From an uncultured Bacteroides sp. (lineage in GTDB: Bacteria > Bacteroidota > Bacteroidia > Bacteroidales > Bacteroidaceae): DNA of 64,000 nucleotides. Shown here piece after piece: positions 1-64,000 of the stretch (its first letter is position 1; the number at the start of each line of letters is the position of its first letter). The stretch is taken from NCBI GenBank assembly GCA_902388495.1, contig CABMPP010000003.1, forward strand, positions 1-64,000, read 5' to 3'. Under the pieces are notes generated by a model that saw nothing but the letters and a program-made list of their open reading frames with translations, made no database searches and was not told the DNA's origin. Both the position numbers and the translations under genes were made by a program.

Positions 1-226
1 CGCTTCGCGGTACTCCCCCTTTGGCTTGCGCCGACCGTTGGTTCAGGCGGGAGAGCTGGGGATAGTACTGCGCTATTACTTCCTTGGGACAGCCCTGCGC
101 TGTCATTTCCTTGGGATAGCCCTGCGCCGTCATTTCCTTGCGGTACTCCTGCGCCTTCATTTCCTGCCCTGCTTCCCCGTTGCGGTGGAAGCCCGTGTGC
201 TGTATGTTCTTGTCTTTTGTCTTCAT
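1..226 (-). CDS. Unknown protein with tandem nonapeptide repeats, partial at window edge
   Basis: An open frame starts at an ATG whose first base is 226 on the minus strand, 12 nt past the stop of the LRR lipoprotein gene, and stays open to base 1 (75 codons, C-terminus outside the window). Residues about 23-58 form four consecutive 9-residue units of the pattern E-M-x-A-Q-x-Y/C-P/R-K (27-bp DNA repeats between about 53 and 160). No signal peptide or membrane segment is seen in this part, unlike the three lipoproteins upstream. Spacing and strand make it the last visible gene of the fimbrillin-type operon. I do not recognise the family. The repeat could be slippage-prone DNA, so length may vary between strains. 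Function unknown. Confidence 0.5.
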   Translation of the reverse strand, partial: MKTKDKNIQHTGFHRNGEAGQEMKAQEYRKEMTAQGYPKEMTAQGCPKEVIAQYYPQLSRLNQRSAQAKGGVPRS

Positions 227-238
227 ATCGTTGAGGTA

Positions 239-2296
239 TTATTTGTAGGTGATTGTTTTCCAGTAGCTGTATAAGGCGTACGTCCCGCCGTTGACTTTTT
301 CGGCATCGTACAGTGCCTTGCTCAGGATAAGGTCGCAGTTCGTGGTGACGGCGTCCTGGAAGATTTCACTCCCGAGCTTCCAGTTATCCGTCACGCCGGA
401 GATGTCCAGGTGGGTGAGGGCGCTGCAGTAGTAGAATGCGTAGTTCTCGATGTCCGTTGCCTCCGGCAGGCTGACGGACTTAAGGGCGCGGCAGTTCATG
501 AATGCGAATCTCCCGATATTCATTGCCTCCGGCAGGCTGATGGACTTAAGGGCGATGCAGCTTTCGAATGCGGTGTCTCCGATGCCCGTTGCCTTCGGCA
601 GGCTGACGGCCGTAAGGGCGATGCAGTTGCTGAATGCGCTGATTCCGATGCCCGTTGCCTCCGGCAGACTGACGTACGTAAGGGCACTGCAGTCGCTGAA
701 TGTTTGGTTCACGATGTCCGTAGCCTTCGGCAGGCTGACGGACGTGAGGGCGCTGCAGTAGGCGAAAGCATTCTCTCCCGTCTCCGTCACCTCCGGCATA
801 CTGATGCTGCGCAGTTGGCGGTAGCGGTAGAAGGCACCCGTGTTGTCGTTCGGGTCGCTCATCGGCAGCTTCGTCACCCCCGTCAGCACCAGGTCGATGT
901 AGCCGTTGGCGCCGTCGTAGAGGTCGTTGTCGTCATTCCATTCGCTGTAGTCCGGCTCGAATATCCCGTTCAGCGCCCGCCGCACGTTCCTCAGCACCAG
1001 CTCGTCGCGGGTAATCTGCGGGGCGTTGGCGGGGTCGGCGGCGTCCGGGTCGTCCACCAGTTGCTGTCCTCCGCCGGAGATTACCCACACGGGGTTATCC
1101 TTGCAGAACAGCATCGGGTCCAGCGGCTGCATCCCGTCGCCCTGCGCGATGCCGGGGGTGGAGGTGATGCCTTGCCCGCTGCCCGGGGCACTGTCGGGGT
1201 CGTCGTTGCCGGGGGTGAAGTCCGAAATCTGCGGCTCGCCCGCGATGCTGGCAAGGGCGTGGCCCACGTGTACGGTGAGCGTCAGCAGCTGCCCGGCGCG
1301 GGGGGTGAGGGCGGTGGGCAGGGTCAGGGTGTAGGTCTTCTGCACGACGGGGTTGGCGGGACCGGCGGGGTTGGTGGTGCCGTCGGAGAAGTCCGGGTCG
1401 CCCTCGGCGGTGAAGTTCGTCGTCACCTTGGCGGAGAGGATGACGAGGGGGGTGGTGCCTTGGCTGCTTCCTCCCAGCGCCTGGCCCGGCGTGAGGTTTC
1501 CGAAGATGACTTGCTGCAGGCTGCGGTCTCCCAGGTCGGGGTCGTGGGCGAGGAGGCCCGGCATATCCCTTCCGGGGTCGGTGGTCACTATCCGGCTGGG
1601 GGTGGCGGCGCTCCGCATCCCGGCGTGGGGCGCGGTTTCGCCGTTGGTTCCTGCGGCCGGGCATTCCACGCTGAACACGCGCACGCCCTTGTCGCACACC
1701 ATCCGCAGCCGCACGCCCGCGCTCTGCAAGCTCAACGGCAGGCTCAGCGTATATCCGGTGGAGACGGTGAGCGGCGTTTCATCCATCCCCAGCGTCAGGG
1801 CGAAGGGGAGGGGGAAGAGGGTGCTTCCGTCCTGCATCGGCTGGTTCTCCGCATCCAGCCCTGCGATGCCCGTCAGCACGGCGCTCTGACCGACGGATGC
1901 CACGCTGGCCCGGAACTCCTGCCCCGTGGCGGTGGCGCAGAGGCGCGTTCCGCCGGCGTACGTCAGGCTGAGGTTAGGGTTCAGGGTGTAGCTTCCGTTC
2001 TGCTCCACGCTGGAGGTTCCGCCTTGCAGCTGCTTCTTCAGTGTGATACTGAGGGGGGCGCTGGCGGCCGGGGTGAAGGGGACATCGGTGGTGGCAGCTG
2101 CACGGGTCTGTGCATACCCTTCGGCTTTCAGGCTGGCGCTCAGGCCCAGGGGCACGGGCTGTCCGTTGTCCGGTTCCGTCAACTCTTCGCCTTGGCAGCT
2201 CACCAGGAAGAGCATTACCAGACTGATGACGGCCAAGGGGATGATGGTGATGAGGAGTATCTGCACTATTCTGCTTTCCGTTGTTTTTATCTTCAT
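239..2296 (-). CDS. Lipoprotein with fimbrillin-like N-terminal part and BspA-type leucine-rich repeats
   Basis: 685 residues. A long hydrophobic N-terminal segment ends in a lipobox with Cys34 (LVSC), so the protein should be an exported lipoprotein. Residues about 40-370 resemble Bacteroidales fimbrillin/Mfa-like domains (low complexity, Thr/Gly/Pro rich, ending in a 'ISDFTPG' strand comparable to the closing strand of the neighbours). Residues about 490-640 hold six 22-residue repeats of the type L-x-x-V-S-L-P-x-A-T-x-I-x-x-x-A-F-x-x-C-x-A, which is the LRR_5/BspA pattern; in DNA they are 66-bp tandem units between about 410 and 810. BspA repeats in other Bacteroidetes bind host proteins or mediate adhesion; that role here is inference. 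It lies third in an operon with two fimbrillin-like genes (38 nt after the upstream stop). Base composition is far above the rest of the window. Confidence 0.8.
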   Translation of the reverse strand: MKIKTTESRIVQILLITIIPLAVISLVMLFLVSCQGEELTEPDNGQPVPLGLSASLKAEGYAQTRAAATTDVPFTPAASAPLSITLKKQLQGGTSSVEQNGSYTLNPNLSLTYAGGTRLCATATGQEFRASVASVGQSAVLTGIAGLDAENQPMQDGSTLFPLPFALTLGMDETPLTVSTGYTLSLPLSLQSAGVRLRMVCDKGVRVFSVECPAAGTNGETAPHAGMRSAATPSRIVTTDPGRDMPGLLAHDPDLGDRSLQQVIFGNLTPGQALGGSSQGTTPLVILSAKVTTNFTAEGDPDFSDGTTNPAGPANPVVQKTYTLTLPTALTPRAGQLLTLTVHVGHALASIAGEPQISDFTPGNDDPDSAPGSGQGITSTPGIAQGDGMQPLDPMLFCKDNPVWVISGGGQQLVDDPDAADPANAPQITRDELVLRNVRRALNGIFEPDYSEWNDDNDLYDGANGYIDLVLTGVTKLPMSDPNDNTGAFYRYRQLRSISMPEVTETGENAFAYCSALTSVSLPKATDIVNQTFSDCSALTYVSLPEATGIGISAFSNCIALTAVSLPKATGIGDTAFESCIALKSISLPEAMNIGRFAFMNCRALKSVSLPEATDIENYAFYYCSALTHLDISGVTDNWKLGSEIFQDAVTTNCDLILSKALYDAEKVNGGTYALYSYWKTITYK

Positions 2297-2334
2297 GTCA
2301 TTCTATGGCTTATGGGGTGATTGATTCGTTTCTG

Positions 2335-3537
2335 TTACTGCTCTTCCGTCCCGAAGTCGCCCAAGTCCGTCTCCTCCCAGGGAGCGAGGGTGGCGGTGGC
2401 GGCGAGTTCGTGCACGTCGGTGAAGTCCGCGGTGATGGTGAGCCGCGTTCCGGCCGCTATCTGTGCAGGCTTTCCGGCGGTGGCCGAGGCTACGCTGTAG
2501 TAGATGGGCAGGCTTCCCGGTCCGGGCAGGGCGCCCGGTTGGCTGCTTGTGAGGCCGAGGTTATAGTCGAGGTATCCCAGCAGGGAGTGGTCGGGGACGG
2601 TGATGGCGGCAGTGCCGTCAGTGGCCGTCGCTTCTTGGGCGCCGGGGACGTTGCCCGTGGTGAGGTAAGCCCTGAAGGTGTGGTAGGCCTTGCCGTCGGG
2701 GTTGTCGGTGCTGGCGTTGCCCGCCGGGGTGCTGCCTGCATTCCAGGCCGTGACGTCCTGTGCCGTGGCGCCGTAAGCATCGGCACCGGACAGGCGTACG
2801 CGGAAGCTCGTTTCCGGCAGGTTGTCGGTGCCCACCAGTACCTTCAGTACGAGGCTGACGCGCTGGTGGCGCAACGTTCCGGTGAGTTGTCCGCGGCGGA
2901 AACCTGCGCCATCGGCGGTGTGCAGGGTGGCGTCGGTGCAGAGGAGGTGGTTGTTGAGGCGGTATCGGGCGCCGGGGGTGGCGCCACTGCTTCCGGGATT
3001 GCTGCCGCCGGAAGCCGCATCGCTCTGGTCGGCATAGTCGGTGGTAGCATCATACGCGGTGCTTCCGCCGTAGGTCTCGATGCTGAAGGCTCCTTTCGGG
3101 TCGATGTCCTCGATGTAGAGGGGATACGTATCGCCGGTGGTATCGACAGCTGGGTTGCTTCCGGGATTGCTTCCCGGGTCTACCTGCTGCCACGCGGCGG
3201 TGCTGCCGGACACCTTATATATATAGGTGGCCGTGAGCGCGGTCGGCGTCGTTCCGCCGCCGCTTCCTGTCGCCGCTTTGGGCGTGGCACTGACGCGGAT
3301 GCAGTCTCCGTCTTCCCAAGCGTCATCGCTTGCGGTGGCAAGGCGCGTGTCATTAGCCTTCTGTCCTCCTCCGATGGCAGAGGAACCGATGGCAAGGGTC
3401 CCGATGCTGAGGGGTGTGTTCTCATTGGCTCCGTCCGCACCGTCGGCATTGAAGTTCTCCGATGTGCAGGCCGTAAGGGCGGCTGTCAGCATCAGCACTG
3501 TCGCCCACGCGGAAGTTATCATTTTCTTTCTTTTCAT
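2335..3537 (-). CDS. Fimbrillin family lipoprotein, single domain
   Basis: 400 residues. Signal peptide with lipobox Cys24 (ALTAC). One fimbrillin-like domain ends in a C-terminal strand with the 'L-A-P-W' motif (around residue 386) that recurs three times in the larger upstream paralogue. Such proteins are the subunits or anchors of Bacteroidales type V (Mfa/FimA-like) fimbriae, assembled at the outer membrane after lipoprotein transport and protease trimming. It is second in the operon, 35 nt after the 820-residue gene and 38 nt before the LRR lipoprotein. No dedicated usher-like or minor-tip gene is visible in the window, so whether it builds a true fimbria is open. High G+C (often above 60%). 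Confidence 0.75.
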   Translation of the reverse strand: MKRKKMITSAWATVLMLTAALTACTSENFNADGADGANENTPLSIGTLAIGSSAIGGGQKANDTRLATASDDAWEDGDCIRVSATPKAATGSGGGTTPTALTATYIYKVSGSTAAWQQVDPGSNPGSNPAVDTTGDTYPLYIEDIDPKGAFSIETYGGSTAYDATTDYADQSDAASGGSNPGSSGATPGARYRLNNHLLCTDATLHTADGAGFRRGQLTGTLRHQRVSLVLKVLVGTDNLPETSFRVRLSGADAYGATAQDVTAWNAGSTPAGNASTDNPDGKAYHTFRAYLTTGNVPGAQEATATDGTAAITVPDHSLLGYLDYNLGLTSSQPGALPGPGSLPIYYSVASATAGKPAQIAAGTRLTITADFTDVHELAATATLAPWEETDLGDFGTEEQ

Positions 3538-3572
3538 ATTCTCGTCTTGTTTGTACTGTTATTATTCGCGTA

Positions 3573-6035
3573 TCATTCCCAGTCGAAGCTTCCGCTTCCC
3601 GTCCGCTCGTTCCACGGCTCTATCTCAAGTTTGCCCACTGCGAGCCCGCTCTTGCTGACGGTGACGGTGTATACATACCGGACGCCCGCCTCAAGCGTCA
3701 GCCCTCCCGTGTCGGACATGGAGTAGCGATTCTCCTGCGCCGTGCCTTCGTTCAGCGTAAGCGCGAGGAACTTCCCGGCACCCATGTCCAGCGTCTGCGG
3801 CGCCAGGGTGGCGGCGAAGGTATAGCTGCCATTACTCTCTGCATGCTTGCCCAGTACCACGGTTGCCGTGGCAATCTCTCCCGGCGTCCCGGTGCCGACG
3901 GTTGCCAGCTCCACGCCCGTATAGTCGTCCTTTATCTTCTCTACCTTCCGGTTGCGCACGGTCGTCATCCGGGCACCGTCCTTCTCGGCTGCGCTGAATT
4001 CGCTTCCGAAGCTCACGTTCACTTCCAGCCTTGCCATGAGGTGATGCAGCTTGGTGCCGTTGCCCGAACCTGCGGGATTGTCGGCTGTGCTGAAGTCGGG
4101 TGCCGTGCCCCAGGGCGTAGCAGCGGATTGTCCGGCCAGGTAATCGCTCTCCTGGTTGGCGGGCGGGGTGGCGCTGGGGGAGAAGAAGGCGGTGTAGATG
4201 TACGCTTGCAACTTATCCGTGCTGCCCGTAGCGTATTTGTCGAGCCTGTCCCAAAGGATGGGCGAATACTTGCCGTCCTTAGTGTCGATGCCGGCCGTAC
4301 CGCCTTGATACTGCACGGGATATGTGCCGCTTCCGTTGGGCGCTACTTTGCCCGCTACGGTGGCTGCCAGATAGAGCATCCCTGCCTCACTGATGCCGCT
4401 GAGGGAGGTATTGGCAATGGCGATTTCATCGCTCTTCATGTCGCCTCCGTCCTGTGTCACCGTTCCCCAGGGGAGCACGTCGATGGAGCCTATGGCCAGT
4501 GCGGTAGGGATCAGCGTCAGATTCAGTACGTTCTTCGTGCCGGGTTGCAGCGTCAGTGCATCGGGCAGGGTGGCTTGGTAAGTCTGCCCGTTGCCCAGCG
4601 TCACGGTGAAGACGGTGCCGGTTGCCAGCGTCTGCGGTACGAGTAGCAGGGTAGGGGTGGTTCCATTGCCGACGGTCAGGGCGGGGTAGGTCTTCTTCTG
4701 TGCAGGGTCTGCGGTCAGGTTGATGCCGTCCAGCGTATAGGCGGCTGTCATTTCGGGCAGTACCAGGGTGGCTCCTTCCGGTGAAATGCCGGCGGGGAAA
4801 CCGTCTCCGCGGGTCAGTGTCACGGCAAACTGTGCCATCAAGTGGCGGAAAGAGAGGGAAAGGCTGTTGGCAGTGTTTCCCGAAGCGGCAGTCAGCACTT
4901 CCGGCCCTGCGGCGAGCAGGTCTTTCAGACCGGTTATGGCGTCTTTGTCGGCATCATCCGGCGTGTGCAGGGCATAGAACTGGTCGGTAGAGGCAATCTC
5001 TTCTATATAATAAGGATGCGGCGTCGCTGTCCATGCGCTGGCAGCGGCATCGAAGGTGTAGGTGCGGCTGTCGGTCTGCTGCGCCTGGTTGCGCCACATC
5101 TCGAAGGTGGTCAGTCCGGCTGCTGTGGCGTCTGCAGGTACTTCTATATTCAGGGTGTTCAGAGAGACGGTGGTGCCTTCGGTCCAGGGGGAGATGCTGG
5201 CGGTGATGGCTGCCTGGTTGTTGTGCAGGGTCATGGTATAGGTATTCACCGTTCCGGCGGTCAGTGCCAGGCCGGCATCTATCTCGGCGATGTAGCTTTT
5301 TCCTTCGGCTGTGGTCAGGGTGATGCTTTTTCCTTCGCCGGCGGCTGTGGGCATCACGATGGCGGTGGCGGTGGTTCCGTCGGCACTCATCGGCAGTTCC
5401 AGGTCTTTACTGTCTCCTGTGGCGGTGAGGGCTTCGGCGGTCAGATTCCACGCTCCGTTGATGGCGGTTCCTGTCAGTACGGCTTTGGCGCCTGCCAGGT
5501 TCACGTCCTGGGTCGTGTCGTCGGTCACTACTTTCAGTACGAGTTTGCACAGGCGGTGTTCGAATATCAATGCCACGTTCGGTTTCCCGGAAGTGAGGCC
5601 GGTGATTTTCGTTGCTGTCATCAGGTCGATGGCAGACAGGTTGGTCTGGTCGGAGACATCTACCGGGACGGAGAGGTTGCTCGGTGTTACGGCTGTGGTG
5701 TGCGGGTAGTAAGCCAGAACATCCACTTGCATGTCTTCCGTTGGGAAGTAGGCAGTGTTTTCCGGGTCTGAGGGCTCAAAAAAGCCCTTTTCATCGAGGG
5801 TTTTGTACCTGTAGTTGGTCTTTTCGCCGGTAACGGTGGTGGTTTCTGCATTCAGCATGATGATGCCGATGGCATCGTTGGCTTGCCACTTGGCATCGGT
5901 TCCCTGGGAAACGATACCTGCATGAATGCTTAAGGAGACACGTTCGTTCGTTGGACACGTTTCGTCTTTGTCCGAACAGGCAGCCAGCACTGCTATGAGT
6001 GCCATGGCGGCGGTGAGGGTTCTGAAATGTTTCAT
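3573..6035 (-). CDS. Large fimbrillin-like lipoprotein with three repeated domains
   Basis: 820 residues. Signal peptide with lipobox Cys20 (VLAAC). The mature part is three successive fimbrillin/Mfa-like domains, roughly residues 25-290, 295-520 and 525-820; each ends in the same strand motif: 'ISPW' (about 284), 'VLPW' (about 523) and 'IEPW' (near 808). Each domain also repeats a 'HxLxxLxVxV' helix-strand element (FEHRLCKLVLKV, FRHLMAQFAVTL, LHHLMARLEVNV), so internal duplication is clear. It is the first gene of the operon; a candidate -7 element and a direct repeat lie 35-100 nt upstream, next to the AraC-type regulator. Likely surface adhesin or fimbrial component; ligand unknown. Confidence 0.8.
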   Translation of the reverse strand: MKHFRTLTAAMALIAVLAACSDKDETCPTNERVSLSIHAGIVSQGTDAKWQANDAIGIIMLNAETTTVTGEKTNYRYKTLDEKGFFEPSDPENTAYFPTEDMQVDVLAYYPHTTAVTPSNLSVPVDVSDQTNLSAIDLMTATKITGLTSGKPNVALIFEHRLCKLVLKVVTDDTTQDVNLAGAKAVLTGTAINGAWNLTAEALTATGDSKDLELPMSADGTTATAIVMPTAAGEGKSITLTTAEGKSYIAEIDAGLALTAGTVNTYTMTLHNNQAAITASISPWTEGTTVSLNTLNIEVPADATAAGLTTFEMWRNQAQQTDSRTYTFDAAASAWTATPHPYYIEEIASTDQFYALHTPDDADKDAITGLKDLLAAGPEVLTAASGNTANSLSLSFRHLMAQFAVTLTRGDGFPAGISPEGATLVLPEMTAAYTLDGINLTADPAQKKTYPALTVGNGTTPTLLLVPQTLATGTVFTVTLGNGQTYQATLPDALTLQPGTKNVLNLTLIPTALAIGSIDVLPWGTVTQDGGDMKSDEIAIANTSLSGISEAGMLYLAATVAGKVAPNGSGTYPVQYQGGTAGIDTKDGKYSPILWDRLDKYATGSTDKLQAYIYTAFFSPSATPPANQESDYLAGQSAATPWGTAPDFSTADNPAGSGNGTKLHHLMARLEVNVSFGSEFSAAEKDGARMTTVRNRKVEKIKDDYTGVELATVGTGTPGEIATATVVLGKHAESNGSYTFAATLAPQTLDMGAGKFLALTLNEGTAQENRYSMSDTGGLTLEAGVRYVYTVTVSKSGLAVGKLEIEPWNERTGSGSFDWE

Positions 6036-6069
6036 ACTTGGAGCAAATTAATATTGGTTACTTTTGCTG

Positions 6070-6134
6070 CAAATATGAGATTAATGGTGCAGGAAACTAT
6101 TGCATTTTGTCCTAACGTTGTTGCATTTTGTCCT
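6070..6134 (-). promoter_or_regulatory. Candidate promoter and direct-repeat operator of the fimbrillin operon
   Basis: Two perfect 14-bp copies of TTGCATTTTGTCCT lie at 6100-6113 and 6121-6134, 21 bp apart, i.e. two helical turns. On the minus strand a CATATTTG (7 of 8 match to TAnnTTTG) sits at 6077-6070, so the repeats cover the -33 region and just upstream, the usual place for an AraC-family activator. The second copy overlaps the 3' end of the regulator gene. Binding is inference. Confidence 0.45.
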
Positions 6135-7914
6135 TTTGAGACGATTTTTCTTGCTCTTCTTGCATCTTCCGGTACTCCGTGGGGCTGATACCGTATTCTT
6201 TTCGGAACATACGATAGAAGGTGCTTGGTATATTGAAGCCGCAACTGAAAGCGATCGCTTCGATGGTCAGTTCGGAATGTTCATCGAGCATTTTGCGGGC
6301 TTCTTCTATCCTCATGATACGCATGTATTCCATGGGCGATTTTCCGGTAATGGCTCTTACGGCTTCGGTAAGTGTGTTTTTGTTTGTACGGAGTGCCGAG
6401 ATGATGCTCTCCCGGCTGATATCGATGTTGGATATCCTGTTGTCGGAAAGCAGATACTCCCGGAACTGCGATACCAGTTCGCACTGTTCGGTGCTGGGCA
6501 CAAATGCATCAGTCTCTTGGGGATCGGTCTCTTGGGGTTCGGTCGTCGAGGCTGCTGCTTTGCTACTTTGTATCACCCGTGCCAGTTCGTCCGCCAAGCT
6601 GTCTTTTTCCTTGATCTGCTTGTACAAGTTGCGGTTCTTGGTTGTTATTAACCGGTTGTAGTAGAAAACGCATATCAGCAATATCAACAGGATCAGGCAT
6701 CCACCGAGTGCGAAAAGAAAATAATGGCGGTTGCGCTCCTTCTCGGCTATGTGTTTTTCCACTTCATACTGGGTGCGCAGTTCGTCGAACCGGGAACTGA
6801 CTTCCGTATCGTACAATTCTTTGTTGGATGCAATGATCTCCTGATACGTGTCGAGTGCTTCGTCCACTTGTCCGGCCCGCATCAGGATCTCCATCTTTAT
6901 CTCTTTGGCCGAGTTGATGTCGATTTCCGATTCCTGAACTTCCATCATGGCGCTGTCTATACTGGCGAGCGCTTCTTTATATTTGCCGCGCGACTGGAGA
7001 ATCAGTGCCTTTGCCCGTAACATCTCGAAGTTGATAATACTGCTGTTGGTCATCTTTTCCAGTTTGGCAAGGTAGATTTCGGCCTTGTCGTACTCTTCAG
7101 TATCGATGTAATTGTTCATCAAAGCTGTGTTGTAGTTAACGCGGGCTGCAACGTCGGGTCTGCCGATGGTTTTCTCGAAACGTGCGATGGCTTTTTCGTA
7201 TTCGGGCATCAGTTGCAGTGTTTCGGCATGGCGTTTTTGCGCACGCAGCGACATACATAGATATGCATAAGCCTGCGTCAGTATATTGTCGTAACCGGAA
7301 GTCTCCCATAACAGGCTGATGCACTCTCTGAGACACTTTTCCTGCTCCGGAAACCTCTTCTGGACGTTATAGATGGTGGAGGTGGCATAGAGTGCCGCAC
7401 CCATGCCTGCTTTGTCATTCTGTGCTTTGGCCTTGTCGTACATTTCCCGGGCAGCTTCCGAAGCTCGCTCATAGTCCTCTTTCAAGTTATAAAGAGTGAT
7501 GAGTTGCATGTGAATCTGGTAGTAGTATCTCCAAAGTTTATTATTCTTATAGAAATCAAGGTAACCGGGTATCTTACTTATTGCTTCGTCATACCTGCCT
7601 GCATTTACCAATGCTATGACGGTATTTCCATACACCATTCCCTGTGCGCTTACGTTGCCCTGCCTGACGGCTTCGGCTTCTGCCCGGTCGAACAGCGTCA
7701 TCAGCGTATCCATCGCTTCTTTGTTGCCAGTGTCCGACATGTATAGAGTGTACAATCTGGCATAGGCCTTTAATTTGTCCTTGCCTTCGGATTGCTCAAT
7801 GACGAGGTGTAGGGAATCCTTGAGTTGTTGCCGGGAATTCTGTGCCTGAACCGGCAGGATGAAACATAGGGTAAGGAATCCCAGTATGATAGCGATGCGT
7901 ATTTTGCTTCTCAT
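6112..7914 (-). CDS. Membrane-anchored AraC-family regulator with periplasmic TPR domain
   Basis: 600 residues. Order: signal sequence (1-24, ending near VQAQ), a helical TPR-like region (about 30-390) expected in the periplasm, one membrane helix (about 398-422, rich in Leu/Ile with a Gly-Gly), a short coiled linker, and a C-terminal AraC/XylS double helix-turn-helix (about 495-585: 'ITGKSPMEYMRIMRIEEAR' then 'AIAFSCGFNIPSTFYRMFRK'). There is no kinase or receiver domain, so it would be a one-component transmembrane regulator: a periplasmic signal is read by the TPR part and passed to DNA. It sits immediately upstream of, and in the same direction as, the fimbrillin operon (76 nt between its stop and that start), which suggests it controls that operon. 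The stimulus is unknown. Confidence 0.85.
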   Translation of the reverse strand: MRSKIRIAIILGFLTLCFILPVQAQNSRQQLKDSLHLVIEQSEGKDKLKAYARLYTLYMSDTGNKEAMDTLMTLFDRAEAEAVRQGNVSAQGMVYGNTVIALVNAGRYDEAISKIPGYLDFYKNNKLWRYYYQIHMQLITLYNLKEDYERASEAAREMYDKAKAQNDKAGMGAALYATSTIYNVQKRFPEQEKCLRECISLLWETSGYDNILTQAYAYLCMSLRAQKRHAETLQLMPEYEKAIARFEKTIGRPDVAARVNYNTALMNNYIDTEEYDKAEIYLAKLEKMTNSSIINFEMLRAKALILQSRGKYKEALASIDSAMMEVQESEIDINSAKEIKMEILMRAGQVDEALDTYQEIIASNKELYDTEVSSRFDELRTQYEVEKHIAEKERNRHYFLFALGGCLILLILLICVFYYNRLITTKNRNLYKQIKEKDSLADELARVIQSSKAAASTTEPQETDPQETDAFVPSTEQCELVSQFREYLLSDNRISNIDISRESIISALRTNKNTLTEAVRAITGKSPMEYMRIMRIEEARKMLDEHSELTIEAIAFSCGFNIPSTFYRMFRKEYGISPTEYRKMQEEQEKSSQKDKMQQR

Positions 7915-7985
7915 TTATAGATTGTTAGTATATGAGTCTCAAAAATACGGAAAAATAACTGCCGGGCAAATAAATTACTTCATTT

Positions 7986-8016
7986 TTTGTTTCTTGATTA
8001 TTAATCCTTACTTTTG
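7986..8016 (+). promoter_or_regulatory. Bacteroides-type promoter for the cytidylate-kinase-like gene
   Basis: TTTG at 7986-7989, 19 nt spacer, TACTTTTG (TAnnTTTG) at 8009-8016. Both elements and spacing match the consensus for the primary sigma factor of Bacteroides. Transcription would begin near 8023, leaving a leader of about 24 nt before the ATG at 8047; this also argues for that start over the in-frame TTG at 8014, which lies inside the promoter. Confidence 0.75.
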
Positions 8017-8046
8017 TTATTCAGTAAACCAATACAGATTGAAACT

Positions 8047-8676
8047 ATGGATAAGAAATATGTTGTGAACATCGGTCGCCAACTGGGCAGTGGCGGACGG
8101 GAGATAGGAGAGAAACTTGCTGCCCGCCTGGGGATTGATTTTTATGACAAGGAGCTGATCAACCTCGCTTCGGAAGAAAGCGGACTCTGCCGTGAATTCT
8201 TTGAGAAAGCCGACGAAAAAGCATCGCAGGGAATTATCGGCGGCTTGTTCGGAATGAGATTCCCCTTCATCAGTGACGGAGCCATACCGGCCACTAACTG
8301 CCTGAGCAACGATGCACTGTTCAAAGTGCAGAGTGATGTCATCCGTAAACTGGCTTCCGAGAAATCCTGTTTATTCGTGGGGCGTTGTGCCGACTATATC
8401 CTGAGGGATAATCCTCGCTGCGTCAATGTCTTTATCTCCGCTTCGGCAGAAGACCGCATAGCCCGCCTCTGCGAAATGCATTCCATAACCAGAAATGCCG
8501 CCGAAGAAATGATGAACAGGGCAGACAAACGGCGTGCAGAGTATTACAACTATTATAGTTTCAAGACATGGGGTGCTGCCGCAACCTATCATCTGTGCAT
8601 CGACTCTTCCGTGCTGGGCATTGACGAAACTGTGAATTTTGTAGAGGAGTTTGTGATGAGGAAGATCGGAGAATAA
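8047..8676 (+). CDS. Cytidylate kinase-like family protein
   Basis: 209 residues. The N-terminal P-loop region 'GRQLGSGGREIGEKLA' and the following 'GIDFYDKELI' are typical of the cytidylate-kinase-like proteins (Cytidylate_kin2 family) that are separate from the canonical Cmk. The family binds a nucleotide; the true substrate is generally unassigned. Residues about 112-120 (CLFVGRCADYIL) and 130-160 (VFISASAEDRIAR) are the usual second and third conserved blocks. No signal peptide, so cytoplasmic. It is monocistronic, with its own strong promoter and a hairpin after the stop that is shared with the convergent transporter gene. Confidence 0.8.
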   Translation: MDKKYVVNIGRQLGSGGREIGEKLAARLGIDFYDKELINLASEESGLCREFFEKADEKASQGIIGGLFGMRFPFISDGAIPATNCLSNDALFKVQSDVIRKLASEKSCLFVGRCADYILRDNPRCVNVFISASAEDRIARLCEMHSITRNAAEEMMNRADKRRAEYYNYYSFKTWGAAATYHLCIDSSVLGIDETVNFVEEFVMRKIGE

Positions 8677-8683
8677 AACGAAG

Positions 8684-8758
8684 TAATATGATTTTAGGCA
8701 CGGATTACACGGATAATGTAAACAAGACCGTGTAATCCGTGCCTAAATCATATTATTA
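8684..8758. terminator. Long inverted repeat between convergent genes, probable bidirectional terminator
   Basis: Arms at 8684-8712 and 8728-8758 pair almost perfectly (one bulged T in the left arm) around a 15-nt loop; the G+C-rich core is GGCACGGATTACACGG. It is the only structure between the stops at 8676 and 8786. The long near-perfect palindrome is larger than an ordinary terminator and may belong to a dispersed repeat family. Confidence 0.6.
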
Positions 8759-8785
8759 TATATACGCCTATACTTTTATAACGGA

Positions 8786-10447
8786 TTACATCATCGTCAG
8801 CAGTATCATCTGCCCCGCCAAAATACGCAGGAACATCGTCAACGGATAAACCGTAGAATAACCTACCGACGGAGCATCGTTACCCGCTGCCTGGTTGGAG
8901 TAAGCCAATGCAGGAGGGTCGGTATTACTACCTGCAATCAATCCCATCAGGGTGAAGTAATTAACCTTGCAGTAAAGTCGTGCTATGATACCGATGATGA
9001 GCAACGGAATGACGGTTATCAGGAAACCGTAGCCTACGTACGATAAACCACTGCCTTCTACCACCGTCTGCACAAAATGCTCACCGGCTTCGATGCCCAC
9101 ACTGGCAAGGAAAAGCACGATACCTATTTCGCGGAGCATCAGGTTGGCACTCATCGTAGTGTAAGTAACCAGCTTCAGCTTATGTCCGAAGCGTCCGATG
9201 AGGATAGCTACCACCAGCGGACCACCTGCCAGACCCAGCTTCACCGGAGTAGGCATGCCCGGGAATGCGATAGGCAGACTGCCCAACAGGATACCCAGGA
9301 AGATACCAACGAAGATAGTCACGATATTCGGTGTGTCCAGACGCTTCAACTGGTTGCCCAGTACGCCGGCTACACGTCCCACGGCGTCTTGTTGCCCTAC
9401 CACCATTACGCGGTCGCCTACTTGGAGTGTCAGGTTCGGGTCGGCAAACAAGTCCATACCGGAACGGTTGACACGCGTCACATTTACTCCGTACATACTG
9501 CGGAAGTGAAGACTTCCCAACTTCTTACCGTTAATTTCGGATTTGGTGACGAGGATACGGCGTGACACCATCGGCGTGTCCTGCTTTTCCCAGTCCACCT
9601 GAATTTCCTTGCCGATGAAAGCAATAACTGCCTCGGCATCTTCCTCGGAACATACAATGAACAGCTGGTCGCCAATGTGGAATTCCGTGTCCTGGTTCGG
9701 TATGCTGACGTGACCTTCGTGACGGATGCGTGAACATACAAACGGACGTCCCAGGAAATCCTTGACCTGGAGCAGCTTCTTGCCGTCGAGCGACTCATTA
9801 CGTACTTCGAGGTGCAGCATGTGGGGCATGTGCTTCATGTCGGCTTCCTGCGTGTTGAGTTCTTCCTCCTCTTTCTTGAGGTTCACACGGCAGATGTAGC
9901 GTACGGCGATAATGGAACCGATGATACCTACCACACCAAGCGGATAGGCACAGGCATATCCCAATGCGATGGGATCTCCCGTATAGTTAAGCTGATTCAG
10001 CGCCTCTTGTGCAGCACCCAAACCGGGAGTATTGGTTACGGCACCGTAGAGAATGCCCACAATCATCGGCAGTTCTATGCTTCCGTCGATGAAGTAGATT
10101 CCCAATGCCACTGCGATGTTCAGTGCCACAATACCCACGGCGAGCATGTTCAGCGTCATGCCTCCCTTCTTGAACGAAGAGAAGAACGACGGTCCCACTT
10201 GCAGACCGATGCAGAATACAAACAAAATCAAACCGAATTCGCGGATGAAGTGCAGAATGTGTGTTTCGCCCGTAAAACCGAAATGTCCCATCAAGATACC
10301 GGCGAAAAGCACAAACGTAACGCCCAGTGATACCCCGAAGATTTTAATCTTACCCAGCAACACGCCCACAGATATGACGAATGCGTACAAGCAAACGATG
10401 TGGGCTACGGATGCAGGGTCCCATAGCAAAGTTTCTAACCAATCCAT
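8786..10447 (-). CDS. Putative transporter of the AspT/YidE-YbjL family with two TrkA-C domains
   Basis: 553 residues, integral inner-membrane protein. Two copies of the AspT/YidE-type membrane module (about 1-180 and 375-553), each with 5-6 hydrophobic helices, flank two soluble RCK/TrkA-C domains (about 205-290 and 295-375, the latter with 'VTRVNRSG...[11 protein letters not shown]'). The '[13 protein letters not shown]' loop in the first module and '[16 protein letters not shown]' in the second are the duplicated signature of this family, whose founding member exchanges aspartate and alanine; most homologues have no proven substrate. The TrkA-C domains suggest control by a small ligand. 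Single gene, convergent with the kinase-like gene and divergent from mutA. Confidence 0.85.
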
Positions 10448-10645
10448 AGTAACCTTATTTATACCTATTTCTCAAAATTTCGCGCAAAATTAGTTAATAA
10501 AGGGGAGGTAGCAAAGGGTTTGCTGCTTTTCTTTTTGCGGAGTCCTTTTTTTCCTGTCGACTGTTCCCTTTTTAACTATGTTATCAATACGTCAGTCCCA
10601 TGTGCGAATTTTGCTTAAAAAATCTTTTTGTTCTAAGTATTTCAG

Positions 10646-10687
10646 TATATTTGCAAGTCTCTTGAAGACACAATGAATAGTATTCAT
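10646..10687 (+). promoter_or_regulatory. mutA promoter -7 element and downstream palindrome
   Basis: TATATTTG at 10646-10653 is an exact TAnnTTTG. A TTTG lies at 10627-10630 but only 15 nt away, shorter than usual. Just after the expected start point a 7-bp perfect palindrome with one central base, ATGAATA-G-TATTCAT, occupies 10673-10687 in the leader. It could be an operator. No cobalamin riboswitch motif is visible in the leader. Confidence 0.45.
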
Positions 10688-10709
10688 CTATTTTTAATTA
10701 AAATAAACT

Positions 10710-12608
10710 ATGGCAGACAGTAAAGAAAAACTCTTCTCAGACTTTTCTCCCGTTTCCACCGAACAGTGGATGGAGAAAGTAACCGCCGACCTCAAGGGTG
10801 CGGATTTCGAGAAGAAACTCGTTTGGAAGACAAACGAAGGATTTAAGGTTAAACCTTTCTACCGTATGGAAGACCTCGAAGGTTTGAAAACAACCGATGC
10901 TCTTCCCGGTGAATTCCCTTACCTCAGAGGTACTAAGAAAGACAACAATGAATGGCTTGTTCGTCAGGAAATCAAGGTGGAATGCCCCAAAGAAGCCAAT
11001 GCCAAGGCACTGGATATCCTGAACAAGGGCATCGATTCTCTTTCTTTCCATGTAAAGGCCAAAGAACTGAATGCAGAGTATATTGAAACTTTGCTGAAAG
11101 ACATTTGTGCAGAATGTGTTGAACTGAACTTTACTACCTGCCAAGGGCACGTGGTAGAACTCGCCGAGCTTCTTGTAGCTTACTTCCAAAAGAAAGACTA
11201 TGATCTGACGAAGTTGCAAGGCTCTATAAACTACGACTACTTTAATAAGATGCTGGCTAAGGGCAAAGAAAAAGGTGATATGGTAGCTACTGCCAAGGCC
11301 TTGATCGAAGCTACGGTCGTTCTTCCCAAATATCGTGTACTGAATGTAAATGCACTGACACTGAACAATGCAGGTGCATACATTTACCAGGAACTGGGCT
11401 ACGCACTGGCGTGGGGTAACGAATACATGAACCAACTCACCGATGCCGGACTGACTGCTTCTACGGTAGCCAAGAGAATCAAATTCAACTTCGGTATCAG
11501 CTCCAATTACTTCCTTGAGATTGCCAAGTTCCGTGCTGCCCGTATGTTGTGGGCAAATATCGTGGCTGCTTATTCTCCCGAATGTCTGCGCGATTGCGAA
11601 AATAAAGGAGATAATAAAGAATGCCGTTGTGCAGCCAAGATGAAGATTCATGCTGAGACTTCTACTTTCAACCTTACTTTGTTCGATGCTCACGTAAACT
11701 TGTTGCGTACGCAGACCGAGGCGATGAGTGCTGCTCTGGCAGGCGTTGATTCAATGACGGTTGTTCCGTTCGATAAGACTTATGCAACTCCCGATGACTT
11801 CTCCGAGCGTATGGCCCGCAACCAGCAGTTGCTGCTGAAGGAAGAATCTCACTTCGACAAGGTGATTGATCCGGCTGCCGGTTCTTACTATATTGAAAAC
11901 CTGACTGTAGCCATCGCCAAGCAGGCATGGGAACTGTTCCTTTCTATAGAAGAAGAAGGTGGTTTCTATGCTGCTGTAAAGGCCGGCAAGGTACAGGTTG
12001 CTGTCAACGAAAGTAACAAGACCCGTCATAAAGCAGTTGCTCAGCGTCGCGAAGTGTTGCTGGGTACAAACCAATTCCCGAACTTCAACGAAAAGGCAGG
12101 CGAAAAGAAACCGTTCGAAGCTACTTGCTGCTGCGGAGGTCACGATACTTGCGAGAAGGATGTTCCTTCCTTGAATTTCGACCGTGCTGCCAGTGAGTTC
12201 GAAGCGTTGCGCCTGGAAACTGAAGCTTCCGGCAAGCGTCCGAAGGCATTCATGCTGACTATCGGTAACCTGGCTATGCGTCAGGCACGTGCACAGTATT
12301 CCTGCAACTTCCTGGCTTGCGCCGGATATGAAGTTGTTGACAACCTCGGTTTCCCGACGGTAGAAGAAGGTGTAGAGGCTGCTATGGCTGCCAAGGCTGA
12401 CATCGTGGTACTTTGTTCCAGTGATGATGAATATGCAGAATATGCTGTTCCGGCTTTCAAGGCTCTGAACGGTCGTGCCATGTTCATCGTAGCCGGTGCT
12501 CCTGCTTGCATGGACGAGCTGAAAGCTGCCGGTATCGAGAACTTTATCCATGTTCGTGTCAACGTGCTGGAAACATTAAAGGAATTCAACGCTAAACTTT
12601 TGAAGTAA
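10710..12608 (+). CDS. mutA: Methylmalonyl-CoA mutase small (beta) subunit
   Basis: 632 residues, cytoplasmic. With MutB it forms the adenosylcobalamin-dependent enzyme that interconverts succinyl-CoA and (R)-methylmalonyl-CoA, the step feeding propionate formation in Bacteroides. The N-terminal TIM-barrel part is conserved, but the C-terminal cobalamin-fold region (about 505-625) lacks the DxHxxG histidine motif, as expected for the non-catalytic subunit. A Cys-rich insert 'CCCGGHDTC' near residue 472 lies between the two domains and resembles inserts seen in other Bacteroidetes MutA. The stop and the mutB start are separated by one base, so the two are translationally coupled. Confidence 0.95.
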
Positions 12609-12609
12609 G

Positions 12610-14754
12610 ATGAGAAAAGATTTTAAAAACTTAGATATATATGCTGCTTTCCAGCCCGTCAACGGTGCTGAGTGGCAAAAGGCTAACGGCATCCATGCTG
12701 ATTGGAAAACGCCGGAACACATTGAAGTGAAGCCTGTTTATACAAAAGAAGACCTCGAAGGAATGGAACACCTGGGTTATGCTGCCGGTCTTCCTCCTTA
12801 TTTGCGTGGTCCGTACTCGGTGATGTACACGTTGCGTCCCTGGACTATCCGCCAGTATGCAGGTTTCTCTACTGCTGAGGAATCCAACGCATTCTATCGC
12901 CGTAACCTGGCTTCCGGTCAGAAAGGTTTGTCCGTAGCATTCGACTTGGCTACGCACCGTGGCTACGACCCCGACCACGAACGTGTAGTGGGCGACGTTG
13001 GTAAGGCGGGTGTATCTATCTGCTCTCTGGAAAACATGAAGGTTCTTTTCGATGGTATTCCCTTGAACAAGATGTCCGTGTCTATGACAATGAACGGCGC
13101 GGTACTTCCGGTTCTGGCATTCTATATCAATGCCGGTCTGGAACAAGGTGCCAAGCTGGAAGAAATGGCCGGTACTATCCAGAACGATATCCTGAAAGAA
13201 TTCATGGTGCGTAATACTTATATTTACCCGCCTGCATTCTCTATGAAGATTATCTCTGATATCTTTGAATATACTTCTCAGAAGATGCCGAAGTTCAACT
13301 CTATCTCTATCTCCGGTTACCACATGCAGGAAGCAGGTGCTACGGCAGATATCGAGTTGGCTTACACGCTGGCTGACGGTCTGGAATACCTCCGTGCAGG
13401 TACTGCCGCAGGTATCGACATCGATGCTTTTGCTCCGCGTCTGTCCTTCTTCTGGGCTATCGGTACCAACCACTTCATGGAGATTGCCAAGATGCGTGCC
13501 GCGCGTATGTTGTGGGCAAAGATCGTGAAGCAGTTCAACCCGAAGAACCCGAAATCACTGGCTTTGCGTACGCACTCCCAGACTTCCGGCTGGTCACTGA
13601 CCGAGCAAGATCCGTTCAACAATATCGGTCGTACTTGTATCGAGGCTATGGCTGCCGCACTGGGACACACCCAGTCTCTGCACACCAATGCACTTGATGA
13701 GGCTATTGCTTTGCCGACGGACTTCTCCGCACGTATCGCACGTAACACTCAGATTTATATTCAGGAAGAAACTTACATCTGCAAGAACGTTGACCCATGG
13801 GGTGGTTCTTACTACGTAGAGTCTCTGACTAACGAACTGGCTCACAAGGCTTGGGAGCTGATTCAGGAAGTTGAAAAGCTGGGTGGTATGGCGAAAGCTA
13901 TCGAAACCGGTATTCCTAAGATGCGTATCGAAGAAGCTGCTGCACGTACACAGGCACGTATCGACTCCGGTTCTCAGACTATCGTAGGTGTGAACAAGTA
14001 TCGTCTGGAGAAAGAAGCTCCGATCGATATCCTTGAAATCGACAACACGGCTGTTCGTATGGAGCAGATCGAGAACCTGAAGCGTCTGAAAGAAGGACGT
14101 AACCAGGCAGAGGTGGACAAGGCATTGGAAGCTATCACCGAATGCGTGAAGACCGGCAAGGGCAACTTGTTGGAACTCGCAGTGGAAGCTGCCCGTGTTC
14201 GTGCTACGCTGGGTGAAATCTCGTATGCTTGCGAAAAGATTGTAGGACGTTATAAAGCAGTAATCAGAACTATATCAGGCGTGTATTCATCAGAAAGTAA
14301 AAATGACGACGACTTCAAGCGTGCTTGTGAGTTGTGTGATAAGTTTGCCAAGAAAGAGGGACGTCAGCCCCGTATCATGGTTGCCAAAATGGGTCAGGAC
14401 GGTCACGACCGTGGCGCCAAAGTTGTAGCGACCGGATATGCCGACTGTGGTTTCGACGTAGATATGGGACCGTTGTTCCAAACTCCTGCCGAAGCTGCCC
14501 GCGAAGCAGTAGAGAACGACGTTCACGTAGTAGGTGTTTCTTCACTGGCTGCCGGACACAAGACATTGGTTCCGCAGATTATTGAAGAACTCAAGAAGTT
14601 GGGACGTGAGGACATCGTAGTGATTGCCGGTGGTGTAATCCCCGCACAGGACTATGACTTCCTTTACAAAGCCGGTGTAGCTGCCATCTTCGGCCCCGGT
14701 ACTCCGGTGGCAAAGGCTGCTTGCCAGATATTGGAAATCTTGTTGGATGAGTAA
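12610..14754 (+). CDS. mutB: Methylmalonyl-CoA mutase large (alpha) subunit
   Basis: 714 residues, the usual length. Catalytic TIM barrel (about 30-560) including '[19 protein letters not shown]', the substrate-binding signature, followed by the B12-binding domain with '[18 protein letters not shown]' near residue 597, in which His of DGHDRG is the lower cobalt ligand. Cytoplasmic; partners with mutA. Reaction: succinyl-CoA to methylmalonyl-CoA in the fermentative direction. An intrinsic terminator follows 25 nt after the stop, so mutAB is a two-gene operon here. No epimerase or meaB-type chaperone gene is adjacent. Confidence 0.97.
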
Positions 14755-14779
14755 TCTCCAATCGGGTAAATGATAAAAA

Positions 14780-14820
14780 GGGGTTGTCTCGACGATGTTG
14801 AGGCAACCTCTTTTCTTTTA
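14780..14820 (+). terminator. Intrinsic terminator of mutAB
   Basis: Stem 14780-14793 / 14797-14810 is 14 bp with several G-U pairs, closed by a GAT loop, followed by TTTTCTTTTA. Confidence 0.85.
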
Positions 14821-14835
14821 TTACTCTCTTTTTTG

Positions 14836-14843
14836 TACCTTTG
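14836..14843 (+). promoter_or_regulatory. Candidate -7 element for topB
   Basis: TACCTTTG fits TAnnTTTG and lies 28 nt before the topB ATG. No clear TTTG is present at the -33 position; the upstream sequence is the T-rich tail of the mutB terminator. Confidence 0.5.
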
Positions 14844-14871
14844 CTCCGCGAATAAAATTGAAGAATAGCAA

Positions 14872-17031
14872 ATGATAGTTTGTATTGCCGAAAAGCCCTC
14901 TGTGGCGCGTGACATAGCTGATGTATTGGGAGCGAAAGATAAGAGAGACGGATATATCGAAGGAAACGGATATCAGGTAACCTGGACCTTCGGCCACCTC
15001 TGCACGCTGAAAGAGCCGCACGAATATACACCTAACTGGAAGTCATGGAGTTTGGGAAGCCTGCCCATGATACCGCCCCGCTTCGGCATCAAACTGATAA
15101 GTAATCCTACCTACGAACGCCAATTCCATGTGATAGAGAACCTCATGCAGCATGCCGATATGATTATAAACTGCGGTGATGCCGGCCAGGAGGGAGAATT
15201 AATACAGCGCTGGGTGATGCAGAAGGCCGGTGCCCGCTGCCCTGTGAAGCGGCTATGGATTTCGTCACTGACGGAAGAAGCCATCCGGGAGGGTTTTGCA
15301 AAGCTACGCGATTCTTCGGACTTCCAACCACTGTATGAAGCTGGCTTGTCCCGTGCCATCGGCGACTGGCTGCTTGGTATGAATGCGACCCGTCTCTATA
15401 CCATGAAATACGGTCAGAACAAGCAAGTGCTTTCCATCGGGCGTGTGCAAACTCCGACGCTGGCGCTGATTGTGAACCGCCAGTTGGAGATACAGAACTT
15501 CGTCCCCAAGCAATATTGGGAATTAAAGACGGTATATCGTGATACCACCTTCTCCGCCATCCTCCGAAAGAGCGAAGAAGAACTGATACTGGAAGCCGAA
15601 AAGCAAAAAGAAACAACTACGGCTGCCTCCGCCGCGAAGAAAGAAGAAGAAAACCGGGGTATAGACCCCATTACAGACCAGGAACGGGGACTTGCACTAT
15701 TGGAGCAAATCAAAAATTCCCCTTTCACCGTTACCGACGTCAGTAAGAAGAACGGGAAAGAAGCCCCGCTTCGCCTCTTCGACTTGACTTCCTTGCAGGT
15801 AGAGTGTAACAAGAAGTTCGGATATTCTGCCGACGAGACGCTCAAGTTGATACAATCGTTGTACGAGAAGAAAGTAGCTACTTATCCGCGTGTCGATACT
15901 ACTTTCCTGAGCGATGATATTTACCCCAAATGCCCCGGCATTCTGAAAGGACTGCGGGACTATGCCGTCTACACTGCACCACTGGAAGGAACTACTCTAC
16001 TGAAATCGAAAAAGGTATTCGACAATTCAAAGGTTACCGATCACCATGCCATTATTCCCACCGGGCAGCATCCGCAGGGACTGAGCAATATGGAGAGCAG
16101 CGTCTTCGACTTGATAGCCCGCCGCTTTATCGCTGTGTTCTATCCTGATTGTAAATTTGCCACTACTACGGTGCTGGGCGAGGTAGAAGGTATAGAATTT
16201 AAGACTACCGGTAAGCAGATATTAGATCCGGGCTGGCGCGTCATTTTCGGTACGCCTGCGGCACAAACGCAGGAAGAGAAAGATGAAAAGGGAGGTGAGG
16301 ATGAAAACGTACTCCCGGCATTTGTGAAGGGCGAAAGTGGCCCGCACGTCCCCAACTTGAATGAGAAATGGACACAGCCGCCCCGCCCGTATACCGAAGC
16401 CACCCTGCTGCGTGCGATGGAAACAGCTGGTAAATTGGTAGATAATGACGAATTGCGCGATGCACTGAAAGAGAACGGCATCGGGCGTCCGTCTACCCGT
16501 GCTGCTATCATAGAGACACTGTTCAAGCGGAATTATATACGTAAGGAAAAAAAGAATCTGATAGCCACGCCCACCGGTGTGGAATTGATTCAGTTTATTC
16601 ATGAAGACCTGCTGAAATCGGCTGAACTGACCGGGCAATGGGAGAAGAAATTGCGCGAGATTGAGAAAAGAACATTCAGCGCTTCGCAGTTCCTGGAAGA
16701 GTTGAAGGAGATGGTTTCGGAGGTGGTAATGAGCGTACTTTCGGACAATACCAACCGTCGTATTACGATACAGGAAGCTGTGCAAGAGAAGACCGGCAAG
16801 TCTTCTGCATCTGCCAAAGCCGATGCTGGTGATAAACCTAAGAAAGAACCCAAGAAAAGAGCGCCGAGAAAGCCGGCGGCAAAGAAGGAGACGGTGCAGG
16901 CGGAGCAGCCGGATGTTCTCGTCGGCCAGCCTTGCCCGCTTTGCGGAAAGGGTACGATTATCAAAGGAAAAACGGCTTACGGTTGTTCCGAATGGAAAAC
17001 CGGATGTACGTTCCGCAAGCCGTTCGAATAA
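14872..17031 (+). CDS. topB: DNA topoisomerase III (type IA)
   Basis: 719 residues. Toprim start 'IVCIAEKPSVARDIADVLGA' (1-22), the 'CGDAGQEGELIQRW' acidic toprim motif (about 101-114), 'SIGRVQTPTLALIVNRQ' (about 188-204), and the catalytic tyrosine in 'ATYPRVDTTFLSDDIYP' (about residue 336-352). A Lys/Ala/Pro-rich linker (about 640-675, with repeated KKEPKKRAPRKPAAKK) leads to one C-terminal zinc-ribbon-like CxxC...C motif. The enzyme relaxes and decatenates single-stranded or hemicatenated DNA. Chromosomal housekeeping-like copy; no mobile genes nearby. Convergent with the Nudix gene, with only 7 nt between stops and no obvious terminator. Confidence 0.93.
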   Translation: MIVCIAEKPSVARDIADVLGAKDKRDGYIEGNGYQVTWTFGHLCTLKEPHEYTPNWKSWSLGSLPMIPPRFGIKLISNPTYERQFHVIENLMQHADMIINCGDAGQEGELIQRWVMQKAGARCPVKRLWISSLTEEAIREGFAKLRDSSDFQPLYEAGLSRAIGDWLLGMNATRLYTMKYGQNKQVLSIGRVQTPTLALIVNRQLEIQNFVPKQYWELKTVYRDTTFSAILRKSEEELILEAEKQKETTTAASAAKKEEENRGIDPITDQERGLALLEQIKNSPFTVTDVSKKNGKEAPLRLFDLTSLQVECNKKFGYSADETLKLIQSLYEKKVATYPRVDTTFLSDDIYPKCPGILKGLRDYAVYTAPLEGTTLLKSKKVFDNSKVTDHHAIIPTGQHPQGLSNMESSVFDLIARRFIAVFYPDCKFATTTVLGEVEGIEFKTTGKQILDPGWRVIFGTPAAQTQEEKDEKGGEDENVLPAFVKGESGPHVPNLNEKWTQPPRPYTEATLLRAMETAGKLVDNDELRDALKENGIGRPSTRAAIIETLFKRNYIRKEKKNLIATPTGVELIQFIHEDLLKSAELTGQWEKKLREIEKRTFSASQFLEELKEMVSEVVMSVLSDNTNRRITIQEAVQEKTGKSSASAKADAGDKPKKEPKKRAPRKPAAKKETVQAEQPDVLVGQPCPLCGKGTIIKGKTAYGCSEWKTGCTFRKPFE

Positions 17032-17038
17032 TTCGCAT

Positions 17039-17596
17039 TTAAAATTTATTCATTTCCGCCATATACTTCCAAAGCGGTGCAGCCATCAATGCTTGGCGTA
17101 TACCGCCTTGCCGCAACAATTCCTTTACTTCTTGCAGGGAAAGCAGATGCACGGTCAGGCTCTCCGTATCTTCCAGGTGCTGCTCGGAGATTTTCTCTAC
17201 ATCCGTAGCCAGGAAACAATAGGTAATGTTGGTATGGGTACTCGGGTTGGGGGAGAGTTGCATGTACTCTTTCCAGCTTCCGTTTCCGTAGCCGGTCTCT
17301 TCCAGTAGTTCCCGCTGTGCGGAGACCAGCGGAGAGGCATCTTCTTCTTCGCACACTCCGGCGCAAAGTTCGTAGGAGGTTTCCTGTATTCCGTGGCGAT
17401 ATTGCCGGATGAAGACGAACTGCCCGTCGCGGGTGATGGCGATGGTATTTACCCAGTTGGGATATTCCAGGATATAATAAGAAGGAATATGATTGCCGTT
17501 CGGCAGCACCACATGATCCTTGCGCACAGTGAGCCAGGGAGCTTTGTGAAGATACTCACTGGATATTACTTCCCAAGCGTCTTTTGACTTTTCCAT
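17039..17596 (-). CDS. Nudix hydrolase, ADP-ribose pyrophosphatase-like
   Basis: 185 residues, cytoplasmic. The Nudix box is present as 'GVCEEEDASPLVSAQREL' followed by LEETGYG (about residues 80-104). It is a variant: one residue longer than GX5EX7REUXEEXGU and with Asp where the first Glu usually stands, while the REL-LEE-TG core is intact. The preceding 'FVFIRQYRHGIQETSYELCAG' is the pattern of ADP-ribose/nucleoside-diphosphate-sugar pyrophosphatases. Last gene of the aroC-M20-anmK-Nudix operon (7 nt after anmK). Substrate not determinable from sequence. Confidence 0.85.
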   Translation of the reverse strand: MEKSKDAWEVISSEYLHKAPWLTVRKDHVVLPNGNHIPSYYILEYPNWVNTIAITRDGQFVFIRQYRHGIQETSYELCAGVCEEEDASPLVSAQRELLEETGYGNGSWKEYMQLSPNPSTHTNITYCFLATDVEKISEQHLEDTESLTVHLLSLQEVKELLRQGGIRQALMAAPLWKYMAEMNKF

Positions 17597-17603
17597 AATT
17601 GGT

Positions 17604-18683
17604 TTATATTTTGAATAGCATGCCTCCGATGTTATCCATCGGTGCTCCCGTTACAGAGGCAAGGCAACCGGGCTCGTCTGCCATATAGAGTGCACCGAGG
17701 AAGGCGAATATCAGTGCTTCTTTGTATTCGATAATCTGCCGGTCGGGTATGACGATCTCGCAAGGACATAATGCGCCGATACGTTCTATCAGGAATTTAT
17801 TGAAAGCGCCGCCGCCGGTAATCAGCAGTTTGCCGTTACTGCCGGAAGTCGGATGTGCGGCAATCACGCTCGAAACCTGATAGGCTGCATGTTCGTAGAA
17901 AGTACGCAGCCTGTCTTCCAGACTTAATCCATAGCTTTCGAGCATCGGATAAACCAGTGTTTCTACCCATTCGCGTCCCAGTGATTTCGGGCCGGATTGG
18001 TGATAAAACTCCATATTGTTCAGTTCATCCAGCAACTCTTGGCAGATGTGTCCGCGTCGGGCAATCTCTCCATCCCGGTCAAATTCCAGTCCTATCTGCC
18101 GGCAATAATGATTGATGACATAATTCACCGGGCTGATGTCGAACGCGATACGCCGTCCCTCTTGCTCGAATGAAATATTGGAGAAGCCACCTATGTTCAG
18201 GCAGAAGTCATAATCGGCAAAAAGCAGCCGGTCGCCGATGGGGACGAGGGGAGCGCCCTGCCCGCCCAGCATGATGTCCAGCCGACGGAAGTCCGATACG
18301 GTAGGTATGCGCGTTTCGGCGGCAATAGCGGCACCGTCGCCTATCTGATACATAATCTTCTTCTGAGGTTCGTGGAAGATGGTATGTCCGTGGGAAGCGA
18401 TGATATCAGGTCGGACCCCGAATTCTTGCATGAACTCGTTCACCCGCTCGCCGAGGAACTTGCCGTATGCACTATGGAAAGTAATAAATTCCAGGGCACT
18501 CATTTCTTGCGCGCCGGTGCCGAGTATCTGTTTCATATCGTCCGGATAGCTGTAACCTTTCGCACAGTCTATGTGGAAAGACCATTTGCCGGCTTCCCGG
18601 TGGAAAGTGCAGCAACATACGTCCAGCCCGTCGAGCGACGTGCCGGACATAAGGCCGATGGCTTGGATTCGGAAGTCTGTCAT
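17604..18683 (-). CDS. anmK: Anhydro-N-acetylmuramic acid kinase
   Basis: 359 residues. Begins 'DFRIQAIGLMSGTSLDGLD', the ATP-binding signature of AnmK, and carries 'DFRRLDIMLGGQGAPLVPIGD' (about 128-148) with the catalytic Asp region and 'LNIGGFSNIS' (about 166). It phosphorylates 1,6-anhydro-MurNAc released by lytic transglycosylases, giving MurNAc-6-phosphate for cell-wall recycling. Four nt after the M20 peptidase stop, seven before the Nudix gene. MurQ is not in the window. Confidence 0.93.
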   Translation of the reverse strand: MTDFRIQAIGLMSGTSLDGLDVCCCTFHREAGKWSFHIDCAKGYSYPDDMKQILGTGAQEMSALEFITFHSAYGKFLGERVNEFMQEFGVRPDIIASHGHTIFHEPQKKIMYQIGDGAAIAAETRIPTVSDFRRLDIMLGGQGAPLVPIGDRLLFADYDFCLNIGGFSNISFEQEGRRIAFDISPVNYVINHYCRQIGLEFDRDGEIARRGHICQELLDELNNMEFYHQSGPKSLGREWVETLVYPMLESYGLSLEDRLRTFYEHAAYQVSSVIAAHPTSGSNGKLLITGGGAFNKFLIERIGALCPCEIVIPDRQIIEYKEALIFAFLGALYMADEPGCLASVTGAPMDNIGGMLFKI

Positions 18684-18687
18684 GATG

Positions 18688-20043
18688 TTACTTATAAGTA
18701 AGGTAGAACTCTACAACTGCTTCAATTCCTTTACGGAAGATATCCAGCGGAATATTCTCGTTAGGGGAGTGGATTGCGTTGGATTCGAGTCCGAAGCCCA
18801 TCAATACTGTTTTGATGCCCAGCACCTGTTCGAAGGTGGATATGATGGGGATGCTTCCTCCGCGGCGCACAGCGAGCGGTTTCTTGCCGAATGCCTTCTC
18901 GAAACCTTGTTCCGCTGCCTGGTAGGCGGGCAGGCTGATGGGGCATACATAGCCTTGACCGCCATGCATCGGGGTTACTTTTACTTGTACGCTATCCGGG
19001 GCAATGCTCAGAATGTAGTCGGCAAATAGTTGGGATATCTTATGGTGGTCCTGATGCGGCACCAACCGGCAAGATACTTTGGCGTATGCTTTGGAAGGGA
19101 GTACCGTCTTGGAGCCTTCGCCCGTGTAGCCGCCCCATATACCGCATACGTCGAAAGAAGGACGGCAGCTGTTGCGTTCCAGTGTGCTGTAGCCTTTCTC
19201 GCCGAACAATGCCTTTACGTCAATTGCTTTCTTATATTTCTCCTCGTCAAAAGGAATGTGGGCTATCATATCGCGTTCGGCTTGAGGAACTTCTTCTACA
19301 TCGTCGTAGAAGCCGGGAACGGTGATGCGTCCGTCTGCATCTGTCACTTGGCTGATAATCTGGCAAAGTACGTTGATGGGATTGGCTACGGCACCTCCGA
19401 AGTGACCGGAATGGAGGTCGCGGTTGGGGCCGGTAACTTCTATTTCCCAGTATGCCAGGCCGCGGAGTCCCGTAGTCAACGAAGGCAGGTCGGCACCCAG
19501 CATGCTGGTGTCCGATACCAGGATGACATCTGCTTTCAGCAACTCTTTATGTTCCTCGCAGAAACTTTCCAGACTGGGAGAACCGATTTCTTCTTCGCCT
19601 TCGAAGATGAATTTCACGTTGGTTCTCAGCAGTTCGTTCTTTACAAGGTATTCAAAGGCTTTCACCTGGATGAAGGATTGCCCTTTGTCATCGTCTGCGC
19701 CGCGTGCCCAGATATGTCCGTCACGTATCTCCGGTTCAAAGGGGTCGCTCTTCCAGAGTTCCAGCGGTTCGGCCGGCATCACGTCGTAGTGGGCATACAC
19801 CAGTACCGTTTTGGCGGCGGGGTCTACTATCTTCTGTCCAAAGACAATCGGATTACCCTTCGAAGGCATTACCAATGCTTCGTCTGCACCTGCTTCGAGC
19901 AGTAGTTGCGCCCAGCGTTCGGCACATGCCAGCATGTCGTCATGATGTTCCGGTTTGGCACTGATACTTGGAATACGGATGAGGCTGAACAAGTCTTCCA
20001 GCATCTTGGGTTCGTTCTCGGCGATGTATTTTTTTATTTCCAT
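18688..20043 (-). CDS. M20 family dipeptidase (ArgE/DapE/CNDP-like)
   Basis: 451 residues, no signal peptide, cytoplasmic. Zinc-site motifs: 'VYAHYDVMP' (about 84-92), 'GADDDKGQ' (about 115-122) and the catalytic/ligand 'FEGEEEIGSPS' (about 147-157). A dimerisation domain (about 200-350) contains the 'RDLHSGHFGGAVANP' histidine loop. This is the dipeptidase branch of the family rather than ArgE or DapE proper. It sits between aroC (5 nt) and anmK (4 nt), so it is co-transcribed; a role in peptide turnover, perhaps of wall peptides given anmK, is inference. Confidence 0.88.
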   Translation of the reverse strand: MEIKKYIAENEPKMLEDLFSLIRIPSISAKPEHHDDMLACAERWAQLLLEAGADEALVMPSKGNPIVFGQKIVDPAAKTVLVYAHYDVMPAEPLELWKSDPFEPEIRDGHIWARGADDDKGQSFIQVKAFEYLVKNELLRTNVKFIFEGEEEIGSPSLESFCEEHKELLKADVILVSDTSMLGADLPSLTTGLRGLAYWEIEVTGPNRDLHSGHFGGAVANPINVLCQIISQVTDADGRITVPGFYDDVEEVPQAERDMIAHIPFDEEKYKKAIDVKALFGEKGYSTLERNSCRPSFDVCGIWGGYTGEGSKTVLPSKAYAKVSCRLVPHQDHHKISQLFADYILSIAPDSVQVKVTPMHGGQGYVCPISLPAYQAAEQGFEKAFGKKPLAVRRGGSIPIISTFEQVLGIKTVLMGFGLESNAIHSPNENIPLDIFRKGIEAVVEFYLTYK

Positions 20044-20048
20044 GGCAA

Positions 20049-21125
20049 TTATAACTGTGTCGTTCTGTCAATCAAATAATAATCGAGTAAAGTCATGGCT
20101 GCCATTGCTTCTACAATGGGCACGGCACGTGGCAGTACGCAGGGATCATGGCGGCCACGGGCTTTCAGGGTCGTATCTACGCCGTCGATGTTCACCGTAT
20201 GTTGTTCCATCAATACGGTCGCTACGGGCTTGAAGGCAACGCGGAAATAGATATCCTGTCCGTTGCTGATGCCACCCTGGATACCTCCCGAATGGTTCGT
20301 GCGGGTTTCGATGCTTCCATTATTGTTATAGAATACATCATTCTGTTCCGAACCTTTCTGCTTCAGTCCCTTGAAACCGTCTCCGTACTCAAATGCTTTG
20401 GCGGCATTGATACTGAGCATGGCGGCACCGAGTGCAGCATGCAATTTGCCGAATACCGGTTGCCCCAATCCGATAGGGCAGCCTTTGACGACACATGTCA
20501 CTACTCCTCCTATCGTGTCTCCTTCTCCTTTTATCTTGAAGATAAGTTCTTCCATTTCCTTGGCCTTTTCAGGGTCGGGACAACGTACCGGATTGGTTTC
20601 AATCAAGTCGAGGTCGTAAGCGGTATAATTCTCCTCCAGGCGGATAGGGCCTACCTGCGAAGTGTACGCTGTGATGTGTATGCCCAATTGCTTCAGTGCT
20701 AATTTAGCCAATGCACCGGCCACTACGCGCGAAATCGTTTCGCGGGCAGACGAGCGTCCGCCTCCCCGGTGATCGCGGATACCATATTTTACCTTATATG
20801 TATAGTCGGCATGCGAAGGACGGTAAATCTCCTTCAGATTATTATAATCGTCCGAATGTTGGTTCTCGTTCCATACGATGAATCCTATCGGGCATCCTGT
20901 GGATTTGCCTTCGAAGATACCGGAAAGGAATTCCACCTTGTCGCCTTCCTTTCGTGCGGTAGTGATGCGCGACTGTCCGGGACGGCGGCGGTCAAGTTCC
21001 TTTTGTACAAAATCCATATCGATGGTTATTCCTGCAGGGAATCCATCTATTACTCCTCCGATGCCTTTACCATGCGACTCTCCAAAACTGGTAAGGCGGA
21101 GAATATTTCCAAATGAATTGAACAT
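20049..21125 (-). CDS. aroC: Chorismate synthase
   Basis: 358 residues. Signatures '[20 protein letters not shown]' (about 12-31), '[13 protein letters not shown]' (about 118-130) and '[20 protein letters not shown]' (about 282-301) are those of AroC. It converts 5-enolpyruvylshikimate-3-phosphate to chorismate using reduced FMN. First gene of a four-gene operon with M20 dipeptidase, anmK and a Nudix gene; no other aromatic pathway gene is near. A weak -7-like element on the minus strand, TACCTTTA, lies at 21206-21199. Confidence 0.96.
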
Positions 21126-21327
21126 ATCAAATGCTTTAAAGGTTTATATATTAGGCTAATGTGCCAATGCTTTTTCTACCAAAGAAGTTTTGGCTCTATA
21201 AAGGTAACAATTTATTTTCGTAAAACGTTTAAGAATATATGATAAAAAGTGGTTTTCTCGTTAAACTAACGTTTTGGTAGTAGCTTTCTACTCTGCGTAA
21301 TGCATATCTTTTGTGTGCGGGATGTAA

Positions 21328-21384
21328 AGAGAAAAGTTCTTCGATATTAAGAGAAAAAGTCTGGAGAATATAGAGAAAAGTTCT
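21328..21384. repeat. Three 22-bp tandem units, AGAGAAAAGTTCT-type
   Basis: Copies at 21328-21340, 21350-21362 and 21372-21384, spaced exactly 22 bp; the outer two are identical over 13 bp and the middle has two changes. Part of the 652-nt gene-poor stretch between aroC and the first paralogous lipoprotein gene. A minus-strand frame (21229-21495) crosses it but looks like a by-product of the repeats. Confidence 0.7.
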
Positions 21385-21403
21385 TTTATTTAGTAATAAT
21401 TCT

Positions 21404-21487
21404 CTGTTCGCGCCTTGCGAATACATATTCGCAGTGCTTGAACATGTATTCGCAAGGCTTGAATATATATTCGCAAGGCGTGAACAG
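21404..21487. repeat. 21-bp tandem repeats inside a 26-bp inverted repeat
   Basis: ATTCGC(A/A)(A/G)... units begin at 21427, 21448 and 21469 (period 21 bp; core ATTCGCAAGGCTTGAA). The outermost sequences, 21404-21429 and 21462-21487, are inverted copies of one another with two mismatches, so the whole can fold into one long hairpin. In the minus-strand frame this encodes a repeating 7-residue S-x-L/T-A-N-x-Y/C pattern. Nothing else is recognised in the surrounding intergenic DNA (21126-21777) apart from the promoter of the next gene. Confidence 0.7.
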
Positions 21488-21671
21488 ACTTTCATGCTTA
21501 AATAATCTGCTTTTCTATTGGGATTGTTCTTTCTGTATATAATAGTGGTATGAAAGAAAGGATATTTCGTATATGGTTAAATGCTTAATTAAAAATATTT
21601 TATGGGGGTTGATCTGTTCTGTAATAGACTAAGAATACTGAAAAAAAGAACATTCTTTTTTTAGAGAAGAC

Positions 21672-21703
21672 CTTGCTCAGTAGCTTTAAAAAGTGTTACT
21701 TTG
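21672..21703 (+). promoter_or_regulatory. Candidate promoter of first paralogous lipoprotein
   Basis: CTTG at 21672-21675, 20 nt, TTACTTTG at 21696-21703. Each element has one mismatch to consensus. The leader to the ATG at 21778 would be about 68 nt. Confidence 0.35.
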
Positions 21704-21777
21704 TACCCTTGATATAAAATGGGAAATTTATGGCTCTTTGGAAGAGCTTTTTATTAACTAAACAAATACTTTAAAGT

Positions 21778-22968
21778 ATGAAGAAAAATCTATTTTATTT
21801 GTTCGCATTGCTCTGTTCTGTGAGCTTGTTTACTGCTTGTAGTGATGATGATGACACTCCGAAGTTTCCGAAAGATGAAGTGAACGCAACTTACAAGTCA
21901 ACTGATGCCTCTAATCAGCTGCAGTTGTTGTATAGCGGTGAACCGATGTTGGGAAAAAGCGCTACTTTCAATACTACTGATGGGAAAACTGCTACTATCG
22001 TTTTGGAAGGCGTAGCTGTTTCTTTGACCAAGATGCCCGCTGCCTCATCGGCAGGTTCTGGTGTGATTCCGGGTGAAGCTACTACTACTTTGAATGTGAA
22101 TTTGGAGCCGGTGGGCGAAACTGGTTATACTTTTAAAGGAACGGACGAAACGAATGGACGTACCGTTGCATACGAAGGTGCAGTAGAAAAAGGAAAGCTG
22201 ACTCTTCAGTTGAATGTTACGATGCCTAATAATAACTTGATTGGTACTTGGAATCTCTATCCTTATGATTCTACTCCTACTAACACTGTGCACCCGCTTC
22301 GTTTGACATGGGAATCTTCTAAAAAATTCCAGTTGGATTTATTTGGCATGGGAATGATAACAGAAATGCATCCGGGCGAATTGATGACTTTTATGAGTGC
22401 AATTGGTTTGCTCAACGATGGAGATATGAATCTTCAGGAAGCTATCTCATCTTTATTAAAAGATGTAACCTTCAAGGCTGACGGAAATATCCAGGCTTCT
22501 TATTCTGAGGCTGCTAATCTCGGAAACCCAGTGTGGAAGAAATCTCCGCTGAATATTGCTCAATATTACGTAAAAGACGGTAAGATTTATCTATTGCTGA
22601 ATGTTGATGCGATTTTAGCAACCGTTGCTGGAAATAAATCAACCAGAATGGATATTACTACTATTCTTCCTCAATTAATGCAACTTCTTCCGATGGTTTA
22701 TAGTGGAATCCCATTGGGATATTCTATAAGTGAGAATGGTACATTGGGGGTATACATTGAGAAAGAATTAGGCATGCAGCTGATAAATATGTTCTTGCCG
22801 TTATTGCAAAACGAAGAAGTCCTTGCTGAGATAATGGAATCGGTGAACTCTAATCCTGCTTTTGCAGCATTTGCAGGTGTTACACAAGCTATCTTTGAGC
22901 AATTGCCAACAGTTGCAGCAGGTACTACTAAAATGGAATTAGGCTTGAACTTTGTTAAGCCGGAATAA
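21778..22968 (+). CDS. Bacteroidales lipoprotein, copy 1 of a tandem pair
   Basis: 396 residues. Signal peptide and lipobox with Cys21 followed by SDDDD, an acidic tail commonly seen on surface-exposed Bacteroides lipoproteins. The first third is a beta-rich domain ('NQLQLLYSGEPMLGKSATF', 'GKTATIVLEGV'); the middle has 'LIGTWNLYPYD', reminiscent of lipocalin-like 'GTW' starts; the last third is helical and repeats 'QLMQLLPMVYSGIPLGY'. It resembles uncharacterised Bacteroides lipoproteins of the DUF4925 kind, though I am not certain of that family. The next gene is a close paralogue of the same length. Function unknown. Confidence 0.75.
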   Translation: MKKNLFYLFALLCSVSLFTACSDDDDTPKFPKDEVNATYKSTDASNQLQLLYSGEPMLGKSATFNTTDGKTATIVLEGVAVSLTKMPAASSAGSGVIPGEATTTLNVNLEPVGETGYTFKGTDETNGRTVAYEGAVEKGKLTLQLNVTMPNNNLIGTWNLYPYDSTPTNTVHPLRLTWESSKKFQLDLFGMGMITEMHPGELMTFMSAIGLLNDGDMNLQEAISSLLKDVTFKADGNIQASYSEAANLGNPVWKKSPLNIAQYYVKDGKIYLLLNVDAILATVAGNKSTRMDITTILPQLMQLLPMVYSGIPLGYSISENGTLGVYIEKELGMQLINMFLPLLQNEEVLAEIMESVNSNPAFAAFAGVTQAIFEQLPTVAAGTTKMELGLNFVKPE

Positions 22969-22996
22969 ATATTCTATTCAAAATTAGATAAGACGG

Positions 22997-23075
22997 GGCT
23001 GCCTCGAAATGATCCATCTCTAAAGTTAGTCAAAAAGCTTTTAGAATTCGGCTCATTTTGAGGCAGTCTTGTTAT
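22997..23075 (+). terminator. Hairpin between the paired lipoprotein genes, probable terminator
   Basis: Arms 22997-23012 and 23053-23068 form a 16-bp stem (two G-U pairs) around a 40-nt loop that itself contains AAAGCTTT; a weak T-rich tail follows. It suggests the two paralogues are transcribed separately. Confidence 0.5.
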
Positions 23076-23183
23076 ATATTTACCTTTGTGTTTATACTTC
23101 TCTTATTTCAAATCCCTTTCTATAATATCTTTCTCATCTTAAATTTGTAACATAAATTTTGGGAGAAATCAAATTTTAGACCT

Positions 23184-23213
23184 TTTGCAGATAAAAATAA
23201 AGCTATTAATTTG
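23184..23213 (+). promoter_or_regulatory. Candidate promoter of second paralogous lipoprotein
   Basis: TTTG at 23184-23187, 18 nt, TTAATTTG at 23206-23213 (one mismatch to TAnnTTTG), 30 nt before the ATG. Confidence 0.45.
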
Positions 23214-23243
23214 CATGTTTTTTAATTTAAATATAAAACTTTT

Positions 23244-24434
23244 ATGAGAAAGAATTTATTTTATGTATTTGCATTGGTCTGTTCAATGAGTTTGTTCACT
23301 GCTTGTAGCGATGATGATGATTCTAAGTTTCCTAAAGATGAGGTAAATGCAACTTATACTTCGACTGATGCCTCTAATCAGTTACAGTTGTTGTATAGCG
23401 GTGAACCAATGTTGGGAAAAAGCGCTACTTTTAATACGACCGATGGGAAAACTGCTACTATTGTTCTGAAAGGAGTAGCTACTTCTTTGACTAAGATGAA
23501 TGCTGCTTCATCGGCAGGTTCCGGTGTAATTCCGGGTGAACCGTCTACTACTTTGGATGTCATTTTGAATCCGGTAGGAGGAACCGGTTATACTTTTAAG
23601 GGAAAAGATGAAAATACGAGTCGTACTATTGAATTCGAGGGCTCAGTAGAAGCTGGAAAGTTGGTTCTTCAGTTGAATGTGACTATAGCTAATGATTTGG
23701 TTGGCACTTGGGAACTCTATTCTTATGATCCTTATGGAGATGTATTCCCTATTCGTACGGTATGGGACTCAAATAAAAATTTCGAGTTGGACTTGCTCGG
23801 CATGGGCTTTCCTGTGGAGATGGAACCGGGTGGCTTGCTGGCAGTGATGAGTGTGATGGAATTAATTCCAGTCGCTGAAGATAAGAAGTTGGCTCTTCAA
23901 GGCGTCATGACAGCTTTATTGAAAAATGTAACTTTCAGAGCTGACGGAAACATTCAGGCTTCCTATTCCGAGGCAGCTAACCTTGCTAATCCCGTATGGA
24001 AGCAATCTCCGTTGAATCTTGTACAGTACAGTGTGAAGGATGGTAAGATTTATCTGTATTTGAATGTCGATGCTATCTTGGCTACCGTTGTTGGTAATCA
24101 ACCTTCAACCAAGGTGGATATTTCTACTATTCTTCCTCAGTTAATGGAACTTCTCCCGATGGTTTATAATGGAATCCCATTAGGATACTTTGTAAATGAA
24201 AATGGTAGATTGTCAGTATATCTTGAGAAAGATTTGGGCGTGCAATTGCTAACTATGCTCCTGCCATTGCTGAAGGACGAAGAACTCCTTGCCACTATTA
24301 TGGAGTCTGTAAATTCCAATCCTGATTTTGCTATGTTTGCTGGTGTTGTAGTGGGCATGCTTGAACAATTACCGGGTGTTGTAGCTGGTACAACGAACAT
24401 GGAATTGGGCTTGAACTTTCATTCTGCAGAATAA
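23244..24434 (+). CDS. Bacteroidales lipoprotein, copy 2 of a tandem pair
   Basis: 396 residues, with the same layout as the preceding gene: lipobox Cys21 plus SDDDD, the same 'NQLQLLYSGEPMLGKSATF' block, 'LVGTWELYSYD', and the C-terminal 'QLMELLPMVYNGIPLGY'. Identity is high in the first 110 residues and lower in the middle (residues about 150-230), where the two copies diverge most, as expected for duplicated surface proteins under diversifying selection (inference). Own promoter and own terminator. Function unknown. Confidence 0.75.
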   Translation: MRKNLFYVFALVCSMSLFTACSDDDDSKFPKDEVNATYTSTDASNQLQLLYSGEPMLGKSATFNTTDGKTATIVLKGVATSLTKMNAASSAGSGVIPGEPSTTLDVILNPVGGTGYTFKGKDENTSRTIEFEGSVEAGKLVLQLNVTIANDLVGTWELYSYDPYGDVFPIRTVWDSNKNFELDLLGMGFPVEMEPGGLLAVMSVMELIPVAEDKKLALQGVMTALLKNVTFRADGNIQASYSEAANLANPVWKQSPLNLVQYSVKDGKIYLYLNVDAILATVVGNQPSTKVDISTILPQLMELLPMVYNGIPLGYFVNENGRLSVYLEKDLGVQLLTMLLPLLKDEELLATIMESVNSNPDFAMFAGVVVGMLEQLPGVVAGTTNMELGLNFHSAE

Positions 24435-24455
24435 TATCTCGTTCTGATTATAGAA

Positions 24456-24500
24456 GCGAGGATGTAGCTTTTTGTAAACTGCATCCTCGTTTTTCTTTTT
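24456..24500 (+). terminator. Intrinsic terminator
   Basis: Stem 24457-24467 / 24479-24489 (11 bp, one G-U), loop of 11 nt, then TTTTTCTTTTT. Confidence 0.85.
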
Positions 24501-24530
24501 AAACACGCAGCTAAATACAAAACTATTTCC

Positions 24531-24538
24531 TATTTTTG
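24531..24538 (+). promoter_or_regulatory. -7 element of the desulfidase-family gene
   Basis: TATTTTTG fits TAnnTTTG and lies 22 nt before the ATG at 24561. No good -33 TTTG is seen. Confidence 0.5.
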
Positions 24539-24560
24539 CAGTTATTAATAGAATTATGCA

Positions 24561-25841
24561 ATGACAGAAACAGAACGACAACAGATTATTGCCTTGGTGA
24601 AATGCGAGGTAATACCTGCAATTGGCTGTACAGAGCCTATCGCGGTGGCACTGTGTGTGGCAAAAGCTGCAGAAGTATTAGCTAAGCGTCCGGAGAAGAT
24701 AACAGTGCTTCTGAGTGCCAATATCCTGAAAAATGCAATGGGAGTAGGTATTCCGGGAACGGGTATGATAGGACTGCCTATTGCTGTGGCATTGGGCGCA
24801 TTGATTGGAAAATCGGAATACCAATTAGAGGTGTTGAAAGACAGTAATCCCGCTGCGGTGGAAGAAGGCAAACGCTTCATTGATGAAAAACGCATTCAGA
24901 TATCGCTGAAAGATAATATTGAGGAGAAACTTTATATTGAAGTATGCTGTGAAGCCGGAGAGGATAAAGCTACTGCCGTCATAGCAGGCGGACATACTAC
25001 CTTTATATATATAGCACGCAATGAAGAGGTATTGCTGAACAAGCAAACAGCCACCTGCTCCGAGGAAAAAGAGAATACCTTGGAACTGAGTTTACGTAAG
25101 GTCTATGATTTTGCCTTGACTGCCCCATTAGATGAAATCCGCTTTATCCTTGAAACAGCACGCTTGAACAAGGCTGCTGCAGAGCGTTCTTTTGAAGGTA
25201 ACTACGGTCATGGTTTGGGCAAGATATTGCGCGGTAGCTATGAACATGAAATATTGGGTGACAGCATATTTTCCCATATCCTTTCTTACACTTCCGGTGC
25301 TTGTGATGCCCGTATGGCAGGCGCCATGATTCCGGTGATGAGTAACTCAGGCAGTGGCAACCAAGGTATTTCAGCTACTCTACCCGTCTTGGTTTATGCC
25401 CAAGAAAACGGAAAGTCGGAAGAAGAACTGATCCGTGCACTGATGATGAGCCATCTGACGGTGATTTACATTAAACAAAGCTTGGGACGATTGTCGGCTT
25501 TGTGTGGCTGCGTCGTTGCTGCCACCGGTTCCAGTTGCGGCATTACCTGGCTGATGGGAGGTACTTACGAACAGATAGCCTATGCCGTGCAAAATATGAT
25601 TGCCAACCTTACCGGCATGATTTGCGACGGTGCCAAACCCAGTTGCGCCTTGAAAGTAACCACCGGCGTCTCTACCGCAGTCCTTTCTGCCATCATGGCA
25701 ATGGAAAACCGTTGTGTCACTTCCGTAGAAGGAATCATTGACGAAGATGTGGACCAAAGCATCCGTAACCTGACCAAAATCGGTTCTAAAGGAATGAATG
25801 AAACGGATAAGCTGGTGCTGGAAATAATGACGAGCAAGTAG
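24561..25841 (+). CDS. UPF0597 / L-cysteine desulfidase family protein
   Basis: 426 residues, cytoplasmic. 'EVIPAIGCTEPIAVALCVAKAA' (about 13-34), 'GVGIPGTG' (about 60-67), 'VMSNSGSGNQGISATLPVL' (about 260-280) and the Cys cluster 'CGCVVAATGSSCGITWLMGGT' region (about 315-335) mark the CyuA/YhaM family, iron-sulfur enzymes related to L-serine dehydratase. CyuA releases sulfide, ammonia and pyruvate from L-cysteine. Homologues from different bacteria differ in substrate, so cysteine is likely but not proved. Single gene, with its own promoter element upstream and a strong convergent hairpin downstream. Confidence 0.85.
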   Translation: MTETERQQIIALVKCEVIPAIGCTEPIAVALCVAKAAEVLAKRPEKITVLLSANILKNAMGVGIPGTGMIGLPIAVALGALIGKSEYQLEVLKDSNPAAVEEGKRFIDEKRIQISLKDNIEEKLYIEVCCEAGEDKATAVIAGGHTTFIYIARNEEVLLNKQTATCSEEKENTLELSLRKVYDFALTAPLDEIRFILETARLNKAAAERSFEGNYGHGLGKILRGSYEHEILGDSIFSHILSYTSGACDARMAGAMIPVMSNSGSGNQGISATLPVLVYAQENGKSEEELIRALMMSHLTVIYIKQSLGRLSALCGCVVAATGSSCGITWLMGGTYEQIAYAVQNMIANLTGMICDGAKPSCALKVTTGVSTAVLSAIMAMENRCVTSVEGIIDEDVDQSIRNLTKIGSKGMNETDKLVLEIMTSK

Positions 25842-25856
25842 TGAATTAAAAATTAA

Positions 25857-25918
25857 GAATGAAAAACGAAGGGCTGCGCGGTTCAAGTGAACATTGCGCA
25901 GCCCTTCGTTTTTCATTC
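25857..25918. terminator. Bidirectional terminator between convergent genes
   Basis: A perfect 23-bp stem (25857-25879 / 25896-25918) with a 16-nt loop. The outer part reads GAATGAAAAACGAAG, giving T-runs on both strands, so it can end both the desulfidase-family gene and slyD. Confidence 0.85.
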
Positions 25919-25933
25919 TTTACTTTTCATTGT

Positions 25934-26506
25934 TTAGTGACAGCATCCGCCTCCACATTCGTGGTCGCCGCATCCGTCGCCGCAGTCATCGCAGCCACAG
26001 CTGCAACCGCCACCGCTCATCATGCGTGCTACTTCTGCCAGTTCCTCGTTGGTTGCCGGGCGGCTCTCTACGATTTCACCGGTGAAGTTCAGATCGCAGC
26101 CGGCCAAAGGATGGTTCATATCCATTACCACAACGTCTTCTTTCACTTCTACCACGCTTCCGTTGATGCGTTGACCTTCCGAGGTCATCAAGGGGATAAC
26201 AGCACCTTCTACAACGCGCTCGCTGTCGAACTCTCCTTCTATGATGAAGATATCTTTGGGGAGGTCGATAACATGATCGTCGTCATATTCACCGTAAGCC
26301 TCTGCTGCAGAGATGGTGAAGTCGAACTTATCGCCCTGATTCAGATCCTTCACTTCGTTTTCAAAAGCTTCCAGAGTCATTCCCAATCCGGAGATGAATT
26401 GGAAAGGATGTTCAGCGGGTGCTTCTTCTTCGAAATCTTTTTCCCCGTTTTCTATTGAGTACAGCTTATATGCTACGGTGATGTACTTGTTTTCTACTGT
26501 TTCCAT
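25934..26506 (-). CDS. slyD: FKBP-type peptidyl-prolyl isomerase, SlyD-like, with Cys/His-rich tail
   Basis: 190 residues, cytoplasmic. The FKBP domain is split by an insert-in-flap domain in the SlyD manner ('FQFISGLGMTLEAFENEV', then 'AAEAYGEYDDDHVIDLPKD', then 'VVVMDMNHPLAGCDLNFTGEI'). The last 25 residues contain ten cysteines and two histidines (CSCGCDDCGDGCGDHEC, then GGGCCH), a metal-binding tail like the nickel-handling C-terminus of E. coli SlyD but cysteine- rather than histidine-rich. The family catalyses proline isomerisation and acts as a chaperone. TATCTTTG at 26561-26554 on the minus strand gives it its own -7 element. Confidence 0.9.
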   Translation of the reverse strand: METVENKYITVAYKLYSIENGEKDFEEEAPAEHPFQFISGLGMTLEAFENEVKDLNQGDKFDFTISAAEAYGEYDDDHVIDLPKDIFIIEGEFDSERVVEGAVIPLMTSEGQRINGSVVEVKEDVVVMDMNHPLAGCDLNFTGEIVESRPATNEELAEVARMMSGGGCSCGCDDCGDGCGDHECGGGCCH

Positions 26507-26536
26507 TAAATCTTATTTTATTAATAAATTGGTTTC

Positions 26537-26561
26537 CTCACTTTCGTGAGCGGCAAAGATA
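26537..26561 (-). promoter_or_regulatory. slyD -7 element and small hairpin
   Basis: On the minus strand TATCTTTG (26561-26554) matches TAnnTTTG. Downstream a CTCAC-GAAA-GTGAG stem with a GNRA loop (26537-26550) falls in the slyD leader. It may also help end transcription from the PL8 gene. Confidence 0.5.
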
Positions 26562-26565
26562 CGAA

Positions 26566-28734
26566 TTAAAATTGAATATCGTATGCTTTTGTTGCTCCGG
26601 CATAAATGCCGTTATCCTTGAAACAACAACGGATGGTTTTTGTTTCTTTGGACCGGGCAGGCAACTGGATACTGACTTGTATATCAGCCTCTGTCTGTCC
26701 CGGATCTGCAATGTGCAGGCGGGCTGTGCGGGCATCGTCGCTCTTAATCATGAGGACGCAGGCTTTATCCACTGTCACACGAATGTCCTGATGATTGAAC
26801 TCCCCTGCATGGTAGAATACTATTCCAAGAATTCCTGATTTCTTGTTTCTGACGACTTGCAGGTCTGCCGTATTCATCAAAATCTCTATACAGCTTTGGT
26901 TTCTGTACTTTTCTATCTCTTCAATCGTACTTTTTCCGGGAGCTACAATGTAGGCATAAGTCGCATCCGATGGTTGCTGACCGTGGTCGAAGCCGAGGCT
27001 GAAGACATCTTTCTGCTGCATCTCTTTGGAGGCGGTTTGATTGATATCGTACCAGTTACCGCTTTGTTTTTGTCTGGATACAAATACTTTTCCACCGTTG
27101 GGAAACAGATAGGCGATATCGTTGTGCAATATCCATTCGGGAGAATTATAGACGAAGTTCCCATTCTCTATGACAGCTTGTTTCTTGTCAGCACGGACAA
27201 GTATCTTGCTTTCCGGGACTGATAAGCATTGGTTGATGGTGGTGTTTATTTCCTTGGCCGATGAAGAACGGATGCCTGCGCCGAGACAGACCACTTCGTC
27301 GTCGAAGAAGAACCAGGCTTTTCGGGCACCGGTCTGGATGTCTGCGTAAGTATCCATATAAGAATAGGTGGAAACGCCATAAACGCTGTCGGACACTCCA
27401 CCGGCAAAGGTCGATGTACCGGGAGTCTGCCAGTCGCTGGCTGCCTGGGGGATTTCTTCCAGTTGGGGGGCAGTTACGCCGGGAATGCGTGTCCAGTTCC
27501 ATACGGGGAAGATATCGGCGTATTCATTGCCTGCGGTGACGATATTGGTGCAACCGTCGGACATGAAGTAGGTTTTCAGGTTCTCACCGTTTCCGTACTC
27601 GCAGCGTGCTGTGCGGTTGGATACCATCCGTACATCGAACGTATAGCCGGGGCGTACATGCAGGGTATAGTCTCCGCGGAAGTAGTGAGTGTGCCTGGGT
27701 TGCAGGGCATATCCGGCAGACTCTCTGCCTTCCAGACGGGCGATGATGGCTCTGAATTCATCGGCATGCTCAGTGTCCAACTCTGCCATGCGCTTGGCGA
27801 ATAGTGCTGTATGCGACTTGTTGGTGACCCCGGGGCGGCTCACACCTCTCCCCAGGACATCGAACAACATGTACTGCCCGCGTATGGTAGCATAGTATGT
27901 TTCGCGCATGAATTTGCTCAGCAGGGCTAATTTCTCCTGTGGTATAGCGTATCGGGTTCCTTTGGTATACATGGCAACTTGTGTGATACCTTTCAGAATT
28001 TCGTCCCCATATCCGCCGATGTACAGTTGCTGTCCATGTTGGAAATAGCTGTTGTCGTATTGGAAACCTTCTTTAGTCGTATAGACAATGGGGCTGTAGA
28101 CATTTTCGAGAGCTGTTTCCAGGTCTGCTTCGTTTTGCGAGAGGCAAGCACGGTATATCCAGTGGAGGGCAATGTCCGTACGATTGGCTCCGGTCCATTT
28201 GGCCGGATCTCCGCCATCTTTTTTGATACGTTCCAGCAACTTGCTTTCCAACTCTGTGGAAAGTTGCTTCTTGCCCGTACGCATTTGTATGAGCAGGACG
28301 CCCAGTCTTTGGGGTTCGGCTATTTGGTTATACCACCAGTTGTGGCACCAAGGGTTTCGTTCGTGCCAGTATTCAAGCCCTTTCTCTATTTTGTCGAACA
28401 GGCTTTCGTCTTCGTAATATTTGTTTTGAGGGTTGGTATAGGCAAATGCAAAATCATAAAGACGGTCTACATGTGCAAGCGGCGGCCAGTTGGTGCGTTG
28501 TATACTGGCATAGTCTACGTCGGTAAAGGAACCATCGACATCATTGTAGTTTTTTAGCTCTTCCTCTATTTTCTCAGGTGCAGGGTTGGAAGCAAAGTCT
28601 TGCCTGATTTTTTTCATTAGCAGTTCAAATTCGTTGCTTTCTGCTTTTGAGATGGAGGAAGTGCTTGAATTTGCCCGGACAACACTACACGTCATGAGCA
28701 AAAAAATGAGGATAGGTAAAATGTAATTTTTCAT
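26566..28734 (-). CDS. Polysaccharide lyase family 8 (hyaluronate/chondroitin/xanthan lyase type)
   Basis: 722 residues from the ATG at 28734; an in-frame upstream start would add 15 residues, but 28734 puts a normal signal peptide (NYILPILIFLLMTCSVVRA) at the N-terminus. Order: alpha/alpha toroid (about 30-340) then the antiparallel beta-sandwich domains. Catalytic residues can be placed: Asn184 (WTGANR), His233 and Tyr242 (QHGQQLYIGGYG), Arg296 and Arg300 (GRGVSRPG), Glu384 (NGEN). The spacings match those of Flavobacterium chondroitinase AC (Asn175, His225, Tyr234, Arg288, Arg292, Glu371). PL8 cleaves a hexosamine- or glucose-uronate bond by beta-elimination and leaves an unsaturated uronate. 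It is divergent from susC with 235 nt between and should belong to the same PUL. Which polymer it cuts cannot be read from the sequence. Confidence 0.9.
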   Translation of the reverse strand: MKNYILPILIFLLMTCSVVRANSSTSSISKAESNEFELLMKKIRQDFASNPAPEKIEEELKNYNDVDGSFTDVDYASIQRTNWPPLAHVDRLYDFAFAYTNPQNKYYEDESLFDKIEKGLEYWHERNPWCHNWWYNQIAEPQRLGVLLIQMRTGKKQLSTELESKLLERIKKDGGDPAKWTGANRTDIALHWIYRACLSQNEADLETALENVYSPIVYTTKEGFQYDNSYFQHGQQLYIGGYGDEILKGITQVAMYTKGTRYAIPQEKLALLSKFMRETYYATIRGQYMLFDVLGRGVSRPGVTNKSHTALFAKRMAELDTEHADEFRAIIARLEGRESAGYALQPRHTHYFRGDYTLHVRPGYTFDVRMVSNRTARCEYGNGENLKTYFMSDGCTNIVTAGNEYADIFPVWNWTRIPGVTAPQLEEIPQAASDWQTPGTSTFAGGVSDSVYGVSTYSYMDTYADIQTGARKAWFFFDDEVVCLGAGIRSSSAKEINTTINQCLSVPESKILVRADKKQAVIENGNFVYNSPEWILHNDIAYLFPNGGKVFVSRQKQSGNWYDINQTASKEMQQKDVFSLGFDHGQQPSDATYAYIVAPGKSTIEEIEKYRNQSCIEILMNTADLQVVRNKKSGILGIVFYHAGEFNHQDIRVTVDKACVLMIKSDDARTARLHIADPGQTEADIQVSIQLPARSKETKTIRCCFKDNGIYAGATKAYDIQF

Positions 28735-28936
28735 AAGTATAATCTGTTTATGCCTGCGAAGGTATCTCTTTTTATTCAAATCTTAGCTAATATATATTGG
28801 AATTTAGTGTGTCCGGCTTTTGTTTTTTAATATATCATATAGTTGTTGTTGCTTGATTTATAGCGTGTTATCTTCTGTTGCTGAATTTGAGCAAAAGAAA
28901 AATCTAAAACAGTAAACCATAATATTTTAATACCCA

Positions 28937-28944
28937 TAGATTTG
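28937..28944 (+). promoter_or_regulatory. -7 element of the susC operon
   Basis: TAGATTTG fits TAnnTTTG and is 25 nt before the susC ATG. No TTTG at -33, as is common at activator-dependent PUL promoters. On the other strand a TACCTTCG (28764-28757, 7 of 8) could serve the PL8 gene. The 235-nt divergent spacer is A+T rich and is the probable target of the hybrid two-component regulator. Confidence 0.5.
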
Positions 28945-28969
28945 CGGCGTTAATTTTAATTTAAACATT

Positions 28970-31900
28970 ATGAAAGATGCAAAAATGTTAATTAGAAGTT
29001 GGAACAAACATCAATACTTGATGCTTTTCCTATGCTTATTCTTTTTTTCTGCAGGAATATCCCAAACGGTACGTGCCGCTTCGGATGTTGTAATGGGTGT
29101 TGACCAGCAACTGCAGGTTACGGGTGTTGTAAAAGACACTAATGGCGAACCGATGATTGGAGTTACAGTAATGGTAAAAGGGGCTGGTACCGGAGCTATT
29201 ACGGACATTGACGGTAATTACAGTGTATCTGTACCCGGAAGCAAGAGTGTACTGACATTCTCTTTCGTGGGATATACTACTAAAGAAGTAACCGTCGGCA
29301 ATCAGAAAGTTATTAATGTTACCTTATCCGAAGACTCCAAAATGATTGATGAAGTGGTAGTAATCGGTTTCCAATCTCAAAAGAAAGGAAACTTGACTGC
29401 TTCCGTAGCTTCCGTTGGGGCAGAAACTTTGGAAAACCGTCCGGTTGCCAATATCGGACAAGCGCTGCAAGGTATGGTTCCGGGTTTGAACGTCAGCATT
29501 GCTGGTGGTGACCCCAATAAAGTACCTTCCTTGAATATCCGTGGTGCTACGACATTCCGCCAGAGAGGTACATCCAATGACGACAAGAACAAGTTCGATG
29601 TCGTTTCCGGTTCTCCGCTGATTTTGCTGGATGGTGTAGAAATCAGTTCTGAAGACTTGAACCAGCTGAATCCGAACGATATCGATAATATGTCGTTCTT
29701 GAAAGATGCTTCTGCCGCCGCTATTTATGGTACAAGAGCTACTTTCGGTGTAATTTTGGTTACTACCAAAGGTGGAAATTACAAGCAGAAAGCAAAAATC
29801 GAATACTCTTACAATTTGGCTTTCGACCAACCTTATGAATTGCCTGATATCCTGGACTCCTATTATATTTATAAAGCCGGGGCAGACAAAAGATTATGGA
29901 CTGGTGAAATTTCCGAATACACCCAGCACGATAAGGATATGATGAACGGCATGATGGCCTACATGAAAGATCCTGTAAACAATAAACCTTACTATATGGA
30001 AGGTAGTGCCATTCAGTGGGTAGGTAATACACGTCCTTATGAAGAATTGGTGAAAGACTGGACTCCGACTCAGAAGCACAATCTTTCTATCAGCGGTGGT
30101 GGTGAAAGAATCAGTTATTACATCTCTTTGGGTATGCAAGACCAAAAGGGTATGTATGAAATCAAGACCGACAAGCTGAAAAGATACAATGCTATGTTGA
30201 GTGTGAATGCCAAAGTGACCAATTGGTTTAACGTAGCCGCCAAGGCTTCATACAACGTATTTGATTATGAAGGACCGACGCAGCAGACAGATGGTTCTAA
30301 CCTCTGGTCGTATGCTAAATCCTACTATCCGGAGAACTACATTTACCAACCGGTGTTGACGGGTCCGGACGATCCTCTGCCCAACCATGTAACAGAAAAC
30401 CCGGTGAGCTACTTGTATGCTGGAGGTCGTAATATTACTTCCAGACGTAAGACTATCCTTTCTATCAGTCCGGAATTTATCATCTTGCCCAAGATTCTGA
30501 AAATAAAGGCAGACCTCTCTGTTACTCCGACTACTTATCAAAGAGAGAAGACGCACCCGAAGCAGGGACGTGTCAATAATTCATGGACTGCTCTTGAGTA
30601 TCGTTGGGCAACACAGAATGATGGCTATGTAGAACGTTCTTCAACGGATAAGTATTCTATCAACGTATATGCCGACTACAACCAGACTTTCAACGAGAAG
30701 CACAACTTCTCTGCATTGCTCGGTATTAACCAGGAAGAAGAAAGTTATGCCGGCTCTTCCATTTCATTGGAGAAGATGCTCGACCCGTATATCCTAAACC
30801 CCAGCTTGGTAGAAGATGTTACGGCTAATACTTCCTCAAACTCTCACTCTGAAGTTTCGGCACGCGCGTTGTTCGGTCGTATCATGTACAATTACATGGG
30901 TAAATACTTGATTGAGGCGGATGCCCGTTATGACGGTAGTTCTAAGTTCCCGAAAGATTCACGTTTCCAATTCTTCCCCACTGTATCTTTGGGATGGAGA
31001 GTTTCGGATGAAAAATTCATGGAATGGTCTAGAGAATGGCTGGACAACTTCAAGATCAGAGCTTCATGGGGACGTTTGGGTAGCCAGCCAAGTTCCGAGT
31101 ATCCGTACCAGTCTGTTTTCAACTTGGTAGAAGGATATTTCTTGTTCGACGGAACACGTTATCCCACAGGTATCTCTACTCCTTCGTTGGTGAATCCTAA
31201 CCTGACTTGGGAGAAATCAACGACCAAGAACCTTGGTTTTGACTTTACTTTCTTGAAAAACCGCTTGACGTTTAGTGCCGATATCTTTGAAAGAAAAGTA
31301 ACCGACATCTTGATTCCGGGTGGAAAAGATTATCCGGCATTGATTGGTGACAACGACCTGCCTTATGAAAATGCAGGTGTATTGAAAACTACGGGCTTTG
31401 AACTTCAAGCAAAATGGTCGGACAGACTGGCTAACGGACTTAGCTACAGTGTAGGTGTTGCACTTTCCGATGACAAGGCAGAAGTTGTAAGCTACCCCTC
31501 CAATCCGACTAACAAACTCGGTGATGGTAGTCTGTATAAAGGATATACTGTAGGAGATATCTGGGGATACGTAACCGGTGGTATTCTTCAGGAAGGCGAT
31601 TTCGACGGTGTAGGTGCCAATGGCAAGCCGTTGTATCATGGACCGTATTTCAAAGGCGGACAGGCTTATCCGGGATATGTATGGTATAAAGATTTGGATA
31701 ATGACGGTGTTATTACCAGTGGTTTAAATACTGTAGACGATCCGGGTGACAGAAAGATAATCGGAAACAATGCGCCGCGCTATCGCTACAACATTACTGC
31801 CAACTTCCAATACAAAGGATTCGACTTGGATTTGATGTTCCAAGGCGTAGGTAAGAGAGATTATTGGTTGGCTTCTACTTCAAGTTATTGGGGCAATGGA

Positions 31901-32227
31901 GCCGGTTCATGGGAGACATACAATGATTCATGGACTCCGGAAAGAACGAACGCCAAATTCCCGATGTACGGTTCGGGCGTGGGTAGCTATACTCAGACAG
32001 GCTATCTGCTGGATGCTTCCTATATTAAGCTGAAACAAGTGATTCTGGGCTACAGTTTCCCGAAATCATTGATCAACAAGATTGGAGTTGAGAAACTGAG
32101 ACTGAATATAGCTGGTTATAACTTGTTTACAATCTCAGATGTACCCAAGTATTATGATGCAGACTATCTGTCTGACGCATATCCTCCCAAACGGACATTC
32201 AGTGTAGGTATTCAAGTAGGATTTTAA
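28970..32227 (+). CDS. SusC/RagA-family TonB-dependent outer membrane transporter
   Basis: 1085 residues, a normal SusC length. Signal segment (about 15-38), carboxypeptidase-regulatory-like domain ('VTGVVKDTNGEPMIGVTVMV' through 'VGYTTKEVTV', about 50-115), TonB-box-like 'IDEVVVIGF' (about 127-135), plug ('ALQGMVPGLNVSI', 'LNIRGATTF', 'DASAAAIYGTRA'), then the 22-strand barrel ending 'RTFSVGIQVGF'. It imports oligosaccharides through the outer membrane with its SusD partner, which follows after 19 nt. First plus-strand gene of the PUL. Confidence 0.96.
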   Translation: MKDAKMLIRSWNKHQYLMLFLCLFFFSAGISQTVRAASDVVMGVDQQLQVTGVVKDTNGEPMIGVTVMVKGAGTGAITDIDGNYSVSVPGSKSVLTFSFVGYTTKEVTVGNQKVINVTLSEDSKMIDEVVVIGFQSQKKGNLTASVASVGAETLENRPVANIGQALQGMVPGLNVSIAGGDPNKVPSLNIRGATTFRQRGTSNDDKNKFDVVSGSPLILLDGVEISSEDLNQLNPNDIDNMSFLKDASAAAIYGTRATFGVILVTTKGGNYKQKAKIEYSYNLAFDQPYELPDILDSYYIYKAGADKRLWTGEISEYTQHDKDMMNGMMAYMKDPVNNKPYYMEGSAIQWVGNTRPYEELVKDWTPTQKHNLSISGGGERISYYISLGMQDQKGMYEIKTDKLKRYNAMLSVNAKVTNWFNVAAKASYNVFDYEGPTQQTDGSNLWSYAKSYYPENYIYQPVLTGPDDPLPNHVTENPVSYLYAGGRNITSRRKTILSISPEFIILPKILKIKADLSVTPTTYQREKTHPKQGRVNNSWTALEYRWATQNDGYVERSSTDKYSINVYADYNQTFNEKHNFSALLGINQEEESYAGSSISLEKMLDPYILNPSLVEDVTANTSSNSHSEVSARALFGRIMYNYMGKYLIEADARYDGSSKFPKDSRFQFFPTVSLGWRVSDEKFMEWSREWLDNFKIRASWGRLGSQPSSEYPYQSVFNLVEGYFLFDGTRYPTGISTPSLVNPNLTWEKSTTKNLGFDFTFLKNRLTFSADIFERKVTDILIPGGKDYPALIGDNDLPYENAGVLKTTGFELQAKWSDRLANGLSYSVGVALSDDKAEVVSYPSNPTNKLGDGSLYKGYTVGDIWGYVTGGILQEGDFDGVGANGKPLYHGPYFKGGQAYPGYVWYKDLDNDGVITSGLNTVDDPGDRKIIGNNAPRYRYNITANFQYKGFDLDLMFQGVGKRDYWLASTSSYWGNGAGSWETYNDSWTPERTNAKFPMYGSGVGSYTQTGYLLDASYIKLKQVILGYSFPKSLINKIGVEKLRLNIAGYNLFTISDVPKYYDADYLSDAYPPKRTFSVGIQVGF

Positions 32228-32246
32228 TTCTTTAAATCAATAGATT

Positions 32247-34232
32247 ATGAAAAAATATTCAATTATAACTTTACTCGTGACCTTGGTGGCAGTCTTGTCG
32301 TCTTGCAACGATGACTTCATGCAGCGAGATCCGATAGATAAAATGGCAGACGGTACCTTCTTTACGAAAGAGGCCGATTTGCAACTATACTTAGACGGTA
32401 TATACAGATACTATGTGTATGGACATGGTATTGGCGGAACCAATAATACTTCACACGATAAAGGTTTCTTGGCAGTGAAGGCCGGTAGCCAGATTATTTT
32501 CGGAGATGCATTCAGCGACAATACGGTCTATGCAGGTGGTATTGACAGCAAGTTGGGTGGTACTTATGATACTCCGAATACGGCTTCCAAAAACATGGAC
32601 TCACCCTGGCAATGGATGAAACTTCGTAAAGTGAATTACTTCCTGAATCATTATGGTGAAGTTGGTGATCCGGAAACTTTGAAAGGATATGCCGCTCAGG
32701 CTTATTTCTTCAAGGCATGGGACTACTACATCAAGTTGGTGGCTTTGGGTGAAGTACCTTGGTTGGATAAAGAACTGGATACTGCTTCTCCTGAAATGTA
32801 CGGTCCCCGTATGCCGCGTACGGAGTTGGTCGAAAAGATTCTGGAATGCTTTGATTTTGCAATCGCTAATCTGGAAGACAATGATAACTCTTGCGGACAT
32901 ATCAATCAGGATATGGCCTTGTTCCTGAAATCCCGTTTCTGTCTGTTCGAAGGAACTTTCCGGAAATATCATACTGAATTGAATCTGCAGTCTTCAGCCA
33001 ATGACCTCTTAAAGATGAGCCGTGATGCTGCCAAGAAGATTATTGATAAAAACAGATATCGTCTTTTCAAAAATGCCGACGGCGACGGCTATTGGCGCAT
33101 GTTCATACAGAAAGGAAGTCCTGAAACGGAAGGTAACGAGGAAACCATTCTGGCACGTGTATATGACGGTGTAAAACTGGGACATGACAATCCGCGTTAC
33201 TGGGGAATGAACAACCACACACGCTACTGCATGGGAGCTCCTTTGTGCATGATTGAAGATTATTTGTGTGAAGACGGACGTCCTATCTATATTGGAGGTA
33301 CCGATGGTAATTACACTGTTAATCCTTTGTTCAAGGGGTATGACGGTATGTGGGAAGAACTGGATAACCGTGATCCCCGTTTGAGACAAACGGTTTGTAA
33401 ACCGGGTGAATACGCTTCTATTTTTGATATGGATGATAATACATACGGTTTGGAAGAAACAGGAGTGATTTATCCGATGATTATTTACGATACCGGTGGT
33501 GGTTCTCCGATGAAGCATTACAATTCTACAGTGACCGGTTACCGTTTCATCAAGCACTGGATGCCCGATTATTCAGAGTGGGAAGCTAACCCTAATGGTG
33601 TACAGACAGCTCACATGTTCCGTTATGGAGAATTGCTGCTGATCTATGCAGAAGCCAGAGCCGAACTGAATGAAATAACTAATGCTGATTTGGATATTAC
33701 TATTAATGCTTTACGCGAAAGAGCAGGGTATGACTTTGCGAAATACCCTAACGCCAGATTGACTTTGTCCAATATTCCGGCTGACCCACGTTTGGATGCT
33801 ATTTATGCAGAGAAACTGGATTACTCCGTATCGCCCATTATCCGTGAAATCAGACGTGAGCGTCGCGTGGAAACCATGATGGAAGGTATGCGTTACGAGG
33901 ACTTGATGAGATGGAAGGCCGGCAAGTTATTTACGGTTCCTGTAAGAGGCATGAAGATGACTCAGGAAAAGATCGAGCTGTACAGCAAAAACCGTAACGA
34001 TGAGACATACAAGGATTATCCGTTCAAGGTTACTGTTCCTATAGGTGAAGTGGGGAATCAAGTGATTGTAGATGGCGAAGGTTTCATTATCCCTTGGCCT
34101 ACATCTACTACTGTTATCAAAGGTGTGCGCCCTTGGGACGATAAGCGTTACTATTATCCGATACCTTTGAATGAGATGCTTCTGAATCCGCTGTTGAAAC
34201 AGAATCCGGGTTGGAAAGACATTAATAGATAA
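32247..34232 (+). CDS. SusD/RagB-family glycan-binding outer membrane lipoprotein
   Basis: 661 residues. Signal peptide and lipobox Cys20 (AVLSSC). Typical SusD features: 'PIDKMADGTFFTKEADLQLYLDGIYRYY' region at the N-terminus, 'GYAAQAYFFKAWDYYIKL' helix (about 148-166), 'FRYGELLLIYAEARAELNE' (about 452-470), 'IRRERRVETMMEGMRYEDLMRW' (about 530-552) and the C-terminal 'YYPIPLNEMLLNPLLKQNPGW'. It caps the SusC barrel and binds the incoming glycan. Translationally close to susC (19 nt) and to the discoidin-domain lipoprotein (22 nt). Confidence 0.96.
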   Translation: MKKYSIITLLVTLVAVLSSCNDDFMQRDPIDKMADGTFFTKEADLQLYLDGIYRYYVYGHGIGGTNNTSHDKGFLAVKAGSQIIFGDAFSDNTVYAGGIDSKLGGTYDTPNTASKNMDSPWQWMKLRKVNYFLNHYGEVGDPETLKGYAAQAYFFKAWDYYIKLVALGEVPWLDKELDTASPEMYGPRMPRTELVEKILECFDFAIANLEDNDNSCGHINQDMALFLKSRFCLFEGTFRKYHTELNLQSSANDLLKMSRDAAKKIIDKNRYRLFKNADGDGYWRMFIQKGSPETEGNEETILARVYDGVKLGHDNPRYWGMNNHTRYCMGAPLCMIEDYLCEDGRPIYIGGTDGNYTVNPLFKGYDGMWEELDNRDPRLRQTVCKPGEYASIFDMDDNTYGLEETGVIYPMIIYDTGGGSPMKHYNSTVTGYRFIKHWMPDYSEWEANPNGVQTAHMFRYGELLLIYAEARAELNEITNADLDITINALRERAGYDFAKYPNARLTLSNIPADPRLDAIYAEKLDYSVSPIIREIRRERRVETMMEGMRYEDLMRWKAGKLFTVPVRGMKMTQEKIELYSKNRNDETYKDYPFKVTVPIGEVGNQVIVDGEGFIIPWPTSTTVIKGVRPWDDKRYYYPIPLNEMLLNPLLKQNPGWKDINR

Positions 34233-34254
34233 CCGATAAATATAGCGTAAGATT

Positions 34255-35424
34255 ATGAAAAAGAATATATACTTATTAGCAGGAATGCTTTCGTTCGGGG
34301 CACTGTTTGCAGGTTGCAGCGATGACGATGACTTCGGCAAGGCTGTGAACATTACGGTTGAAAATGCTACGAATCTCGAAAGCGATATCTTCGGTGTAGT
34401 TGTGACAGAAGGACAGCCTTTACAACTGAAGCCGTTCATTATGCCTGAGAGTGCAAGAAAAAATGCCATCAGCTACCACTTTGCAGGTGAGCCGACCGGT
34501 GCCATTGATTTGAGCGCCGACGGTTTGATTACTCCTAAGTTGACAACGCCCGCTACAGGTGCCATCCCTTCTCCGCTGGGCACGGATACGATTATTGTGC
34601 GGGTAGACGATGGTTCGGGTACATTTGTCAGATATCCGGTCAGAGTAGTCAGCAATGTAGTGCTTGTTTCCAGCATCACTATCCAGTCTGCCGGACAAAG
34701 TGTTGAAGAAGAGCATGGCAAAACCTTTGATTTGGCTCAGTATGTGACTCTTAATCCGAGCAATGCTACCGATAAGGGCGTTTCTTACTCTTCGGCAGAT
34801 GAGACTGTGGCAACGGTCGATCAGAATGGTTTGATTACGATCGTAGGAACAGTGGGACAAACTACCGAAATCACGGTAACGGCTAATGATAGAGGTAAGC
34901 AGACGGCCACTTGCAGAGTGAAGGTTGCTGCTGAAGCTCCGATGTATGTTGGCTTCCCGTTCTCAGCAGATAGTTGGAAGTATTCTTCCAATTTGGGTAC
35001 TAAGGAAGGCGATATGAAGAATCTGTTTGATGATAAGAATTCTACGTTCTGGTGTCCCGACATTCAGACTCGTCCCATCTATGATCCGGTTTGCTATCTG
35101 GATATTGATTTGGGCCAGGTTATTAAGTTCGGCCAGTTGGGCTACAGACATCGTAGTTTGAATTATTCTCATCTGCAATGCCATACCTTCAAGATGGAAG
35201 CTAAGAAGGCAGAAGGTGATGCATGGACCGATTTGGGTGAATTCGTCACGGAACCTTTGAAAGTAGAGGATTATCAATTATTCCCCGTTGATCCTATTGA
35301 AGCTCAGTACATCAGAATCACCTTCATCAAGGGGCATTTGAGAGATGGAAAGACCGATTGGGATTATTCCGAAACCGGTAATGTCTCTGTAGGAGATTTG
35401 CAGATATTTGTTTATAACAGATAA
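34255..35424 (+). CDS. Surface glycan-binding-type lipoprotein with Ig-like (Big_2) and F5/8 type C domains
   Basis: 389 residues. Lipobox Cys21 followed by SDDDDF, suggesting surface export. Residues about 140-225 form a bacterial Ig-like Big_2 domain ('VSYSSADETVATVDQNGLITI' is the diagnostic stretch, about 178-198). Residues about 235-388 are an F5/8 type C (discoidin) beta-sandwich: 'AENLFDDKNSTFWC'-like start (MKNLFDDKNSTFWCP) and the closing 'YIRITFIKG...VSVGDLQIFVYN'. No catalytic motif. Position directly after susD is that of a surface glycan-binding protein (SGBP/SusE-like). Ligand unknown. Confidence 0.85.
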   Translation: MKKNIYLLAGMLSFGALFAGCSDDDDFGKAVNITVENATNLESDIFGVVVTEGQPLQLKPFIMPESARKNAISYHFAGEPTGAIDLSADGLITPKLTTPATGAIPSPLGTDTIIVRVDDGSGTFVRYPVRVVSNVVLVSSITIQSAGQSVEEEHGKTFDLAQYVTLNPSNATDKGVSYSSADETVATVDQNGLITIVGTVGQTTEITVTANDRGKQTATCRVKVAAEAPMYVGFPFSADSWKYSSNLGTKEGDMKNLFDDKNSTFWCPDIQTRPIYDPVCYLDIDLGQVIKFGQLGYRHRSLNYSHLQCHTFKMEAKKAEGDAWTDLGEFVTEPLKVEDYQLFPVDPIEAQYIRITFIKGHLRDGKTDWDYSETGNVSVGDLQIFVYNR

Positions 35425-35511
35425 ATATTTCTGTAAAATTGATAACTTTGGAGGGAAATCTTATTATGAGATTTCCCTTCTTGATAAATATACATTTATA
35501 TAGATAATACT

Positions 35512-36738
35512 ATGGCTCTGAAAAACAACTTGATACTTTGTTTGCTGGCATTGATAGTCTCCGTAAATTCTTATGCTGGTGAGATTTCCCGGACTACCGG
35601 ATCGGAAGAACGTCAATTATGGGTTAATACTCTCGTTCAAATAGCCGATCCCGTTTTGACTAATCTTGCGAATGAGACTTTGCGCGCCAATATGCCTCAG
35701 GAATCTCTGGATAGTAAACGTGGTCATAAATTCTCTCATTTGGAAGCAGTGGGGAGAACGATTTGTGGGATAGCTCCCTGGTTGGAACTCGGAGTTGATG
35801 ACACAGAAGAAGGAAAGCTACGGGAAAAGTATATTGCTTTAACAGTGAAGGGGCTTGCTAATGCTGTTAATCCGTCTTCACCTGATTATTTGGATTTCAA
35901 AACGCCCTATCAGCCTTTGGTAGATGCTGCTTTTTTATCACTTGGCATATTGCGGGCTCCTACTCAGCTCTGGGGAAAATTGGATAATCAAGCCAAAGAG
36001 AATCTGTTGACTGAGTTGAGGCATACTCGCTCTATCAAGCCATTTCAAAACAATTGGTTGCTTTTTGCTTCGATGATTGAAGCTACGTTATTGGAATTGA
36101 CAGGAGAGTGCGATCAGGAACGGCTGTTGCATGGAGTAGAAATGTTTCGTGATCAATGGTATTTGGGAGATGCTACTTATGGTGACGGGCCTCACTATCA
36201 TGCTGACTATTACAATAGTTTTGTTATTCATCCATTGTTGACGGAAGTTTTGCGTGTGATGGAAAAACATCACATATCCGGCGCTGACTTTCTGCCTGTA
36301 CAGATGAAACGTTTTTCACGTTATGCCGAGCAGCAGGAGAGACTGATCTCGCCGGAGGGTGCTTATCCGGTTATCGGTCGTTCTATTGTTTATCGTACAG
36401 GTGCGTTTCATGCTTTAGGGCATGCTGCATTGCTTCATAAATTGCCATCGTCAATCAAACCGGCTCAGGTACGTTGTGCTTTGTCGGCAGTTATTAAGCG
36501 GCAGTTTGCTGCGCCTCATACTTATGACGATCAAGGCTGGTTGCGCATTGGCTTTGCCGGAAGCCAGATTGAAATGTCCGAATCTTATATTAATACAGGA
36601 AGTGTCTACCTTTGCACATTTGGTTTTGTTGCGTTGGGCTTACCGGATGCCGATCCGTTTTGGAGTGAAGAATTTACTCCGTGGACTTCCTTGAAAGCTT
36701 GGAATGGAGAGACAGTGCAGGCCGACCATGCTTTATAA
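35512..36738 (+). CDS. DUF2264 family secreted enzyme (GH154-like)
   Basis: 408 residues. Signal peptide (1-22, ending NSYAG). An alpha-helical toroid pattern follows, with 'GRTICGIAPWLEL' (about 83-95), 'NNWLLFASMIEATLL' (about 181-195), 'GDATYGDGPHYHADYYNSFVIHPLL' split over about 222-245 and 'AYPVIGRSIVYRTGAFHALGHAAL' over about 284-307. These are DUF2264 hallmarks. From memory, members of this family were placed in CAZy GH154 with beta-glucuronidase activity; that assignment should be checked. It lies between the SGBP gene (87 nt) and the regulator (61 nt) in the same direction, so removal of a terminal glucuronate from the PUL substrate is plausible. Confidence 0.75.
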   Translation: MALKNNLILCLLALIVSVNSYAGEISRTTGSEERQLWVNTLVQIADPVLTNLANETLRANMPQESLDSKRGHKFSHLEAVGRTICGIAPWLELGVDDTEEGKLREKYIALTVKGLANAVNPSSPDYLDFKTPYQPLVDAAFLSLGILRAPTQLWGKLDNQAKENLLTELRHTRSIKPFQNNWLLFASMIEATLLELTGECDQERLLHGVEMFRDQWYLGDATYGDGPHYHADYYNSFVIHPLLTEVLRVMEKHHISGADFLPVQMKRFSRYAEQQERLISPEGAYPVIGRSIVYRTGAFHALGHAALLHKLPSSIKPAQVRCALSAVIKRQFAAPHTYDDQGWLRIGFAGSQIEMSESYINTGSVYLCTFGFVALGLPDADPFWSEEFTPWTSLKAWNGETVQADHAL

Positions 36739-36799
36739 GATGAATCCAAATTGCAGATACATGTAAAAACAGTTTTTCATTTAATCTGATAGAAAACTT

Positions 36800-39700
36800 A
36801 TGAAAACCAAATACTTGCTGCTTTTTCTGACTCTTTTTTATATTATACCGGTTTCCTCTGCCGTTGAAAAATATAAATTCAGGACTATGTCGCCCGACGG
36901 AGGGTTCTATTACGATGGGGTGAAGGCGATAGAGCAGGACAAAGACGGCTTTATTTGGGTTATGATGGACTATGAACTCTATCGTTTCGACGGCTATCAT
37001 TATAAGAAGTACTATCCTTACTTTGCTTCGATGGCTCCGACGAAGAGATGGATTTTCAATAACATGGCATCCGACTCTTACGGCTATCTGTATGTGAATA
37101 CGAATAACGGACTATACCGTTACGCACGGATTTCGGATCGGTTTGAACGAATCTTCGATACAGTTACACACGTCGAGGTCGATAAAGCGGATAATGTCTG
37201 GGTCAGATACCAGAACGTATGGAGCATCCTGAATGTGAATACGGGAGAACTCAATACTCCCTGCTATGACGGAAAAGAACCCACTTATAGCAATACGGCC
37301 TTTTGCATTCATAATAAAGACTTATATACATTTATCAATCGGAAAATCTATCGTTATAATTATGCCGAGAATAAGTTTGTTCTCTGTCTGACACTGCCAA
37401 ATTCCGGTAATTGGAATATCCGTTTTGCCCAGGCATATATGGGAAAACTATGGGTGTTTGTCAGTAGGGAAGGAGTCTATAAGATAGACTTGTCTTCTTT
37501 CAAGATAGAAGATCATTATGAGCCCCTTCCCGAATATGATGGTGCTTCCTTACGGACATTCTATGTAGACAAAAAAGAAAATATCTGGTTCGGAACTATA
37601 GACGGTTTGTATATACTCAATCCTTCGAGCCGAAAGCTGACGCAATACAAGCATTCAGACACAGATCCTTTCAGTTTACCCAACAATTCTGTTTGGGAAA
37701 TATGGGAAGACAGACAGTCTAATGTCTGGATCGGTACTTACTCCGGAACCTTATGCTATGTGAACATTAACGAGGACAATACTTTCAAAACTTATCATAC
37801 ACAGAACAGCGGATTGAATTACGCTACGGTAAGTGCGTTTGCCGAGGAGCGGGATTATCTTTGGATAGCTACGGAAGGAGGCGGCGTGAATCGGATGAAC
37901 AAAGTTACCGGAGAATTCAGTTCCTTTACCGGTAAAAACTGTGAAACATCCAATAAGGTAAAATCGTTGGTGATAGATGCCGGTCATAACTTGTGGGTTT
38001 CTACGTTCAGGGGTGGTATGGATGTTTATGACGCCGGGCAGCATAAAGTGACTAATTACAAGTCTTCTCCGGACAATCCCCACTCACTGTTGGTGAATGA
38101 TATCCGGAAAACCATTCTCGAAGGAGATTCGGGGATGTGGGTGGCTTATCAGTACCCCGCGCCGAAAGTCTCTTATTTCTCTTTCCGCGACAAGTCGTTT
38201 ACCCATTTCAGTCTGGATAGCATACACGATTATGCCTATTTGTTCGATATTCTGCGGCAAGGAGAGAAAACGTTATGGGCCATCAGTAATGAAGCGCTTT
38301 ATCGTATGGACATCAATACACATGCCGTGGAGAAAATCATTCCCAATGACTCCACGTATCTGGGGCTGTTTACTTTCTGCCTGGACGATTCCGGTAACAT
38401 CTGGATTGGCACTATTGGTAACGGGCTTATCAAGTTTGATACCAATACTTCCAGCTTTATCTCGTTGAAGGATGAGTTGAAGCAGGATATTTATTCCATT
38501 TATAGTATTTGCTACGATGATGGTAATGTCTGGATGGGCACGGACGATGGACTGTTCCGTTATGATATAGCCGACAACCGCCTGATGAAGTTCGATAAAA
38601 GGGAGAACACGCAAGGGCAGGTTTATTACCCGCTGGCATCCATGAAAGGGAAAGACGGGTTGCTGTATTTCGGAGGTACGAACGGCTTTACCGTCATCGA
38701 TCCAAAGAAGATATCCTATAATGACTGTAAACCTAAAGCCATTATTTCCGACTTTTTCATCGACCATGAGTCGGTTCATCCCAACTATGTGCTCAATGAC
38801 TCGCTTACTACCGTTGTCCTGGGCTATGACCAGGTGAACTTTGGCTTTCAGTTTTCTTCCGATAACTATCACATCCCCGAGAAGAACCGTTTCAGATATC
38901 GCTTGAAGGGGTACAATAACTCCTGGATCACCACGAACGCGCAGCAACGCATCATCATGTACTCAAAAGTTCCGGCAGGCACCTATTACTTTGAAGTTTA
39001 TGCGGCCAATAACGACGGCGTTTGGAGCGATAAACCCACGGTGATAAAGATAATAAGAAAGACCGCTCCCTGGTTCAGCCTGCCTGCTTATCTCTTTTAT
39101 GTATTGGTTGTGATGGGCATCGCCTTCACCATCTACCGCCATTTCTCCGAAAAGAAGAGGTTGAAGATGATGCTTTACCACGAAAGTATCGAGAAAGATA
39201 AGAAGGAACAGATTCACCAGGCACAGCTGCGTTTCTTTACCAATATATCGCATGACTTCCGGACTCCGCTTTCCCTGATTCTTGCCGCTTTGGACAAATT
39301 GCGGCGTGACGGGCTGAAAGAGTACTATTACCGGATACTGAACGGCAACGTGCAGCGCCTGCTGAATCTGGTGAACGAACTGATGGACTTCCGGACAGTG
39401 GAGAACGGTATGATGAAGCTGGAATTGCAGCCGTTGGACATCAACCATTTTGTAAAGGAGATAGCCAATGATTTTATAGACTATGCGGAGCAACGGAACA
39501 TAGACTTCCGCATAAAATGCGACGAGACTCTGCCTGCGGATATTTATGCCGACAAGAACGTTGTCGAGAAGATTGTTATGAATCTGCTGAACAATGCTTT
39601 TAAGTATACACCGGACAAAGGAAAGATTCTTTTGGAAACAAGATGCGGTAAGGACTTTGTATCCCGCTATAAGGATAGCTATACAGTAGGCGAAACGGTG

Positions 39701-40840
39701 GATAATGTCTTCTCCATTGTAGTGAGTGATACCGGAGTGGGCATATCCCGAGAGTCTATAAGCAGTGTTTTTGAAAGGTTCTATAAAGTGAATACGGTCA
39801 ATGCCGATTCCCATCTGGGTACGGGAATCGGTCTGGCACTGGTAAAGAGCCTGGTATTGCTGTCTAAAGGTACTGTCTCTATTTATAGTGAGCGAGAGAT
39901 GGGTACGGATATGATTGTCTGTCTGCCCCTTGACAGCAGTATCTTCGATGCTGCGGACTTCATGAAGCAGAAGGAACCCGTGCAGGAAGCTACTGTGCCG
40001 CCTGCTGCGGGTGAAGAGGCTACATCTGCCGAGCTGAAAGATATAGAGGAAGAGTTCCTTCCTTCTACTAAGAAGAAAATACTGATTACGGAAGATAATG
40101 TGGACTTGAGGGCCTTGATTGCCGAATCCTTGTCCGATGAATTCCAGGTGATGCAGGCCGGTGATGGGATAGAGGCGCTGAAACTGATCGGGGAGGTAGA
40201 CTTTGACTTGATTATAAGCGACATCATGATGCCCAATAAAGACGGAGTCTCTTTGTGCAATGACATAAAAGGAGATGTGAACACCTCGCATATTCCCGTC
40301 ATCCTGCTGACAGCCAAGACCAGCCTCGAAAGCAAGATCGAGGGGGTAGATTCGGGAGCAGACCTCTACTTCGAGAAACCGATTGATTTTACTTATCTGC
40401 GTTTGTCCATCCGGAACATATTCAGAAACCAGCAGCAGCTGAAGGAGCACTATGCCAAAAACTACTACGCCGACAGCAGCGAACTGGCTTCCAACGAGCA
40501 GGACACCAAATTCCTGAAACAGCTGATTGCTTTTGTTGAGGCCAATATGGACCAGCCGCAAATGGACGTTAACCTGATAGCCGAAGAACTGTTGATGAGT
40601 AGGAGCAAACTTTACACAAAAGTAAAAAGCCTGACCGGAAAATCGGTTGTAGAGTTTGTGTTGAACTGCCGCCTGCGCAAAGCCGCCCGATTGATTATCG
40701 AAGAGAACATGACGATGCGGGAAGTGATGATGCAGATCGGTATCGAAAGTCAGGCCTATTTCACCAATTCGTTTAAGAAAGTATTCGGTGAAACGCCTAC
40801 CTCCTTTGCCGCAAAGCACAAAAACAGCGCTGAGGGATGA
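36800..40840 (+). CDS. Hybrid two-component system regulator of the PUL
   Basis: 1346 residues, one polypeptide with the full HTCS order: signal peptide (1-20), two seven-bladed periplasmic propellers of Reg_prop repeats (about 30-680, many 'WIGTxxGLxxYD' strands), Y_Y_Y domain (about 690-755), one membrane helix (about 765-787), HisKA with phospho-acceptor His818 in 'NISHDFRTPLS', HATPase_c (about 925-1060, 'NLLNNAFKYTP' and 'GTGIGLALVKSL'), receiver domain with phospho-acceptor Asp1141 in 'ISDIMMPNKDG', and a C-terminal AraC helix-turn-helix (about 1245-1340). It senses an oligosaccharide in the periplasm and activates the surrounding genes. It is inside the gene set rather than at one end. 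Confidence 0.96.
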   Translation: MKTKYLLLFLTLFYIIPVSSAVEKYKFRTMSPDGGFYYDGVKAIEQDKDGFIWVMMDYELYRFDGYHYKKYYPYFASMAPTKRWIFNNMASDSYGYLYVNTNNGLYRYARISDRFERIFDTVTHVEVDKADNVWVRYQNVWSILNVNTGELNTPCYDGKEPTYSNTAFCIHNKDLYTFINRKIYRYNYAENKFVLCLTLPNSGNWNIRFAQAYMGKLWVFVSREGVYKIDLSSFKIEDHYEPLPEYDGASLRTFYVDKKENIWFGTIDGLYILNPSSRKLTQYKHSDTDPFSLPNNSVWEIWEDRQSNVWIGTYSGTLCYVNINEDNTFKTYHTQNSGLNYATVSAFAEERDYLWIATEGGGVNRMNKVTGEFSSFTGKNCETSNKVKSLVIDAGHNLWVSTFRGGMDVYDAGQHKVTNYKSSPDNPHSLLVNDIRKTILEGDSGMWVAYQYPAPKVSYFSFRDKSFTHFSLDSIHDYAYLFDILRQGEKTLWAISNEALYRMDINTHAVEKIIPNDSTYLGLFTFCLDDSGNIWIGTIGNGLIKFDTNTSSFISLKDELKQDIYSIYSICYDDGNVWMGTDDGLFRYDIADNRLMKFDKRENTQGQVYYPLASMKGKDGLLYFGGTNGFTVIDPKKISYNDCKPKAIISDFFIDHESVHPNYVLNDSLTTVVLGYDQVNFGFQFSSDNYHIPEKNRFRYRLKGYNNSWITTNAQQRIIMYSKVPAGTYYFEVYAANNDGVWSDKPTVIKIIRKTAPWFSLPAYLFYVLVVMGIAFTIYRHFSEKKRLKMMLYHESIEKDKKEQIHQAQLRFFTNISHDFRTPLSLILAALDKLRRDGLKEYYYRILNGNVQRLLNLVNELMDFRTVENGMMKLELQPLDINHFVKEIANDFIDYAEQRNIDFRIKCDETLPADIYADKNVVEKIVMNLLNNAFKYTPDKGKILLETRCGKDFVSRYKDSYTVGETVDNVFSIVVSDTGVGISRESISSVFERFYKVNTVNADSHLGTGIGLALVKSLVLLSKGTVSIYSEREMGTDMIVCLPLDSSIFDAADFMKQKEPVQEATVPPAAGEEATSAELKDIEEEFLPSTKKKILITEDNVDLRALIAESLSDEFQVMQAGDGIEALKLIGEVDFDLIISDIMMPNKDGVSLCNDIKGDVNTSHIPVILLTAKTSLESKIEGVDSGADLYFEKPIDFTYLRLSIRNIFRNQQQLKEHYAKNYYADSSELASNEQDTKFLKQLIAFVEANMDQPQMDVNLIAEELLMSRSKLYTKVKSLTGKSVVEFVLNCRLRKAARLIIEENMTMREVMMQIGIESQAYFTNSFKKVFGETPTSFAAKHKNSAEG

Positions 40841-40922
40841 TTTGGATAAAACAAATGGCAAATTGAGCAAAACGAAGAGAGGGGAATTGGCGTTCTTTGC
40901 AGAAACTTTTAAATTTAATACC

Positions 40923-42362
40923 ATGAAAAGAATTTTGCAGATAACCGTTTTTCTCTCATTGTTGTCTGTGGGTACATTCGCCCAAACGCAACATCAAGTA
41001 TTGCCTGCCGACCAGGAGATCCCTTTGAAGTATGGTGCCGACCGTTTAGGAAAACGTCAGGATGCCGCCATGCAGAAATTCCGTGACAATAGATTGGGTG
41101 CTTTCATACATTGGGGACTTTATGCCATCCCCGGCGGAGAGTGGAATGGAAAAGTATACAACGGAGCTGCCGAATGGCTGAAGTCGTGGGCGAAAGTTCC
41201 GTCGGACGAATGGATGAAACTGATGGAACAATGGAATCCCGAAAAGTTCAACGCCAAAGCCTGGGCAAAGATGGCCAAGAAAATGGGCGTGAAGTATGTG
41301 AAGATTACCACGAAGCACCACGAAGGCTTCTGCTTGTGGCCGAGTAAATACAGCAAATATACAGTAGCGCAGACACCTTGTAAAAAAGACCTGTTGGGCG
41401 AAATGGTGAAAGCCTACAATGACGAAGGAATCGACGTTCATTTCTATTTCTCGGTGATGGACTGGAGCAATCCGGACTACCGCTATGACATCAAGTCGGA
41501 AGAAGACGAAGCTGCTTTCGCCCGCTTCCTGGAGTTTACGGACAATCAGCTGAAAGAACTTGCCACCCGCTATCCTACCGTGAAAGACTTTTGGTTCGAC
41601 GGTACCTGGGATGCCAGCATCAAGAAGAACGGCTGGTGGACGGCTCATGCAGAACAGATGCTGAAGGAACTGGTACCCGGCGTAACGATTAACAGCCGCC
41701 TGCGCGCCGACGATTACGGCAAGCGCCACTTCGACAGCAACGGCCATCTGATGGGCGATTACGAATCAGGATATGAGCGTCGTCTGCCCGATCCGGTGAA
41801 GGATTTGAAAGTAACCCGTTGGGACTGGGAGGCATGTATGACGGTGCCCGAAAATCAATGGGGATATCATAAAGACTGGTCTATAAGTTATGTGAAGACT
41901 CCGCTGGAAGTGTTGGAGCGCATTGTGCATGCTGTTTCTATGGGAGGCAACATGGTAGTGAACTTCGGACCGCAAGCCGACGGCGATTTCCGTCAGGAAG
42001 AGAAGGAACTGGCTGATGCCATCGGCAAGTGGATGAAGGAATATGGCGAATGCATTTATGGCTGCGATTATGCCGGTTGGGACAAACAGTCCTGGGGCTA
42101 CTACACCCGCAAAGGAAAAGACGTGTATATGGTTGTCTTTAATCCTCCTTATTCCAGACATCTGGTAGTAAAGACGCCGAAGGGTACTACTATTACAAAA
42201 GCGGTTGTATTGAACGGAAAAGAAGTGGCAGTAATTGAAACCGCCCGCAACGAGTACAACGTGGATATGCCCGCCAAGACTCCCGACGGTCCGTTTGTCA
42301 TCAAGTTGCAAGTAGAAGAAAATGCAAGTGCTGCGGATAAATACCGTGATGCGTTGACTTGA
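40923..42362 (+). CDS. Alpha-L-fucosidase, GH29
   Basis: 479 residues from the ATG at 40923, chosen because it gives a signal peptide (RILQITVFLSLLSVGTFAQ); an upstream in-frame start overlaps the regulator gene and adds a charged tail. The TIM barrel carries 'HWGLYAIPGGEWNG' (about 61-74), 'KITTKHHEGFCLWPSKYS' (about 125-142) and the nucleophile Asp226 in 'FWFDGTWD'. The family hydrolyses terminal alpha-L-fucose with retention. No lipobox, so periplasmic. The acid/base Glu is not placed with confidence. In line with GH105 and GH2 (27 and 36 nt gaps), forming a downstream operon after the 82-nt gap from the regulator. Confidence 0.92.
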   Translation: MKRILQITVFLSLLSVGTFAQTQHQVLPADQEIPLKYGADRLGKRQDAAMQKFRDNRLGAFIHWGLYAIPGGEWNGKVYNGAAEWLKSWAKVPSDEWMKLMEQWNPEKFNAKAWAKMAKKMGVKYVKITTKHHEGFCLWPSKYSKYTVAQTPCKKDLLGEMVKAYNDEGIDVHFYFSVMDWSNPDYRYDIKSEEDEAAFARFLEFTDNQLKELATRYPTVKDFWFDGTWDASIKKNGWWTAHAEQMLKELVPGVTINSRLRADDYGKRHFDSNGHLMGDYESGYERRLPDPVKDLKVTRWDWEACMTVPENQWGYHKDWSISYVKTPLEVLERIVHAVSMGGNMVVNFGPQADGDFRQEEKELADAIGKWMKEYGECIYGCDYAGWDKQSWGYYTRKGKDVYMVVFNPPYSRHLVVKTPKGTTITKAVVLNGKEVAVIETARNEYNVDMPAKTPDGPFVIKLQVEENASAADKYRDALT

Positions 42363-42389
42363 TTCTAACCTATTAATATATATAATGTT

Positions 42390-43505
42390 ATGAAGAAGCT
42401 TTTCCTTTTTCTGTCTTTCTTCTTAATAACCGTCACGCAGGTTGCCGCACAGCAAAGCTTTGATAAACCCGCTATAAAATCCATTATGAAGCGGGTGGCC
42501 GACTGGCAGATAGCCAATCCCAATAAAGGAGCGGAGCACGATGACTTGGACTGGACACATGCCGCTTTGTATATGGGCATGCTGGACTGGGCGGAACTCA
42601 CCGAGCAGGAAGATGGAGACGACTCATATTACCAATGGTTGCTCCGCATCGGGCGGCGCAATCATTTCCAGGTAGGAAAGTGGATGTATCATGCCGATTT
42701 TATTGCCGTGGGGCAGCCTTTTATCGACCTTTACAAGAAATATGGCAATAAGAAGATGATTGCTCCCGTCATGGCGCGCGCCAACTGGATTGTGGAGAAT
42801 CCTGCCGAAACTACCTTGGAACTGGATTATGGCAAATTGGAAACCCTGGACCGCTGGTCCTGGTGCGACGCATTGTTTATGGCTCCCCCTGTATATGCCA
42901 AACTTTATGCGCTGACCGGAGACAAGAAATACCTGGATTTCCTGAACCGGGAGTACAAAGCCACTTACGACTACTTGTACGACAAGGACGAACACCTCTT
43001 TTACCGCGACCGCCGTTACTTCGGCAAGAAGGAAGCCAATGGCAAGAAAGTGTTTTGGGGACGCGGCAACGGTTGGGTGCTGGGAGGACTGGCCGAAATC
43101 TTGCAGGCTCTTCCTCAGGACGAACCTTCACGCGCTTTCTATCAGGACTTGTTTGTAGAACTGGCTACCCGTGTGGCCGGTTTGCAGAGTCCGGACGGAT
43201 ATTGGCATGCCAGCTTGCTCGATCCGGCTTCCTATCCGTCGCCCGAAACGAGTGCAACCGGTTTCATCGTCTATGCGCTTGCATACGGTGTGAACGAGGG
43301 ACTGCTCGACAAAACCGGCTTTATGCCGGTCATCGAGAAGGGCTGGAAAGCACTGACAGATGCCGTGGAACCTGATGGCAAACTGGGCTATGTGCAGCCG
43401 ATAGGTGCCGATCCTCGTAAGGTGACGCGAGATATGACCGAAGTCTATGGAGTAGGTGCATTCCTGTTATCGGGATGCCAGATCTATAAGATGGCAGGCA
43501 AATGA
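42390..43505 (+). CDS. Unsaturated glycuronyl hydrolase, GH105
   Basis: 371 residues. Signal peptide (1-20, VAA-QQ). (alpha/alpha)6 barrel with 'LDWTHAALYMGMLDWAEL' (about 51-68), the catalytic Asp in 'DRWSWCDALFMAPPVYAKL' (about 152-170) and 'FWGRGNGWVLGGLAEIL' (about 216-232). GH105 enzymes hydrate the double bond of an unsaturated uronate at the non-reducing end, releasing it from the oligosaccharide. That is exactly the product a PL8 lyase would leave, so the two are likely sequential. Classic targets of GH105 are rhamnogalacturonan-type, so its use after a PL8 is notable. Confidence 0.92.
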   Translation: MKKLFLFLSFFLITVTQVAAQQSFDKPAIKSIMKRVADWQIANPNKGAEHDDLDWTHAALYMGMLDWAELTEQEDGDDSYYQWLLRIGRRNHFQVGKWMYHADFIAVGQPFIDLYKKYGNKKMIAPVMARANWIVENPAETTLELDYGKLETLDRWSWCDALFMAPPVYAKLYALTGDKKYLDFLNREYKATYDYLYDKDEHLFYRDRRYFGKKEANGKKVFWGRGNGWVLGGLAEILQALPQDEPSRAFYQDLFVELATRVAGLQSPDGYWHASLLDPASYPSPETSATGFIVYALAYGVNEGLLDKTGFMPVIEKGWKALTDAVEPDGKLGYVQPIGADPRKVTRDMTEVYGVGAFLLSGCQIYKMAGK

Positions 43506-43541
43506 CCGAATAATAAAAAATGAATTAGAGAGCAACTGACA

Positions 43542-45656
43542 ATGAGAAACAACACATTACTTTTATTAGTCATTGGGCTGATGTTGTGCATATCCGCTGG
43601 AGTGGATGCGCGCGAAGTGACATCTTTCAATGACGGTTGGGAATTTAAGAAAGGCCCGTTCTCCAAGGACGCCATGCAGGCTGCAAAGAAATGGAACGCC
43701 GATTGGCAGGAAGTGGCCATTCCCCATACTTGGAATGCAGAAGACATGCAAAAGAAAGCCGATGCTTTCTACGAAGGCGTAGGCTACTACCGCAAGAAGT
43801 GCACTTTCCCCGAAAGCCTGAAAGGCAAACGCATCTTCCTGCGTTTCGAAGGAGTGGGCGCATGTGCCGAAGTCTATATAAACGGCTACCTGGCCGGAAC
43901 GCATAAAGGAGCCTATTCCGCTTTTGTATGCGAGATCGGTGCGCAGGTGAAGTACGGCGAAGAAAACGAAATCGTAGTGAAGGCGGACAACACCGCGCGT
44001 CCCGATGTAATCCCTACCAATCATATTCTGTTTGGCGTTTACGGAGGAATCTACCGCCCCGTATGGCTGGTTGTGACGGAACCTTGCAGCATCGTTGTGA
44101 ACGACTGTGCCTCTTCCGGCGTGTATATCACCCAGAAGAATGTTTCAAAGAAATCGGCTGAAGTAACCGTAAAGGTGAAAGTAGATAATGCTACGATGGT
44201 GCCCGCTTCATTGGAACTGGAAAATGCCGTGTACGACAGGAACGGGAAGTTGGTGAAGAAAGACGTTCGCCCCTTTGAGCTGACTCCGCAAGGTGTGCAG
44301 AACTATTCTTCGCACTTCACACTGAGCAATCCCCATTTGTGGCAAGGACGCGAAGATCCTTACCTGTATAAAGTCGTATCGCGTCTTGTGCAGAACGGGC
44401 GTGTGATAGACGAAGTTGTTCAGCCGTTAGGACTCCGCAAGTACGAAGCCGTGGCAGGCAAGGGCTTCTTCCTGAACGGAAAGAAATACCCCATGTATGG
44501 TGTAACCCGCCATCAGGACTGGTGGGGACTGGGCAGCGCTCTCACCAACAAGGAGCACGATTTCGACCTGGCTCAGATTATGGATATCGGTGCCACTACC
44601 GTTCGCTTTGCACACTACCAGCAGTCCGAGTACCTCTATTCCCGTTGCGATACGCTGGGACTGGTCATCTGGGCAGAGATACCTTTTGTGAACCGCGTCA
44701 CCGGGCAGGAGTGGGACAACGCCCACCAGCAGATGCGCGAACTGGTTCGCCAGAGCTTCAACCATCCTTCCATCTACGTATGGGGGATTCATAACGAGGT
44801 ATACCATCCGCACGGCTACACCGCCGCCCTTACGCAATCCATTCACGACCTTTGCAAACTCGAAGACCCCGACCGCTATACGGTGTCGGTCAACGGTTAC
44901 GGCACTGCCGACCATCCCGTCAATCAGAATGCCGATATACAAGGTATGAACCGTTACTTCGGCTGGTACGAAAGGAAGATACAAGACATCAAGCCGTGGG
45001 TGGAGAAGATGGAAAAAGAATACCCCTGGCAGCGCCTGATGCTGACGGAATATGGCGCCGATGCCAACATTGAACATCAGACGGAGCTTCTGGGCGATGC
45101 CTTGAACTGGACAAGTCCTTTCTATCCGGAGACTTTCCAGACCAAGACGCACGAGTATCAATGGAGCATTATCGCCCAGCATCCTTATATCATCGCTTCT
45201 TATCTGTGGAATATGTTCGACTTTGCAGTACCTACTTCGAGAAGGGGTAGCGTAGAAGCCCGCAACATGAAAGGCATGATGACCATCGACCGCAAAATCA
45301 AGAAAGACTCTTACTTCTGGTATAAGGCGAACTGGAGCAAGGAACCGGTGCTCTACCTGACGCAACGCCGGAATACGGATCGCGAGCGAAAAGAAACTTC
45401 CGTTACCGTCTATTCCAACATAGGTACTCCGAAGGTGTACCTCAACGGGCAGGAACTGACGGGTGTAAGAAAGGGCTATACCGATGTACATTATATCTTC
45501 GACAAAGTGGTGCTGGACAATGGCAAGAATGTGTTGAAGGCTACCGTTTCTTATCAGGGAAAAGAGTACACGGACGAAATAGAATGGAACTATCACGGAG
45601 AGCATAGCCGCGAGGCCGATTTCTTTGAGTATAAGAAAGAGCACGGTAGTTGGTAA
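43542..45656 (+). CDS. Glycoside hydrolase family 2 (beta-galactosidase/beta-glucuronidase type)
   Basis: 704 residues. Signal peptide (1-23). Jelly-roll sugar-binding domain (about 35-190: 'FNDGWEFKKG', 'IPHTWNAED'), Ig-like domain (about 190-300), TIM barrel (about 305-600) with acid/base Glu419 in 'WGIHNEVYHPHG' and nucleophile Glu503 in 'LTEYGADAN', then a C-terminal beta domain. Retaining mechanism. Sequence alone does not separate beta-galactosidase from beta-glucuronidase. In operon with GH29 and GH105. Periplasmic by signal type. Confidence 0.9.
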   Translation: MRNNTLLLLVIGLMLCISAGVDAREVTSFNDGWEFKKGPFSKDAMQAAKKWNADWQEVAIPHTWNAEDMQKKADAFYEGVGYYRKKCTFPESLKGKRIFLRFEGVGACAEVYINGYLAGTHKGAYSAFVCEIGAQVKYGEENEIVVKADNTARPDVIPTNHILFGVYGGIYRPVWLVVTEPCSIVVNDCASSGVYITQKNVSKKSAEVTVKVKVDNATMVPASLELENAVYDRNGKLVKKDVRPFELTPQGVQNYSSHFTLSNPHLWQGREDPYLYKVVSRLVQNGRVIDEVVQPLGLRKYEAVAGKGFFLNGKKYPMYGVTRHQDWWGLGSALTNKEHDFDLAQIMDIGATTVRFAHYQQSEYLYSRCDTLGLVIWAEIPFVNRVTGQEWDNAHQQMRELVRQSFNHPSIYVWGIHNEVYHPHGYTAALTQSIHDLCKLEDPDRYTVSVNGYGTADHPVNQNADIQGMNRYFGWYERKIQDIKPWVEKMEKEYPWQRLMLTEYGADANIEHQTELLGDALNWTSPFYPETFQTKTHEYQWSIIAQHPYIIASYLWNMFDFAVPTSRRGSVEARNMKGMMTIDRKIKKDSYFWYKANWSKEPVLYLTQRRNTDRERKETSVTVYSNIGTPKVYLNGQELTGVRKGYTDVHYIFDKVVLDNGKNVLKATVSYQGKEYTDEIEWNYHGEHSREADFFEYKKEHGSW

Positions 45657-45710
45657 TACTTTCTAATACTTTCGTTGATAATACTTTTATAAGCAATACT
45701 ATCTGTCATT

Positions 45711-45734
45711 CTCCTCCTCCCGGGAGGAGGGGAA
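45711..45734. repeat. Perfect palindrome between GH2 and GH109-like genes
   Basis: CCTCCTCCCGGGAGGAGG (45714-45731) is self-complementary, and flanking bases extend it to 12 bp per arm. No T-run follows, so it is not a simple terminator; mRNA processing or stabilisation, or a dispersed repeat, are possible. The preceding DNA has three 'TAATACTTT' microrepeats. Confidence 0.6.
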
Positions 45735-45797
45735 TTAAGATACTCTGCATCTATAGAACGAAAAAGAACTTTATTATAACTTTAATTTAATAGAAAT

Positions 45798-47345
45798 ATG
45801 ACGAACTTTAAATCATTATTGTTAGGGCTTTGCATCGTGTTCGGTGCCTGCTCTACCCAAAGTCAGACTTCCACCCAGCAAACCAATGAATACGGTACGA
45901 AGTGGCAATGGGACAAGGGAACCATTGTAGTGGAAACTCCCGAGCGTCCGGCCGGACAGCAGAGCGTATTAGGCCTGACTACTCCCAAGATGGAAGTAGT
46001 ACGCGTAGGATTTGTTGGACTGGGCATGCGCGGTCCTGGTGCCGTGGAGCGTTTCACGCACATACCGGGTACGCAGGTGGTAGCACTCTGTGACTACGAG
46101 CAGTCTCGTGCAGAGAAATGCCAGGAACTTTTAAAGAAAGCGTCTCTCCCCAAAGCCGCCATTTATTCGGGCGAGAAGGGGTACGAAGACCTTTGCAAGC
46201 GCGATGACATCGACTTGGTTTATATCGCTGCCGACTGGTTGCATCACTTCCCCGTAGCCATGTGTGCTTTGGAGAACGGCAAGCATGTAGCTATCGAAGT
46301 TCCTTCTGCCATGAACCTGCAGCAATGCTGGGATTTGATCAATATGAGCGAGAAGACCCGCAAGCACTGCATGATTCTGGAGAACTGCTGTTACGACTGG
46401 TTCGAGATGAACACCCTGAACATGGCACAGCAAGGCGTTTTCGGTGAAGTGATCCGTGCACAAGGCGCTTATATCCACAACCTGGAACCTTTCTGGGATC
46501 ACTATTGGAAGAACGGCGAGAGCGACAAACTGGGATGGCGTCTGGACTACAATATGCGTCATCGTGGCGACGTATATGCCACTCACGGCCTCGGCCCCGT
46601 GGCACAAGCGCTCGATATCCACCGTGGCGACCGCATGAAGACATTGGTAGCTATGGACACCAAATCCGTGATAGGCAAGGCATTGGTGGAAGAAAGAGCA
46701 GACTCCGTTTGCAACAGCTTCCGCAACGGCGACCACACCACAACCATGATTCGTACGGAGAACGGTAAAGTGATTGAAATCCAGCACAATGTAATGACTC
46801 CCCAGCCTTACAACCGTCTCTATCAGTTGACCGGAACCAAAGGCTTTGCCAATAAATATCCCATATCCGGATATGCTCTTGCCGGCGATCAGTTGGCTGC
46901 TTCGGGCGTGCAACCGCAGGTGGACAATCTGAGTTCCCACAGTTTTCTGCCGAAGTCCGAAATGGAAGCGCTTGTAGCTAAGTATCAGCATCCCATCTTG
47001 AAGAAGTACGGTGAGATGGCCAAAGAAGTAGGCGGCCACGGCGGTATGGACTTTATTATGGACTGCCGTCTGGTATATTGCCTGCAGAACGGTTTGCCGT
47101 TGGATATGGATGTATATGACCTGGCTGAATGGTGCTGCCTGGCGGAACTTGGCACGCTTTCCATGGATAATAACTGTGCTGCCGTAGCATTCCCCGACTT
47201 CACCCGTGGCGAGTGGAATGTGGTGAAAGGTTACAAGCATGCTTATGCAAGTCCCGAAGAAGAAAAAGCTGCCGAGGAGAAAGCAGCAGCCATCACTGCC
47301 GAACTGAAAAAACAAGGCTCCAAAGAGTGGGCCGAAGCTGAATGA
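45798..47345 (+). CDS. Gfo/Idh/MocA-family lipoprotein, GH109-like
   Basis: 515 residues. Lipobox Cys18 (VFGAC). After a linker, a Rossmann domain begins with 'VRVGFVGLGMRGPGAVERF' (about 73-91), the GxGxRGxG pattern of the GH109 branch, followed by 'VIAAD-WLHHFPVAMCALE' type strand-helix (YIAADWLHHFPVAMCALENG) and 'GKHVAIEVPSAMNLQQCW'. The second domain contains 'YDWFEMNTLNMAQQGVFGEV' and 'MRHRGDVYATHGLGPVAQAL'. GH109 uses bound NAD to hydrolyse alpha-N-acetylgalactosaminides, but many relatives are oxidoreductases or have other substrates. Last gene of the PUL, 141 nt after GH2 and before a strong terminator. Confidence 0.85.
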   Translation: MTNFKSLLLGLCIVFGACSTQSQTSTQQTNEYGTKWQWDKGTIVVETPERPAGQQSVLGLTTPKMEVVRVGFVGLGMRGPGAVERFTHIPGTQVVALCDYEQSRAEKCQELLKKASLPKAAIYSGEKGYEDLCKRDDIDLVYIAADWLHHFPVAMCALENGKHVAIEVPSAMNLQQCWDLINMSEKTRKHCMILENCCYDWFEMNTLNMAQQGVFGEVIRAQGAYIHNLEPFWDHYWKNGESDKLGWRLDYNMRHRGDVYATHGLGPVAQALDIHRGDRMKTLVAMDTKSVIGKALVEERADSVCNSFRNGDHTTTMIRTENGKVIEIQHNVMTPQPYNRLYQLTGTKGFANKYPISGYALAGDQLAASGVQPQVDNLSSHSFLPKSEMEALVAKYQHPILKKYGEMAKEVGGHGGMDFIMDCRLVYCLQNGLPLDMDVYDLAEWCCLAELGTLSMDNNCAAVAFPDFTRGEWNVVKGYKHAYASPEEEKAAEEKAAAITAELKKQGSKEWAEAE

Positions 47346-47465
47346 TAAATTCTCTCTAACCTAATCTGAATTTACTTTTTTGTTGTTATTACCAGCACTC
47401 CATCACTATTGATTGTAATCTACTGAAAAATAAACGTTTAAACCGTGCTGGTAGTAGTGTAGGTA

Positions 47466-47500
47466 GCGTGACGGTAAATGGTTACCGTCACGCTTTTTTT
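47466..47500 (+). terminator. Intrinsic terminator at the end of the PUL
   Basis: Perfect 12-bp stem GCGTGACGGTAA / TTACCGTCACGC (47466-47477 / 47482-47493) with ATGG loop and seven Ts. It lies between convergent genes. Confidence 0.93.
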
Positions 47501-47509
47501 CTCTAATAT

Positions 47510-48139
47510 TTACTTCTGTTCTTCTGTAACTTCCTTATTTACAGCCTTAACGTACACTTTGTGAGACCCTCTCCCGATCGTGTCCAAATAACCTTTATTA
47601 ACAAGCAAATTGAGGTCATTTAGCGCTTTGTTCTTCAAAAGTCCGGTGATTCCGCTATAATCCTTCCGCGTAATGAAGGGATGAGTGTCCAAATACGCCA
47701 TCAAGCGGCGATAACGTTCGGCGCCACTCAGCTCCTGACTGTGGCGGAATCCGTATCCGGGACGTACGCGCTCCAGGAATCCGGCGCACCGCTTACGGAA
47801 GGCGGGGGAGACGCGGAAGTTCACCCTCCCGAAATAAATGCTTTGCGCGTGAATCTCCTTCTTGTCCTCCACGGGGCGGGCGCTTAGTCCCGCCGAAAAA
47901 TAGCCCAGGTTGCCGAGCTGTACGTGGTGCCCCTCCGAGAGGTAATAAGAGATGCGCTCCTCGAATGCTGCCAGCAACCCTGCGATGTCTCCGGGGCTGA
48001 AGCTGGACATGGTGCTGATGTCGTTCACCAATCGTTCGGTGTCGATGGTACCCTTGTTTACGATACGCGGGTATAGGAGTTGTGTTTTGCCGTCGTCTTT
48101 AGCGCCCGGCATCGGTCTGAAATCATACTGTGCTGCCAT
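47510..48139 (-). CDS. HU-like DNA-binding protein with C-terminal extension
   Basis: 209 residues from the ATG at 48139, chosen because family members begin 'MAxxYDF'; an in-frame ATG at 48169 would add 10 residues. Residues about 1-125 are an HU/IHF-like domain ('LVNDISTMSSFSPGDIAGLLAAFEERISYYLSEGH' region, then 'VQLGNLGYFSAGLSARPVED' and the DNA-arm segment). Residues about 140-200 look like a winged helix ('TRKDYSGITGLLKNKALNDLNLLVNKGYL'). The type is widespread in Bacteroides and usually stands next to a VirE/primase-like gene, as here, divergently. Role unknown; DNA binding is expected. Confidence 0.75.
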   Translation of the reverse strand: MAAQYDFRPMPGAKDDGKTQLLYPRIVNKGTIDTERLVNDISTMSSFSPGDIAGLLAAFEERISYYLSEGHHVQLGNLGYFSAGLSARPVEDKKEIHAQSIYFGRVNFRVSPAFRKRCAGFLERVRPGYGFRHSQELSGAERYRRLMAYLDTHPFITRKDYSGITGLLKNKALNDLNLLVNKGYLDTIGRGSHKVYVKAVNKEVTEEQK

Positions 48140-48255
48140 AATGTTTATTGTTTTTAGTTTGAAATACATGGGTTTAGGTTCCGGGATACTGGTACTTTTT
48201 CTCTGTTATACTTGTACATAATGTGGAAAGGAAACGTGCAGAATATCCAAAAGCC

Positions 48256-48367
48256 TTATGTAAGACTTTGCCCCGCGCGCGGGGGCTGTCCGGCACAGGC
48301 TTGTGAACCGCCGGGCACACGTTGCCGGGCTGTTCGGCACACGTACGAGGGACGAAGTCTTACATTA
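48256..48367. repeat. GC-rich inverted repeat and palindrome between HU-like and VirE-type genes
   Basis: Arms at 48256-48268 and 48355-48367 (TATGTAAGACTT-type, one mismatch in 13) enclose about 86 nt that are strikingly G+C rich, starting with the perfect 14-bp palindrome CCCCGCGCGCGGGG (48271-48284) and holding three related CCGG(G)CACA motifs. The spacer between the divergent genes is 435 nt; no further gene is seen in it. It may be a structured RNA, an operator or a replication-type site. Confidence 0.6.
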
Positions 48368-48574
48368 CCCAAAGATACAAAAATAATAAGGCGAATGCAA
48401 GTTTATGACCTTCTTTTTCTTAATTTTATCCAAGTATCTCAGACACTGCACAATGGCGTTCTTCATGAAGATAAATACCTCTTTTTGTTTGGATATACGA
48501 AGGCTTGTCCGTACCTTTCGGCCGCTTAAGAAATAGTTCTTATCCATTAAATATTAACAAAAGAATACGGCAAA

Positions 48575-50671
48575 ATGAAAGTAACTTTGCTCAGAACCGA
48601 TGCAAGCACCGGAAAAGAAACAATCAGCACTTGCGAGGCAGGTGCGTTTATGGAACGAATCAAAACAGAAACTAAAGGACAATACGTCAGCGGATTGCGC
48701 ACGATGCTTAGCTATACGGCGGGCAAGGAAGATCGGGGTAGTTATGAACACATCGACCGCTTGCCACGTGTCTGTCCCTGTACGGAATGGGGACGAACCG
48801 CCGGAGGAGAGCGGAAAATGAAGCACTATAACGGCATCGTGATGCTTGATGTCCGGCAACTTGCCGGGCGTGCCGAAGTGGAACTGGTGAAAGAACGGGC
48901 GGCGCTTCTGCCCCAGACTTATGCCGCCCTTACCGGAAGCAGCGGGCGAAGCGTGAAGATATGGGTCTGCTTTGCCCTGCCCAATGGGAACCTGCCTCAG
49001 AAAGAGGAAGAAATAAACCTGTTTCATGCCCATGCCTACCGCATGACTGTGCAATGTTACCAACCGATCCTGCATTTTTCGATACAACTGAAGACGCCTT
49101 CGCCTTCGGACTGTTTCCGAATGACGCAGGACAGCCATCCTTACTATAATCCCGATGCCGTATCTTTCTGCCTGGAACAGCCGTTGGCAATGCCCGGCGA
49201 ACAGACTTTTCGGCAACGCAAGCAGGCGGAGGAGAACCCGTTGCGGCGTTTACAGCCGGGATATGAGACTTCGCAAACCTTTACATTGCTGTTTGAAACA
49301 GCCCTGAATCGTGCTTTGGACGAAGTGGAGGAGTGGCGGCGCGACGATGACCTGCAACCGCTGTTGGTACATCTGGGCGTGCAATGTTTCAAGGCAGGCA
49401 TCCCCGAAGAAGAGGCGGTGCGGCAGGTGATGATCCATTTCTATCGCGGTGCGGACGAGCAGACGGTGCGCACTACGCTTCGCAACCTGTATCGCGAATG
49501 TAAAGGTTTCGGCAAGAAAAGCATACTTACACCCGAGCAGGCCACTTGCCTGAAGCTGGAAGAATTTATGGAACGCCGTTACGAAATTCGTTACAATCAG
49601 TTGCTGGGTGACCTGGAATATCGGCAGCGCGACTCCATTCATTTCTATTTCCAGGTGATGGATCAGCGTGCCCGCAGCAGTGTGGCGATGGATGCCCTGC
49701 AGGAAGGCATCCGTGCGTGGGACAGGGATGTGAACCGCTATCTCACCTCCAATCGTGTGCCGCTGTACAATCCTGTGGAAGAATACCTTTGCGACACAGG
49801 TCGCTGGGACGGTAAGGACCGCATCCGTGCGCTGGCGGACTTGGTGCCGTGCGACAATCCGCATTGGCGGGAGCTGTTCTATCGTTGGTTCCTGAACATG
49901 GTGGCCCATTGGCGCGGGCTCGACAAGATGCATGCCAACAGCACTTCGCCGTTGCTGACCGGTGCGCAGGGGTATCGCAAAAGTACTTTTTGCCGGATCT
50001 TGCTTCCGCCCGAACTGCGCTTCGGCTATACGGACAGTCTGGATTTCAAGAGCAAGCGCGATGCGGAAATGTATCTGGGCCGCTTCTTACTGGTGAATAT
50101 TGATGAGTTCGACCAGATCAACGTCCGGCAGCAGGGTTTCTTGAAGCATCTGTTGCAGAAGCCCGTAGCCAATCTTCGTAAGCCATACGGAAGCAGTATT
50201 CAGGAAATGCGGCGCTATGCATCGTTCATCGGTACGAGCAATCATAAAGATTTGCTTACAGATACCAGCGGCAGCCGTCGCTTTGTGTGTGTGGAGGTGA
50301 AGGCGCCTATCAATACCAATGTTACGATAAATTACAAGCAACTCTATGCCCAGGCGATGCACGACGTTCTGGAAGGCGAGCGTTATTGGTTCGACGATGA
50401 TGATGAGGCTATCTTGAAAGAGACGAACCGCGAGTTCGAGCAAGTCAGTCCTCTGGAGCAGATGTTCCATTGTTGTTTCCGCTCTCCAGAAGAAGGGGAG
50501 GCGGGAGAGTATCTTTCGCCGATGCAGATTTTGGAGGTGCTGCATGGCAGGAACAGGGAGATAAAGCTGAATAGCACCAATATATGTAGTTTCGGGAGGA
50601 TATTGAAGAAGAATGAGGTGAAGTCGAAACGGACGAATAAGGGGGTGCTGTATTGGGTGGTGAGGATGTGA
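48575..50671 (+). CDS. VirE/VapE-type protein: primase-like N-terminus and P-loop ATPase domain
   Basis: 698 residues. N-terminal BT4734/VirE_N-like domain (about 45-190: 'YSHPY...' type strands, 'NGIVMLDVRQLAG', 'GSSGRSVKIWVCFALP'), a helical middle (about 225-320), a VirE-type ATPase (about 375-590) and a C-terminal winged-helix-like piece (DUF3874-like, about 620-698). The P-loop reads 'LLTGAQGYRKSTFCR' (about 465-479), with Arg where Walker A has the second conserved Gly, and the Walker B is 'FLLVNIDEFDQIN' (about 504-516). Related proteins occur in phage satellites and Bacteroides islands as replication or virulence-associated proteins. Here there is no integrase or phage gene nearby; the partner is the divergent HU-like gene. 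Confidence 0.8.
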   Translation: MKVTLLRTDASTGKETISTCEAGAFMERIKTETKGQYVSGLRTMLSYTAGKEDRGSYEHIDRLPRVCPCTEWGRTAGGERKMKHYNGIVMLDVRQLAGRAEVELVKERAALLPQTYAALTGSSGRSVKIWVCFALPNGNLPQKEEEINLFHAHAYRMTVQCYQPILHFSIQLKTPSPSDCFRMTQDSHPYYNPDAVSFCLEQPLAMPGEQTFRQRKQAEENPLRRLQPGYETSQTFTLLFETALNRALDEVEEWRRDDDLQPLLVHLGVQCFKAGIPEEEAVRQVMIHFYRGADEQTVRTTLRNLYRECKGFGKKSILTPEQATCLKLEEFMERRYEIRYNQLLGDLEYRQRDSIHFYFQVMDQRARSSVAMDALQEGIRAWDRDVNRYLTSNRVPLYNPVEEYLCDTGRWDGKDRIRALADLVPCDNPHWRELFYRWFLNMVAHWRGLDKMHANSTSPLLTGAQGYRKSTFCRILLPPELRFGYTDSLDFKSKRDAEMYLGRFLLVNIDEFDQINVRQQGFLKHLLQKPVANLRKPYGSSIQEMRRYASFIGTSNHKDLLTDTSGSRRFVCVEVKAPINTNVTINYKQLYAQAMHDVLEGERYWFDDDDEAILKETNREFEQVSPLEQMFHCCFRSPEEGEAGEYLSPMQILEVLHGRNREIKLNSTNICSFGRILKKNEVKSKRTNKGVLYWVVRM

Positions 50672-50814
50672 TGGAGTGAGTAAAAAAAGACAGCATGAAT
50701 GATTGATGTATCCCATAGTCATTAGAGTAAAGATAAAACGCTTTTGAGTAAGGGATTTCTGGTGTTTTCCGTTAAATTTGCAGAAATACTTTGTAACCGA
50801 AATTATCATTTGTT

Positions 50815-50889
50815 ATGGTGTTTTCTGACGATATCAGGAGGCTGTTACAACTTAGAAACAAAGATATTATAGAATCATTCTTTAACTGA
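50815..50889 (+). CDS. Possible small peptide in the leader of the propeller gene
   Basis: 24 codons: MVFSDDIRRLLQLRNKDI then IESFFN. A TAAATTTG element at 50773-50780 lies 35 nt upstream, so it would be the first frame in that transcript. It has no double-Gly leader and no similarity that I recognise. It may be chance. The rest of 50672-50979 holds nothing else I can support. Confidence 0.2.
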   Translation: MVFSDDIRRLLQLRNKDIIESFFN

Positions 50890-50979
50890 AAATGTTATCT
50901 TGCTAATATTGCAAGTATATTTTGAGATTCAGATGTGTCATATACGATTAAAAACTCTTTAAACTTAATCTATACATAT

Positions 50980-52155
50980 ATGAAATTAGCGACACTTACC
51001 CTTTTGGGGATAATATGTACTTGCTTAACAAGTTGTTCTGTAGGTAAGAGTGAAGACGGCGATTTGCCTGTGCTTGATTTGTCCAAAGAATATCCTAAAG
51101 AAAAATTGGATATACGCGAGATTGCGGATGTTGAGTATATCCCATTGGAAACTACTGATGAATCTGTTCTTGGAATGGGGTTGGTATCTATGTCTGATGA
51201 ATATATCATAATCAACTATTTTGGTAACATATTCTTCTTCGATAGGAAAACCGGAAAGTTTCTTTGGAAATTCAATCGAAAAGGAGGTTCGGGAGAAGAA
51301 TATTCTACAGGAATTATTCTTATTGTCGATTTCCTTTCTGAGGAATGCTATGTTTATGACTGTGTCCGTAATAAAATTCTGGTCTATACCTATCATGGAG
51401 ATTTTAAGCGCTCTTTTCCTATTAAGAAGGAAGGACTGCTACTAATCCCAACATACAATTATAATAAGGATTATTTGGTAGGATACAACAAATTTACGTC
51501 CCGTAGTGATTTCAAACTGTTAGATCCACATCCATATTATTTAATTAGTAAGCGGGACGGAAAAATAAGCCCTTTGCCTATAGACGTTGAGAACTCTATT
51601 AATACCAAGTTAGAGCGGAAATTTGTTAAGGGAGGTACATATTCTATTAGTCTTTCTGAAATGATTAATTTGCTGAAAGCTGGTGATGAAACATTTATTG
51701 GTGATTTTGCATTGGATACTCTTTATATCTCAAAGGAGCATAAATTAACTCCTGTTGCAGTTCAAAAGCCTGAAGTCTTTTCCTCCGATGTGCCATTAGT
51801 TGTTAGTGCGGATCTCTTTACAGATAGTTATATGGGGTTTTACGTTGTTAAAATGAGATATGTTCCGGAAGATCCTTATAAACCTCTGAATGAAGCCCCT
51901 TATTTGTATTGGAATCGTAAAACAGGGGAAATCCACCGTTATGAATTATATGACTCTAATATTCTGACAGAGAAAATACTTCGCCCTTTGATGTTTCATA
52001 CGCAGCTTGATAAGAATCAGGCAATATTTCGTTTTAAAGCTGAATTTCTGGTTGAGCAATATGAAGCAGGTAAGTTGCGTGGTGAGTTGAAAGAGATTGC
52101 TTCAAAATTGAATATAGAAGATAATCATGTTTTGGTTTTGTGTAAATTCAAATAG
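50980..52155 (+). CDS. Six-bladed beta-propeller lipoprotein
   Basis: 391 residues from the ATG at 50980, which gives a lipoprotein signal (LATLTLLGIICTCLTSC, Cys19); an earlier in-frame ATG adds 15 non-signal residues. 'EIADVEYIPLETTDESVLG' (about 43-61) followed by 'YFGNIFFFDRKTGKFLWKFNRKG' strands is the signature of the Bacteroides 6-bladed propeller family (DUF4934-like). Such lipoproteins often accompany peptide or bacteriocin export genes. Consistent with that, the next in-frame codons after the stop encode an HlyD C-terminal stub. A+T rich relative to neighbours. Function unknown. Confidence 0.75.
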   Translation: MKLATLTLLGIICTCLTSCSVGKSEDGDLPVLDLSKEYPKEKLDIREIADVEYIPLETTDESVLGMGLVSMSDEYIIINYFGNIFFFDRKTGKFLWKFNRKGGSGEEYSTGIILIVDFLSEECYVYDCVRNKILVYTYHGDFKRSFPIKKEGLLLIPTYNYNKDYLVGYNKFTSRSDFKLLDPHPYYLISKRDGKISPLPIDVENSINTKLERKFVKGGTYSISLSEMINLLKAGDETFIGDFALDTLYISKEHKLTPVAVQKPEVFSSDVPLVVSADLFTDSYMGFYVVKMRYVPEDPYKPLNEAPYLYWNRKTGEIHRYELYDSNILTEKILRPLMFHTQLDKNQAIFRFKAEFLVEQYEAGKLRGELKEIASKLNIEDNHVLVLCKFK

Positions 52156-52287
52156 TGGACGAACTACGGCAAGCAGCTTTCTGCTTCGCAGGAACTGAAA
52201 GGTACGGCCGACATCATTCTTGCAGACAGAAATGTATTGGAAAGGCTGCTGGCTCCGTTGAGGAAGATAATGGAATATAGCGAATAA
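52156..52287 (+). pseudogene. C-terminal remnant of an HlyD-type secretion (membrane fusion) protein
   Basis: Immediately after the stop of the propeller gene, in the same frame, 43 codons run open to TAA: 'TNYGKQLSASQELKGTADII' then LADRNVLERLLAPLRKIMEYSE. This is the ending usual for HlyD-family membrane fusion proteins of peptidase-type ABC exporters ('xGTAxIIxxDxxLxERLxxPLRK'). There is no start codon or upstream domain, so it is a gene fragment left by deletion or replacement. The recognition rests on pattern memory only. Confidence 0.6.
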
Positions 52288-52380
52288 GTCAAGTGCAGAC
52301 CGTTTAAGTGATAAAATCGGATTTTAAAGCGCCGTTTTCTTACGATTATTCGCTTTAATCTCATTTTTTTCTTCAATTTG

Positions 52381-52411
52381 TTTGGAGTTTATAAAAAAGC
52401 CCTTACCTTTG
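52381..52411 (+). promoter_or_regulatory. Promoter of the ilv operon
   Basis: TTTG at 52381-52384, exactly 19 nt, TACCTTTG (TAnnTTTG) at 52404-52411. Both boxes and spacing are consensus for Bacteroides. Transcription would start near 52418, about 36 nt before the leader peptide ATG. Confidence 0.85.
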
Positions 52412-52453
52412 CAGCACAATTAAAACAAAAAAGAGTAATAAAGATATTGAGTT

Positions 52454-52528
52454 ATGAATCTACATACATCTATTAACCTGGCAGTCCTGCATATTATTCG
52501 CGTCGTGGTGGTGGCATCAAGAGCGTGA
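52454..52528 (+). CDS. ilv leader peptide
   Basis: 24 codons, ATG 52454 to TGA 52526. Composition is extreme: 11 of 24 residues are Ile, Leu or Val, including Ile-Ile at codons 14-15 and four consecutive Val codons (17-20; 'HIIRVVVVASRA' is the C-terminus). The frame sits between a consensus promoter and an intrinsic terminator, directly upstream of ilvD. This is the classic layout of an amino-acid attenuator leader. Ribosome stalling at these codons when charged tRNA is scarce would control the following structure. Confidence 0.85.
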   Translation: MNLHTSINLAVLHIIRVVVVASRA

Positions 52529-52603
52529 GAAAGGTTATGTATGTATTCGTACGTTAGAAGATAAATTATTAAGCCTTTCTCACAGTAGTGGGGGAGGCTT
52601 TTT
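52525..52603 (+). terminator. ilv attenuator: antiterminator and terminator hairpins
   Basis: Terminator stem 52571-52583 / 52588-52600 (13 bp with G-U pairs, loop AGTA) followed by a T-run. Its left arm also pairs perfectly with GTGAGAAAGG at 52525-52534, which overlaps the leader stop codon, giving a competing antiterminator. A third pairing, TACATACAT (52461-52469) with ATGTATGTA (52537-52545), can sequester the antiterminator segment. The three mutually exclusive pairings match the 1:2, 2:3, 3:4 logic of classic attenuation. Confidence 0.8.
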
Positions 52604-52624
52604 CATTAAAAAGAAGATTGTAAA

Positions 52625-54427
52625 ATGAAGCATCAGTTACGTAGTTCGTTCAGCACACAAGGTCGCCGTATGGCAGGAGCCCGTGCTCTATGGGCAGCCA
52701 ATGGCATGAAGAAAGAACAGATGGGCAAGCCTATCATCGCTATAGTAAACTCGTTCACGCAGTTTGTTCCCGGTCATGTGCACCTGCATGAGATAGGACA
52801 GTTTGTAAAGGCGGAGATTGAAAAGCAAGGCTGTTTTGCGGCAGAGTTCAATACGATTGCTATTGACGATGGTATCGCTATGGGACACGACGGCATGCTT
52901 TATTCACTGCCTTCCCGAGACATCATTGCCGATAGCGTGGAATATATGGTGAATGCCCACAAAGCAGATGCTATGGTTTGCATCAGTAATTGCGACAAGA
53001 TAACTCCGGGTATGCTGATGGCAGCGATGAGGCTGAATATCCCTACCGTGTTTGTTTCCGGTGGGCCGATGGAGGCCGGCGAGTGGAACGGACAGCATCT
53101 CGATCTGATTGATGCTATGATTAAGTCGGCCGACGAAAGTGTAAGCGATAAGGAGGTTGCCAAGATTGAGCAACATGCCTGTCCTACTTGCGGATGCTGC
53201 TCGGGCATGTTTACCGCCAATTCCATGAACTGCCTGAACGAAGCGATTGGTCTGGCCCTGCCCGGCAACGGTACGATTGTAGCTACCCACGAGAATCGCA
53301 AGAAACTCTTTAAGGATGCTGCCAAACTGATTGTAGAAAACGCAACTAAATATTACGAAGAAGGAGATGACAGCGTACTTCCGCGCAGCATTGCCACCCG
53401 TCAGGCTTTCCTGAACGCCATGACGCTGGACATTGCGATGGGTGGCTCTACCAATACGGTGCTTCACCTGCTGGCTGTGGCTCACGAAGCCGGAGCTGAT
53501 TTCAAGATGGACGATATCGATATGCTGTCTCGCAAGACTCCATGCTTGTGCAAAGTTGCTCCCAATACCCAGAAATATCACGTACAGGATGTGAACCGCG
53601 CCGGTGGTATCGTTGCTATCATGAGCGAACTGGCGAAAGGCGGTTTGGTAGACACCACGGTACGCCGTGTGGACGGAATGACGTTGGCCGAAGAAATAGA
53701 CCAATATGACATCACCAGCCCGAATGTATGTAAGAAGGCAATCAAGAAATACTCCAGTGCAGCCGGTGGAAAGTTCAATCTGGAACTCGGCTCGCAGGAT
53801 GCATATTATAAGGAATTGGATACCGACCGCGCAACGGGTTGCATCCGCGACTTGGAACATGCTTATAGTAAGGATGGTGGTCTGGCTGTTCTGAAAGGAA
53901 ATATTGCCCTGGATGGTTGCGTCGTCAAGACGGCAGGTGTGGACGAGAGTATCTGGAAATTTACCGGTCCGGCTAAGGTCTTTGATTCACAAGAAGCGGC
54001 TTGCGACGGTATATTGGGAGGAAAGGTCGTCAGTGGCGATGTCGTCGTCATCACTCACGAAGGTCCGAAAGGCGGCCCGGGTATGCAGGAGATGCTTTAT
54101 CCGACTTCCTATATCAAATCCCGCCATTTAGGAAAAGAATGTGCACTGATTACCGACGGACGTTTCAGCGGCGGTACTTCCGGGCTGAGCATCGGACATG
54201 TATCTCCCGAAGCTGCTGCCGGTGGCAATATCGGCAAGATTAAGGATGGGGATATCATTGAAATCAACATTCCGGAGCGCACCATCAATGTGAAGCTGAC
54301 AGACGAAGAACTGGCAGCACGCCCGATGACTCCCGTCACCCGCGACCGCGAAGTGTCCAAGGCACTGAAGGCATACGCCAGCATGGTAAGTTCTGCCGAT
54401 AAGGGAGCTGTGAGGTTGATTGATTAA
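52625..54427 (+). CDS. ilvD: Dihydroxy-acid dehydratase
   Basis: 600 residues. Iron-sulfur ligands in '[12 protein letters not shown]' (about 119-130) and '[17 protein letters not shown]' (about 190-206), plus '[19 protein letters not shown]' near 513. It dehydrates 2,3-dihydroxy-isovalerate and 2,3-dihydroxy-3-methylvalerate to the keto acids, the third common step to valine and isoleucine. First structural gene after the attenuator; the ilvB ATG follows 22 nt after the stop. Cytoplasmic. Confidence 0.97.
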
Positions 54428-54449
54428 TTGAAAATTGAGAAATAATAAT

Positions 54450-56144
54450 ATGGAAAACTTAATAACAGGCGCAGAAGCATTGATGCGCTCTCTGGAACAT
54501 CAGGGAGTAAAGACCATTTTCGGTTATCCGGGTGGCAGCATCATGCCGGTATTCGACGCCTTATATGACCACCGAAAGAATCTGAATCATATCCTGGTTC
54601 GCCATGAACAGGGAGCAACCCATGCTGCACAAGGCTTTGCACGTGTATCGGGCGAGGTCGGCGTATGCCTGGTGACCAGTGGCCCGGGTGCTACCAATAC
54701 CATAACCGGCATTGCCGATGCCATGATAGACAGTACGCCCGTCGTTGTCATTGCAGGTCAGGTGGGAACTGCTTTTCTGGGTACGGATGCTTTTCAGGAA
54801 GTGGACTTGGTAGGCATCACGCAACCTATTACAAAGTGGAGCTATCAGATTCGCCGTGCGGAAGATGTGGCTTGGGCAGTGGCACGTGCTTTCTATATTG
54901 CACAGAGCGGACGTCCCGGTCCTGTAGTGCTGGACTTTGCGAAGAATGCCCAGACGGAAAAGACGGAATATGTTCCTACCAAAGTAGATTATATCCGCAG
55001 CTATCTGCCCGTTCCCGAGATGGAACCGGAAGCTATACAGCAGGCTGCCGATTTGATAAATGGTGCCGAGCGCCCCTTGGTGCTGGTGGGACAAGGTGTA
55101 GAGTTGGGCAATGCACAGCAGGAGCTTCGTACTTTCATAGAGAAAGCGGAAATGCCTGCGGGTTGTACGCTGCTGGGACTCTCGGCTTTGCCTACGGAGC
55201 ATCCTCTGAATAAAGGTATGCTGGGGATGCATGGCAATCTGGGCCCGAATATCAATACCAACAAGTGCGATGTCCTTATTGCCGTAGGTATGCGCTTTGA
55301 TGACCGCGTGACCGGTAAACTGGCAACTTATGCCACGCAGGCAAAGATTATTCATTTCGATATCGACCCTGCAGAAATAGATAAGAATGTAAAGACAGAT
55401 GTTGCCGTATTGGGTAATTGTAAAGAAACCCTGGCTGCTGTTACCAAACTCCTGAAACCGGCCAAGCATAAAGAGTGGCTGGAAAGCTTCCTTCCTTACG
55501 AAAAAGTGGAAGAGGAGAAGGTGATCCGTCCGGAACTATATCCGTCGGGAGATGCACTGAGCATGGGTGAGGTGATACGTGCTGTCAGCGAAGCTACTAA
55601 CAATGAGGCAATACTGGTGACGGACGTAGGCCAGAACCAGATGATGTCCGCCCGCTACTTTAAATATACTAAAGAACGCAGCATCGTAACTTCCGGCGGC
55701 CTCGGTACAATGGGCTTCGGTCTGCCTGCTGCCATTGGCGCTACCTTCGGACGTCCTGACCGCACGGTCTGCGTCTTTATGGGTGACGGCGGCATACAGA
55801 TGAACTTGCAGGAGCTGGGAACCATTATGGAACAAAAAGCTCCGGTGAAGATGATTCTGCTGAACAATAACTTCCTGGGTAATGTTCGTCAATGGCAGGC
55901 GATGTTCTTCAACGGACGATATTCGTTCACGCCGATGCTGAATCCGGATTATATGAAGATAGCTTCGGCCTATGATATTCCGGCGCAGAAGGTATTTACC
56001 CGCGAAGAACTGAAGAAGGCAATCGACGAAATGATTGCGACGGATGGTCCGTTCTTGTTGGAAGCATGTGTGATAGAAGAAGGTAATGTATTGCCGATGA
56101 CACCTCCGGGTGGTTCGGTCAATCAGATGTTGCTGGAGTGCTGA
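54450..56144 (+). CDS. ilvB: Acetolactate synthase large subunit
   Basis: 564 residues from the ATG at 54450 (an in-frame TTG at 54435 is unlikely). Catalytic Glu in 'RHEQGATHAAQGFARVSG' (about 51-68), 'VTSGPGATNTITGIADAMID' (about 75-94), and the thiamine-diphosphate motif beginning 'GDGGIQMNLQELGTI' (about 446-460) and ending LLNNNFLG. With IlvN it condenses pyruvate with pyruvate or 2-ketobutyrate. ilvN starts 10-19 nt downstream. Confidence 0.97.
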   Translation: MENLITGAEALMRSLEHQGVKTIFGYPGGSIMPVFDALYDHRKNLNHILVRHEQGATHAAQGFARVSGEVGVCLVTSGPGATNTITGIADAMIDSTPVVVIAGQVGTAFLGTDAFQEVDLVGITQPITKWSYQIRRAEDVAWAVARAFYIAQSGRPGPVVLDFAKNAQTEKTEYVPTKVDYIRSYLPVPEMEPEAIQQAADLINGAERPLVLVGQGVELGNAQQELRTFIEKAEMPAGCTLLGLSALPTEHPLNKGMLGMHGNLGPNINTNKCDVLIAVGMRFDDRVTGKLATYATQAKIIHFDIDPAEIDKNVKTDVAVLGNCKETLAAVTKLLKPAKHKEWLESFLPYEKVEEEKVIRPELYPSGDALSMGEVIRAVSEATNNEAILVTDVGQNQMMSARYFKYTKERSIVTSGGLGTMGFGLPAAIGATFGRPDRTVCVFMGDGGIQMNLQELGTIMEQKAPVKMILLNNNFLGNVRQWQAMFFNGRYSFTPMLNPDYMKIASAYDIPAQKVFTREELKKAIDEMIATDGPFLLEACVIEEGNVLPMTPPGGSVNQMLLEC

Positions 56145-56154
56145 TTTTAAATAA

Positions 56155-56724
56155 ATGGATTATATGGACAAGACATTATATACAATTATCGTTCATTCGG
56201 AGAACTTCGCCGGTCTGCTGAATCAGGTGACGGCTGTATTCACCCGTCGGCAAATCAATATCGAGAGCTTGAATGTATCGGCTTCTTCTATCAAAGGAGT
56301 ACATAAATATACCATTACCGCCTGGACGGATAAAGATACCATCGAGAAGGTGGTCAAGCAGATCACCAAGAAGATAGATGTGCTGCAAGCGCACTACTTC
56401 ACCGATGATGAAATCTATCAGCACGAGATAGCTCTTTATAAGATAACGACTCCTATCCTGGAGGAGAAACCGGAAATCTCCAAGATTATCCGTAAATACA
56501 ATGCACGCATTGTAGAGGTGAACGGAGTGTTCTCTATTGTAGAGAAGAATGGCATGAGTGAGGAAATCACGAATCTATATGAAGAGTTGCGCGCACTGGA
56601 CTGTGTACTTCAGTTTGTCCGTTCGGGTCGCGTGGCTATTACTACCAGCTGCTTCGAGCGTGTCAACGAATACTTGGCCGATCGCGAAGCAAAATATCGT
56701 CAAAGCAAACAAACGGAAGAATAA
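56155..56724 (+). CDS. ilvN: Acetolactate synthase small regulatory subunit
   Basis: 189 residues from 56155; an ATG at 56164 is equally possible and gives a start closer to other family members. N-terminal ACT domain ('LYTIIVHSENFAGLLNQVTA', about 7-26, then 'RRQINIESLNVSASSIKGVH'), which binds valine for feedback control, and a C-terminal domain (about 90-175) that activates IlvB. Stop and the next start overlap as TAATG, so translation is coupled to the thioesterase gene. Confidence 0.95.
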   Translation: MDYMDKTLYTIIVHSENFAGLLNQVTAVFTRRQINIESLNVSASSIKGVHKYTITAWTDKDTIEKVVKQITKKIDVLQAHYFTDDEIYQHEIALYKITTPILEEKPEISKIIRKYNARIVEVNGVFSIVEKNGMSEEITNLYEELRALDCVLQFVRSGRVAITTSCFERVNEYLADREAKYRQSKQTEE

Positions 56725-57473
56725 TGAGTGAAAACAGTAAGATAGGTACTTATAAGTTCGTGGCCGAACCGTTCCACGTGGACTTTACCGGACGCCTGAC
56801 AATGGGTGTCCTTGGCAACCATTTGCTGAATTGTGCAGGTTTCCATGCCGGCGACCGTGGTTTCGGCATTGCTACTTTGAATGAGGACAATTATACGTGG
56901 GTATTATCCCGCCTGGCTGTAGAACTGGATGAGATGCCCTATCAGTACGAAGACTTTTCCATTCAGACTTGGGTAGAGAATGTCTATCGTCTTTTCACCG
57001 ACCGTAACTTTGCTCTTATCAATAAGGACGGGAAACGGATTGGCTATGCACGCTCCGTCTGGGCAATGATCAGCATGAACACCCGCAAACCGGCGGACTT
57101 GTTGGCTTTGCATAGCGGCAGCATCGTAGACTATGTGTGCGATGAGCCTTGCCCCATCGAGAAGCCCTCGCGCATCAAGGTTGCTTCGACAACACCGGCA
57201 GCCTCCGTGAAAGCGAAGTATAGCGATATCGACATTAACGGGCATGTGAACAGCATCCGTTACATAGAGCATATCCTTGATTTGTTCCCGATCGAGATGT
57301 ATAAGGAGAAGCGTATCCGTCGCTTTGAGATGGCATACGTAGCCGAAAGTTATTATGGCGACGAACTTACCCTCTTCATGGACGATGCCGGCGACGGTGT
57401 TTATGAAGTGGAAGTGAAGAAGAATGGCAACGAGGTTGTCTGCCGCTCTAAAGTGATATTTACAGAGAAATAA
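56724..57473 (+). CDS. Acyl-ACP thioesterase
   Basis: 249 residues, cytoplasmic. Double hot-dog fold of the FatA/FatB-like family: first half with 'FHVDFTGRLTMGVLGNHLLNCAG' region (about 17-39) and 'YTWVLSRLAVELDEMP' (about 55-70), second half with the catalytic 'YSDIDINGHVNSIRYIEHIL' (about 168-187; Asp, Asn and His in line). It releases free fatty acids from acyl-carrier protein. It is embedded between ilvN (start overlaps the ilvN stop by one base) and ilvC (52 nt), so it is co-expressed with branched-chain amino acid synthesis. Chain specificity cannot be read. Confidence 0.9.
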   Translation: MSENSKIGTYKFVAEPFHVDFTGRLTMGVLGNHLLNCAGFHAGDRGFGIATLNEDNYTWVLSRLAVELDEMPYQYEDFSIQTWVENVYRLFTDRNFALINKDGKRIGYARSVWAMISMNTRKPADLLALHSGSIVDYVCDEPCPIEKPSRIKVASTTPAASVKAKYSDIDINGHVNSIRYIEHILDLFPIEMYKEKRIRRFEMAYVAESYYGDELTLFMDDAGDGVYEVEVKKNGNEVVCRSKVIFTEK

Positions 57474-57525
57474 TAGAATATTAATCAACGGTGGCGTAAG
57501 CCACAAATAAAAACTGAAACAAAAA

Positions 57526-58569
57526 ATGGCACAATTGAATTTTGGCGGTGTTATTGAGAATGTAATGACCCGCGAAGAATTTCCTTTGGAAAAAGCACGT
57601 GAGATTTTGAAAGATGAGACGATTGCAGTAATCGGTTATGGTGTGCAAGGTCCCGGACAGGCTTGTAACCTGCGCGATAACGGCTTCAATGTAATTGTAG
57701 GGCAACGCCCGGGAGCTACTTTCGAGAAGGCAGTAGCAGACGGATGGGTACCGGGTGAAACTTTGTTCGGTATCGAGGAAGCTTGCCAGAAAGGTTCCAT
57801 CATCATGTGTCTGCTGTCCGATGCAGCCGTAATGTCTGTATGGCCTACTATCAAACCTTATCTGACTCCGGGCAAGGCTCTTTACTTCTCTCATGGTTTT
57901 GCTATTACCTGGAACGACCGTACCGGTGTGGTTCCTCCCAAAGATATCGATGTTATCATGGTTGCTCCTAAAGGTTCGGGTACTTCACTTCGTACCATGT
58001 TCCTCGAAGGCCGTGGCTTGAACTCTTCATACGCTATCTATCAGGATGCTACGGGCAAAGCTTTCGACAAGACTATCGCACTGGGTATCGGTATCGGTTC
58101 GGGTTATCTGTTTGAAACGACTTTCCAACGCGAAGCTACTTCCGACCTTACCGGCGAACGTGGTTCGTTGATGGGGGCTATCCAGGGATTGCTGTTGGCT
58201 CAATACGAGGTATTGCGCGAAAACGGCCATACTCCGTCGGAAGCATTCAACGAAACAGTGGAAGAGCTGACTCAGTCTTTGATGCCGTTGTTTGCTAAGA
58301 ATGGTATGGACTGGATGTATGCCAACTGCTCTACTACCGCTCAGCGTGGTGCTTTGGACTGGATGACTCCGTTCCACGATGCTATCAAGCCGGTAGTTCA
58401 GAAACTGTATGACAGCGTAAAATCCGGTAACGAGGCTCAGATTTCTATCGACAGCAACTCTAAGACCGATTATCGCGAGAAGCTGAATGCAGAACTGAAA
58501 GCATTGCGCGAAAGCGAAATGTGGCAGACGGCGGTTACGGTTCGTAAACTTCGTCCGGAAAATAACTAA
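57526..58569 (+). CDS. ilvC: Ketol-acid reductoisomerase
   Basis: 347 residues. N-terminal Rossmann motif 'VIGYGVQGPGQACNLRDNG' (about 36-54) and C-terminal knotted domain with 'DLTGERGSLMGAIQGLLLAQ' (about 207-226), whose acidic residues bind Mg2+. Converts acetolactate or acetohydroxybutyrate to the dihydroxy acids using NAD(P)H. Short class I-like length. Last gene of the operon; a strong terminator follows. Confidence 0.96.
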   Translation: MAQLNFGGVIENVMTREEFPLEKAREILKDETIAVIGYGVQGPGQACNLRDNGFNVIVGQRPGATFEKAVADGWVPGETLFGIEEACQKGSIIMCLLSDAAVMSVWPTIKPYLTPGKALYFSHGFAITWNDRTGVVPPKDIDVIMVAPKGSGTSLRTMFLEGRGLNSSYAIYQDATGKAFDKTIALGIGIGSGYLFETTFQREATSDLTGERGSLMGAIQGLLLAQYEVLRENGHTPSEAFNETVEELTQSLMPLFAKNGMDWMYANCSTTAQRGALDWMTPFHDAIKPVVQKLYDSVKSGNEAQISIDSNSKTDYREKLNAELKALRESEMWQTAVTVRKLRPENN

Positions 58570-58592
58570 TTACAGGTTGTACTGGATATATA

Positions 58593-58636
58593 AAGCCCCC
58601 TTCATTGGCGTATTGCTGATGGAGGGGGCTTCATAT
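58593..58636 (+). terminator. Terminator of the ilv operon
   Basis: Stem AAGCCCCCTTCAT (58593-58605) with ATGGAGGGGGCTT (58619-58631), 13 bp with one G-U, loop of 13 nt; only a short T-containing tail follows. Confidence 0.75.
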
Positions 58637-58732
58637 TATACAGAATATCTTCTCAGTCTAGTTGAACGCTGAATCGTAATATTGTCTATCTTTTATTTTT
58701 TTTTGTCTATTTAGAAATTGATAGGTTAGGGG

Positions 58733-58740
58733 TAAATTTG
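58733..58740 (+). promoter_or_regulatory. -7 element for the BNR-propeller gene
   Basis: TAAATTTG matches TAnnTTTG, 53 nt before the ATG at 58794. A TTTG at 58702-58705 is too far (27 nt) to be a good -33. Confidence 0.5.
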
Positions 58741-58793
58741 CAGCGGATAAAGGAATGTGGCAAAGGTATGATAAAACATTAAAGAGTATCAAC

Positions 58794-60110
58794 ATGAAAA
58801 AAGTAATACTGGCTTTTTATTTATTATTATCGACCTTTTCGTTGTCTGCTCAGACGGCTAAAAGGGAAATCGTTGTAGCACCGGTTCTTTCGGATTTTCC
58901 GGTGGAATTTTGCTTGTTGACTCATGGAGATAAGCAGTTTGTAGCTTATTATGCTCCCGATCATCAGATGATGGTAGCTTCCCGAAATATCAATGAAGAT
59001 AAATGGTTATTTCAACCTCTGCCTTCAAAAATTGGGTGGGACGGTCATAACTCCATTGCAATGAAGGTGGATAGCGACAATCAAATTCATTTGAGCGGAA
59101 ATATGCACGTGGCTCCTCTGATGTATTTGAGAACCACGAAGCCGTTGGATATTACTTCGTTTGAGGAAATTAATTATATGGTTGGTAAGGATGAAATGAA
59201 GGCAACATATCCGGCTTTTATGAATGGGCCGGACAATGCTTTTATTTATCACTACAGAGACGGTGGAAGTGGCGACGGAAATGAGATATTCAATGTTTAT
59301 GATGTGAAGACTCAGACATGGAGCAGGCTCCTGGATAAACCTTTGACTGATGGTAAGGGACTGAGGAATGCTTATATGAGTGGACCGAGCTTGGGGCCTG
59401 ATAATTATTATCATTTGGTTTGGGTCTGGCGGGATTCATATCATTGTGAAACAAATAATCACCTTTCGTATGCCCGCAGCCGTAACTTGAAGGATTGGGA
59501 GAGTGTGGACGGAAAACGCGTAGAACTTCCGATAACGATTGAACAGGAAGAATTGTGGGTTGATCCGGTACCTGTAAAAGCAGGACTTATCAATGGAGGG
59601 GCACAAGCTGGATTCGATAATGAGAACCGTTTGCTTATCACTTATCATAAATTTGATAAGAATGGTAATAATCAGGCATATATAGCCCGGTTTAATCATG
59701 GAGAATGGGAAATCAGGCAGATAAGTGATTGGGATTACAGGTGGTATTTCTCTGGTGGAGGTAGTATCGTTTTTGAAATAGGCATAAAGGGGGCTCAAAA
59801 ATATGGTAATAATCTGGTGAAGGTTAATTATAGTCATGTCAAGTATGGAGAAGGGTATTGGCTGGTTGATGAAAATACCTTGGAGGTGGTTAAGACTGTA
59901 ACAGTAAAATCTCCGTCGGCGAAGGAGACGCCTATGGATAAACCAGCGCTATCTATGATAAAGAAAACGGTAAATGATTGTGGTAAAGGATTTAAAGGGA
60001 AGAAGTTCCGTCTGGAATGGGAAACCTTGCCTCAAAATCGTGATACGATGCGTACAGGAGTGCGCGTTGAGCCGACAATATTGAAGGTTATTGAGGAGAC
60101 GATTCAGTAA
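58794..60110 (+). CDS. Secreted BNR-repeat (BNR_4-like) propeller protein, possible carbohydrate-active enzyme
   Basis: 438 residues from the ATG at 58794, which starts a signal peptide (KKVILAFYLLLSTFSLSAQ); the in-frame ATG at 58755 adds 13 non-signal residues. The body is a seven-bladed propeller pattern of the BNR_4 family: 'GDKQFVAYYAPDHQMMVASR' (about 45-64), 'GWDGHNSIAMKVDSDNQIHLSG' split over about 83-104, 'YPAFMNGPDNAFIYHYRDGGSG' over about 145-166, 'WVWRDSYHCETNNHLSYARS' (about 208-227). Propellers of this type include GH145 and PL24/PL42-type enzymes acting on rhamnose-glucuronate linkages; activity here is unproven. Monocistronic and not next to a SusC/D pair. Confidence 0.7.
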   Translation: MKKVILAFYLLLSTFSLSAQTAKREIVVAPVLSDFPVEFCLLTHGDKQFVAYYAPDHQMMVASRNINEDKWLFQPLPSKIGWDGHNSIAMKVDSDNQIHLSGNMHVAPLMYLRTTKPLDITSFEEINYMVGKDEMKATYPAFMNGPDNAFIYHYRDGGSGDGNEIFNVYDVKTQTWSRLLDKPLTDGKGLRNAYMSGPSLGPDNYYHLVWVWRDSYHCETNNHLSYARSRNLKDWESVDGKRVELPITIEQEELWVDPVPVKAGLINGGAQAGFDNENRLLITYHKFDKNGNNQAYIARFNHGEWEIRQISDWDYRWYFSGGGSIVFEIGIKGAQKYGNNLVKVNYSHVKYGEGYWLVDENTLEVVKTVTVKSPSAKETPMDKPALSMIKKTVNDCGKGFKGKKFRLEWETLPQNRDTMRTGVRVEPTILKVIEETIQ

Positions 60111-60178
60111 TCATAAATAATTATTATAAGATACTTATGAAAAAAGCAGTTGTGTAATTTACTTCTACTTAGGTCAAA

Positions 60179-60211
60179 CAGATGATGCATTTTACACAGA
60201 TGCATCATCTG
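60179..60211. terminator. Hairpin between convergent BNR and helicase genes
   Basis: A perfect 12-bp stem (60179-60190 / 60200-60211) with a 9-nt loop. It overlaps the last codons of the helicase gene, ends on the minus strand in TTTGACC, and is the only structure between the two convergent genes. Confidence 0.4.
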
Positions 60212-62108
60212 ATGAAACAGGCTTTGTCTTGCCTGAAAATTCTATGAACTTCCGGTAGAAAGCATGATGCTCTAATGTGGCTGCTTCTCCTAATATTACC
60301 AGTTTCATGCGGGCACGGGTGATGGCGACATTCATTCTTCGCAAGTCATTGAGAAAGCCGATTTGTCCTTCTTCATTGGCACGGACAAGGCTGATGAAGA
60401 TGACGTCGCGTTCTTGTCCCTGGAAACCATCTACGGTATTCACGGTGAACAGGCTGCGATAAGGCCTGAGTGCGGCATCTGCCTTGAGCTTGTTACGGAG
60501 ATACTGTACCTGTGCTTTGTAGGGAGAGATGATACCGAAATCAATCCGTTCTTCCAGAATCCGGCTTCCGCCAATCCGGTTGATGTAAGCTTTCAGTTCC
60601 AGTAACAGTAAATCTGCTTCTGCTTTGTTGATGCGTCCGAATGTCTCGCCTACAAATTCTTCTTTGAAGTCCATTTCCGAAGTGTCTATCCAGCTGATTG
60701 CACTGTCCCAATCCAGGATTCCCCGGTAACGTACTTCGGGAGCAGCTTCCAACTCTCCGTTATAGAACCATTGGGATGGAAACTTCATGATGTCCTCGTG
60801 CATGCGGTACTGCACCTTCAGCAGAGAGACTACTGCGGGCTTATTGACTACCACTTTCTCCATCAACGTACGTTCCAACCCTCCGCGGGCAGCTTCATAA
60901 CATTTTATGGTAGGTGGTAGCTGGCAATGATCGCCGGCCAATATCACGCGGTCTGCTTTACGGATGGCAATCCAGCAGGCGGCTTCCAATGCTTGGGCGG
61001 CTTCGTCGATGAAAAGAGTACCGAAACGGCGGCCGTTGAGCAGTCGGTGGTTACTGCTTACCAAAGTAGAGGCTATGACGTGTGCCCCATCAAAAAGATC
61101 GGCATTGATTTGTATCTCCAGGGCAGTGCCGCGGTCGCGCAGACGACTCATACGACTGCGTACCCCTTCGCGCTCATCGTAACTGCCACGCCGGGCACGT
61201 CCGCCGAGTTCGCGGAGATTCTTCCGGATGCTCCACAGTTCCGGGTAGAGAGGATGATTCTCAAAACGCCGTTCGTAGGTAAAGGACAGCATCTTATCAT
61301 TGACACGGGTAGGATTGCCGATACGCAGCACATTGACGCCTCTGTCCACCAGCTTCTCCGAAATCCAGTCGACGGCTGTGTTGCTTTGGGCACAGACCAG
61401 CACTTGCGGTTCACGGTGGAGGGTTTCATAGATGGCTTCTACGAGCGTAGTGGTCTTTCCGGTTCCCGGAGGACCGTGCACAATGGCTACGTCGCGGGTA
61501 CATAATACTTTGTTTACAGCCGTTTCCTGCGTTGAGTTCAGCCAGGGAAAGCGCACGGGATAAAGTTCACGAAACCCGGCTTTGGCTGTTCCCAATAGAA
61601 TATCCCTCAGCTCGGACAAACGATTGCCTTTTGCGCGAAGCACATCTTCCAAAGCCTCGAACATCGTTCGGTAGGACGTTTCATCAAAATAAAGTTGTAC
61701 ACCGAGGTTTTCTGCTTCTTGTACTTCCATGATGGCGCCTGCTCCAGGCATCACCACTACCATCCGTGCTTCATCTGCATAACTGACAGTGGCAATAAAA
61801 TTCATATAGGAGATTCTTCCATCAGCAGACTGACGGAAAAAACAAACGGGGCGACCGAACTCAAAATTATGTTCTATATCAGTATTTTCACTACGTGTAA
61901 TCTCTATTACTAACTGATTCAGTGAATTATAGTAACTTCGTCCCGGAGTGGCAGGATACCAGCAAAGGCCGCGTTTCACTTTTCGGGCAACACCCATATT
62001 TTCTGTTTGCCGCTTAAATTCCTCCTTTTCGTATTCGTACTCCATACGCAGCAGGAGTTGATGCTTCTGGAGATGTATGGTGGGACTGTTTGAATCTTCT
62101 TCTTTCAT
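60192..62108 (-). CDS. SF1 (Upf1/IGHMBP2-like) DNA/RNA helicase
   Basis: 638 residues, cytoplasmic. Helicase motifs in order: I 'VHGPPGTGKTTTLVEA' (about 211-226), Ia 'VLVCAQSNTAVDWISEKL' (about 236-253), II 'LFIDEAAQALEAA' (about 366-378), III 'ILAGDHCQLPPT' (about 390-401), V 'NTVDGFQGQERDVIFISLVR' (about 565-584) and VI 'RMNVAITRARMKLVILG' (about 599-615). The N-terminal 200 residues hold the beta-barrel seen in IGHMBP2/Hcs1 relatives. Substrate (DNA or RNA) is not known for the bacterial members. Divergent from aconitase with 133 nt between. Confidence 0.9.
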   Translation of the reverse strand: MKEEDSNSPTIHLQKHQLLLRMEYEYEKEEFKRQTENMGVARKVKRGLCWYPATPGRSYYNSLNQLVIEITRSENTDIEHNFEFGRPVCFFRQSADGRISYMNFIATVSYADEARMVVVMPGAGAIMEVQEAENLGVQLYFDETSYRTMFEALEDVLRAKGNRLSELRDILLGTAKAGFRELYPVRFPWLNSTQETAVNKVLCTRDVAIVHGPPGTGKTTTLVEAIYETLHREPQVLVCAQSNTAVDWISEKLVDRGVNVLRIGNPTRVNDKMLSFTYERRFENHPLYPELWSIRKNLRELGGRARRGSYDEREGVRSRMSRLRDRGTALEIQINADLFDGAHVIASTLVSSNHRLLNGRRFGTLFIDEAAQALEAACWIAIRKADRVILAGDHCQLPPTIKCYEAARGGLERTLMEKVVVNKPAVVSLLKVQYRMHEDIMKFPSQWFYNGELEAAPEVRYRGILDWDSAISWIDTSEMDFKEEFVGETFGRINKAEADLLLLELKAYINRIGGSRILEERIDFGIISPYKAQVQYLRNKLKADAALRPYRSLFTVNTVDGFQGQERDVIFISLVRANEEGQIGFLNDLRRMNVAITRARMKLVILGEAATLEHHAFYRKFIEFSGKTKPVSSDDASV

Positions 62109-62241
62109 GGCTGCAAAGGTAATAATTCTTCGCTTTCGGTGGAAGAAATGCTTTATTTTGTTAAACTTTTCCTGCTTTTCATTTGTTTATTATATTAATT
62201 TGTAATCTTTACAATATTGAAAAACAAAACAAATAGTGGTT

Positions 62242-64000
62242 ATGGTTTATGACTTAGTGATGCTTAAAGCGTTTTATGCTGCTTATGCTCAGAAAATAGA
62301 ACGCGTTCGGAACGTACTGCAACGCCCAATGACGTTGGCAGAAAAGATTTTGTATGCTCATTTATATAATGAGAAAGAAGTAAAGGACTATAAGCGGGGA
62401 GAGGAGTATGTGAATTTCCGTCCTGACCGTGTGGCTATGCAGGATGCAACGGCACAAATGGCCTTGCTGCAATTTATGAATGCGGGGCGCGACCGGGTGG
62501 CAGTTCCTTCGACGGTGCATTGCGACCATCTGATTCAAGCCTATAAGGGTGCAAAAGAAGACATTGCAACAGCTACCAGGACGAATGAAGAGGTTTACAA
62601 CTTCCTCCGTGATGTCTCTTCCCGCTATGGCATCGGCTTCTGGCAGCCGGGTGCAGGCATTATCCACCAAGTGGTGTTGGAGAATTATGCTTTTCCGGGA
62701 GGCATGATGATTGGAACAGACTCTCATACCCCTAATGCCGGCGGATTGGGAATGGTAGCTATCGGTGTAGGTGGTGCCGACGCGGTAGACGTAATGACCG
62801 GCATGGAATGGGAATTGAAGATGCCTCGGTTGATAGGGGTGCACCTGAAGGATAAATTGAGCGGTTGGGCTGCTCCTAAAGATGTAATTCTGAAGTTGGC
62901 AGGCATTCTTACGGTAAAAGGCGGTACGAACGCTATTATTGAATACTTTGGTCCGGGAACGGCATCGCTTTCTGCTACCGGAAAGGCGACTATCTGTAAT
63001 ATGGGAGCGGAAGTAGGCGCTACCACTTCTCTCTTCCCGTACGACGAACGTATGGCTACGTATTTAAAGGTAACCGGACGTGAAGAAGTTGCAGAACTGG
63101 CTACTTCCGTAGCTGCCGACCTTCGTGCCGATGAAGAGGTACTGGCAGATCCGGAGAGATACTATGACCGTATCATCGAAATAGATCTTTCTGACTTAGA
63201 ACCCTATATAAACGGTCCGTTTACTCCGGATGCTGCCACACCTATTTCGGAATTTGCAGAAAAAGTATTGCAGAACGGTTATCCCCGTAAGATGGAAGTC
63301 GGCTTGATAGGTTCCTGCACAAACTCTTCTTATCAGGATTTGAGTCGTGCTGTTTCTCTGGCCCGGCAGGTTACGGAAAAGGATTTGCATGTAGCTGCTC
63401 CTTTGATTGTCAACCCCGGTTCTGAACGGATACGCGCTACTGCGGAACGTGACGGAATGATAGAAATTTTTGAGAAAGTAGGTGCCATCATTATGGCCAA
63501 TGCCTGCGGCCCTTGCATCGGACAGTGGAAACGTGAAACGGATGATCCTACCCGCAAGAACTCCATTGTAACTTCTTTCAATCGTAATTTTGCTAAACGT
63601 GCCGATGGTAACCCGAATACTTATGCTTTTGTCGCTTCTCCCGAACTGACAATGGCGCTGACTATTGCCGGTGATTTGTGCTTCAACCCGTTGAAGGATA
63701 CATTGGTAAATGGTCGTGGCGAGAAAGTGAAGCTTTCCGAACCCGTAGGTGAGGAATTGCCTCCACAAGGTTTTGAGTCTGGGAATGAAGGATACATTGC
63801 ACCGGCTAATGTCAAGAAAGACATTGTAGTCGATCCGCACTCACAGCGTCTGCAATTACTGACACCTTTTCCTGCTTGGGATGGAATGGATTTACTGAAC
63901 ATGCCTCTGCTGATTAAGACACAAGGCAAGTGTACTACCGACCATATCTCGATGGCAGGTCCGTGGCTCCGCTTCCGCGGTCACTTGGAAAACATTTCGG
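62242..64000 (+). CDS. acn: Aconitate hydratase, partial at right edge
   Basis: The first 586 codons from the ATG at 62242 are open to the window end. The protein is of the mitochondrial-type aconitase group: '[28 protein letters not shown]' spans about 157-184, and the 4Fe-4S ligands Cys359 (GSCTNSSY), Cys422 and Cys425 ([11 protein letters not shown]) fall at almost the same positions as in bovine mitochondrial aconitase (358, 421, 424). It interconverts citrate and isocitrate. Isocitrate dehydrogenase and citrate synthase commonly follow in Bacteroides but lie outside. The last domain (swivel) is cut off. Confidence 0.95.

Follow-up and report, generated by a model that had tools for sequence, protein, structure and literature searches.

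The 64,000-nucleotide window analysed here, from an uncultured Bacteroides sp., carries a set of branched-chain amino acid genes on its plus strand. The first gene under the proposed control is ilvD (52625-54427; dihydroxy-acid dehydratase, Pfam PF00920 and PF24877). It is followed by ilvB (54450-56144; acetolactate synthase large subunit, Pfam TPP enzyme domains and NCBIfam TIGR00118 above its cut-off), for which an alternative in-frame TTG start at 54435 is possible, by ilvN (56155-56724; acetolactate synthase small subunit, Pfam PF10369 and ACT), and by ilvC (57526-58569; ketol-acid reductoisomerase, Pfam PF07991 and PF01450). An acyl-ACP thioesterase gene (56724-57473; Pfam PF01643 and PF20791) sits amid the ilv genes, between ilvN and ilvC. 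Intergenic distances from ilvD to ilvC run from a 1-nt overlap up to 52 nt, and these short gaps make it likely that ilvD-ilvB-ilvN-thioesterase-ilvC is one operon. The nearest gene upstream of the control region, on the same strand (50935-52155), stops 415 nt before the terminator described below.

An exact match to the pattern TTTG-N19-TAnnTTTG lies well upstream of ilvD on the plus strand, with its -33 element, TTTG, at 52381-52384 and its -7 element, TACCTTTG, 19 nt further on at 52404-52411. Its position would place the transcription start near 52418. The pattern scan found 4 exact matches in the window against 0.26 expected; the others lie at 7940-7970 (minus strand) and 7986-8016 (plus strand), which are back to back on opposite strands, and at 10485-10515 (minus strand). 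TTTG / TAnnTTTG is the Bacteroides promoter consensus as quoted in PMC7366714. A sigma-70 scan found no promoter at the site, as is expected for the phylum Bacteroidetes. The promoter recurs among relatives: a -7 box (TAnnTTTG) stands no more than 90 nt 5’ of the leader frame in 86 of 109 ilvD relatives, against 9.5% in shuffles, and in 42 of 48 leuA cases, against about 10-12%. It is accompanied by TTTG at -33 in 61 and 34 of these 109 and 48 cases, respectively. Since the promoters lie upstream of the leader, transcripts from them must traverse the terminator.

Translation of the open reading frames shows a leader peptide frame, MNLHTSINLAVLHIIRVVVVASRA, running on the plus strand from an ATG at 52454 to a TGA at 52526-52528 (52454-52528). 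Eleven of its 24 codons specify Ile, Leu or Val, and four consecutive Val codons (GTC GTG GTG GTG, 52502-52513) occupy the stretch 23 to 12 nt 5’ of a putative antiterminator, a placement that agrees with the position profile of relatives. The core of the antiterminator (52525-52534, GTGAGAAAGG) complements 52574-52583 (CCTTTCTCAC) without a mismatch, and the pairing can be extended to 12 pairs, joining the full strand GTGAGAAAGGTT (52525-52536, plus strand) with 52572-52583. The latter segment also forms most of the 5’ arm (52571-52583) of an intrinsic terminator, found by the terminator scan, whose 3’ arm and T run occupy 52588-52603. The hairpin (52571-52600) has 13 pairs, 6 of them G-C, and is followed by TTT; the T run ends 21 nt before the ilvD start. 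Terminator-like sites within the 1 kb scanned numbered 3 against 0.8 expected.

A third helix, the protector, was drawn from predicted folds and swap tests. Its 5’ side (52453-52479) comprises three blocks, 52453-52458, 52461-52468 and 52474-52479, and its 3’ side (52532-52551) is continuous in the minimum-energy fold and takes in the 3’ end of the antiterminator (AGGTT). The first block contains the leader ATG and is predicted to pair with 52546-52551. The initial annotation had proposed most of this layout, and our analysis bears out its consensus promoter, here of the Bacteroides TTTG/TAnnTTTG type, its 24-codon leader with 11 Ile/Leu/Val codons and four consecutive Val, its antiterminator at 52525-52534, which overlaps the stop codon and is perfectly complementary to the left arm of the terminator, and its intrinsic terminator at 52571-52603, which resolves into the hairpin and the T run. 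The third segment pair that it named, 52461-52469 with 52537-52545, is exact, but it is only part of a longer helix that overlaps the antiterminator. When the window was scanned at genes of 120 codons or more, no further arrangement of leader, antiterminator and terminator turned up.

The computed RNA states partly fit the classical attenuation model. The whole leader (52418-52610) folds at -51.6 kcal/mol (z -4.1; none of 200 shuffles was equally stable), and this fold is the terminated state. Taken up to 52568 only, so that the terminator is left out, the leader folds unremarkably (z -1.4; 21 of 200 shuffles equally stable). The terminator alone is computed at -18.9 and the antiterminator alone at -15.8 kcal/mol. 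When the antiterminator is exposed and the 3’ arm of the terminator has yet to be made, the antiterminator is predicted to form (-21.8 kcal/mol), its loop holding a small hairpin; when a ribosome sits at the stop codon, the antiterminator is blocked and the terminator forms. For the full-length leader the computed energies favour the terminator even if a ribosome has stalled and the antiterminator is exposed, so antitermination would have to be kinetic, set by the order of synthesis. In a ribosome-free RNA ending at 52590 the computed preference is for the antiterminator, so that default termination, too, would depend on kinetics.

We compared 245 ilvD upstream regions, of which 236 were unique once repeats were removed. 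They comprise the window, 80 loci from named species genomes, 5 repeats of the latter, a sample from the family of one relative (29 loci and 77 regions, from 106 of 108 genomes with a match) and a sample from the order of another relative (30 loci and 23 regions, from 53 of 62 matching genomes). By fixed criteria, a terminator, an antiterminator and an Ile/Leu/Val-rich leader were in place in 112 of the 236, whereas only 4 of 2360 dinucleotide shuffles carried the complete arrangement. Besides the window, the passing regions were 38 of 80 in the named-species sample, 37 of 104 in the family sample and 36 of 51 in the order sample. Among the named species, 9 of 10 Bacteroides or Phocaeicola loci passed. 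The tenth (L005) carries leader, antiterminator and terminator and fails because another hairpin is preferred, so the criteria miss some real cases. Two of 10 Prevotella/Prevotellaceae loci passed and the element is missing in 8, and none of 14 named-species loci outside Bacteroidota passed, three of which hold less than 200 nt upstream.

An Ile/Leu/Val-rich ATG frame taken by itself is weak evidence, as 110 of 2360 dinucleotide shuffles of ilvD upstream regions carry one; it is the conservation that makes the case. When the leader frame was the sole basis of selection, 122 of the 236 regions were chosen, and 103 of these also had a correctly placed terminator and antiterminator, leaving 19 that lacked the two by the criteria used. 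Given the shuffle frequency, chance may account for about a dozen of these 122.

The helices changed together. For covariation, the 112 passing sequences were reduced to 97 representatives below 80% identity, and one of these (L212) was dropped because its antiterminator call looked wrong; the 96 that remain were picked partly for pairing, and the statistics ignore relatedness. In the terminator 89.6% of cells are paired and all 13 pairs show two-sided changes; in the antiterminator 88.3% are paired, with two-sided changes in 8 of 10 pairs. Sliding a helix by 1-3 columns lowers the paired fraction to 39-66% (terminator) or 45-60% (antiterminator). None of 500 shuffles matched the values of either helix, apart from one antiterminator measure: 31 of 500 also gave 8 pairs with two-sided changes. 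One strand thus changes in concert with both of its partners, which is what a switch calls for. RNAalifold, run on all 112 sequences, recovered the terminator only.

The register of the protector slides between species and therefore allows no column-wise count of pairs. Protector pairing had played no part in selecting the sequences. In the first of two swap tests, with 103 sequences, the leader 5’ region was computed to pair with the region 3’ of the antiterminator at -9.74 kcal/mol within genomes, -7.85 between genomes and -8.48 when shuffled (z -8.2). With the 3’ part of the antiterminator included (112 sequences), the values were -15.30 for a region’s own partner, -11.06 for swapped and -10.85 for shuffled partners (z -15.8). 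The antiterminator was paired upstream at 0.76 compared with 0.50 for shuffled flanks, and the real value was higher in 105 of 112. In some distant relatives (L047, L134, L138, L141) the protector directly covers the antiterminator. A weaker test counted ungapped protector helices: 73 of 112 real sequences have one, whereas 20 shuffled sets averaged 41.9 and never exceeded 48. In 7 of the 73, this strong ungapped helix and the called ATG overlap.

Two further structures were considered and rejected. In the window and in several Bacteroides-like relatives, the computed folds place a hairpin on the Val codons, and this hairpin overlaps the 5’ end of the antiterminator; the swap test with 112 sequences did not support it (own -8.32, swapped -8.88, shuffled -9.11 kcal/mol; z +2.4). 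A pseudoknot between protector and antiterminator came into question as the exact 9-pair block adjoins the end of the antiterminator. We dropped it in favour of an ordinary protector because in the window the helix carries on into the antiterminator, and in distant relatives the two overlap. A comparison across Bacteroidales was the check that the initial annotation had put forward. In many Bacteroidales the frame of the leader, the Ile/Leu/Val codons in it and all three helices prove to be conserved, with compensatory change; the absence of such conservation, which the annotation had named as counter-evidence, was not seen. The comparison supports its reading of the region as a probable Ile/Leu/Val leader-peptide attenuator.

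The position of the codons is conserved too. A profile of the 103 leaders with an ATG start, out of the 112 relatives, shows the Ile/Leu/Val fraction peaking 21 nt (0.95) and 18 nt (0.93) ahead of the antiterminator and dropping to 0.13, 0.08 and 0.05 at -9, -6 and -3. From -39 to -12 the fraction is 0.78 in frame; reading the other two frames gives 0.19 and 0.05. Val is the commonest of the critical codons, and Ile and Leu are found more often further upstream. The footprint of a ribosome reaches about 12-14 nt ahead of its A site, so a ribosome with the codon at -21 or -18 in the A site would end just short of the antiterminator. The stop codon falls at -5 to +7 of the antiterminator start in 84 of 112 relatives, at +22 to +31 (22-31 nt past that start) in 21 and in other places in 7; in either main position, a ribosome that has completed the leader would lie on the antiterminator. 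Beyond the Ile/Leu/Val run, the peptides are highly variable in sequence, length and stop position.

Synonymous codon choice in the leaders is also distinctive. The GTC share of Val codons is 0.48 in ilvD leaders, compared with 0.16 in ilvD genes and 0.12 in triplets 5’ of the leaders, and the ATT share of Ile codons is 0.74, compared with 0.41 and 0.46. For Leu, the CTA share is 0.22 in ilvD leaders and 0.33 in leuA leaders, against 0.03 in ilvD genes and 0.08 in triplets 5’ of leaders.

When 121 genomes of the family were searched with a covariance model built on the ilvD element, at least 90 gave a match at E up to 0.01. Forty further matches away from ilvD, taken by hand from the matches listed (L275-L314), comprise 29 before leuA, one before leuC, one between ilvD and ilvB, one before trpB and 8 without the element. 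The leuA leader is exemplified by MIQNFTYILLCGIIILLAKFSGSECCA. Thirty more leuA loci were added by protein search alone (L315-L344), and 36 of the 58 unique leuA upstream regions pass the ilvD criteria, against none of 580 shuffles; the passes are shared between the model matches (19 of 29) and the protein search (17 of 29). The locus between ilvD and ilvB (L291, upstream of 3623, minus strand) holds an attenuator in one family genome, and a second family genome has a similar leader immediately in front of leuC (L308, upstream of 487).

An antiterminator and a leader with at least five Ile/Leu/Val codons are present in 49 of the 58 leuA upstream regions. In these 49, the Val fraction is 0.00-0.02 at every position from -51 to -9, and Leu reaches 0.59 at -18 and 0.55 at -15; Leu and Ile stand in place of the Val codons of the ilvD leaders. 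Among leaders with ATG starts, a Val codon occurs between -27 and -12 in 98 of 103 ilvD leaders versus 1 of 47 leuA leaders (Fisher p 1e-31, ancestry ignored), and a Leu codon in 57 of 103 versus 46 of 47. The codon predicted to be read at the decision point is thus one that tracks the regulated pathway. No other single observation speaks as strongly for translation and sensing of the leader.

Leaders of similar kind precede other amino acid genes in relatives. In a 41-genome family sample, hisG leaders (L345-L374; for example MKNIVAHHHHYHPDE) have at least 4 His codons in 18 of 30 loci, and 16 of the 18 have a terminator and an antiterminator, these being raw counts without a shuffle baseline; five such loci tested gave no Rfam match. 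Phe/Tyr-rich leaders before prephenate dehydratase genes of the same sample (L425-L454; for example MKSFTYAYYFFFYFYFSRKVEREFVCVK) have at least 4 Phe codons in 24 of 30 loci, many with a terminator and an antiterminator, again raw counts without a shuffle baseline, and the four loci tested gave no Rfam match. Twenty thrA regions, in several of which the gene start is uncertain, showed no Thr/Ile leader with a terminator and an antiterminator. In a phylum sample of distant ilvD genes, 37-54% identical to the query and probably from genomes outside the order, 4 of 20 upstream regions (L469-L472; a raw count) have Ile-rich leaders, such as MLSIILSLVIIQIIGIPYRTGKVL, with a terminator and an antiterminator.

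Other explanations of the window have to be weighed against these data. The terminator might merely end the transcript of the upstream gene (50935-52155), with ilvD served by its own promoter and the leader frame a coincidence. The orientation of that gene, which stops 415 nt before the terminator, would allow this, and a frame of this kind does arise in 110 of 2360 shuffles; however, only 21 nt separate the T run from ilvD, a -7 box falls in the gap between terminator and ilvD in 2 of 112 relatives compared with 86 of 109 before the leader, and antiterminator and leader are conserved together with the terminator. We consider this account extremely improbable. It is just as hard to credit that the structure is a metabolite riboswitch or a T-box and the short frame incidental. 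Although a structured leader and a terminator before a biosynthetic operon are a riboswitch layout too, no Rfam family is found at its cut-off, conservation tracks the codons of one frame and their distance to the antiterminator, and codon identity switches with the operon, which a metabolite-binding fold does not predict.

It is also possible in principle that the leader is a functional small protein, or that a stalled leader mainly controls translation of ilvD. The leader frames are conserved, and trans-acting leader peptides are the subject of PMC7298713. Yet the peptide beyond the Ile/Leu/Val run varies widely among relatives, and against translational control the intrinsic terminator and the covarying antiterminator point to transcription; we hold either version to be very improbable.

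We thus judge it highly probable that the ilvD-ilvB-ilvN-thioesterase-ilvC operon is under the control of a transcription attenuator of the classical, ribosome-mediated kind. This reading draws on the sequence itself, on pairing and its covariation, on conservation, and on the codons, both where they stand and how their identity changes from one operon to another. The window has a short frame rich in codons for the products of the pathway (11 of 24, and enriched in 103 relatives), with cognate codons just 5’ of the antiterminator (peaking at -21 and -18 nt) that fit the pathway, Val for ilvD and Leu for leuA. An intrinsic terminator stands between leader and first gene, an antiterminator excludes it through a common 5’ arm, both helices covarying, and a protector (1:2) helix competes with the antiterminator according to the swap tests.

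From this architecture we infer translation of the leader, stalling, termination, derepression, their kinetics and polarity over the whole operon. A ribosome would trail RNA polymerase along the leader. With charged Val-tRNA (and, further upstream, Ile- and Leu-tRNA) at hand, it would reach the stop at 52526-52528 and cover the antiterminator; the terminator at 52571-52600 could then form, and transcription would stop before ilvD. A stall on the Val codons (52502-52513), or on the Ile and Leu codons that precede them, would hold the leading edge 5’ of 52525. Lying on or between the strands of the protector, the stalled ribosome would leave the antiterminator to pair with the newly made 5’ arm of the terminator, and transcription would continue. 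If no ribosome were present, the protector would occupy much of the antiterminator, with termination as the default. Since the protector covers the leader ATG, the predicted fold suggests that later ribosomes would be excluded once the helix has formed.

It is tempting to speculate that one ancestral Bacteroidales branched-chain attenuator was copied between operons and retuned by its codons, Val for ilvD and Leu for leuA, as part of a wider set of trp, his and phe leader-peptide systems that does much of the amino acid control, and that the protector seals its own start so that only the first ribosome on each transcript votes. We offer this wider proposal tentatively, with rather more doubt than conviction. 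By these data, the speed of ribosomes on short leaders is a likely sensor of Val and Leu in many Bacteroidales. Attenuation requires a ribosome close behind the polymerase, here in a phylum whose mRNAs are described as lacking Shine-Dalgarno sequences (PMC7366714). The ilvD and leuA leaders within one genome constitute a built-in codon-swap comparison, and the alignment could seed Rfam families that are absent from release 15.

Rfam 15 gave no family at its cut-off in the window. A search of 52300-52700 at E up to 10 returned eight sub-threshold matches, none of them a T-box, a riboswitch or Bacteroid-trp (RF01692), and the window thus matches neither the RF01692 covariance model nor a T-box or amino acid riboswitch family known to Rfam. 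Three leuA loci, three distant ilvD loci and the locus between ilvD and ilvB (L291) likewise had no match at cut-off. RF01692 did match the locus before trpB (L295, 1028-1165, minus strand; 76.7 bits, cut-off 49), which has a WWW leader. As Rfam recognises the Bacteroidete trp leader there, its negative result for ilv and leu is informative. The trp element comes from the same phylum, and in its consensus UACAUA of the leader pairs with UAUGUA past the control region, a layout like that of the protector in the window; it differs in its Trp codons, trp genes and terminator sequence, and the window does not match its model.

Published work on other bacteria offers further parallels. In Flavobacterium psychrophilum, of the same phylum, strong clues have been reported for leader-peptide attenuation before amino acid operons, with structured 5’ elements of pheA and hisG that are conserved in the family and lack Rfam hits, but the text does not mention ilv (PMC9723704). 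The B. thetaiotaomicron transcriptome includes sORFs reminiscent of leader peptides, such as BT_4401, and the main text of that paper makes no mention of ilv (PMC7366714). The Corynebacterium ilvBNC uORF (ilvB-II motif), from another phylum and with another first gene, is likewise a short conserved frame that precedes an ilv operon and regulates the operon’s expression (PMC10272879). A premature-terminator survey of 2010 knew leader peptide systems in Proteobacteria and Actinobacteria only, ermC excepted, and added a Firmicutes find of its own (PMC2965389). The open-access literature consulted yielded no Bacteroides ilv or leu attenuator and no account of leader control over branched-chain amino acid synthesis in Bacteroides, although a prediction may exist elsewhere, for example in the bacteria-wide attenuation survey of Lopatovskaya et al. 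2010. Subject to such prior predictions in other papers, we regard the window element as an addition to the known leader-peptide attenuators.

The trp, his, ilv and leu attenuators of enterobacteria (ilvGMEDA, ilvBN and leu among them) consist of a leader with cognate codons, a protector, an antiterminator and a terminator, and Rfam includes the enterobacterial leaders. The window has the same order of elements, but in another phylum, behind a promoter of the Bacteroidetes type and with no Rfam match at cut-off. The likeness extends to codon choice: in the Salmonella leu attenuator, replacing CUA by CUG lowered sensitivity (PMC1183508), and the leader there has CUA Leu codons, which are also over-represented in the ilvD and leuA leaders described here.
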